Shown here piece after piece: positions 1 to 32,306 of a DNA stretch of 32,306 nt (positions are counted from its first letter, which is position 1; every line of letters begins with the position of its first letter). The position numbers and the translations under genes are program-made. The notes below the pieces were generated by a model. The model did not search any database. It was not told where the DNA came from and saw only the letters and a list, made by a program, of their open reading frames with translations. The stretch comes from Pseudomonadota bacterium (GTDB taxonomy: Bacteria; Pseudomonadota; Gammaproteobacteria; Steroidobacterales; Steroidobacteraceae), in the NCBI GenBank assembly GCA_947449495.1, contig CANFSB010000016.1, forward strand, positions 1-32,306, given 5' to 3'.

Positions 1-544
1 GCCGCCGCTGGCAGTACTGGCAGGACTGGGGCTCGATGCCCTGCTCACGTCGCTCAAAACTCAGCGCGCTGTGCTGCTTACCGCCACTGCCCTGCTGTTG
101 GCGATAGGCACAGACAATCTGCTGCTGATGCTGCGACTACACCCCTATCAGTACGTGGCTTACAACCACCTCGCCGGCGGCCTGGAAGGGGCTTTTCGCC
201 GCTATGAGCTCGATTACTGGAATGACGGAGCACGCGAATCGGCGCACCTGCTCAACCGCCTGCTGCGCGATGAATTAGGCAGCGCACCGGCAGAGTTGAC
301 GGTCGCGTTCTGCGGCGAGTCGGTGCAGATCAACGAATTTCTCGATTCACGCTTTCGCGTCGTGCGCGACTGGCCTAGCGCAGACTTTTTTGTGTCTGCG
401 ACCCAGACAGGCTGCGACAAAGCTATGAATGGCACGCTGATCGGTCAGGTGGAACGCGACGGGGTACCGTTGATGGTCATCAAAGACCGGCGTGAACTGG
501 TCGGCCCGGATCGCTTAGTGATCGACGAATCACCGGGCACCTGA
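1..544 (+). CDS. Glycosyltransferase family 39-like membrane protein, C-terminal fragment
   Basis: The reading frame is open from base 2 and stops at 544, so the 5' part lies outside the window. The visible part begins with a hydrophobic leucine- and alanine-rich stretch that looks like the last membrane helices. A soluble tail follows, containing HPYQYVAYNHLAGG and RRYELDYWNDGARES. Tails of this kind (HPYQY..YN..GG, then YELDYWG) occur at the C-termini of predicted membrane mannosyl/arabinosyl-type glycosyltransferases (GT39/PMT-like) in proteobacteria; I am recalling that from family knowledge. Such enzymes transfer sugars from polyprenyl-phosphate donors on the periplasmic side. The catalytic N-terminus is not visible, so substrate and activity cannot be judged. 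It converges with the antiporter-like gene, leaving only 7 bases between stops. Confidence 0.55.
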   Translation, partial: PPLAVLAGLGLDALLTSLKTQRAVLLTATALLLAIGTDNLLLMLRLHPYQYVAYNHLAGGLEGAFRRYELDYWNDGARESAHLLNRLLRDELGSAPAELTVAFCGESVQINEFLDSRFRVVRDWPSADFFVSATQTGCDKAMNGTLIGQVERDGVPLMVIKDRRELVGPDRLVIDESPGT

Positions 545-551
545 AACAGCA

Positions 552-1808
552 CTAAATAAGGCGAAACGCCACGATCGCAACGGCGGTTGGTAACAAGGCG
601 GCACGCAACAGCAGGGCCGGCTTGATGGTGTGGCCTTCAAATCTGTTTTTGAGCATCGCAAAGGCGGCCGGGTTAGGCGCATTGGCAATAACCGTTAAAC
701 CACCACCGGTCACAGCACCGGCCACAATGGCCCGCTTGAAGTCTTCATCCAAGCCTTCGACCAATGACGCCAGATAGGTCAGAGCTGCGTTATCGGTGAT
801 GGCCGTCAGCAGCGTGGTGCCATAAAACACCGCGCCGACATCCATGCCCTTGAGCAAGGGCTGCAGCCACCACTGCTGCAATCCACCCAGTACCACCAGC
901 CCTGCAAGGAAGAAACCCACCAATAGCGCTTCACGCACGATCAACCGGTCCTGATGCTGCGGGTAAGCCTTGGCAAAACCAATAAAGAACAACAACAGGC
1001 CCAGAAACACCGGCGGATGGTGCGCGAAGACCACCACGCCGACCAGAAACAGCAACGTCAGCAAAGTAACCCAAGCAGGTGGCGGCACATGAGTGGTCTC
1101 GGTCGCCGGCACCAAACTGGTCAGTTCACGACGGAACATCAGTGTCACCAGCAGCGCGTTGACCACCACTGCCAACGCTGCACGCCAGCCGAAATGGTTC
1201 AGCATGTAGGCGTTGTCCCAGCCCCAAGTGCCCGCCACCATCAAGACCGGCGGCGCGGCAAAGTTAGTTAACGTGCCGCCGATAGACACATTGACCAGCA
1301 ACACGCCCAGTGTGGCGTATTGCAAGCGTGCTGAAGGGCCTGCGGCATAGAGCCTGTCACGCAACACCAACGCTGCCACAGTCATGGCCGCCGCCTCGGT
1401 GATGAACGAACCGAGCAAGGGCAGCAAACACAGCGTTGCAAAGTAGCCGCTGACGGCAGGATTGCCGGGTAACACGCGCGCAATCACATCGACTGCGCGC
1501 CGCGACAGCGTCAGCACCGGCCGCGTTGCGGCGACCACCATTACCGCAAACACGAACAGCGGCTCAATGTAACTGCGCTGTTCCAAGTACTCGACGGCCG
1601 GCGTTGTGCCCTGCAAAAACGCCATGCAAACCATCAGCACCAGTGCCCACAAACCGAACACGCATTCAACTTCACCCAGCAGGTGTAAGGCACCTCCGTG
1701 GCGGGGCGAATGATGCGCTAGACGCAACAGCCAACCACTGGCAAAGGTGTGGGCGATGGCCAGCGCAAACAGTGCTGCGGCAAGGATTTGCAGGGTGTCT
1801 GGATGCAT
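552..1808 (-). CDS. Putative Na+/H+ antiporter family membrane protein
   Basis: About 418 residues with roughly ten or more hydrophobic segments. The motifs GSFITEAAAMTVAALVLRD and NVSIGGTLTNFAAPPVLMVA resemble the conserved half-repeats of the putative Na+/H+ antiporter family (DUF1504-like) and of ion-transporter-superfamily proteins generally. It would exchange or carry ions across the inner membrane; the actual ion is unknown. The open frame extends upstream to 2141, but that part lies inside the MFS gene in another frame. I therefore chose the ATG at 1808, which falls 8 bases after the MFS stop and gives an N-terminus starting MHPDTLQIL followed by a membrane helix. It is probably the last gene of the minus-strand operon that begins with the MarR gene at 6944. 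Confidence 0.75.
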   Translation of the reverse strand: MHPDTLQILAAALFALAIAHTFASGWLLRLAHHSPRHGGALHLLGEVECVFGLWALVLMVCMAFLQGTTPAVEYLEQRSYIEPLFVFAVMVVAATRPVLTLSRRAVDVIARVLPGNPAVSGYFATLCLLPLLGSFITEAAAMTVAALVLRDRLYAAGPSARLQYATLGVLLVNVSIGGTLTNFAAPPVLMVAGTWGWDNAYMLNHFGWRAALAVVVNALLVTLMFRRELTSLVPATETTHVPPPAWVTLLTLLFLVGVVVFAHHPPVFLGLLLFFIGFAKAYPQHQDRLIVREALLVGFFLAGLVVLGGLQQWWLQPLLKGMDVGAVFYGTTLLTAITDNAALTYLASLVEGLDEDFKRAIVAGAVTGGGLTVIANAPNPAAFAMLKNRFEGHTIKPALLLRAALLPTAVAIVAFRLI

Positions 1809-1816
1809 AGTGGCGA

Positions 1817-3019
1817 CTATACCGGTTGGACGCCCGCACTGGACCAGCGCTCTATGGCTAGCACCATTGCCGTCAAAGCCATGCACACGCAGACCACCGG
1901 TACTGCAGAAGTGGCCGGGAAGAACCCCACCAATTGGACGCCCGCGGCAGCCGCAAACTGCTGCGAAAAGCCCACCAGACCCCAACCGCTGCCGGTGTTG
2001 GGCCAAGACTCTGACACCGCCCGCGCCGATGCAGACGGCAGTGCCAAGCCCATCCCAAAGTTCAGCAGCGTGCCTACGGTGGCAAACAGGACCACCGGCG
2101 TCTGCATCCCCAGCGCAAACAACAGCAGGCAAAGCAGGCAAGCCAGCACGCCCACAGAGGTTCCGGCTTGAATCAGGTAATGCTGTCCGTAGCGCATGCC
2201 ATAGCGCAGCACATAGCCATTGCCCAAAAAATAACCCAATGGCAGCGAGATGAAATACAGCCCATATTCAGTCGCAGGGCGGTGAAACACCGAGATCATC
2301 AGATAAGGCGCGATGCCCACAAACGCCGGATATGCCGAATACAGCAACCCTGTCTGTCCCATCAACAACTGAAAGCGCCGACGTCGCAGCAGCGCAAAAG
2401 CAGGCGCCATCATGCCGGTGAGTGCTTCACCTTCCACCCGGGCAGGAAGGGTTTCTTTGATGCGCCACAGCACCAGCAGCAGCAATACCACGCCAAACAG
2501 CGTCTGGCCGTATTGAATCGCCCGCCAACTGCCGGAGGACAACGCGATGTTGCCCAGCATCGGCGCTGTCATCTGTGCCATCAACATGATCATGGTCATC
2601 TGCGCAATGGAGCGCTGCGTCTGCTCGCGCGGCGTGATGTCGGCCACCACTGCACGGGAGGTGATAAAGGTCAGTGCGGCACCCAATGACGCAGTCATAC
2701 GACCGGCCAACAACTGCGGCAATCCGGGCGCTGTGGCCGTCAGCACAGAGCCCAGAATGAACAGCACCAAGCCAGCCAGCAGTGCAGGTCTGCGGCCGTA
2801 GCGATCCGCCAGGGGTCCGAGCAACAACAAGCCCAGACCAAAGGCCACCAGCGCCAGACTGACCGTCGACTGCAACGCTGCGATGTCGACGCCAAACTGC
2901 GCCTGCACCACTGGCAGGCTGGGCAGGTAGATGTTGATGGCCAGCGGCCCCAGCGCAGTGCAGGCCGCCAGCAACACCATCATCGACAGCGGCGGCCGAT
3001 GCGCCGCAGCCACGGTCAA
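1817..3019 (-). CDS. Bcr/CflA family MFS drug-resistance transporter
   Basis: A 400-residue major facilitator protein with 12 predicted membrane helices. After helix 2 comes the MFS motif A loop GPLADRYGRRPALLAG (about residues 68-83). The N-terminus (ALGPLAINIYLPSLPVVQ) and the region GAALTFITSRAVVADITPRE are typical of the Bcr/CflA subfamily, which exports bicyclomycin, chloramphenicol, sulfonamides or other small molecules using the proton gradient. The frame starts with TTG at 3019 in a 4-base overlap with the FAH stop. A GTG two codons on and an ATG at residue 13 are alternatives. In this operon it may export a toxic aromatic substrate or intermediate rather than an antibiotic; that is inference. 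Confidence 0.85.
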   Translation of the reverse strand: MTVAAAHRPPLSMMVLLAACTALGPLAINIYLPSLPVVQAQFGVDIAALQSTVSLALVAFGLGLLLLGPLADRYGRRPALLAGLVLFILGSVLTATAPGLPQLLAGRMTASLGAALTFITSRAVVADITPREQTQRSIAQMTMIMLMAQMTAPMLGNIALSSGSWRAIQYGQTLFGVVLLLLVLWRIKETLPARVEGEALTGMMAPAFALLRRRRFQLLMGQTGLLYSAYPAFVGIAPYLMISVFHRPATEYGLYFISLPLGYFLGNGYVLRYGMRYGQHYLIQAGTSVGVLACLLCLLLFALGMQTPVVLFATVGTLLNFGMGLALPSASARAVSESWPNTGSGWGLVGFSQQFAAAAGVQLVGFFPATSAVPVVCVCMALTAMVLAIERWSSAGVQPV

Positions 3020-3735
3020 ACGCTGACCGCGACGATCCGGTGCTGCAAGGTGTCCAGCCCGTAGATACCGGCTGTGACCATGTCACCTTCAACCAGTGGA
3101 CCCACGCCATCGGGGGTACCGGTGAAGATCAGATCGCCAGGCTGCAAGCGCCAGAAGGTCGACAACTCGGCAATGATCTCGGGCACCGACCAGATCAACT
3201 TGGACAGGTTGGAATCCTGGCGGATCTCGTCGTTAACCTTAAGCCAGATACGCGCATCGGTCGGATGACCGACCTGCTCCACCGTGTGGATAGCCGCCAT
3301 CGGTGCCGAATTGTCGAAGGCCTTGGCGCTGTCCCAAGGCTGACCCTTGTCGCGAGCCTCGGCCTGCAGATCACGGCGCGTCAAGTCGTTACCGACCGCA
3401 TAGCCGTAAACGTGCGAGAGCGCATCGTCGACAGTGATGTTGGCGCCACCCTTGCCTATCGCCACGACCAACTCGACCTCGTGGTGAAAGTTGGTCGTGC
3501 GTGGCGGATACGGCACATCGGTGCCATTGGCCACCACGGCGTCAGCCGCCTTGGTGAAGAAGATGGGCGTTTCGCGCGAGGGATCGCCACCCATCTCCCG
3601 AACATGGTCAGCGTAATTGCGCCCCACGCAGTAAATGCGGTGTACCGCAAAGCGGTCATCACTGCCATGCACGGCAGCCCACGGCCGCGGCAAAGGGGAA
3701 GAAACGTAACTTGCATACATAGGACGGTCAGCCAT
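3016..3735 (-). CDS. FAH-family hydrolase, fumarylpyruvate hydrolase-like
   Basis: A single-domain fumarylacetoacetate hydrolase family protein of 239 residues. The sequences IYCVGRNYADHVREMGGDP, FFTKAADAVV, and the metal-site motif FHHEVELVVAIG with VGNDLTRRDLQ are all present, as is the C-terminal FTGTPDGVGP loop. The pattern is closest to NagK-type fumarylpyruvate hydrolases of the gentisate pathway, which cleave a diketo acid to pyruvate plus fumarate. No gentisate dioxygenase or maleylpyruvate isomerase is nearby, so the substrate is open. The start was set at the ATG at 3735 because longer versions run through the preceding gene; this start overlaps that gene's stop by 8 bases. A role as partner of the FAH enzyme at 13608 in keto-acid breakdown is possible but unproved. 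Confidence 0.85.
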   Translation of the reverse strand: MADRPMYASYVSSPLPRPWAAVHGSDDRFAVHRIYCVGRNYADHVREMGGDPSRETPIFFTKAADAVVANGTDVPYPPRTTNFHHEVELVVAIGKGGANITVDDALSHVYGYAVGNDLTRRDLQAEARDKGQPWDSAKAFDNSAPMAAIHTVEQVGHPTDARIWLKVNDEIRQDSNLSKLIWSVPEIIAELSTFWRLQPGDLIFTGTPDGVGPLVEGDMVTAGIYGLDTLQHRIVAVSV

Positions 3736-5836
3736 GTCTTGAAGCCTGCCATGCGGTAAAAGTACTGCCTTCAGAAACAAGCCGGACGAGCAGCGGCGCC
3801 GGCTCCCAGTCGGCAGGACTTGCCTGCCGGCCATATTTTTCAATACCTGCGAGCACTGTGTCGAGGCCGATCTGATCGGCCCAGAACATCGGCCCACCGC
3901 GCCAGCGCGCAAAGCCATAGCCCGAGGTATACACAACATCGATATCGCCAGGACAACGCGCAATACCTTCTTCGAGGATGCGTGCGCCTTCGTTGATCAT
4001 CGCGAATAGACAGCGTTCAACAATCTCACGCTCAGTGATATGGGTCCTCTGCGCCACGCCCAGGCGGGCAGCTTCTGCCGCCAGCAAGGTTTCAGCCTCG
4101 GCGTGTACGCCGCGTTCACGCGACCCGGCGTCATAGCGGTAATAGCCTTTGCCGGCCTTCTGGCCGAGCCAACCCTGCTCGTACAACACCGCATCGCAAC
4201 GATAAAACGTGGGATCGGGCGAGTTCTGTTGTGGATTGGCCTGGCGCACTTTAACGCCCACATCGATACCGGCCAGGTCGAACACCGCAAGGATGCCCAT
4301 CGCCATGCCAAAGGCTTCGAGCGCGCCATCCACCTGGGCGGGGCTTGCACCCTCTAACACCAACCGCTCAGCCTCGCGCGCATATGGATCCATCATGCGA
4401 TTGCCGATGAAACCAAAGCAGACTCGCGACAACACACCGATTTTGCCGATACGTTTAGCCAATGCAAAGGCTGTGGCAACGACGTCATCAGCAGTCGTAT
4501 CGGTGCGCACAATTTCCAGCAGCCGCATGACATTTGCCGGGCTGAAAAAATGCAAGCCGATGACATCCTGCGGTCGACCGGTGACTGCTGCAATGAGGTT
4601 GATGTCGAGCGTGGAGGTATTGGTGGCCAGCACGGCCCCAGGGCGACACACCTGGTCCAGCTGCACAAAGATCTGCTGCTTTAGCGCCAAGTTCTCGAAC
4701 ACTGCCTCGATGACCAAATCAACCTGGGCAAGGTCCGCGTACTGTGTTGTGGGACTGATCAGCGCCATGCGCTGTTCAACCGCTAGCGCAGTCAGGCGGC
4801 CGCGTTTGACGCTGAGGGCATAGTTCTTGTGCACCATCGCCAACCCGCGATCCAAAGCGGCCTGGTCTACGTCCAGCAGCACCACGGCAATGCCGGCATT
4901 GGCAAAAGCCATGGCGATGCCGCCACCCATGGTGCCGGAACCGATGATGCCGATACGCTCGACACGCCGGGCCACTGCCGACGGACCCATACCAGGCACA
5001 GGGCTGACAGCGCGCTCAGCAAAGAATAAATGCCGCAGGGCCTTGCTCTCTGGGCTCAGCAGCGAACCCTCGCTGAGCACCCGCTCTAGCGCTGCGCCTT
5101 GCTCAAAGGGCAACTCCCAGGCAGCACGCACCGCTTGGATGTCGAGCTCTGCAGTGATCACACCGCGATGCTGGCGAGCAGACTGACTGCGCAGCACACC
5201 GATTTGTGCTTCGGACAGCGGCTCAACGACGCCATCACGCGTCCGGCGCGGGCCTTTGCCCGCCGCGAGCAAATCCTGCATAAATGCGATACCGGCGGCT
5301 CGCAGATCGCCGTCAACCAGGGCATCGACCAGACCCAGCGCCAAGGCCTGCTCAGCAGACACTGGCTTGCCATCAAGCAACAAGCCTAGCGCCGCCTCAG
5401 CGCCGATCAGACGCGGCAACCGCTGCGTACCGACCGCACCGGGCACGATGCCCAAAGTAATTTCGGGAAATCCAATCTTGGTATGACGCTCAGCAATGCG
5501 GTAATGGGCCGCCAAGGCAACTTCGACAGTGCCACCTAATGCCGTGCCATGCAGCACCACAACCGTGGGACAGGCCAGTGACTCGAACTCCCAGAGCACT
5601 TGCTGCAAATCCGGCGGCACCAACACCGAGTCAAACTCGCTGATATCGGCGCCGGCCATGAAGGTGCGACCGGCGCACAACAGCACCACACCACGCGGCA
5701 CTGGGCCATCAGCCAATTGACTCAGAGCAGCCGACAAACCGCGCCGCATTGCCACCGAAATGGCATTAACGGGAGGGCTATCGACTGTGATGACTGCGAT
5801 GCCGTCGTCTATGGCGAGACTGACAGGGTTGGCCAC
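3728..5836 (-). CDS. Bifunctional enoyl-CoA hydratase / 3-hydroxyacyl-CoA dehydrogenase (FadB/FadJ-like)
   Basis: A 702-residue fusion. The N-terminal crotonase domain (residues about 1-190) has the oxyanion-hole segment MAGADISEFD and the two expected catalytic glutamates, in GGTVEVALAAHYRIA (E105) and GFPEITLGIVPG (E125). The middle is a Rossmann domain with IGIIGSGTMGGGIAMAFANAG near residue 295 and the catalytic-His region VIGLHFFSPANVMRLLEIV. A duplicated C-terminal 3-hydroxyacyl-CoA dehydrogenase domain follows. It hydrates trans-2-enoyl-CoA and oxidises the 3-hydroxyacyl-CoA with NAD+. At about 700 residues it is of the shorter type common as 'extra' copies, and no FadA thiolase lies beside it. 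Neighbouring DUF3237, FAH and MarR genes suggest a dedicated acid-degradation role instead of housekeeping beta-oxidation. Confidence 0.9.
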   Translation of the reverse strand: MANPVSLAIDDGIAVITVDSPPVNAISVAMRRGLSAALSQLADGPVPRGVVLLCAGRTFMAGADISEFDSVLVPPDLQQVLWEFESLACPTVVVLHGTALGGTVEVALAAHYRIAERHTKIGFPEITLGIVPGAVGTQRLPRLIGAEAALGLLLDGKPVSAEQALALGLVDALVDGDLRAAGIAFMQDLLAAGKGPRRTRDGVVEPLSEAQIGVLRSQSARQHRGVITAELDIQAVRAAWELPFEQGAALERVLSEGSLLSPESKALRHLFFAERAVSPVPGMGPSAVARRVERIGIIGSGTMGGGIAMAFANAGIAVVLLDVDQAALDRGLAMVHKNYALSVKRGRLTALAVEQRMALISPTTQYADLAQVDLVIEAVFENLALKQQIFVQLDQVCRPGAVLATNTSTLDINLIAAVTGRPQDVIGLHFFSPANVMRLLEIVRTDTTADDVVATAFALAKRIGKIGVLSRVCFGFIGNRMMDPYAREAERLVLEGASPAQVDGALEAFGMAMGILAVFDLAGIDVGVKVRQANPQQNSPDPTFYRCDAVLYEQGWLGQKAGKGYYRYDAGSRERGVHAEAETLLAAEAARLGVAQRTHITEREIVERCLFAMINEGARILEEGIARCPGDIDVVYTSGYGFARWRGGPMFWADQIGLDTVLAGIEKYGRQASPADWEPAPLLVRLVSEGSTFTAWQASRHG

Positions 5837-5862
5837 GGCTTAGCTCCTGCAGGAATTGGGCG

Positions 5863-5893
5863 CTGCGCGTGACCATTGGCGCATCACGCGCAG
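5863..5893. repeat. Perfect 10-bp inverted repeat between DUF3237 and fadB-like genes
   Basis: Arms CTGCGCGTGA (5863-5872) and TCACGCGCAG (5884-5893) are exact reverse complements with an 11-base spacer. They lie in the only non-coding gap (69 bases) of this operon, just before the fadB-like start. There is no T-run after it on the minus strand, so it does not look like a classical terminator. A second small complement, CTCCTG (5844-5849) with CAGGAG (5891-5896), overlaps the right arm and could give an alternative fold. It may be an operator, an RNA-stability hairpin or an attenuator. Confidence 0.5.
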
Positions 5894-5905
5894 GAGTTTA
5901 GCCCA

Positions 5906-6373
5906 CTACAGAACTTGGTGCAGACGGACAATGGCCTCGGTGACGGTACGCCGGGCGACGCCCAGAAAGATCGCCTTGTTGAGCCAATCGTGCGGGCCGG
6001 CGGGCGCTTCAAATTCGGCCACGGTACGAAAATAATATTCGGAAGGATCTACCGCCTCGCCACGAAAGATGCGCTCTAGCACTGCTGGAGGCCCGTGACG
6101 CATACCGCGATTGATCACCATGATCAGCGTGCCGTCATCGACCTGCAACGTGTAGCGGGCCTCGAGCGACACCACGTCATCGGGCCGCACGTACTGCCAA
6201 TCGGCACCGCCTTCGAGCACCGTGCCGCGAATGCGCGGCCCCTCGAAGACGCCTCCGAGTATGGGAATAACGCGGCGCAACCCCTTCGGGCCTGCGGTGA
6301 TCACCATCGGCGGCGCGACCGTAACCCGCGCTTCAAAAACAAACTCTGAACTGACTTCGCCCACTGTCGACAT
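5906..6373 (-). CDS. DUF3237 domain-containing protein
   Basis: 155 residues. The whole protein matches the DUF3237 (UPF0311) pattern: an N-terminal strand FVFEARVTVAPPMVITAGPKGLRRVIPILGG split over the first 45 residues, a GTVLEGGADWQYVRPDDVVSLEARY-type centre, and a C-terminal NKAIFLGVARR before the last helix. The family is predicted to form a small beta-barrel and has no firmly assigned activity that I know of. In proteobacteria it often sits next to genes for aromatic or fatty-acid catabolism, as here. The ATG start at 6373 is 4 bases after the MarR stop, so the two are almost certainly cotranscribed. No signal peptide is visible, so the protein should be cytoplasmic. Confidence 0.85.
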   Translation of the reverse strand: MSTVGEVSSEFVFEARVTVAPPMVITAGPKGLRRVIPILGGVFEGPRIRGTVLEGGADWQYVRPDDVVSLEARYTLQVDDGTLIMVINRGMRHGPPAVLERIFRGEAVDPSEYYFRTVAEFEAPAGPHDWLNKAIFLGVARRTVTEAIVRLHQVL

Positions 6374-6377
6374 GGTT

Positions 6378-6944
6378 TCAGTCCTCTTCGTTTTCTGCCA
6401 GATCCGGCAACTGTCGCAACATACGACACATCACGTCGTAGATCACCACTCGCTCTTCAGGGCTCATCATGTTGATAAGACCCATCTGAGTGCGGCGCGC
6501 GACCGGCAATATGCGTTCAAAGAGTTCCATACCAGCCGGCGTGATCGAGACTTCCACACGCGGCGACAGCGGCGAACGGCGTTCACCTTGAGCCGATGTG
6601 TTGAGCTGCACCAGTCCTTTGAGATGGATGGCGTGCAAAGTGCGACTGACCTGACCCTTATCCATGGAAGAGCCCGCCGTCACCTCGCCGAACTGCAAAG
6701 TGTCGTAGCGGGCAACCAGCGCCAGCAGCCGCCACTCGGGCAGTGTGATGCCATGCGGCTTAAGGTAGCGCAGCGTGATGCTGTTACGAGTGGCGACAGC
6801 CAATCGCATCAGCAAAAAAGTGGGGAAGTCCTGTATCTGCAACAGCTCGGCATCGGCTCCGGGCTCCAGCCAAGGACACTCTTGGGGCAACTGGCTGACC
6901 TGTTGGTCCACTGTCAACACGCGAGATTGTTTCTTGTTGGCCAT
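6378..6944 (-). CDS. MarR family transcriptional regulator heading the FadB/FAH operon
   Basis: A 188-residue winged-helix regulator. The MarR core (roughly residues 45-170) contains LPEWRLLALVARYDTLQFGEVTAGSSMDKGQVSRTL split across the recognition helix region, followed by a wing rich in basic residues and the C-terminal dimerisation helices. The start was placed at the ATG at 6944, not the upstream ATG at 6965, because AGGGGA lies 7 bases before it. An unusually long N-terminal arm of about 40 residues precedes the core. As the first gene of the operon it is likely an autoregulating repressor that releases DNA when an aromatic or CoA-linked ligand binds; the ligand is unknown. The 116 bases upstream hold a TTGACA at 7037-7042 but no well-placed -10 that I can see. 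Confidence 0.88.
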   Translation of the reverse strand: MANKKQSRVLTVDQQVSQLPQECPWLEPGADAELLQIQDFPTFLLMRLAVATRNSITLRYLKPHGITLPEWRLLALVARYDTLQFGEVTAGSSMDKGQVSRTLHAIHLKGLVQLNTSAQGERRSPLSPRVEVSITPAGMELFERILPVARRTQMGLINMMSPEERVVIYDVMCRMLRQLPDLAENEED

Positions 6945-7060
6945 CAGCCGATCCCCTGCTGGCATCTATACGCTAAGCGATACAGGCCATATCCATTATT
7001 AGTGCGCGCGAGAGGATGCGTTGCCCGTCAGTAAGCTGTCAACTTTGCATGATGGCCGAC

Positions 7061-8035
7061 TCAAGCCTGTGACTGTGACTCCCCTGCTCCCGGATGTACA
7101 GCAGCAAGTCCCGCCAGAAAGTAGGTTTGGCGGATATCGTCATGGATAGCAGCCAGCGACAGCTGCAATTGATCGATGTATTGATGCACGGCGTCGCCGT
7201 CGAGCAATTCGAAAGACGTTGCTGCGATTCCATCACGCAGTTGCTGCACACGGCTTACGAGAGATTGGCTGTTGGGCAGACGCAAAAGCACCTCTTGTGC
7301 ACGACGCAAACAACACACGCAAGCACGGGGAAAATCTGTGTCAGCCAACAAATAGCTGACCACACCAGCCGGATAGACACGCTGCCCGGTCTTAATGCGA
7401 TACATCTGATAGCCGGAGAGTGAACGCAGCACGCTCATCCACTGAATGGTTGCAAACGGACCCATTGCGCTGCCCTGCGCCGGCAACATTCCTAATGCGC
7501 GCACATCGACGATGCGGCTGGTCATATCGGCACGTTCGATGTTGCGTCCCAAGGCCATGAACCACAACGCCGGCCCTTCGCTGACGATTCCCTCCAGCAT
7601 GCCTGTCAGTGACTGCGTAGCCAGAATCACATAGCGTAAAAAACCATGCCGCGTCCGCTTGTCGACCGCATCATTGGCACGTTCGTTGACATACAACGCC
7701 AAGCCATTGAGGTGTTCCCACACCTCCCGCGGAAGGATCTCGCGCAACGTGCGGGCCAACTCACGAGCCTGCGCCAAGGCAGACACCATCGAGCCTTGGT
7801 TCTCGGGTTCAGCCAGAAGAAATCGAATGATGTCGCGCTCGGAAGTGCTCTTGCCCAACTCATCAAAACGCTCTTGCGAACCGGTGATGGTGATCAGCGA
7901 CTGCCAACCCGGTGCCAGCTCGCGCGGCAAATCGAGCATCAGGCTGGCGTTGACCTCAACCAAGCGGGCCAGGTTCTCGGCACGCTCCACATAGCGGGCA
8001 AGCCAATACACGTTATCTGCGACGCGCGAGAGCAT
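7061..8035 (-). CDS. Alpha-E domain-containing protein (DUF403)
   Basis: 324 residues, almost entirely alpha-helical in character, covering one full alpha-E (DUF403) domain. The diagnostic start MLSRVADNVYWLARYVERAEN is present (the first residues of the mature protein), as is the central GRNIERADMTSRIVDVR segment. Alpha-E proteins are found nearly always beside circularly permuted ATP-grasp ligases, as in this window, and are thought to work with them in a peptide- or amide-forming system whose product is unknown. The start is 15 bases after the ATP-grasp stop, which argues for one transcript. No transglutaminase-like or proteasome-like third partner, common in larger versions of this cluster, is present on either side. 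Confidence 0.92.
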   Translation of the reverse strand: MLSRVADNVYWLARYVERAENLARLVEVNASLMLDLPRELAPGWQSLITITGSQERFDELGKSTSERDIIRFLLAEPENQGSMVSALAQARELARTLREILPREVWEHLNGLALYVNERANDAVDKRTRHGFLRYVILATQSLTGMLEGIVSEGPALWFMALGRNIERADMTSRIVDVRALGMLPAQGSAMGPFATIQWMSVLRSLSGYQMYRIKTGQRVYPAGVVSYLLADTDFPRACVCCLRRAQEVLLRLPNSQSLVSRVQQLRDGIAATSFELLDGDAVHQYIDQLQLSLAAIHDDIRQTYFLAGLAAVHPGAGESQSQA

Positions 8036-8050
8036 GTCAGCGCACCGCCA

Positions 8051-9502
8051 TCATTTGGAAGTCTCCACGATCCAAGTGTCCTTGCTGCCACCACCCTGCG
8101 ACGAGTTGACCACTAACGAGCCACGACGCATCGCAACGCGCGTCAAACCACCCATCGTGACTTGAACCTCGCTGCCGGACAGAATAAACGGCCGCAGATC
8201 AACATGCCGCGGCTCGATCTGCTGATCGATGAGCGTGGGCACGGTGGACAATTGCAACACGGGCTGTGCGATGTAGTTGCGCGGATTGGCACGCACTAGT
8301 AACGCGAACTCTTCGCGCTCCTGTTCGGTGGAACGTGGGCCCATCAACATGCCATAGCCACCGGACTCGTTAGTCGGCTTGACTACAAGGTTGGCAAGGT
8401 TGGCCAACACAAACTGCAGCTGATCCGGCTCGGCGCACAGATACGACGGCACGTTGGGAAGGATGGCCTCTTCACCAAGGTAATAACGGATCATGGCGGG
8501 CACAAAGGTATAGACCAGCTTGTCGTCCGCCACACCGGCACCGGGCGCATTGGCCAACGCAACCTTGCCGGCACGCCATGCGCGCAGCAGACCCGGCACG
8601 CCCAGTGTCGAGTCCGGCCGGAACGCTTCAGGGTCCAGGAACAGATCATCGATGCGACGATAGATGACATGCACGCGCGACCAGCCATCAATGGTACGCA
8701 TGTGCACGCAATCATCTTTATCGACAACCAGATCACGCCCCTCAACCAGTTCGCAGCCCATCTGCTGCGCCAGATAGGCGTGCTCAAAATACGCAGAGTT
8801 GTAGATGCCCGGCGTGAGCACCACCACCTCGGGCTTGTCTATGCCGGGCGGCGCAATGGCGCGCAGCATGTCGTACAGCTGCGAGGGATAATCATCGACC
8901 GGCAGGATAGTGTTCTCTTCGAACAGCTCCGGGAACACGCGTTTGATGACTTGGCGATTCTCCAGCATGTAAGACACACCAGAGGGCACACGCAGGTTGT
9001 CTTCAAGCACGTACATGGTGCCATCGGCACCCCGTACCAGATCCGAACCACAGATATGCGCCCACACACCCAGCGGCGGATTGATGCCGACACACTGACT
9101 GCGGAAGTTGACCGAATCGGCCAAGTACTGGCGCGGGAACACACCGTCATTAACGATACGTTGCGCGTGGTAAATATCGTCGATGAACAGATTCAGTGCG
9201 CGCGCCCGCTGACGCAGGCCCGCATCGATGCGCCGCCATTCGGCCGCTTCGATGACCCTGGGGATAATGTCCAGAGGCCAGGCGCGGTCGATGGAGCCGC
9301 CTTCCTCGTGATAGACCGTAAAGGTAATGCCCATAGCCTTCACGGCCGCTTCAGCAGCCTTCTGGCGAACAGTCAGTTCGCTGATTCCCAGCGACTCCAG
9401 ATGGCGGGCAACGGCCTCTGCACCATGACGGGGCGCACCACCGGGCGCGATGAGTTCATCGTGGTGCGGCGCAGCAGGGTAATCGGTCCAACGGATTGCC
9501 AT
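8051..9502 (-). CDS. Circularly permuted type 2 ATP-grasp protein (DUF404/DUF407)
   Basis: 483 residues matching the circularly permuted ATP-grasp type 2 family over its full length. Recognisable stretches are YHEEGGSIDRAWPLDIIPR, VWAHICGSDLVRGADGTMY, VLEDNLRVPSGVSYMLENR, LTPGIYNSAYFEHAYLAQQ and the C-terminal KPTNESGGYGMLMGP loop, which supplies nucleotide contacts in this fold. The family is predicted to join a carboxylate to an amine with ATP; comparative genomics places it in a peptide-synthesis-like system with alpha-E proteins. The ATG at 9502 has only a weak ribosome-binding site, but the family N-terminus begins close to it. The gene is first in its two-gene unit; the 69 bases before it separate it from the ligB-like gene. 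Confidence 0.92.
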   Translation of the reverse strand: MAIRWTDYPAAPHHDELIAPGGAPRHGAEAVARHLESLGISELTVRQKAAEAAVKAMGITFTVYHEEGGSIDRAWPLDIIPRVIEAAEWRRIDAGLRQRARALNLFIDDIYHAQRIVNDGVFPRQYLADSVNFRSQCVGINPPLGVWAHICGSDLVRGADGTMYVLEDNLRVPSGVSYMLENRQVIKRVFPELFEENTILPVDDYPSQLYDMLRAIAPPGIDKPEVVVLTPGIYNSAYFEHAYLAQQMGCELVEGRDLVVDKDDCVHMRTIDGWSRVHVIYRRIDDLFLDPEAFRPDSTLGVPGLLRAWRAGKVALANAPGAGVADDKLVYTFVPAMIRYYLGEEAILPNVPSYLCAEPDQLQFVLANLANLVVKPTNESGGYGMLMGPRSTEQEREEFALLVRANPRNYIAQPVLQLSTVPTLIDQQIEPRHVDLRPFILSGSEVQVTMGGLTRVAMRRGSLVVNSSQGGGSKDTWIVETSK

Positions 9503-9571
9503 ACGACTTATCTTGCATCATCCGTGCCGGTTTGGTCGCGCCCGCAGCCGTGAACTTTGGTAACTGCCCTG

Positions 9572-10393
9572 TCAGGCCACCGTCATGCGGGCGACCGTAC
9601 ATCCGACGGCGAAGATGGGAATGGGCTCATAGCAATAGAGCTGTCCGGTCTGCCCCTCAGTGGCGGCAGCCACCGACAGGAAGGTGCGAATCTCGAAGCC
9701 GCCTTGGCCTGCTTCGCGGTGCGTTTGAGCATCGGTATAACCCAGCAGCGCAGTGCGGTCATTGGCCAGAAAGCGCTGCAAGAACTGCTGATCCCACTCC
9801 ACGTTGATCTTTCCAGAATCCGGGGTCGCCGGCCAATGCGAAATACCGCCGGTCCCCACCAATGCGATACGTTCCGGAATCGCGTCGCAGGCGTCACGCA
9901 GCGCCTTGCCGAATGCCCAGGCCCGGTGCAGCGGAATCAGCGGCGGGCCCTGACAATTGATGTTGACGGGTATAACGGGCAAATCGTAGCGCGGGGTCAG
10001 GAAATGCAACGGCACCATGATGCCGTGATCAAACTTCCACTCCTCGGCATAAGCCACATCACAGCTCTGCATGACCCGCTCGATCAGTACGCGTGACAGC
10101 GCAGCGTTGCCGGGAATCCGTCGCCGCTTTATTGCCAGCCACTGCTCATCTTCGATGGGACCTTCATAATGATCGGACATGCCGATACACAGCGAGGGCA
10201 TGTTGTTCATGAAGAAATTGGCAAAGTGCTCTGCACCCACCACGATCAGCGCATCCGGACGGGTCTCCTCCATCTCCAGACGCAACCGATCCAGCGCGGC
10301 ATAGAACCTGTCCCGTGCCGCAGGCTCTGCCCGCTGCGCCCGGCCGGTAATCCCCGGTGCATGGCTGACGACGCCAGCAAACACCAGACTCAT
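9572..10393 (-). CDS. LigB-type extradiol ring-cleavage dioxygenase, catalytic (beta) subunit
   Basis: 273 residues, class III extradiol dioxygenase (LigB superfamily). The expected Fe(II) ligands are visible: H11 in VVSHAPGI, H56 in VVGAEHFANFF and E234 in GGFEIRTFLS. A likely acid-base histidine is H186 in TGGISHWP. In the family these cleave catechols next to the hydroxyl pair (2,3- or 4,5-cleavage). The start is the ATG at 10393, in a 4-base overlap with the LigA-like stop; longer versions would run through that gene. Downstream partners HpaE and HpaF point to homoprotocatechuate (3,4-dihydroxyphenylacetate) or a close analogue as substrate, giving the semialdehyde that HpaE oxidises. Sequence alone would also fit protocatechuate or gallate cleavage. 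Confidence 0.88.
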   Translation of the reverse strand: MSLVFAGVVSHAPGITGRAQRAEPAARDRFYAALDRLRLEMEETRPDALIVVGAEHFANFFMNNMPSLCIGMSDHYEGPIEDEQWLAIKRRRIPGNAALSRVLIERVMQSCDVAYAEEWKFDHGIMVPLHFLTPRYDLPVIPVNINCQGPPLIPLHRAWAFGKALRDACDAIPERIALVGTGGISHWPATPDSGKINVEWDQQFLQRFLANDRTALLGYTDAQTHREAGQGGFEIRTFLSVAAATEGQTGQLYCYEPIPIFAVGCTVARMTVA

Positions 10394-10698
10394 GACAGGC
10401 TCCCGGCCGCCACATACAAACCAGTTCGCACCGCGCCATGCTGCGCCAAGCCGTCGCGCATCGCCTTGATGTACGCATCCCATTCAAAGCCGCGCAGAGC
10501 CGCGTAGTGCATCAGCAATTGACCGTTGACGCCCATGACATACATCAAGCCGATATCCGGCTGCTCGATGGCCTGCAACTCTTCAGCAGTCAACTCATAG
10601 GTGGCCAGCACAGCAGCGCGGTCTGCAACAAAGCGCTGGCGATGTTCGGGACTTCTGTTGAGCTCATAGATGAGCTTCTGCACCTGATACAGACTCAT
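10390..10698 (-). CDS. LigA-type small (alpha) subunit of ring-opening dioxygenase
   Basis: 102 residues, the usual size of a free LigA-domain subunit. It begins MSLYQVQKLIYELNRSPEH and continues with helices containing YELTAEELQAIEQPDIGLMY and GVNGQLLMHYAALRGF, which fits the LigA helical fold. In protocatechuate 4,5-dioxygenase this subunit caps the active site of LigB and contributes to substrate selectivity. The start is the ATG at 10698, 10 bases after the HpaE stop; upstream extension would run into hpaE. Overlap with the LigB start (ATGA) implies translational coupling and equal stoichiometry. In known homoprotocatechuate clusters the HpaD dioxygenase works without a separate LigA, so its presence here is unusual. 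Confidence 0.85.
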   Translation of the reverse strand: MSLYQVQKLIYELNRSPEHRQRFVADRAAVLATYELTAEELQAIEQPDIGLMYVMGVNGQLLMHYAALRGFEWDAYIKAMRDGLAQHGAVRTGLYVAAGSLS

Positions 10699-10708
10699 GA
10701 CGGGTGCC

Positions 10709-12238
10709 TTAAGTCTTGCCGATGGTGGGGACGCGATGCTGGTCCAGCGCCACGCAGACATTCTTCGTCTCCATATAGAAATCGAAGCTGAAATCACCGC
10801 CATCGCGACCGATCCCACTGGCCTTCATGCCGCCAAAGGGCGCCGGCAGATGGCGATTGTTCTCGCTGTTAATCCACACCATGCCGGCATCCAGATCGCG
10901 CGCCAGACGCATAGCCCGGCCCACATCACCAGTCCAAGCATAAGCGGCTAAGCCATAGCGCACACCGTTGGCCAGTGCGATAGCCTCGGCTTCGTCAGCA
11001 AAGCCCAGCGCGGTGAGCACCGGCCCGAAGATTTCTTCCTGTGCGATGCGCATGTCGGGACGGGCATCGGCAAACAAAGTCGGCTCAACGGCATTGCCCT
11101 GTGGCAACGCTGCGCTGCGCTGGCCGCCTGCCAACACGGTGGCACCTTCTTCCCTACCGATCTGCAGGTACTCGCACACCTTGGCCAGGTGCCGCGGGTG
11201 AATCAGCGGTCCGACCTCCGTGTTGGGATCTAACGGATGACCGACCTTGATGCGCGCTACGCGCTCTGCCAAACGCTTGAGGAAGCTCTCACGAATACCG
11301 TGCTGCACCAGCAATCGACTTGAGGAAGTACAACGTTCACCGTTGAGGCTGTAGATCATGAACAGCACTGCTTCCAGCGCGCGGTCCAAATCAGCGTCAT
11401 CAAACACCAATACGGGGTTCTTGCCGCCCAACTCAAAGTGCACGCGCTTGAGCGTCTCGGACCCCTGCCGCAAGATACGGCTGCCGGTAGAGGATTCGCC
11501 CACAAAGGCGACAGCTTTAATGGCCTCGTGTTCCGTCAGCAATTTGCCCGACACTTCGCCGGTGCCATTGACCAGATTAAGCACACCCGGCGGCAGACCT
11601 GCCTCGCTGGCGAGCTTTGTAAGATACATGGCCGTGAGGGGACTCCACTCAGCAGGCTTGTGTACCACTGTGCATCCGGCCGCCAAAGCCGGTGCGATCT
11701 TCCAGGTCGACAGCATGAACGGCGTGTTCCACGGCGTGATCACCGCCACCGGTCCAATGGGCTGACGCAGCGTGAAGTTCATGTGCTGCTCAGCAGGCAA
11801 CGACATGCCATCACGGGCACTGCCGCACAGGTCAGCAAAAAACCTAAAGTTCTCTGCACCGCGAATGGCCGCCTGGCTCATGAAGCGCAACGGTTGGCCG
11901 GTGTCATAGGACTCGAGCAGCGAAATCTGCCGGCTGTGGGCCACGATAAGGTTGGCCACCGCGTGTAGCAATTCGCGGCGCCTGGCGCCGGACAGTGCTC
12001 GCCAGGCAGGAAAGGCTGCCTCTGCGGCACGCGCCGCCGCATCAACCTGCGTCGCACCACCCTCCCAGACCTGACCGATGGGACTGTTATCGATGGGCGT
12101 GTGATTGGTGAACAGACCGTCACCTGCTGCAACACTCTGCCCGTTGATGAAGTGCCCCAGTGGCGCATTGGTATACGCGGTCAGCAAGGGCTGTAGATCA
12201 GCCAGATTATCGGCGAGTGTTCCGGCAGGTGCGGCCAT
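10709..12238 (-). CDS. hpaE: 5-carboxymethyl-2-hydroxymuconate semialdehyde dehydrogenase (HpaE-like)
   Basis: A 509-residue NAD(P)+-dependent aldehyde dehydrogenase. Catalytic residues fit the family: N171 in ITPWNTPFM, E269 in HFELGGKNPV and nucleophile C303 in SLNGERCTSSSR. The phrase around the catalytic cysteine, and VKASG..GRDGG..SF with METKNVCVAL at the C-terminus, resemble E. coli HpaE closely as I recall it. It oxidises the meta-cleavage product of homoprotocatechuate to 5-carboxymethyl-2-hydroxymuconate. The start ATG at 12238 lies 5 bases after the hpaF stop, so the two are co-expressed. An N-terminal extension of about 25 residues relative to E. coli HpaE is present. 2-Hydroxymuconic semialdehyde dehydrogenase is the main alternative, made less likely by the adjacent isomerase. 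Confidence 0.87.
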   Translation of the reverse strand: MAAPAGTLADNLADLQPLLTAYTNAPLGHFINGQSVAAGDGLFTNHTPIDNSPIGQVWEGGATQVDAAARAAEAAFPAWRALSGARRRELLHAVANLIVAHSRQISLLESYDTGQPLRFMSQAAIRGAENFRFFADLCGSARDGMSLPAEQHMNFTLRQPIGPVAVITPWNTPFMLSTWKIAPALAAGCTVVHKPAEWSPLTAMYLTKLASEAGLPPGVLNLVNGTGEVSGKLLTEHEAIKAVAFVGESSTGSRILRQGSETLKRVHFELGGKNPVLVFDDADLDRALEAVLFMIYSLNGERCTSSSRLLVQHGIRESFLKRLAERVARIKVGHPLDPNTEVGPLIHPRHLAKVCEYLQIGREEGATVLAGGQRSAALPQGNAVEPTLFADARPDMRIAQEEIFGPVLTALGFADEAEAIALANGVRYGLAAYAWTGDVGRAMRLARDLDAGMVWINSENNRHLPAPFGGMKASGIGRDGGDFSFDFYMETKNVCVALDQHRVPTIGKT

Positions 12239-12243
12239 GGTCG

Positions 12244-12639
12244 TTACTCCTTGCTAAGACGAGCCAGACGCTCGTGCAGATTGTTCTTCTTGAAGCTGAA
12301 CTGCGGATCGATCTCCTGCATCTCTGCAGAGATAGCCAGCGGCGTGCAATCCTGAATCGGCTGCAGATAGGCAGTAAGCGCAGCAAATATCGCCTCAGCC
12401 GCTGTGCGGCGCGTTTCGATACTGCGGCCATGACCGACTCGCATGGTCAGATGCACAAAGGCGTTGTCGGTGTCGCCATCGGCCACCCTGTAGACGTCCC
12501 GACGCATAGCGCGCGTACGGGCCCCGCCCACGGGAAAGACGCCGGTAGCAATGGCCGCAGCATGCAAGGTGTCGACCAGCTTGCGGATCTGGATTTCCGG
12601 TTCCAAGTTGGCTGAGTACTCAATGAGCAGATGCGGCAC
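12244..12639 (-). CDS. hpaF: 5-carboxymethyl-2-hydroxymuconate delta-isomerase
   Basis: 131 residues, aligning end to end with E. coli HpaF/CHMI: an N-terminal MPHLLIEYSANLEPE, a central DNAFVHLTMRVGHGRS with the basic-residue loop, and a C-terminal FSFKKNNLHERL. It is a trimeric tautomerase-fold enzyme that isomerises 5-carboxymethyl-2-hydroxymuconate to 5-oxo-pent-3-ene-1,2,5-tricarboxylate. The start codon is GTG at 12639; this choice is strongly supported because catalysis uses the N-terminal proline exposed after Met removal, and proline is residue 2 here. An AGGGGG ribosome-binding site lies 6 bases before it. It is the first gene of the minus-strand arm hpaF-hpaE-ligA-ligB and shares a 63-base divergent control region with the aldolase gene. 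Confidence 0.93.
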   Translation of the reverse strand: MPHLLIEYSANLEPEIQIRKLVDTLHAAAIATGVFPVGGARTRAMRRDVYRVADGDTDNAFVHLTMRVGHGRSIETRRTAAEAIFAALTAYLQPIQDCTPLAISAEMQEIDPQFSFKKNNLHERLARLSKE

Positions 12640-12702
12640 GTTGACCCCCTAGGCCTAAGCCATTAACCTGTTAAGTATACCGACAACCGAGGGATTTCAA
12701 CC
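12640..12702. promoter_or_regulatory. Divergent control region with palindrome TTAACCTGTTAA
   Basis: The 63 bases between hpaF (-) and the aldolase gene (+) must hold both promoters. TTAAC and GTTAA (12663-12667 and 12670-12674) form a perfect inverted repeat with a 2-base centre. On the minus strand TATACT (12674-12679) is a good -10 that touches the palindrome's edge; a possible -35, GGTTGA, lies 17 bases farther at 12697-12702. A second palindrome, TAGGCCTA, sits at 12650-12657. A repressor on the first palindrome would block the minus promoter and probably the plus one. HpaR, encoded at 14461, is the obvious candidate. Confidence 0.5.
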
Positions 12703-13611
12703 ATGACCACCGATCTTTCACGCCTGCGCGGCTCTATTCCCCCTCTGGTAACGCCCTTTAAAGACGGCGAAGTCGATTACGCGGCCTACGAGCAACTGCT
12801 GGAACGTCAGGTGGCCGAGGGCTCGCATGGCGTGCTGATCAATGGCACCAGCGCCGAGCCTTCCACCCTCACCACTGCAGAACGCAATCACCTAGTGGAT
12901 GTCGCAGTACGGGTGGTGGCCGGGCGCATTCCGGTGGTCGCCGCTACCGGATCGCAGTCGCTTGCCGAATCGCGGGAATTGACTCAGCACGCCGTAAAGG
13001 CCGGGGCCGATTCACTACTGATCGTGACGCCTTATTACATCAGGCCGCCGCAGCGCGGTCTGGTTGCCTATTACCAGGAGTTGGCAGCACTGCATGACGT
13101 GCCATGGATGATCTATCACATCCCCGGCCGTACCGCAGTTAGCGTCACACTCGACAGCCTCAAAGCGCTGCGCGACAGCTGTCCGCAGTTTGTGGGTATG
13201 AAACACGCCTCCACCGATCTGGCGTTTGTCAGCGAGTGTTTTGCCGCACTGGGCAGTGACTTCAAAGTGTTCGTCGGCTTGGAAGAGCTCAGCTATCCGA
13301 TGATGGCACTGGGTGCCTGCGGCCTGATGAACGCAGTGGGCAATCTGCGCCCGCGCGTGCTGGCGGACCTGTGTGATGCCGTGTGGGCCAGCGACATGGC
13401 CCGTGGCCTGGCGCTGCACCAGAGCCTGCTGGAGATCAATCAAGCCGTGTTCTTTGATACCAACCCGATCCCCATCAAATACATGATGAAGCGCCTGGGC
13501 CTGTTGCCGCGCAACGAACATAGACTGCCCATGGTGCCGGCTACGGCAGAATTGGAAACCAAGCTCGACGGCGTGCTGCGACGAGTAGGCATGCTCGCGG
13601 GCAACGCATGA
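12703..13611 (+). CDS. DapA-family aldolase, probable 2,4-dihydroxyhept-2-ene-1,7-dioate aldolase
   Basis: 302 residues, a class I (Schiff-base) pyruvate aldolase of the dihydrodipicolinate synthase superfamily. The active-site lysine K167 is in FVGMKHAS, the tyrosine Y138 in MIYHIPGRT, and the pyruvate-carboxylate loop is NGTSAEPSTLT (DapA has GTTGE here). A DapA offshoot is known in homoprotocatechuate clusters that lack HpaI. It is thought to cleave 2,4-dihydroxyhept-2-ene-1,7-dioate into pyruvate and succinic semialdehyde, the retro form of a DapA-like condensation. Position between hpaF and hpaR supports this over lysine synthesis. The ATG at 12703 has GAGGGA 8 bases upstream. It overlaps the FAH gene by 4 bases. 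Confidence 0.82.
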   Translation: MTTDLSRLRGSIPPLVTPFKDGEVDYAAYEQLLERQVAEGSHGVLINGTSAEPSTLTTAERNHLVDVAVRVVAGRIPVVAATGSQSLAESRELTQHAVKAGADSLLIVTPYYIRPPQRGLVAYYQELAALHDVPWMIYHIPGRTAVSVTLDSLKALRDSCPQFVGMKHASTDLAFVSECFAALGSDFKVFVGLEELSYPMMALGACGLMNAVGNLRPRVLADLCDAVWASDMARGLALHQSLLEINQAVFFDTNPIPIKYMMKRLGLLPRNEHRLPMVPATAELETKLDGVLRRVGMLAGNA

Positions 13612-14477
13612 AGCTGCTGAGCTTTAGCCATCAGGGCAAGGCCAGTTGGGGCGCGTTACAGGGCGATCGCATACTCGATCTAGGCAGCCACTTTGCCGGC
13701 CGTTACCCAGATCTACGGGCATTGCTCAGCGCCGATGCAGTGGAGCAAGCGCGCGCAGCGGTGAGCAGTGTGCCTGCAAGCCTGTCGCAGGCCGATATTG
13801 TGTGGCTGCCCACCATCCCCAATCCAGACAAGATCCTGTGCATCGGCGTCAATTACGCAGAACGCAACGCCGAATATAAAGACGCATCGGATCTACCCAA
13901 ATATCCCAGCGTATTCATCCGCACACCCGGCTCGCTGGTGGGGCACCTTCAAGCGGTTGTACGCCCGCCCGAATCACCGCAACTGGATTACGAGGGCGAA
14001 ATCACACTGGTGGTGGGACGTGCGGGTCGACGCATCGCCGAGGCTGATGCTCACCTTTATATCGCAGGACTGACGATCATGAACGAGGGCACCGTGCGTG
14101 ACTGGCTGCGCCACGGCAAGTTCAACGTCACCCAAGGCAAGAACTTCAATGCCAGCGGTGCCGTCGGTCCCTGGATGGTCACCGCCGACGAACTGGGAGA
14201 TTGTTGCGCACCGCGTAGTTTGCAAACTCACGTCAATGGCGACCTGCGCCAAGACGACAACACCGCAAGACTGATGTTTCCGTTCCGGCGGCTGATTGCT
14301 TACCTGTCAACCTTCACGCAGCTATTGCCGGGCGACCTGATTGCAACCGGCACGCCTACTGGCGCAGGTATACATCACACGCCGCCGAAGTTTCTTGTCC
14401 CGGGTGACACCGTGACGGTGGAGGTAGAGGGCGTTGGACAACTGATCAACAGCGTACGGGATGAAAACCGTGACTGA
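13608..14477 (+). CDS. FAH-family isomerase/decarboxylase/hydratase of the homoprotocatechuate branch (HpaG-like)
   Basis: 289 residues: an N-terminal small domain (about 1-75) and the FAH catalytic domain. Metal ligands appear as the paired glutamates in YEGEITLVVG and an acidic residue in IMNEGTVRDW, where many relatives have Asp. KNFNASGAVGPW and ATGTPTGAGI complete the active site. In this context it most likely decarboxylates and isomerises 5-oxo-pent-3-ene-1,2,5-tricarboxylate (HpaG role), or hydrates the resulting oxo-heptenedioate (HpaH role); both reactions are done by this fold. Only one copy is present in this arm, so one step is unassigned unless it is bifunctional or another FAH protein helps. 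The start overlaps the aldolase stop (ATGA). Confidence 0.8.
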   Translation: MKLLSFSHQGKASWGALQGDRILDLGSHFAGRYPDLRALLSADAVEQARAAVSSVPASLSQADIVWLPTIPNPDKILCIGVNYAERNAEYKDASDLPKYPSVFIRTPGSLVGHLQAVVRPPESPQLDYEGEITLVVGRAGRRIAEADAHLYIAGLTIMNEGTVRDWLRHGKFNVTQGKNFNASGAVGPWMVTADELGDCCAPRSLQTHVNGDLRQDDNTARLMFPFRRLIAYLSTFTQLLPGDLIATGTPTGAGIHHTPPKFLVPGDTVTVEVEGVGQLINSVRDENRD

Positions 14478-14925
14478 CCGGGTATCGCGCGACTTTGACC
14501 GCTCGCTACCCATGTCTTTGCTGCGTGCACGCGAGGCAGTCACCACGCCCTTCAGGCCAGTGTTCCGACGCCATGGCATCAACGATCCGCAATGGCGGGT
14601 GTTGCGCGTACTGGCAGAGCACCCACAACTAGGAGCCAGTGAGTTGGCACGCCAGGCGGCGGTGTTGTCGCCTAGCCTGTCGCGCATTCTGCCGGTGATG
14701 GAGGCACGTGGCCTGCTGCGGCGCGAGGCCACTGCAGACGATCAACGTCGCTCGATGATCTGTTTCGAGCCAGCCGGTCGCCGGTTTTTTGAGAAGGTTC
14801 TGTTGGATATCGAGCCGATCTACGCGCAACTGGATGCGGTGTTCGGCCAATCTCGACTGCAGTCGCTGCATGTCGAGCTAGAGGCCCTACGGCAGGCCTT
14901 ATCGCCGCGGCGCAAAAGCGCCTGA
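14461..14925 (+). CDS. hpaR: Homoprotocatechuate degradation regulator HpaR (MarR family)
   Basis: 154 residues. The segment SLPMSLLRAREAVTTPFRP followed by DPQWRVLRVLAEHPQLGASE and the recognition helix SPSLSRILPVMEARGLL follows E. coli HpaR closely (LLQAREA...FRP...QQWRI.R.LAE). HpaR represses the homoprotocatechuate meta-operon and is relieved by pathway aromatic acids. The ATG at 14461 overlaps the end of the FAH gene by 17 bases; a GTG at 14470 is an alternative start with GGGAT upstream. The 3' end converges with fdsD 4 bases away. A GGCGC-AAAA-GCGCC hairpin (14909-14922) lies over the last codons but has no T-run. The presumed target is the divergent region at 12640-12702. Confidence 0.9.
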   Translation: MKTVTDRVSRDFDRSLPMSLLRAREAVTTPFRPVFRRHGINDPQWRVLRVLAEHPQLGASELARQAAVLSPSLSRILPVMEARGLLRREATADDQRRSMICFEPAGRRFFEKVLLDIEPIYAQLDAVFGQSRLQSLHVELEALRQALSPRRKSA

Positions 14926-14929
14926 GGCG

Positions 14930-15157
14930 TCAGAGCGGGCGCGGACCCGGCGGCACTAGCAACTTGACCGCAGCCAGTGCGCTGGCCGTAAAGCCTGCTT
15001 CACTGGCAGCAGCCTGGGCAATGATTCCAGTGCGCATGCGCGGATCCCAGAAGCGGGTGATGTGACTGGCTATCTGTGCAGGCGCATCGGCTCCGGCTTC
15101 GGAATCGAAGAAGGCGCTGATGTCGTTGGCCATGCGGATCAAGTGTTCGGTGTTCAT
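14930..15157 (-). CDS. fdsD: Formate dehydrogenase subunit delta
   Basis: 75 residues, matching the small FdsD family: MNTEHLIRMANDISAFFDS at the start, then ASHITRFWDPRMR in the centre, the family's signature. FdsD is a small protein needed for assembly or stability of the soluble, molybdenum-containing NAD+-dependent formate dehydrogenase; its precise role is not settled. It is the last gene of the operon, starting in a 4-base overlap with fdhD, and ends tail-to-tail against hpaR. Confidence 0.9.
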   Translation of the reverse strand: MNTEHLIRMANDISAFFDSEAGADAPAQIASHITRFWDPRMRTGIIAQAAASEAGFTASALAAVKLLVPPGPRPL

Positions 15158-15960
15158 TGCAGACGTTCCGGATGCGTGTAGACGACCTGTTGATGTTCGC
15201 GCGCAAAGCCTATCAGCGTGATACCAGTGGTATCGGCCAACTTGACCGCAAGCGCTGTTGGAGCAGAAACGGCCACCAGCATGCGGATGCCTACTGTTGC
15301 AGCCTTTTGCACCATCTCGTAGCTGGCTCGGCTGCTGATCAGCGCAAACCCCTCATCAAAACCTTGACCGGCACGCACTCGCGCGCCGATCACTTTATCG
15401 AGTGCGTTGTGGCGACCGACATCCTCGCGCACCAACTCGATGCGCCCCTGCCAATCAACCCAGGCCGCTGCATGCAAGCTGCCTGTCTGACCACCCAGCG
15501 GCTGCGCTGCACGCAGGGCCTGCAAGCAGTGCAGCAAGTCACTATGTGCAAGACGCCCGCCGGCTGCCACCGGTGGCGGCTGACGTATCGCATCTTCGAC
15601 GGTTTCTGCGCCACACACGCCACAGCCGGTGCGACCCGTCAGATGACGACGACGATCCAGTAGCACCGTCAATCTCTCTTGGGTTACAGAAAGACGCAGC
15701 TCCTGCCCCTGTTCAGTGACCGCGACACTTACCTCGCGAATTTCATCAGGGCGCTGTACCAAGGCCTCGCTCAGCGTGAAACCCACACCCAGGTCCTCGA
15801 GATCGCAAGGCGTCGCCAGCATGACTAGGTGGGGGATCGAGTTAAACAGCACCGCCACCGGAGTTTCCTCGGCGATGCTGTCCTCTGCACTCTCCCACTG
15901 CCCGTCACGCCAACGCCTGACGGGCAATCTAACAACCGGCGCTGCCGCGTCGCGTATCAC
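15154..15960 (-). CDS. fdhD: Formate dehydrogenase accessory sulfurtransferase FdhD
   Basis: 268 residues (called FdsC in fds operons). It has the FdhD N-terminal ETPVAVLFNSIPHLVMLATP and the functional CxxC pair in GCGVCGAETV, where sulfur is carried from a cysteine desulfurase to the bis-MGD cofactor; the sulfurated cofactor is required for activity of FdsA. The C-terminus shows EDVGRHNALDKVIG and ISSRASYEMVQKAATVG, also typical. The start is GTG at 15960, overlapping the fdsA stop by 4 bases, and it couples to fdsD in the same way. Cytoplasmic. Confidence 0.95.
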   Translation of the reverse strand: MIRDAAAPVVRLPVRRWRDGQWESAEDSIAEETPVAVLFNSIPHLVMLATPCDLEDLGVGFTLSEALVQRPDEIREVSVAVTEQGQELRLSVTQERLTVLLDRRRHLTGRTGCGVCGAETVEDAIRQPPPVAAGGRLAHSDLLHCLQALRAAQPLGGQTGSLHAAAWVDWQGRIELVREDVGRHNALDKVIGARVRAGQGFDEGFALISSRASYEMVQKAATVGIRMLVAVSAPTALAVKLADTTGITLIGFAREHQQVVYTHPERLQ

Positions 15961-18806
15961 CGCGCGGCGCGCGAATCCGGCGCAGCACGCAGCAATTGCA
16001 ACTGCTCGCGGTCGAAGTCGTGGAAGCGCTTCTGCCAGTCCGACGGCTGCTGCACCTTAGTGATCTGCACGGCAGTCACCTTGTACTCGGGGCAGTTGGT
16101 GGCCCAGTCAGAGTTATCGGTGGTGATCACATTGGCGCCCGACTCGGGGAAGTGGAAGGTGGTGTACACGACACCCGGCTGCACTCGTTCGGTAACCTCC
16201 GCACGCAACACTGTTTCGCCGGCACGGCTGGCAACACCCAGCCAGTCACCGTCGGCAACGCCGCGCTCCTGCGCATCGTGCGGATGGATTTGGAGACGGT
16301 CCTCCTGAGACCACTGACTGTTGAGCGTGCGGCGCGTTTGCGCACCGACGTTGTACTGACTGAGAATGCGGCCGGTCGTGAGGATCAGCGGGAAGCGCTT
16401 GTTGACGCGCTCCTGCGTGGCCACATATTCGGTGACATAGAAGCGACCCTTGCCACGCACGAATGCATCGATGTGCATGGTGGGCGTGCCATCCGGCGCT
16501 TCATCGTTGCAGGGCCACTGAATGCTGCCCAGACGATCCAGCTTGTCGTAGCTCACGCCAGTGAAAGTGGGCGTCAGACGGGCAATCTCATCCATGATCT
16601 GCGACGGATGCGTGTAGGGCATCTCATAGCCCAACGCACGCGCAAAGCCGATCGTCACTTCCCAGTCTGCCAAACCCGCCAGTGGCTCTACAGCCTTGCG
16701 AATGCGCGAGATGCGCCGTTCGGCATTGGTGAATGTGCCGTCCTTCTCGAGGAAGGAAGCGCCCGGGAAAAACACATGGGCGTACTTGGCTGTCTCGTTG
16801 AGGAACAGATCCTGCACGATGACGCATTCCATAGCGGTCAACGCTGCAGTGACATGCTGCGTGTTCGGATCGGACTGCGCTATATCCTCGCCCTGCACAT
16901 AGATGCCACGGAAGGTGCCGTCCAGCGCTGCCTCGAACATGTTGGGAATGCGTAGACCCGGTTCCGGATCAATATCAACACCCCAGGCATCGTTGAACAG
17001 CTTGCGTGTCACGCTGTCGGAGAGGTGGCGATAGCCGGGCAACTCGTGCGGGAACGAACCCATGTCGCAGGCGCCCTGCACATTGTTCTGACCACGCAGC
17101 GGATTGACGCCCACGCCTTCACGACCGATGTTGCCGGTGGCCATTGCCAGATTAGCGATGCCCAGCACCATGGTGCTGCCCTGACTGTGTTCGGTGACGC
17201 CCAGCCCGTAATAGATCGCGCCGTTGCCACCGGTGGCATACAGGCGAGCTGCACCACGCACCAGCTGCGCCGGCACGCCGGTGATGTCAGCTGTGGCTTC
17301 AGGCGAATGCCGCGCATCGGCAACAAATTCACGCCAGCGCTGGAACGGGCCGGGCTCGCAACGCTCGGCAACATAGGCTTCGTTGACCAAGCCTTCGGTG
17401 ACCACCACATGCGCCAGCGCATTGATGAGCGCCACATTGGTGCCCGGACGCAGCTGCAGGTGATAGTCCGCCTCAACGTGTGCCGAGCGCACCAGATCGA
17501 TGGTGCGCGGATCGGCCACGATCAGCTTGGCGCCCTCGCGCAGCCGACGCTTCAGGCGCGATGCAAACACCGGATGTCCGTCTGTGGGATTGGCGCCGAT
17601 GATCAGCGCTACATCGACTTCTTGGACGGAATCAAATGCCTGAGTACCGGCCGATTCACCCAACGTGTGCTTGAGGCCGTAACCGGTGGGCGAATGACAG
17701 ACGCGCGCGCAGGTGTCGACGTTGTTGACGCCCAGTGCCGCACGGATGACCTTGGTAACCAAGAACACTTCTTCGTTGCTGCAACGCGATGAAGTGATAC
17801 CGCCGACAGACTGGCGACCATACTTGCCCTGGATGCGGCGGAATTCGCTGGCAGCGTAGGTGAAAGCCTCATCCCAGCTGACTTCGCGCCAAGGGTCCGT
17901 GATCTTGCTGCGGATCATCGGCTTGGTAATGCGATCGGCATGCGTGGCATAGCCATAGGCAAAGCGACCCTTGACGCAGGCATGACCGCGATTGGCCTTA
18001 CCCTCACGGCTGGGCACCATGCGCACGACCTGATTGTCCTTGACCTCAGCTTCAAAGGAGCAACCCACACCGCAGTAGGCGCAGGTCGTGGTGACCGAAG
18101 TTTGCGGCTGGCCAATAGTGGCCAAGGTCTTCTCGCTGAGCGCCGCCGTCGGGCAGGACTCGACGCAAGCACCGCAAGACACGCACTCTGACTCCATGAA
18201 GGTCTGCGCTTGGCTGGCAGACACCTTTGAGCCAAAGCCGCGACCTTCAATTGTCAGGGCAAACGTGCCCTGCACTTCGCCGCAAGCACGCACGCAGCGT
18301 GAACAGGCGATGCATAGAGACGGATCAAAATTAAAATAAGGATTGCTGCTATCGCACGGTGCATCAGCATGCGTGGCACCGGCTGCATAAGGACTGGAGG
18401 TCACACCCAAGTCAGCGGCAACGCTCTGCAGTTCGCAGTGCGAATCGGCCGGGCAGCTCTTGCAGTCCAGCGGATGATCCGAGACATACAGCTCTACCAC
18501 GCCCTTGCGCAACTGCTGCAGCTTCTCGCTTTGCGTGCGCACTTTCATGCCCGGCATGACCAGCGTGGTGCAGGAGGCGGGGAAGCCGCGCTGTCCTTCA
18601 ACCTCTACCAGACACACGCGGCAGGAGCCGAAAGCCTTGAGCGTATCGGTAGCGCACAGCTTGGGAATGGCACCGCCTGCGGCGGCCGCAGCACGCATGA
18701 TCGACGTGCCTGCAGGCACAGTGACCTCTGCGCCATCGATGTTGAGAGTGACCGCCTCGCCGTTGGCGGCGGGGGTGCCCAGGTCTTCCCGGTTGATCGC
18801 GAACAT
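15957..18806 (-). CDS. fdsA: NAD+-dependent formate dehydrogenase catalytic subunit alpha
   Basis: 949 residues, full length for FdsA. N-terminal NuoG-like part: [2Fe-2S] ligands C51, C62, C65, C79; His/Cys cluster H111-C115-C118-C124; two ferredoxin-type clusters at C165-C175 (CIACSRCVRAC) and C208-C218 (CVSCGACVESC). Then a molybdopterin oxidoreductase domain with its own [4Fe-4S] site (C242, C245, C249, C277). The molybdenum ligand is cysteine C370 in ARVCHSPTG, so this is a Cys enzyme and not a selenoprotein. It oxidises formate to CO2 at Mo(bis-MGD) and passes electrons to FdsB. Start ATG at 18806 is 18 bases after fdsB. No signal peptide or twin-arginine motif, consistent with a cytosolic complex. 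Confidence 0.96.
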   Translation of the reverse strand: MFAINREDLGTPAANGEAVTLNIDGAEVTVPAGTSIMRAAAAAGGAIPKLCATDTLKAFGSCRVCLVEVEGQRGFPASCTTLVMPGMKVRTQSEKLQQLRKGVVELYVSDHPLDCKSCPADSHCELQSVAADLGVTSSPYAAGATHADAPCDSSNPYFNFDPSLCIACSRCVRACGEVQGTFALTIEGRGFGSKVSASQAQTFMESECVSCGACVESCPTAALSEKTLATIGQPQTSVTTTCAYCGVGCSFEAEVKDNQVVRMVPSREGKANRGHACVKGRFAYGYATHADRITKPMIRSKITDPWREVSWDEAFTYAASEFRRIQGKYGRQSVGGITSSRCSNEEVFLVTKVIRAALGVNNVDTCARVCHSPTGYGLKHTLGESAGTQAFDSVQEVDVALIIGANPTDGHPVFASRLKRRLREGAKLIVADPRTIDLVRSAHVEADYHLQLRPGTNVALINALAHVVVTEGLVNEAYVAERCEPGPFQRWREFVADARHSPEATADITGVPAQLVRGAARLYATGGNGAIYYGLGVTEHSQGSTMVLGIANLAMATGNIGREGVGVNPLRGQNNVQGACDMGSFPHELPGYRHLSDSVTRKLFNDAWGVDIDPEPGLRIPNMFEAALDGTFRGIYVQGEDIAQSDPNTQHVTAALTAMECVIVQDLFLNETAKYAHVFFPGASFLEKDGTFTNAERRISRIRKAVEPLAGLADWEVTIGFARALGYEMPYTHPSQIMDEIARLTPTFTGVSYDKLDRLGSIQWPCNDEAPDGTPTMHIDAFVRGKGRFYVTEYVATQERVNKRFPLILTTGRILSQYNVGAQTRRTLNSQWSQEDRLQIHPHDAQERGVADGDWLGVASRAGETVLRAEVTERVQPGVVYTTFHFPESGANVITTDNSDWATNCPEYKVTAVQITKVQQPSDWQKRFHDFDREQLQLLRAAPDSRAAR

Positions 18807-18824
18807 GTTCGGACTCCGTTGGCT

Positions 18825-20357
18825 TCAGCGCTTGCGCGCGAAATCAGCTGCGAAATGCTTAACAGCGCTCATGACCGGAAACGGCGTCATGCCGCCCAGG
18901 CCACACAGCGATCCATGTTGCATCGTCTCGCAAAGGTCGGTGAGCTGGTCAATACCGCCCTGCCCTTCCTTGCCGTCGATGATGCGGTCCATCAGCTCAA
19001 CACCGCGCGTGGAACCAATGCGGCACGGTGTGCACTTGCCGCAAGATTCTGCTGCGCAGAACTCCATCGCATAGCGCGCCATGTGCGCCATATCGACGGT
19101 GTCATCAAATGCCACGATACCGCCGTGACCGACCAACGCACCGATGGCCGTAAAGGCTTCGTAGTCGAGCGGCGTATCAAATTGCGATTCGGGTATGTAT
19201 GCGCCCAGCGGGCCACCCACCTGTACTGCACGGATCGGACGACCACTGGCCGAACCTCCGCCAAAGTCGTACAGCAGTTCGCGCAGCGTGACGCCAAAGG
19301 CCTTTTCAACCAAGCCGCCATGCAGCAAGTTGCCAGCCAATTGGATCGGCAACGTGCCGCGTGAACGACCCATGCCAAAGTCGCGGTAATGCGCTGCACC
19401 GCGCTGCAGAATGACCGGCACCGATGCCAGCGAGATGACGTTGTTGATAACAGTGGGCTGGCCGAACAAGCCCTTGATGGCCGGCAACGGCGGACGGTAG
19501 CGCACCTCTGCGCGGTTGCCCTCCAGGCTTTCGAGCAATGACGTCTCTTCGCCGCAGATATAGGCGCCAGCACCCATGCGCACTTCCAGATCGAAGGCCT
19601 TGCCACTGCCGCAGACATCACGACCCAGATAGCCACGGCTACGCGCCGCTGCAATAGCCTGCTCCAGCGCGACCTGGGCATGCGGATATTCACTGCGCAG
19701 ATAGATATAGCCCTGTGTAGCACCCACCGCCACGCCGGCGATGGTCATACCTTCGACCAAGCACAGCGGATCGCCTTCCATGAGCATGCGATCAGAGAAT
19801 GTGCCGGAGTCGCCCTCGTCCGCATTGCAGACGACATACTTTTGCGCTGTCTCTTGCTGCAGCACCGTTTTCCACTTAATGCCAGTGGGGAATGCAGCAC
19901 CACCGCGACCACGCAGGCCGGAGTCGGTGACTTCCTGCACAATCGTTGCGCCATCGAGTGTCAGGGCACGCTTGAGACCTTCGTAGCCGCCATGGGCGAC
20001 ATACTCGTCAACACTGACCGGATCGATGATGCCGACGCGCGCAAAAGTGAGGCGTTCTTGCTTGGCAAAATAGGGCATGTCCTCGACACGACCCAGCCGC
20101 AGCGGATGCGGTGCGGCCTGCAACAGACCGGCACCCAACAACTCGGTCACCTGTTCTGCCATGACCGGGCCATAGGCAATGCGCTGACCCGCCGCATCGG
20201 TGACTTCAACCAGAGGTTCCAGCCACACCATGCCGCGTGAGCCCACGCGCACCAGTTCGATTTCTGCGCCAGCGGCAGCCAGCAGCGCGGCTGCAGTCTC
20301 ATCGGCGCCTAGCGCCTGTGCCGCGGCATCGCGCGAGACGTAAATACGGGTGGCCAT
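18825..20357 (-). CDS. fdsB: Formate dehydrogenase subunit beta (NuoF-like, FMN/NAD+ site)
   Basis: 510 residues. A short N-terminal thioredoxin-like segment (about 1-95) precedes the NuoF-like core. The glycine-rich FMN/NADH loop is SGLRGRGGAAFPTGIKW, the second nucleotide loop is YICGEETSLLESLEGN, and the C-terminal [4Fe-4S] cluster is in ESCGKCTPCRIGSTRG. FdsB takes electrons from FdsA through the iron-sulfur chain and reduces NAD+. Its ATG overlaps the fdsG stop by one base (TGATG), which couples their translation. Together with FdsG it resembles the electron-input module of complex I. Confidence 0.96.
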   Translation of the reverse strand: MATRIYVSRDAAAQALGADETAAALLAAAGAEIELVRVGSRGMVWLEPLVEVTDAAGQRIAYGPVMAEQVTELLGAGLLQAAPHPLRLGRVEDMPYFAKQERLTFARVGIIDPVSVDEYVAHGGYEGLKRALTLDGATIVQEVTDSGLRGRGGAAFPTGIKWKTVLQQETAQKYVVCNADEGDSGTFSDRMLMEGDPLCLVEGMTIAGVAVGATQGYIYLRSEYPHAQVALEQAIAAARSRGYLGRDVCGSGKAFDLEVRMGAGAYICGEETSLLESLEGNRAEVRYRPPLPAIKGLFGQPTVINNVISLASVPVILQRGAAHYRDFGMGRSRGTLPIQLAGNLLHGGLVEKAFGVTLRELLYDFGGGSASGRPIRAVQVGGPLGAYIPESQFDTPLDYEAFTAIGALVGHGGIVAFDDTVDMAHMARYAMEFCAAESCGKCTPCRIGSTRGVELMDRIIDGKEGQGGIDQLTDLCETMQHGSLCGLGGMTPFPVMSAVKHFAADFARKR

Positions 20358-20833
20358 CAGCGCTTGCTCCAGTCATCAAGAACAGTATCGAGACGCTGCG
20401 GCGTTACGCGGCCATACAATTTGCCATCGACCATGACAGACGGGCCAGCCGCACAATTGCCAAGGCAATAAGCGGCTTCAAGCGTGAAACAACCATCGGC
20501 GGAAGTGCCGCCATAGTCCACACCCAAACGCTTTTGGGCATGCGCTTCGGTAGCCTGACAATTCCAAGCCTGACAGGCTTCGGCGCGACAGACCTGAACG
20601 ATATGGCGACCCACCGGGTGGGTGCGGAAATGATGATAGAAACTGACCACGCCGTGCACATCGGCACGCGACAGGTTCAGTCCCAGGGCAATCTGGGCGA
20701 TGGCCTCAGATGGGATCCAGCCCAGCTGATTTTGCACATCGTGCAGCACAGGCAGGAGAGGTCCGGGACGCCCTGCGTGGGCGGCCAGGATACGGTCGAC
20801 GGTGAGCGTGTGCTCTGAGTCAATTTCAGCCAT
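20357..20833 (-). CDS. fdsG: Formate dehydrogenase subunit gamma (NuoE-like)
   Basis: 158 residues from the ATG at 20833. The frame could extend to a TTG at 20875, but the shorter start matches the family better. Its thioredoxin-fold [2Fe-2S] ligands are C-x4-C in VCRAEACQAW and C-x3-C in YCLGNCAAGP, and GVVSFYHHFRTHPVG is the typical NuoE/FdsG centre. It joins FdsB in the NAD+-reducing module. It is the first gene of fdsGBA-fdhD-fdsD. The upstream leader (20834-20990) carries a palindrome array and a GC hairpin, so regulation probably acts there. Confidence 0.95.
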   Translation of the reverse strand: MAEIDSEHTLTVDRILAAHAGRPGPLLPVLHDVQNQLGWIPSEAIAQIALGLNLSRADVHGVVSFYHHFRTHPVGRHIVQVCRAEACQAWNCQATEAHAQKRLGVDYGGTSADGCFTLEAAYCLGNCAAGPSVMVDGKLYGRVTPQRLDTVLDDWSKR

Positions 20834-20853
20834 TTGTCGCTGCAAACCTCTAT

Positions 20854-20871
20854 CCGGCGAGAAGACGCCGG
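20854..20871 (-). promoter_or_regulatory. GC hairpin in the fds leader
   Basis: CCGGCG and CGCCGG (20854-20859, 20866-20871) flank a 6-base loop, giving a strong six-pair stem about 20 bases before the fdsG start. There is no T-run, so it is not an evident terminator. It may affect translation or mRNA stability of the operon. Confidence 0.35.
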
Positions 20872-20905
20872 GCAACGCTTGGGAGGTTAGCAGGGATCGC
20901 GGTCA

Positions 20906-20917
20906 GGTAACTAGCAA
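20906..20917 (-). promoter_or_regulatory. Candidate shared regulatory element, fds copy
   Basis: The plus-strand GGTAACTAGCAA here and GGTAGTTAGCAA at 21460-21471 match at 10 of 12 bases, and each has GGTCA close upstream. The two differing cores, TAACTA and TAGTTA read on one strand, are reverse complements of each other, as expected for a symmetric protein site. One copy lies before fdsG and one before marR. Confidence 0.35.
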
Positions 20918-20930
20918 ACAAGGAGAGAAA

Positions 20931-20959
20931 GATCCCAAATCTGGATTTGGGATCCCAAA
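20931..20959. promoter_or_regulatory. Palindrome array upstream of the formate dehydrogenase operon
   Basis: GATCCCAAATC (20931-20941) and GATTTGGGATC (20944-20954) form an 11-base perfect inverted repeat with a 2-base centre. The right arm is itself the left half of a second perfect palindrome, TTTGGGATCCCAAA (20946-20959). GATCCCAAA therefore recurs exactly 20 bases apart (20931 and 20951), about two helical turns, with an inverted copy between. This geometry suits cooperative binding of a dimeric regulator. On the minus strand the hairpin is followed by a pyrimidine-rich TTTCTCTCC, so a marR terminator is the alternative reading. Confidence 0.55.
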
Positions 20960-20990
20960 ATACGCCCTGTCGCGGGAGACCTACAACACC

Positions 20991-21434
20991 TTAAGGCCGG
21001 ATGCGCTGCAACAGGTGGATCAGTTGATCGCGCTCGGCGGGCTCGAACAGACCATCGAAAGCCTGCTCGCAGGTGCGCATGCCCTGCTTGAGTGACTCCA
21101 GATGATCCACACCGGTAGGCGTGATGAACAGGCCATGACGGCGACGGTCGGTCGTAGCGCGCTGACGCTGCAACCATCCGGCACCCTCTGCGCGGTCTAC
21201 CAACGCAACCACGCTGGCCTTATCGATGGTGAGGTGACGGGACACCTGGATTTGCGAAATGCCAGGGTTGGCACAGCACAGCACCAGCAAGCCGAAGATC
21301 CCTGAACCGGGATCGCCGCCTGGAGTGACCCGGGCCAATTGCCGCTGCAGCGCCAACTGCGCGCAGCGGAGGTTATATCCCAGCAGGTGGGGGAGCAGGT
21401 CGAGATTGACCTCTTGATCGAGAAGCATGGGCAT
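20991..21434 (-). CDS. MarR family regulator between adhC and the fds operon
   Basis: 147 residues, MarR-type winged helix. The recognition region is NPGISQIQVSRHLTIDKASV, followed by the wing containing RQRATTDRRRHGLFITPTG. Ligand and target are not known for this protein. It lies on the same strand between the formaldehyde and formate dehydrogenases, so a role as C1-oxidation repressor or sensor is the natural guess. The ATG at 21434 is listed. A second ATG at 21428 (residue 3) has AGG 7 bases upstream and may be the true start. It could be autoregulated through the element at 21460-21471. Confidence 0.87.
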   Translation of the reverse strand: MPMLLDQEVNLDLLPHLLGYNLRCAQLALQRQLARVTPGGDPGSGIFGLLVLCCANPGISQIQVSRHLTIDKASVVALVDRAEGAGWLQRQRATTDRRRHGLFITPTGVDHLESLKQGMRTCEQAFDGLFEPAERDQLIHLLQRIRP

Positions 21435-21459
21435 ACCTGATGGTGAGGTGGGTCACCAA

Positions 21460-21471
21460 GGTAGTTAGCAA
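21460..21471 (-). promoter_or_regulatory. Candidate shared regulatory element, marR copy
   Basis: GGTAGTTAGCAA lies 26-37 bases before the marR start and matches the fds copy at 20906-20917. A -10-like CATAAA (minus strand, 21474-21479) is just upstream, so the element would straddle the start of transcription, a usual position for an autorepressor site. Confidence 0.35.
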
Positions 21472-21505
21472 TCTTTATGCCATGAAAATTTTGCCTGTTC
21501 CCTGC

Positions 21506-21601
21506 CGCAACCTCGAGAAATCGGGGTTGCGAGGGGATGCGGCCACAGGATCAACCCGTGGCCGCCCCGACACAGTGCGTGCGCCCCGCAGTGGGGCGCG
21601 C
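21506..21601. promoter_or_regulatory. Three consecutive stem-loops in the adhC-marR gap
   Basis: Hairpin 1: arms 21506-21516 and 21521-21531, eleven pairs closed by a GAAA tetraloop read on the plus strand. Hairpin 2: GCGGCCAC (21539-21546) with GTGGCCGC (21558-21565), an 11-base loop. Hairpin 3: GCGCCCC (21581-21587) with GGGGCGC (21593-21599), a 5-base loop, extendable by two pairs. None is directly followed by a long T-run. They could be the adhC transcription end or 3' stabilising structures (minus), or a small structured RNA (plus). Confidence 0.5.
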
Positions 21602-21607
21602 AGCGAC

Positions 21608-22720
21608 TTAGTACACCACCACCGAACGGATGGACTCGCCTTCATGCATCAGATGGAAGGCATCGTTGATCTTGTCGAGCGGCATGGTGTGGGTGATCAG
21701 CTCGTCAATGCGGATCTTGCCCTCCATGTACCAGTCGACAATCTTGGGCACGTCTGTGCGGCCGCGAGCACCACCGAAGGCACTGCCCTTCCATACGCGT
21801 CCCGTCACCAACTGGAACGGGCGTGTGGCGATTTCCTGACCCGCTTCGGCCACGCCGATGATGATCGACTGGCCCCAACCACGATGGCAGCACTCCAACG
21901 CCTGACGCATGACCTGGGTATTGCCGGTGCAGTCAAACGAGTAGTCGGCGCCGCCGCCGGTCAGGTCAACGATGGCTTGCACCACTTTGTCGTTGCCCAC
22001 TTCGCGCGGGTTGACGAAGTGCGTCATGCCAAAGGCTTCGGCCATGGCGCGCTTGGCCGGGTTGATATCCACGCCGATGATCTTGTCGGCGCCAACCATC
22101 TTGGCGCCCTGAATGACGTTGAGACCAATGCCACCCAGACCAAACACCACGACATTGGTGCCCGGCTCAACCTTGGCGGTGTAGAGGACAGCACCGATGC
22201 CGGTGGTTACGCCGCAGCCGATGTAGCAGACCTTATCGAAGGGCGCATCCTCGCGGATCTTGGCCACGGCGATCTCTGGCAGCACGGTGAAGTTGCTGAA
22301 GGTCGAGCAGCCCATGTAGTGATAAATGGTCTCTTTGCCCAGCGAAAAGCGGCTGGTGCCATCGGGCATCAGACCCTTGCCCTGCGTGGAGCGAATCGCG
22401 GTGCACAGGTTGGACTTGCGGCTCAAGCAGGTCTTGCAGCCGCGGCACTCGGGCGTATAGAGCGGGATCACATGATCGCCAGGCTTGACGCTGGTCACAC
22501 CCGCGCCGATTTCGCGCACGATTCCGGCGCCCTCATGACCCAGGATTGAGGGGAACACGCCCTCAGAGTCCTTGCCAGACAACGTGTAGTAATCGGTATG
22601 GCAAATACCAGTTGCCATGATCTCAACCAGCACCTCTCCGGGAGCCGGACCATCGAGATTCACCTCGTGGATCTCCAAAGGCTTACCGGCGCCAACTGCC
22701 AGTGCTGCACGTGTCTTCAT
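21608..22720 (-). CDS. adhC: S-(hydroxymethyl)glutathione dehydrogenase / class III alcohol dehydrogenase
   Basis: 370 residues, full-length class III zinc alcohol dehydrogenase (also called FrmA or AdhC). Catalytic zinc residues are in [12 protein letters not shown] and LGHEGAGIV; the structural zinc is held by the cysteines of [15 protein letters not shown]. The Rossmann motif is [20 protein letters not shown], and [11 protein letters not shown] follows. It oxidises S-hydroxymethylglutathione, formed from formaldehyde and glutathione, to S-formylglutathione with NAD+. GAGGGA lies 6 bases before the ATG at 22720. The companion S-formylglutathione hydrolase is not in the window. Formate released downstream would feed the fds complex encoded on the same strand. 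Confidence 0.95.
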
Positions 22721-22746
22721 GATCTGTCCCTCAGATGGATTGTTTA

Positions 22747-23205
22747 TCAGTACTTGGATGGACCGATGCGCAGCGCGGCTGTTGCCACGCGCACCTCGAT
22801 GAGAAAGGTAACCAGCGCGCCGACGAGCGACAACATTGAAATGATGAAAGCCAGCCCCACCAGTTCCGCAAGCGAAACGCCGACCAGCGCCGAGCCAAAC
22901 ATCAGCGCCACTACCAACGCCACCAGCAGCGCAGAGAATGTACTCAGAGTGATAGCAATGTTCATTAAGCGGGCGCGACGGCGGATGTTGCCCAGCACTC
23001 GCAGCACTTCGGGCGCATGAGTTCCGCCGGCGGCATCGAGTTGATGCTCCAGCGTGCGGGCGCGATCGACAATACGCGCCAATCGCGAAGTGAGCATCGA
23101 AAGCAGAACTGCTATGCCGTTGAGCAAAAACACCGGTGCCAGTGATAACTGAATGGCGCCGGCCATGTCATTGATGGACAACTGACGCAGAGTCGAGAGA
23201 ATCAT
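22747..23205 (-). CDS. DUF2721 family membrane protein
   Basis: 152 residues. The pattern [29 protein letters not shown] at the first helix and following basic loop (read in two parts from about residue 21) is typical of DUF2721. Two more hydrophobic helices occur in the second half ([20 protein letters not shown] and [20 protein letters not shown]). Function is unknown. The ATG at 23205 overlaps the kdsB stop by 4 bases, so it is the last gene of the envelope operon. It ends 26 bases before adhC, and read-through into adhC is possible. Confidence 0.85.
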
Positions 23206-23966
23206 GCAGTCTCCGCCGCCAGCAGTTCGACCACGCGCGCCACATCGTCGGGCGTATTGACGTCGGGCCCCGGCAGTACCGAGGCATTGTCGACGCGGAT
23301 GTCCATGCCGTGCTCCAGCGCCCGCAACTGTTCCAATCGCTCCAGACGCTCCAGCGGTGTGGGCTGCAAGGCTGCCAGACGACGCAGCGCACCGACCCGG
23401 TAGGCATACAGCCCGATGTGCCGGCGGGCGCCTTCATGGCTGCACTGGCTGAGCAACCCGGCAGGTGCCTCATCGCGATGCCAGGGAATGGGCGCACGGC
23501 TGAAGTACAGCGCGCGACCTTCCAAGGTGGTCACCACTTTGACCACGTTGGGATCGAGCAGTGCCTGCAGGCTATCAAGCGGCGCCGCCAGAGTGGCAAT
23601 GTCTGCAGCGGCATGACTTGCCAGCAAGGCGGCGGCTTGTTGCACCAACACCGCCGGCATCAACGGTTCATCACCCTGCAAGTTGACCACCATGACACCC
23701 GGATCCCAACCGGCTCTATCTGCCACTTCGGCGATGCGGTCGGTGCCAGTCTCATGTGAAGCGGCTGTGAGCATGACCGGTGCGCCAAAGCCGCGGGCAA
23801 CTGTGGCGATACGTTCATCGTCGGTGGCAACCAGTACTTCGTCGGCGCCGCAGCGCAAGGCGCGTTGGTACACCCACTGCAGCAGCGGTTTGCCGGCAAG
23901 TTCTAACAAAGGCTTACCCGGCAATCGGGTGGAGCCATAGCGCGCAGGAATGACGATACGGAACAC
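23202..23966 (-). CDS. kdsB: 3-deoxy-manno-octulosonate cytidylyltransferase (CMP-Kdo synthetase)
   Basis: 254 residues, full length. The nucleotide-binding N-terminus is FRIVIPARYGSTRLPGKPL, with VATDDERIA and MVVNLQGDEPLMP as the other family signatures; the late motif RHIGLYAYR is also present. It activates Kdo with CTP, producing CMP-Kdo for the inner core of lipopolysaccharide; cytoplasmic. The start is GTG at 23966, two bases after the Trm112 gene's stop, and the end overlaps DUF2721. This placement in an lpxK-Trm112-kdsB chain is the usual one in gammaproteobacteria. Confidence 0.97.
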   Translation of the reverse strand: MFRIVIPARYGSTRLPGKPLLELAGKPLLQWVYQRALRCGADEVLVATDDERIATVARGFGAPVMLTAASHETGTDRIAEVADRAGWDPGVMVVNLQGDEPLMPAVLVQQAAALLASHAAADIATLAAPLDSLQALLDPNVVKVVTTLEGRALYFSRAPIPWHRDEAPAGLLSQCSHEGARRHIGLYAYRVGALRRLAALQPTPLERLERLEQLRALEHGMDIRVDNASVLPGPDVNTPDDVARVVELLAAETA

Positions 23967-23968
23967 TG

Positions 23969-24160
23969 TCAGCGCGCCAGCAGCGGATCATCCACAGGCA
24001 GTACGCGGGCTTCGGCTTCCAGCATCACGGCGATGCCATCGCGCACAGGGAAGGCCAGACGGTCGAAGCGACACACCAGTACGGCGGCATCTCGATGCAA
24101 CTGTAACGGCCCCTTGCAAGAGGGACAGGCCATGATATCCAGCAAGCGTGTGTCGATCAT
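23969..24160 (-). CDS. Trm112-like small protein (YcaR family)
   Basis: 63 residues beginning MIDTRLLDIMACPSCKGPL, with the short loop LVCRFDRLAFPVRDGIAVML, all typical of the bacterial Trm112/YcaR family. There is only one complete CxxC pair (CPSC) and a single later cysteine, so a structural zinc site may be incomplete. The bacterial protein's role is unclear; it almost always sits between lpxK and kdsB, as here, 6 bases from the former and 2 from the latter. Confidence 0.92.
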   Translation of the reverse strand: MIDTRLLDIMACPSCKGPLQLHRDAAVLVCRFDRLAFPVRDGIAVMLEAEARVLPVDDPLLAR

Positions 24161-24166
24161 GTGTTG

Positions 24167-25162
24167 CTAGCCCCCTCTGTGTGGCAGTGCCGACAAGGCC
24201 TTTATCAGGCGTTGCTCATCGTCTGCATCGAAACAAGCCTCTACCGGGACGTACCAGTGGTTCGTTGCGGCGAAGCTGGCGCATTTTACTGCATCCTTCT
24301 CTGTCATGAGCAGCGGTAGCGCATCGGTCATGCGCAGGTCACTGGCAGTGAACGCGTGATGATCTGGAAAATGGTGTTCAATGACCTGTAGACCTGCGCC
24401 GCGCAATTGCGCAAAGAACCGTTCGGGATTGCCTATACCGGCCAAGGCATGCACGGTTTGCCCGGCAAACTGCGCCAGCGGTACAGCCGGTCCCGACCCT
24501 TGAACCGGCCTGACGTGCTCGCCACGCAGCGACATCTTCAGCGACCTGGCAACCAAGCCCGCTAATTGGGCGCAGGGCTCACCGTTAATCACCAGCAGTT
24601 TGATGCCGGCCAAGCGCTCAACGGGCTCACGCAACGGACCAGCTGGTAGCAACTGGCCATTGCCAAATCCCCTTGCGCCGTCAACAACAGCAATTTCCAG
24701 ATCTCGGGCCAGCGCCATGTGCTGCAAACCATCGTCACATAGGATGACATCACAGCCCTGAGCCATCAGTGCGTGAGCCGCCTCGGAGCGACGCGTTGCC
24801 ACGCACACCGGCACACCAGTGCGGCGGTATAGCAACAAAGGTTCATCACCGACCTGCTCCCAGGTGCTATCGGCACGCACCATGCGCAGGGATTTACTGC
24901 GCCGGCCATGACCGCGTGTGGCAATGCCGGGTTTGCGGCCCAAGCGCAGCAGCAGCATTGCCAGCGCTGCAGTCAGCGGTGTTTTACCCGTGCCGCCGAC
25001 AGTGAGGTTACCCACCACCACCACCGGCACGGCCAACTTGCGGCTGTGCAATAGGCCGCGGCGGTACAGGCCACCGCGCAGTACCGCGACCGCACCAAAC
25101 AACCTTGCTGCTACCCGCAGCCACAGCGGCGCCGAGCCACTGCCATACCAGACTTTATTCAT
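24167..25162 (-). CDS. lpxK: Tetraacyldisaccharide 4'-kinase
   Basis: 331 residues from the ATG at 25162. LpxK hallmarks are an N-terminal membrane-associated helix (APLWLRVAARLFGAVAVLR), the P-loop VGNLTVGGTGKTPLT, the next-strand RGHGRRSK, and the segment VILCDDGLQHMALARDLEI. It phosphorylates the 4' position of the lipid A disaccharide precursor with ATP at the inner face of the inner membrane. An earlier ATG at 25186 would overlap msbA by 8 bases and add MRERRGQR; family length does not decide between them. I prefer the later start because the motif NKVWYGS is where related proteins begin. Confidence 0.95.
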   Translation of the reverse strand: MNKVWYGSGSAPLWLRVAARLFGAVAVLRGGLYRRGLLHSRKLAVPVVVVGNLTVGGTGKTPLTAALAMLLLRLGRKPGIATRGHGRRSKSLRMVRADSTWEQVGDEPLLLYRRTGVPVCVATRRSEAAHALMAQGCDVILCDDGLQHMALARDLEIAVVDGARGFGNGQLLPAGPLREPVERLAGIKLLVINGEPCAQLAGLVARSLKMSLRGEHVRPVQGSGPAVPLAQFAGQTVHALAGIGNPERFFAQLRGAGLQVIEHHFPDHHAFTASDLRMTDALPLLMTEKDAVKCASFAATNHWYVPVEACFDADDEQRLIKALSALPHRGG

Positions 25163-25178
25163 CCGCTGGCCGCGGCGC

Positions 25179-26930
25179 TCACGCATCAAACTGCAACCTG
25201 TGCAACTGCGCGTACAAACCACCCTGCGCCAGCAGTTCGCCATGTGTTCCCATCTCGGCGATTCGCCCGGCATCCAGGACCACGATGCGATCAGCCTGCT
25301 CTACGGTAGACAGGCGATGTGCGATGACCAAGGTCGTGCGGCCGCGCACGAGTTCCGCCAATGCCGCCTGAATGTGCCGCTCTGATTCGTTATCGAGCGC
25401 AGAGGTCGCTTCGTCGAGAATCAGTACCGGCGCATCGCGAAGCAATGCGCGGGCGATGGCAATACGCTGACGTTGACCACCCGACAGCAACGTGCCGCGA
25501 TCACCCACCAGCGTGTCCAAGCCCAGCGGCAGCTGGCTGGCAAACTCGGTGACATGCGCTGCCTGCGCTGCTGCCTCAACGCGCTGCGGACCCACATCAC
25601 CCAAGCCGCAGAGAATGTTGTTGCGGATGCTGTCGTCAAACAGCAGCACTTCCTGACCCACATAGCTGATCTGCCGCCGCAGGTCCTGCAGAGGATAGTC
25701 ACGCACATCAATGCCATCCAACCGCAGACAACCGCTGAGCGGATCGTAAAAACGCGGCACCAGCGACACCAGCGTGGACTTGCCGCTGCCAGAGCGACCG
25801 ACAAAAGCCACGGTGTGGCCGGCGGGAATGCCCAGATTGATGTGGTGCAACACCGGGCCGTTGGCCTCGCCATAGGCAAAGCCAATGTCTTCAAAGGCCA
25901 GATAGCCCTTGGCTCGCGTCAACGGGTGCGTACCACCGACAGGTTCGCGCGCAGCATCAATGACCTCAAACACACCGGCGCCAGCCGCAATGCCCTGCTG
26001 CAGTGGACCTGCCACCGCCACCAACCGCCGCAGTGGTGCCATCATCAACAACATCGCAGTGATGAAGGCCAGAAAACTGTCGACCTGCATGCCAGAACCC
26101 ACTGCTTGGCGCATCGCCACACCGAGCACGGTCGCAAGCCCCAGCGCAGCAACAATCTGCACCACCGGGTTGCTGGCCGCACGGGCGTTAATCAGCCGCA
26201 CGTTGCTGCGGCAGTTTTCGTCATTGACCAACTCGAAGCGCTGCAACTGATGCTGCTGGGCAGTGAAGACCTTGATGAGTCTTTGGGCCTCAATAGCCTC
26301 TTTGGCAACGCGCGTCACATCACCCATCGATGCCTGAATGCGCGCACTGTAGCGGCGAAAGCGCTTGTTGACGCCTTTCATCATCACGCTGATGACAGGA
26401 GCAACAACCAGCAGCAGCAAGGTCAGATGCCACGACAGATAAAACATCGTGCCCAGCAGGCCCACCAGCGTCAGTGAGTCGCGAATAATCACAGTGATGG
26501 AATTGGTAGTGGCCTCTGCAACCTGCTCAATGTCATAGGTGAGCCGCGAGAGCATGGGCGCGCCGGAATGACTGTCGTACCAAGCACTGGGCAAGTGCAG
26601 GTACTGCGCAAACAGATCACCGCGGATCGCTTTAATGATGCGCCGCCCGACCATACCGGGGAAATAGGTGGCAAGGTAATCACCACCACCGCGGAACACG
26701 AACAACACCATGACACCCAGCGGCACCATCCACTGCACACGCGGATCGGGCTTCACAAAGGCATCTTGCAGAAAATATTTGATGAACCACGCCAGCGCCG
26801 TGTCGGTTCCGGCGTAAAGCGCCATGCCCACCACGCCAATCATGAACACGCCCAGATGCGGCCGCGCATAAGAGAGCAATCGACGGTAGGTTTGGGCACC
26901 TGAGACCGGAGCGTTTTGGCTTTGGGTCAC
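25179..26930 (-). CDS. msbA: Lipid A export ABC transporter, permease/ATPase fusion
   Basis: 583 residues: six membrane helices in residues about 20-320, then the nucleotide-binding domain. Walker A is VGRSGSGKSTLVS, the signature is LSGGQRQRIAIARAL, Walker B is VLILDEATSALD, and the switch His is in VIAHRLSTV. The half-transporter dimer flips core-lipid A to the periplasmic leaflet. The start is GTG at 26930, overlapping the exbD stop by 4 bases. Placement directly before lpxK supports MsbA over another exporter of the family. The sequence cannot exclude a wider substrate range. Confidence 0.93.
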   Translation of the reverse strand: MTQSQNAPVSGAQTYRRLLSYARPHLGVFMIGVVGMALYAGTDTALAWFIKYFLQDAFVKPDPRVQWMVPLGVMVLFVFRGGGDYLATYFPGMVGRRIIKAIRGDLFAQYLHLPSAWYDSHSGAPMLSRLTYDIEQVAEATTNSITVIIRDSLTLVGLLGTMFYLSWHLTLLLLVVAPVISVMMKGVNKRFRRYSARIQASMGDVTRVAKEAIEAQRLIKVFTAQQHQLQRFELVNDENCRSNVRLINARAASNPVVQIVAALGLATVLGVAMRQAVGSGMQVDSFLAFITAMLLMMAPLRRLVAVAGPLQQGIAAGAGVFEVIDAAREPVGGTHPLTRAKGYLAFEDIGFAYGEANGPVLHHINLGIPAGHTVAFVGRSGSGKSTLVSLVPRFYDPLSGCLRLDGIDVRDYPLQDLRRQISYVGQEVLLFDDSIRNNILCGLGDVGPQRVEAAAQAAHVTEFASQLPLGLDTLVGDRGTLLSGGQRQRIAIARALLRDAPVLILDEATSALDNESERHIQAALAELVRGRTTLVIAHRLSTVEQADRIVVLDAGRIAEMGTHGELLAQGGLYAQLHRLQFDA

Positions 26931-27364
26931 GGTGCGTTACCGCCCATCGTTTGCGGATCCACGGTGGCGATGCTGATCTGGCTAAAGCCCAAGCGACCCA
27001 ACACGTCCAGCGCCTGCACCACCGACTGATGCGTAGCGCGGCCATCTGCGCGTACGGTGATGTTGGCACTACGATCATCGCCGGCGACCTTCAGCACGGC
27101 AGCACGCAACGTGTCGATGCTGGCGTTGACCAGGTCGCGATCATTGACGCGATACACGCCACCCTCTGTAACCACTACCACGATGGGCTCGGCGCCCTGC
27201 TGTCGCTGCGGCAACTCTGCAGCTGACGGCAAGCGAACGCGTAACCGGCCCTCTTCTATAAAGGTAGAAGACAACATGAAAAAAATGACAACCAGCAACA
27301 GGATGTCGATCAGCGAGATGAGATTGATCTCCGGGTCTTCGAGACGGCGATTGCTGAGTCTCAC
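26927..27364 (-). CDS. exbD: ExbD/TolR family biopolymer transport protein
   Basis: 145 residues with one N-terminal membrane helix whose start, ISLIDILLLVVIFFMLSST, has the conserved aspartate used in proton flow. A periplasmic domain follows, with the FSQISIATVDPQ motif near the end. With ExbB it forms a proton-driven motor that energises TonB-dependent receptors or a similar partner; no tonB is present in this window. The start is GTG at 27364, in a 4-base overlap with exbB. Position between comEC and the lipid A genes is conserved in relatives of Pseudomonas. Confidence 0.93.
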   Translation of the reverse strand: MRLSNRRLEDPEINLISLIDILLLVVIFFMLSSTFIEEGRLRVRLPSAAELPQRQQGAEPIVVVVTEGGVYRVNDRDLVNASIDTLRAAVLKVAGDDRSANITVRADGRATHQSVVQALDVLGRLGFSQISIATVDPQTMGGNAP

Positions 27365-27981
27365 GTGTCGTCACTACTTTGCAGGTCTTCGAGCGAATCT
27401 ATGAACGCGCTAGCGTCCTTTTCCATCAAGGCCACCAATCGCTCTACGCGCCCGCGCAAAAAACGAAAGGCGATGAGTGAAGGAATCGCAACACACAGAC
27501 CGGCAGCTGTGGTGACCAATGCCTCTGAAATACCACCCGAAAGCAGGCGCGGATCGCCCATGCCACCGGTTGCGATGGCATTGAAGGCATGCATGATGCC
27601 GGTCACCGTACCGAGCAGCCCCAACAGCGGTGAAATGCCTGCGATGGTACCCAGCGTCCCCAGAAAGCGCTCAAGGTCGAGCACCACATGACGGCCGGCA
27701 TCTTCCAGGCGCTCGCGCAACACATCGCGCGGCCGATGCTGGTTACGCAGGGCAACGGCCAGCAAATGACCCATGGGCGAGTTTTGCTCTAGCGAGGCGA
27801 TGAGCTTGTCTGTCGGTTGGCCGGTATCAACAGCGCGCCAGGTTCGTCGCGCCAAGTCCGGCGGTAAGACCCGCCGCTGCTGTAGGGTCCAGACGCGCTC
27901 AAGCACGATCGCCAGCGCGACCACCGAGCAGAGCAATATCGGCCACATGAACAGGCCGCCGGCGCGCATGATTTCAAGCAT
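27361..27981 (-). CDS. exbB: ExbB/MotA/TolQ-type proton channel protein
   Basis: 206 residues from the ATG at 27981. It has a first membrane helix in AGGLFMWPILLCSVVALAIV and two further helices in the C-terminal half, GTIAGISPLLGLLGTVTGIM and TTAAGLCVAIPSLIAFRF, each with the small-residue pattern typical of ExbB/TolQ. The frame runs open upstream to 28155, but this would lie over the comEC end, so the internal ATG 13 bases after the comEC stop was chosen. ExbB forms the pentameric stator around ExbD. Confidence 0.92.
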   Translation of the reverse strand: MLEIMRAGGLFMWPILLCSVVALAIVLERVWTLQQRRVLPPDLARRTWRAVDTGQPTDKLIASLEQNSPMGHLLAVALRNQHRPRDVLRERLEDAGRHVVLDLERFLGTLGTIAGISPLLGLLGTVTGIMHAFNAIATGGMGDPRLLSGGISEALVTTAAGLCVAIPSLIAFRFLRGRVERLVALMEKDASAFIDSLEDLQSSDDT

Positions 27982-27994
27982 GTCTGGATCATAC

Positions 27995-30265
27995 CTAACG
28001 CCATGCGTTATTACCGCCATCCGCCACCAAGCCTCGCCAGACACCGAACGGCAGGTCACGGGCCGCGCGCCAGTGCAGTCTGCCCGTCTTCTCAAAGTGC
28101 AGCTCCAATGCACCCTGCTCTGCTGTAGCCAGTAGCACACGGGCGTCACGGGCAAGTGCCACAGCCAGCTGTTGCCAGGCGGAAGTGGCTAATGCGCTGT
28201 GGCTCACGCTGGCCACTATCCATGTCGGCTTCGCGTCGACCACTTGTGCAGGTGTCAGACCCGGGCCCTGTCCGCGATGTGCCAGCCACAGCATCGCCGA
28301 CGGCGCAGGGTCCACCAACGGACGGTCCGCAGGCACCCGTTCACTGAGGACAAACGAGCCCATTGGACCCTGCATCGACAGCGCACAGCGACCAGTCGCA
28401 TCCGGCATTACCTGCAAGCGCCAAGGCGGCCAGAGGTAGACAGTGCCCGGCGCACACGGCTGCACCTCAGGTGCCAGTGCTTCTATGGCACTACCCCACA
28501 CCTGATCTATCGACAGCACAGTCAACAACGCAGCCAACCCCGCACCGCTGTCGCGGTCAAAGCGCGGCAGCACAAGCGCATCCAAGTGCACGACGCCGTT
28601 AGCACGCAAATAAGGCAACACGGCTTGCTCCACAGCTACACCATCGCTACCAAAGCTGTCGCCGGTGCCCCACAACAGCGCCCGCGCACCGCTGCGCACC
28701 AAAACCGCTGTGGCCTGGCCGACATCAAACACGGTCATGACCAGCTCCCCGGGCGCAGGCCGCACGTCGCGCCACAACAGCGGCAGGACCACCAACACGC
28801 CCGCCAGTCGCACGCTCCGATGCCACGGCAGCAGCACGCAGGGCACAGCAATCACCGCCAGCGCAAACCACCACCAGGCCGGTGCCACCACCCACAAGGC
28901 ATGCGGGCTGTCGGCCGCCTGCGCCAACCAAGGTGCAACGCGATTGGCCACACCTGCTCCCAACCACAACACCCACTCCAGTAGAGGCTGGGACAGCCAG
29001 TCGGGCAAACAGAGCAGCACTACGGTGGACAGCAGAGCCACCGGCACCAACACCCAGGTGAACAGCGGAATGGCTGCAACGTTCACCAACAAGCCGGCCA
29101 CCGACACCGATCCGAAAATCGCCAGCGTGGCGGGCAGTAATGCGACAAATACTGCCCACTGGACAGTTGCCGCAACCCGCAGTGCACCGCCGGGTCGAAG
29201 CGCACCTCCGGCAATACCAATGATCGCAGCGACCGCCAGAAACGACAGCCAGAAACCCGCCGCCAGTACTGCCAAGGGATCCCAGAGCAGCACCGCAACC
29301 ACTGCAAATCCAAGCGATGCCGAGGAACGCGAGGCACGTGCGCTCTCACGTAACACCAACCACACGGCCAGCATCAGCAAGGTGCGCTGAGTGGGCACCG
29401 AGAAACCTGCCAGCAAGGAATAGCCTGTCGCCAGCACCACGCCAGCCAATGCCGCACAACGCTCCCGGGGCCAACCAATCGCGCCGCGTACCGCAAGCCA
29501 AGTCCACAGCCTGCGCACCACCGCCATTGCCAGCAGCGCAAAGGCTGTTACATGCATACCCGAGATGGCTACCAGATGGGTGATGCCAGTGGAATTGAAA
29601 ATGCGCCACTGACCGCGTGTGACTTCGCCGGTTTCCCCGACCGCCAGTGCCGCCAACAACGCACCACTGGCAGGGTCTGTAACAGCCATGCTGATGCGTC
29701 GCGCAAGACGTTCGCGCAAGGCGAGCAACGAAAATGCAGGTGCGATTGTCAGGCGCTTATTTAATGGCGAAGCGATGACACCGGCCAATACCTGCACATG
29801 ATCACGCAGCAGGTTGCGTTCGCTGTCGACGGCTTGGAAATTGAGTGTGGCCACTGGCGGACGCAACCGCAGCAACAGCTGCCAACACTCTCCTGCATGA
29901 ACGCCACGTCCCGCAGCGCCGGACCAAGAGATGCGCGCGCGCTGCGCCAAGCGCTGCGGATCGCGTGGAAAACTCAGCGTTGCATCAAAGCGCGTCGCTC
30001 GCCCTGACAGCTGGGCGATGCCGGTAATGCAAGCACGGGCCAACACCCGCTCCTCGATCTGTTGCACGCCGGCAGCATGGCTGTGCACCGCAGACTGTGC
30101 CAAGGCAAACCCCAACATCACCAGCGCAGGCAATCGCGTATTTCGATGACATAAGGCCAAAGCACCTACAGCTGCAGCGGCACCTGCCACCCACCCCGGC
30201 AACGGCGGTTGCACCAGCAACCGCAGAATCACACCACACAACAGCCACAGCGCCTGCCAGAGCAA
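27995..30265 (-). CDS. comEC: ComEC/Rec2 family DNA-uptake channel with degenerate metallo-beta-lactamase domain
   Basis: 756 residues with many membrane helices. The competence domain is recognisable from GITHLVAISGMHVTAFALLA, and FSVPTQRTLLMLAVWLVLRE is also typical. ComEC carries a single DNA strand across the inner membrane. The C-terminal beta-lactamase-like domain begins near residue 510 (MTVFDVGQATAVLV), but its metal-binding motifs are lost: the expected SHxDxDH is PRFDRDSGAG (567-576), the expected HHGS is HRGQ (663-666), and the usual TGD is SERV. Nuclease activity is therefore doubtful. The start is TTG at 30265 with GGGAG 5 bases upstream; divergent to the DUF2062 gene. Confidence 0.92.
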   Translation of the reverse strand: MLWQALWLLCGVILRLLVQPPLPGWVAGAAAAVGALALCHRNTRLPALVMLGFALAQSAVHSHAAGVQQIEERVLARACITGIAQLSGRATRFDATLSFPRDPQRLAQRARISWSGAAGRGVHAGECWQLLLRLRPPVATLNFQAVDSERNLLRDHVQVLAGVIASPLNKRLTIAPAFSLLALRERLARRISMAVTDPASGALLAALAVGETGEVTRGQWRIFNSTGITHLVAISGMHVTAFALLAMAVVRRLWTWLAVRGAIGWPRERCAALAGVVLATGYSLLAGFSVPTQRTLLMLAVWLVLRESARASRSSASLGFAVVAVLLWDPLAVLAAGFWLSFLAVAAIIGIAGGALRPGGALRVAATVQWAVFVALLPATLAIFGSVSVAGLLVNVAAIPLFTWVLVPVALLSTVVLLCLPDWLSQPLLEWVLWLGAGVANRVAPWLAQAADSPHALWVVAPAWWWFALAVIAVPCVLLPWHRSVRLAGVLVVLPLLWRDVRPAPGELVMTVFDVGQATAVLVRSGARALLWGTGDSFGSDGVAVEQAVLPYLRANGVVHLDALVLPRFDRDSGAGLAALLTVLSIDQVWGSAIEALAPEVQPCAPGTVYLWPPWRLQVMPDATGRCALSMQGPMGSFVLSERVPADRPLVDPAPSAMLWLAHRGQGPGLTPAQVVDAKPTWIVASVSHSALATSAWQQLAVALARDARVLLATAEQGALELHFEKTGRLHWRAARDLPFGVWRGLVADGGNNAWR

Positions 30266-30303
30266 GGGATCTCCCGAACCAGCGCCACTCTAGAACAGTC
30301 GGC

Positions 30304-30326
30304 AGCAGGCACTGTCCGGGCCTGCT
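30304..30326. repeat. Inverted repeat in the comEC / DUF2062 divergent gap
   Basis: AGCAGGC (30304-30310) and GCCTGCT (30320-30326) are reverse complements with a 9-base spacer, in the 77 bases between the two divergent starts. A TATTGT -10-like hexamer follows at 30325-30330 on the plus strand. It might be an operator or the DUF2062 leader hairpin; evidence is weak. Confidence 0.3.
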
Positions 30327-30342
30327 ATTGTCGGCCCCGGCC

Positions 30343-30861
30343 ATGCTCAAGCGCATCCTCAGCAAATACGCTCCGGACCCCCGGAAGCTGGAAAACCAGT
30401 GGCTGTTCAAGACACTCGGGTTGTACGCGCAAGACGTACAACTGTGGTCCACAAGCCGACGTGCCGTGACGCGCGCTGCCGGATTAGGCATAGCCATCTG
30501 CTTCCTACCGCTGCCGATACACACCGTTTTAGCCTTGCTCGCAGCGCTAGTGTGGCGCTTGAATCTCGGCGTACTGCTGGCGGCTATTTATGTGGTGAAT
30601 CCGTTCACCATGCTGCCGATCTACTACGGTGCCTACAGGGTGGGCACACTACTGGTGGGCGCACCCGCCAAAGTTTTCGCATTTGAGCTGAGCTGGCATT
30701 GGGTACAACACGGACTCGGCCCGATCTGGAAGCCTTTCCTGGTGGGCTGTGTGGTGTGCTCGCTGACGCTCGGTTACGGCACCTGGCTGGCGCTGGAGTT
30801 CGCCTGGCGCCGCAACACACGTCGCAAGTTACAGGCCAAACAGCAGCGCATCAGTCGCTGA
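30343..30861 (+). CDS. DUF2062 domain-containing membrane protein
   Basis: 172 residues from the ATG at 30343; the frame is open farther upstream but that part overlies comEC. The DUF2062 pattern is clear: [20 protein letters not shown], then a helix with [20 protein letters not shown], then [20 protein letters not shown] and a last helix near [16 protein letters not shown]. Function is not known; it is widely present beside comEC and lol genes in gammaproteobacteria, as here. The C-terminus is rich in Arg, Lys and Gln. Its stop overlaps the end of lolD by 11 bases in tail-to-tail orientation. Confidence 0.88.
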
Positions 30862-31552
30862 ATCGACTCTCTTCGACCAGTTTGCCGTCGACCAGCTCGA
30901 GCACGCGATCCATTCGAGCCGCCAGCCGCCGGTCGTGCGTGACGATCACCAGACTGGTGCCGCACTCACGGTTTAGCTCGAGCATCAACTCAAACACCTG
31001 CGTGGCATTGGCACCGTCCAGGTTGCCCGTTGGCTCATCCGCCAACACCAGCCGTGGCTCAGTCACCAGCGCACGCGCCACTGCCGCACGCTGTCGCTCA
31101 CCACCGGAGAGTTGATGCGGCCGGTGCGACAGGCGCGCCGACAGCCCCACGCGCGCCAACAGTTCGCGGGCGCGCTCGGTGGCCTCTGCCACCGGCATGC
31201 GGCGCACCAGCAAGGGCATGGCCACGTTTTCTAATGCCGAGAACTCCGGCAACAGATGATGAAACTGATAAACGAAACCCAAGGTGCTGTTGCGCAAGGC
31301 GCAACGCTCGCGCTCACCCAGCGCGTGAATGTTTTGGCCTTGCACCAGCACTTGGCCCGCATCGGGCGCATCAAGCCCGCCCAACACCTGCAGCAACGTG
31401 GTCTTGCCGGAACCGGAAGCGCCGATGATGGCGACGCGCTCGCCGCTGCCGATACTGCAATTCAGACCGCGTAACACCTGCAAGCGACCGCCGCCCTCGG
31501 TGAAATCACGCTGTAGGCCGGTAGCCTGCAGCACAGCTGTCTGCTTACTCAT
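30851..31552 (-). CDS. lolD: Lipoprotein-releasing system ATP-binding protein
   Basis: 233 residues from the ATG at 31552; the longer open frame runs into the permease gene. ABC ATPase motifs: Walker [16 protein letters not shown]-loop region [20 protein letters not shown], signature [15 protein letters not shown], Walker [13 protein letters not shown] and switch VIVTHD. The Q-loop stretch [12 protein letters not shown] is characteristic of LolD. It powers extraction of outer-membrane lipoproteins from the inner membrane and delivery to LolA. The start overlaps the permease stop by 8 bases. Confidence 0.95.
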
Positions 31553-32306
31553 GACGCAATGCCTGCGCAGGTGCCGTGCGCGACGCACGCCAGGCCGGAT
31601 ACAGCGTGGCCAGCGCGCACAACAGGAAGGCCACGCCACCGACTTGCAGCACATCCAGCCACTGCACGCGAGCGGGAAGATCACTCATGAAGTACACCTT
31701 CGCATCGAGGAAGCTCTGACCGGTGACGCGCTCGAGTGCGTGCACCAACATTTGGAGATTGTGCGATATCAGCGCGCCGAGCAATGTGCCCAGCGCAATG
31801 CCGGCAAGGCCGATCAACACGCCTTGCAGTCCGAACGCCAGCAGCAGACTGCGCGGTGATGCGCCCAAGGTGCGCAGGATGGCGATGTCTGATTGCTTGT
31901 CTTTAACGATCATCACCAGCGTTGCTACGATGTTAAATGCTGCCACACCCACCACCATCAGCAGGATCACAAACAACATCGACTTGGTCATTTGGATGGA
32001 GCGGAAAAAGTTGGCGTGGTTGCGTGTCCAATCACTGACATAGAAGCCACCCCCCAATGACAGCGCCAACTCCCGCACCACAGCAGGTGCCTGTAGCGGA
32101 TCAGCCAATGCCAGTCGTATACCGGTAACGCCCTCGCCCATGCGATACAAGCGTGCTGCATCCTGGATGTTGACCAAGGCCAGGCCCCGGTCAAACTCAT
32201 ACATACCGGCACGAAACACACCAGTGACCGTGAACCGACGCATGCGCGGCATGATGCCGGTCGGCGTGGCCGAACCCTGTGGGGCAATCAGCACCACACT
32301 GTCTCC
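31545..32306 (-). CDS. LolC/LolE-family lipoprotein-releasing permease, C-terminal part
   Basis: 254 codons are visible up to the right edge; the gene continues beyond 32306, so the N-terminus and first helix are missing. The visible part starts with the end of the periplasmic domain ([11 protein letters not shown], then [20 protein letters not shown]) and has three membrane helices: [39 protein letters not shown] and [20 protein letters not shown]. The motif [17 protein letters not shown] is the cytoplasmic coupling helix of FtsX-type permeases, and the end PAQALRHE is characteristic of LolC/E. Whether it is LolC, LolE or a single merged type cannot be told. Confidence 0.92.

Follow-up and report, generated by a model that had tools for sequence, protein, structure and literature searches.

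Bacteria that use methoxylated lignin fragments must shed one carbon per methoxyl group, and enzymes of the DesA/LigM type demethylate methoxylated aromatics by handing the methyl group to tetrahydrofolate (THF). To our knowledge, how formate oxidation is matched to this one-carbon (C1) supply has rarely been described. The VanR/Pvan system of Caulobacter crescentus targets an oxygenase-type vanAB system; we know of no link between it and formate dehydrogenase, and ATTGGATCCAAT is presumably its VanR box. In the available part of a paper using the vanillate promoter, ATTGGATCCAAT lies beside TTGAC in a Caulobacter construct (PMC6538847), and we read the two as the promoter part of that construct.

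A regulator of the VanR group of FCD-type GntR proteins, Atu1419 of Agrobacterium fabrum (PDB 6z74 and others), is described as a tetramer that represses its own gene along with those of a THF-dependent vanillate O-demethylase and a MetF-like protein; N5,N10-methylene-THF releases it. Its Arg45 reads G3 of the palindrome and its Thr46 contacts A5 on the other strand (available text of PMC7797058). No formate dehydrogenase is mentioned among its targets in the portion of the main text available, where the word 'formate' does not occur (PMC7797058). DesR of Sphingobium sp. SYK-6, which represses ligM of the ligM-metF-ligH operon, likewise joins O-demethylation to C1 metabolism, but according to the available sections of its description it is of the MarR type, recognizes the inverted repeat GTTTGTGTAACATAC and responds to vanillate and syringate (PMC6888825).

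We analyzed a 32,306-nucleotide stretch of a Steroidobacteraceae genome (hereafter, the window) that carries the genes adhC, marR, fdsG, fdsB and fdsA in this order, all on the minus strand. The genes are as follows.

21608–22720, minus strand: adhC/frmA, S-(hydroxymethyl)glutathione dehydrogenase (TIGR02818, 614 bits; cut-off 544).
20991–21434, minus strand: MarR-family regulator gene (Pfam MarR) between adhC and fdsG; its product is not the likely binder of the array described below.
20357–20833, minus strand: fdsG, formate dehydrogenase gamma subunit, NuoE-like (NF004638, 219 bits; cut-off 198).
18825–20357, minus strand: fdsB, NuoF-like subunit (best NCBIfam match the nuoF family, 429 bits, under its cut-off of 559), named fdsB because of its place in the operon.
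15957–18806, minus strand: fdsA, formate dehydrogenase alpha subunit (TIGR01591, 930 bits; cut-off 666).

The gap between marR and the fdsG ATG (20834–20990) is 157 bases long and contains an array of three half-sites, which a direct read of 20931–20959 confirmed with its 20-bp period. The sequence GATCCCAAA occurs at 20931–20939 and 20951–20959, the two direct copies being exactly 20 bases apart, and an inverted half-site copy, TTTGGGATC, occupies 20946–20954. The original prediction had described two perfect palindromes with a common arm. The common arm is real, but only one of the two elements is a gapless palindrome, the perfect 14-bp TTTGGGATCCCAAA at 20946–20959, one arm of which is shared with the third half-site 20 bp away; the other, at 20931–20954, is a gapped inverted repeat whose 11-nt arms match perfectly and flank a loop of 2 nt. 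Because the full-palindrome score at 20931–20939 by the position weight matrix (PWM) introduced below is only -1.2, we regard that element as a half-site only. The array comprises the following features.

20945–20960, minus strand: candidate primary operator, the 16-bp TTTTGGGATCCCAAAT on the fds strand with the core TGGGATCCCA (score 23.6 by the PWM, a matrix from sites upstream of GntR genes).
20931–20939, minus strand: third half-site, reading TTTGGGATC on this strand (direct read); the corresponding half of the primary palindrome is 20 bp away.
20931–20954, minus strand: inverted repeat and potential hairpin in a putative transcript from marR into fds (two G-U pairs in a predicted stem of 12 bp; -14.7 kcal/mol).

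The suspicion that this arrangement exceeds chance was borne out. A perfect 14-bp palindrome appeared in 0.8% of order-1 resamplings of the 157-base gap. In 2.14 Mb of the sister genome (G021), there were 278 perfect 14-bp palindromes and 44 inverted repeats with an arm of at least 11 and a loop of at most 8, and an inverted repeat sharing its arm region with a palindrome of different center was found once, at the fds site. The repeat at 20931–20954 is the sole one of such size within the window, and the array is identical in the window genome and G021, although the bases just upstream differ. As for other classes of element, the only match to an Rfam RNA family was a sub-threshold snoRNA elsewhere in the stretch, and this assignment was rejected.

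In the window's own genome (G000), the array palindrome occurs with at most two mismatches at just two other places. One of them, on contig C94, is directly upstream of a gene (G000:C94:2994-3695) whose product starts with MSSHLTHAIVRIREMILRGEL. This product is a GntR/FCD protein (Pfam GntR, 57.5 bits; FCD, 53.5 bits; both over the cut-off), and a THF-dependent O-demethylase gene lies immediately downstream. The regulator gene of the window genome has CGGGATCCCAAATTGACATTACGGGATCCGG, and its own promoter holds one palindrome between the -35 and -10 elements (TTGACA-17-TACCTT). When the genus was searched with the gap sequence, two weak matches emerged in another genome, G104 (E 0.046 and 3.6), and these revealed the same array upstream of related genes; there, on contig C121, GGGATCCC-GAATTGACA-GTTCGGGATCCC forms two palindromes 21 bp apart around TTGACA. 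Across the whole own genome (2.58 Mb), the motif YGGGATCCCR is present at three places: before fdsG, before gntR-desA, and before ligM, where it occupies C96:4891-4900, 66 bases upstream of a second O-demethylase match (C96:4967). Given the first match at the regulator, the chance that the remaining copy falls within 100 bp of the second O-demethylase gene is about 4 in 100,000, by post hoc arithmetic (100 divided by 2.58 million).

Over 215 residues, the regulator shares 40% identity with Atu1419 (E 3.8e-40), which is its best PDB match. As expected of an Atu1419-type repressor, the regulator gene is linked to a THF-dependent O-demethylase gene, the DesA/LigM-like gene directly downstream. 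The DNA-reading residues Ser44, Arg45 and Arg49 of Atu1419 are kept in the regulator, whereas Met takes the place of Thr46, a contact residue, in both sister species, and Glu50 of the reading helix is Gln. In the effector pocket, five of six residues are identical (Arg86, Tyr133, Asn137, His141 and His214), and Asn221 is replaced by Ser; His192 is also kept, and our guess is that it is another zinc histidine. At the DNA level, the Atu1419 palindrome is ATGTATACAT and that found here TGGGATCCCA: the operator keeps G3 and A5 but differs at positions 2 and 4. The spacing also differs, since the two Atu1419 sites are 190 bp apart in the available text and those found here 20–21 bp. The Caulobacter sequence ATTGGATCCAAT is centered on GGATCC, as is the palindrome found here, and in the part of the construct described its flanks lack one G-C pair; this sequence beside TTGAC fits the VanR group.

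These results suggest that the array is probably an operator bound by the VanR-type GntR/FCD repressor encoded at G000:C94:2994-3695, a known kind of operator with a new target, fdsGBA. The original prediction had considered a distant formate regulator of the GntR or LysR type. A GntR operator agrees with the match between the array motif and the palindromes upstream of the GntR/FCD gene, but a dedicated formate regulator does not fit, since the gene sits with THF-dependent O-demethylase genes.

We then compared relatives of the regulator within the family. There were 20 matches at E ≤ 1e-40, from 18 of the 200 family genomes. A site centered on GGATCC lay within 160 bp upstream of the GntR gene in 18 of the 20, in one case only at -148, and nine had two such sites 20–21 bp apart. 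Of the other two matches, one had no site, and the other, a 40% identical protein, had GTATAC palindromes 19 bp apart. Helix position 50 holds Gln in each of the 19 closer relatives in the alignment, 18 of which have a GGATCC site and one no site; Atu1419 has Glu there, and the GTATAC relative has Ala. At the latter locus (L213, G141:C127), the combination of GTATAC palindromes with Ala at position 50, against GGATCC with Gln in closer relatives, possibly represents a natural specificity switch, judging from the alignment. The operator pair GGATCC/GTATAC, together with Gln50 versus Glu or Ala, offers a test of specificity within the VanR group. At five regulator loci of genus g19, a second YGGGATCCCR is found 142–156 bp away, a distance reminiscent of the Atu1419 looping pair, whose sites are 190 bp apart.

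A PWM was built from the regulator-gene sites (28 listed), leaving out the two of G021 and using no fds site, and 2.14 Mb of the approximately 2.8-Mb G021 genome was scanned. The fds site ranked first (23.6), followed by gntR (21.1), a TonB-receptor gene (20.9) and ligM (18.0). The rank of gntR is not independent, because near-identical own-genome sites trained the matrix, and the comparison of fds with gntR is not fully blind, the GntR gene having been found through its match to the fds motif. In 20 order-2 null replicates of equal length, the mean number of hits above 17.9 was 0.5 and none exceeded 20.9, against four and three hits in G021, respectively. Above the lower score of 15, the count of eight G021 sites was not above the nulls (1, 3 and 8 in order-1 sequences; mean 3.2 and maximum 9 in order-2). 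The three G021 sites that rank next lie inside coding frames; sites so placed, at C11, C20 and C34:46629, were treated as chance; the site readings cover the set other than C13:78636 and C13:351493. The ligM and gntR sites fall within, or at the margin of, frames extended mechanically, yet upstream of the starts set by homology. Both in the own genome (3 in 2.58 Mb) and in the same 2.14 Mb of G021 (5 observed, 16 expected from independent bases), YGGGATCCCR is rarer than base composition predicts, whereas in G021 GGGATCCC is not scarce relative to a 7-mer expectation (8 versus 6.9). At ligM the extra half-site lies 12 bases away and not 20–21, which means that targets differ in spacing. G021 and the own genome also share a third GGGATC-N15-GGGATC pair (C5:58571 in the own genome), which was set aside because it lies within an open frame in G000.

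The fds and gntR sites thus have the same motif and a similar spacing (20–21 bp at gntR), and the site set of the own genome is fdsGBA, gntR-desA and ligM. A different regulator with the same half-site, such as another GntR/FCD paralogue, might lie behind the matches at these three places; further FCD proteins may be encoded in the genome, and the specificity assigned here is that suggested by upstream conservation. We consider this quite improbable, because the palindrome stays with relatives of one GntR protein across several genera, as autoregulation predicts.

The inverted repeat could instead be an intrinsic terminator or attenuator that ends the adhC-marR transcript before fdsG. On the marR strand, its stem (z -2.0) begins about 35 nt past the marR stop and is followed by UCUCUCC, and the entire 157-nt gap folded as RNA has a z of -3.0. 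However, a terminator scan of the region found none, the stem is A-T rich and the tail C-rich, and the extended arms coincide with the operator consensus ATTTGGGATCCCAAAT. Moreover, the same palindrome is present upstream of gntR and ligM, and a terminator would serve no purpose there. Folding is also predicted at gntR (-14.2 kcal/mol, z -1.7) and ligM (-9.8 kcal/mol, z -0.4), as is inevitable for paired palindromes. The fds hairpin accordingly looks like, and probably is, a by-product of half-site geometry. We therefore hold a terminator to be unlikely; an operator at this position may incidentally weaken read-through.

The adjacent MarR protein had also been proposed as the binder. Its gene borders the array, and MarR proteins bind palindromes of similar length. 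The exact 9-base half-site is nevertheless found neither upstream of marR nor at any of 28 loci that carry MarR relatives in genomes other than the two sisters (up to about 1.5 kb on each side), and the motif is already accounted for by the GntR protein. This assignment was abandoned as very improbable.

Conservation of the fds site was then assessed. A true FdsG is encoded in eight of the nine genus genomes, and the site is present in two of the eight, the window genome and its sister, and absent from the other six. Conservation in orthologous upstream regions, a check put forward with the original prediction, thus holds for the sister only. Among 79 scored fdsG upstream regions of named genomes (80 loci, one of them without upstream sequence), the site was found only at L051, which is the G021 locus; the next best score was 11.4. 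Wide conservation of the site upstream of fdsG was rejected on the basis of these two surveys. In four genomes outside the genus (G155, G174, G184 and G192), the contig carrying fdsG has no YGGGATCCCR except for one copy about 14 kb away in G192. The ligM-counterpart O-demethylase genes of G056 and G104 also have no site (G040, G071 and G082 being left out of this comparison). Since the site is absent at fds in six genomes and at ligM in these two, only the sites of the gntR genes are widely conserved. This pattern suggests that the regulator's own site is old and that fds control looks like a recent gain.

A narrow distribution could also mean that the palindrome arose by chance or survives from a repeated element. 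The fds array is limited to two sister genomes, and exact copies of TTTGGGATCCCAAA exist in two family genomes, G005 (one copy) and G023 (two copies), that have no GntR match at E ≤ 1e-40; no gene of the regulator or O-demethylase kind is linked to these copies. Such an origin is nonetheless extremely improbable: the array geometry is unique, the array is unchanged in both sisters despite the flank differences, and it has the top PWM score in 2.14 Mb. A repeated or mobile element was rejected because the own genome has no second array copy. One of the copies in G023 (L139, G023:C5:11912-11925) is the center of a longer perfect palindrome, GCATGCGCTTTGGGATCCCAAAGCGCATGC, and is probably an unrelated structure.

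Binding of the VanR-type GntR repressor to the array would place one dimer on the full palindrome, while the third half-site, about two helical turns away, would be taken by a second dimer or by the remaining half of a tetramer. A promoter scan of the fds gap gave no sigma-70-type promoter at threshold, and in a second -35/-10 scan no candidate matched at more than 7 of 12 positions, or 8 with an extended -10 included. One weak candidate, at 7 of 12, is TTGGGA-17-GCTAGT, and the third half-site would cover its -35. A canonical promoter in the gap was thus rejected, neither scan having given a convincing match, and since the gap has no good promoter, repression at fds is inferred: bound GntR protein would repress fdsGBA either through occlusion or by stopping read-through that comes from marR.

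Downstream of the regulator, the DesA/LigM-like gene scores 733 bits against a syringate O-demethylase model, short of the cut-off of 800, and the second O-demethylase gene passes the cut-off of the vanillate/3-O-methylgallate O-demethylase (LigM) model (777 versus 580). In the available text on strain SYK-6, the methyl group is thought to be routed via MetF, FolD and LigH (PMC6888825). Rough signature expressions gave matches of the FolD and formyl-THF-synthetase types in G021, and none of the PurU and MetF types in its scanned part. Formyl-THF synthetase run backwards would yield formate, the substrate of FdsGBA.

The fds palindromes resemble the site of the O-demethylase regulator, so disposal of one-carbon waste is probably switched on together with its production. 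In the circuit that we envisage, demethylation of methoxylated aromatics would load the THF pool with methyl groups; methylene-THF, the effector suggested by homology with Atu1419, would free the repressor; the demethylases and formate dehydrogenase would then be co-induced; and formate would be drained from the folate pool to CO2 with a gain of NADH. This full feed-forward circuit, drawn by analogy, is a tentative proposal. In the same guarded sense, the soluble formate dehydrogenase could have been recruited, in one lineage, into a methylene-THF-sensing O-demethylation regulon, through acquisition of the operator between marR and fdsG once the genus had diverged, so that one folate sensor would control both C1 entry (aryl-methyl removal) and C1 exit (formate oxidation). 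If so, a folate-sensing repressor at both ends would make a simple supply-demand circuit. Literature searches with the letters of the palindrome mostly gave unrelated primer matches. In separate full-text searches, no title or abstract opening among the papers listed named a GntR or VanR protein that ties O-demethylation to formate dehydrogenase.

The operator copy at the TonB-receptor gene of G021 (L261, G021:C34:35087; score 20.9) lies 58 bp upstream of a gene assigned to TonB-dependent receptors by Pfam, possibly an uptake receptor for methoxylated aromatics. Since fds, gntR and ligM account for every YGGGATCCCR copy of the own genome, this target is either missing or altered in that genome, or else not assembled. 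At another G021 locus (L185, G021:C10:256836-264278), genes for LigM, a bacterial globin, a TonB receptor, the GntR regulator and a DesA-like protein lie on one strand, with operators before ligM and gntR.

Two elements upstream of marR were also observed. The sequence TTGCTAACTACCT (21459–21471) agrees at 11 of 13 bases with TTGCTAGTTACCT upstream of fdsG (20905–20917), both on the minus strand; by this resemblance the pair is possibly a MarR site, though by our estimate the agreement is near chance for the lengths compared. On the same strand, TGGCATAAAGATTGCT (21467–21482) resembles a sigma-54 promoter. In G040, G082 and G056, the genes of the nearest MarR relatives are preceded by TGGCACAGCGTTTGCT, TGGCACAACCCTTGCT and TGGCACAGCCTTTGCT, respectively. 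A marR gene driven by sigma-54 beside formaldehyde and formate genes would be unusual.
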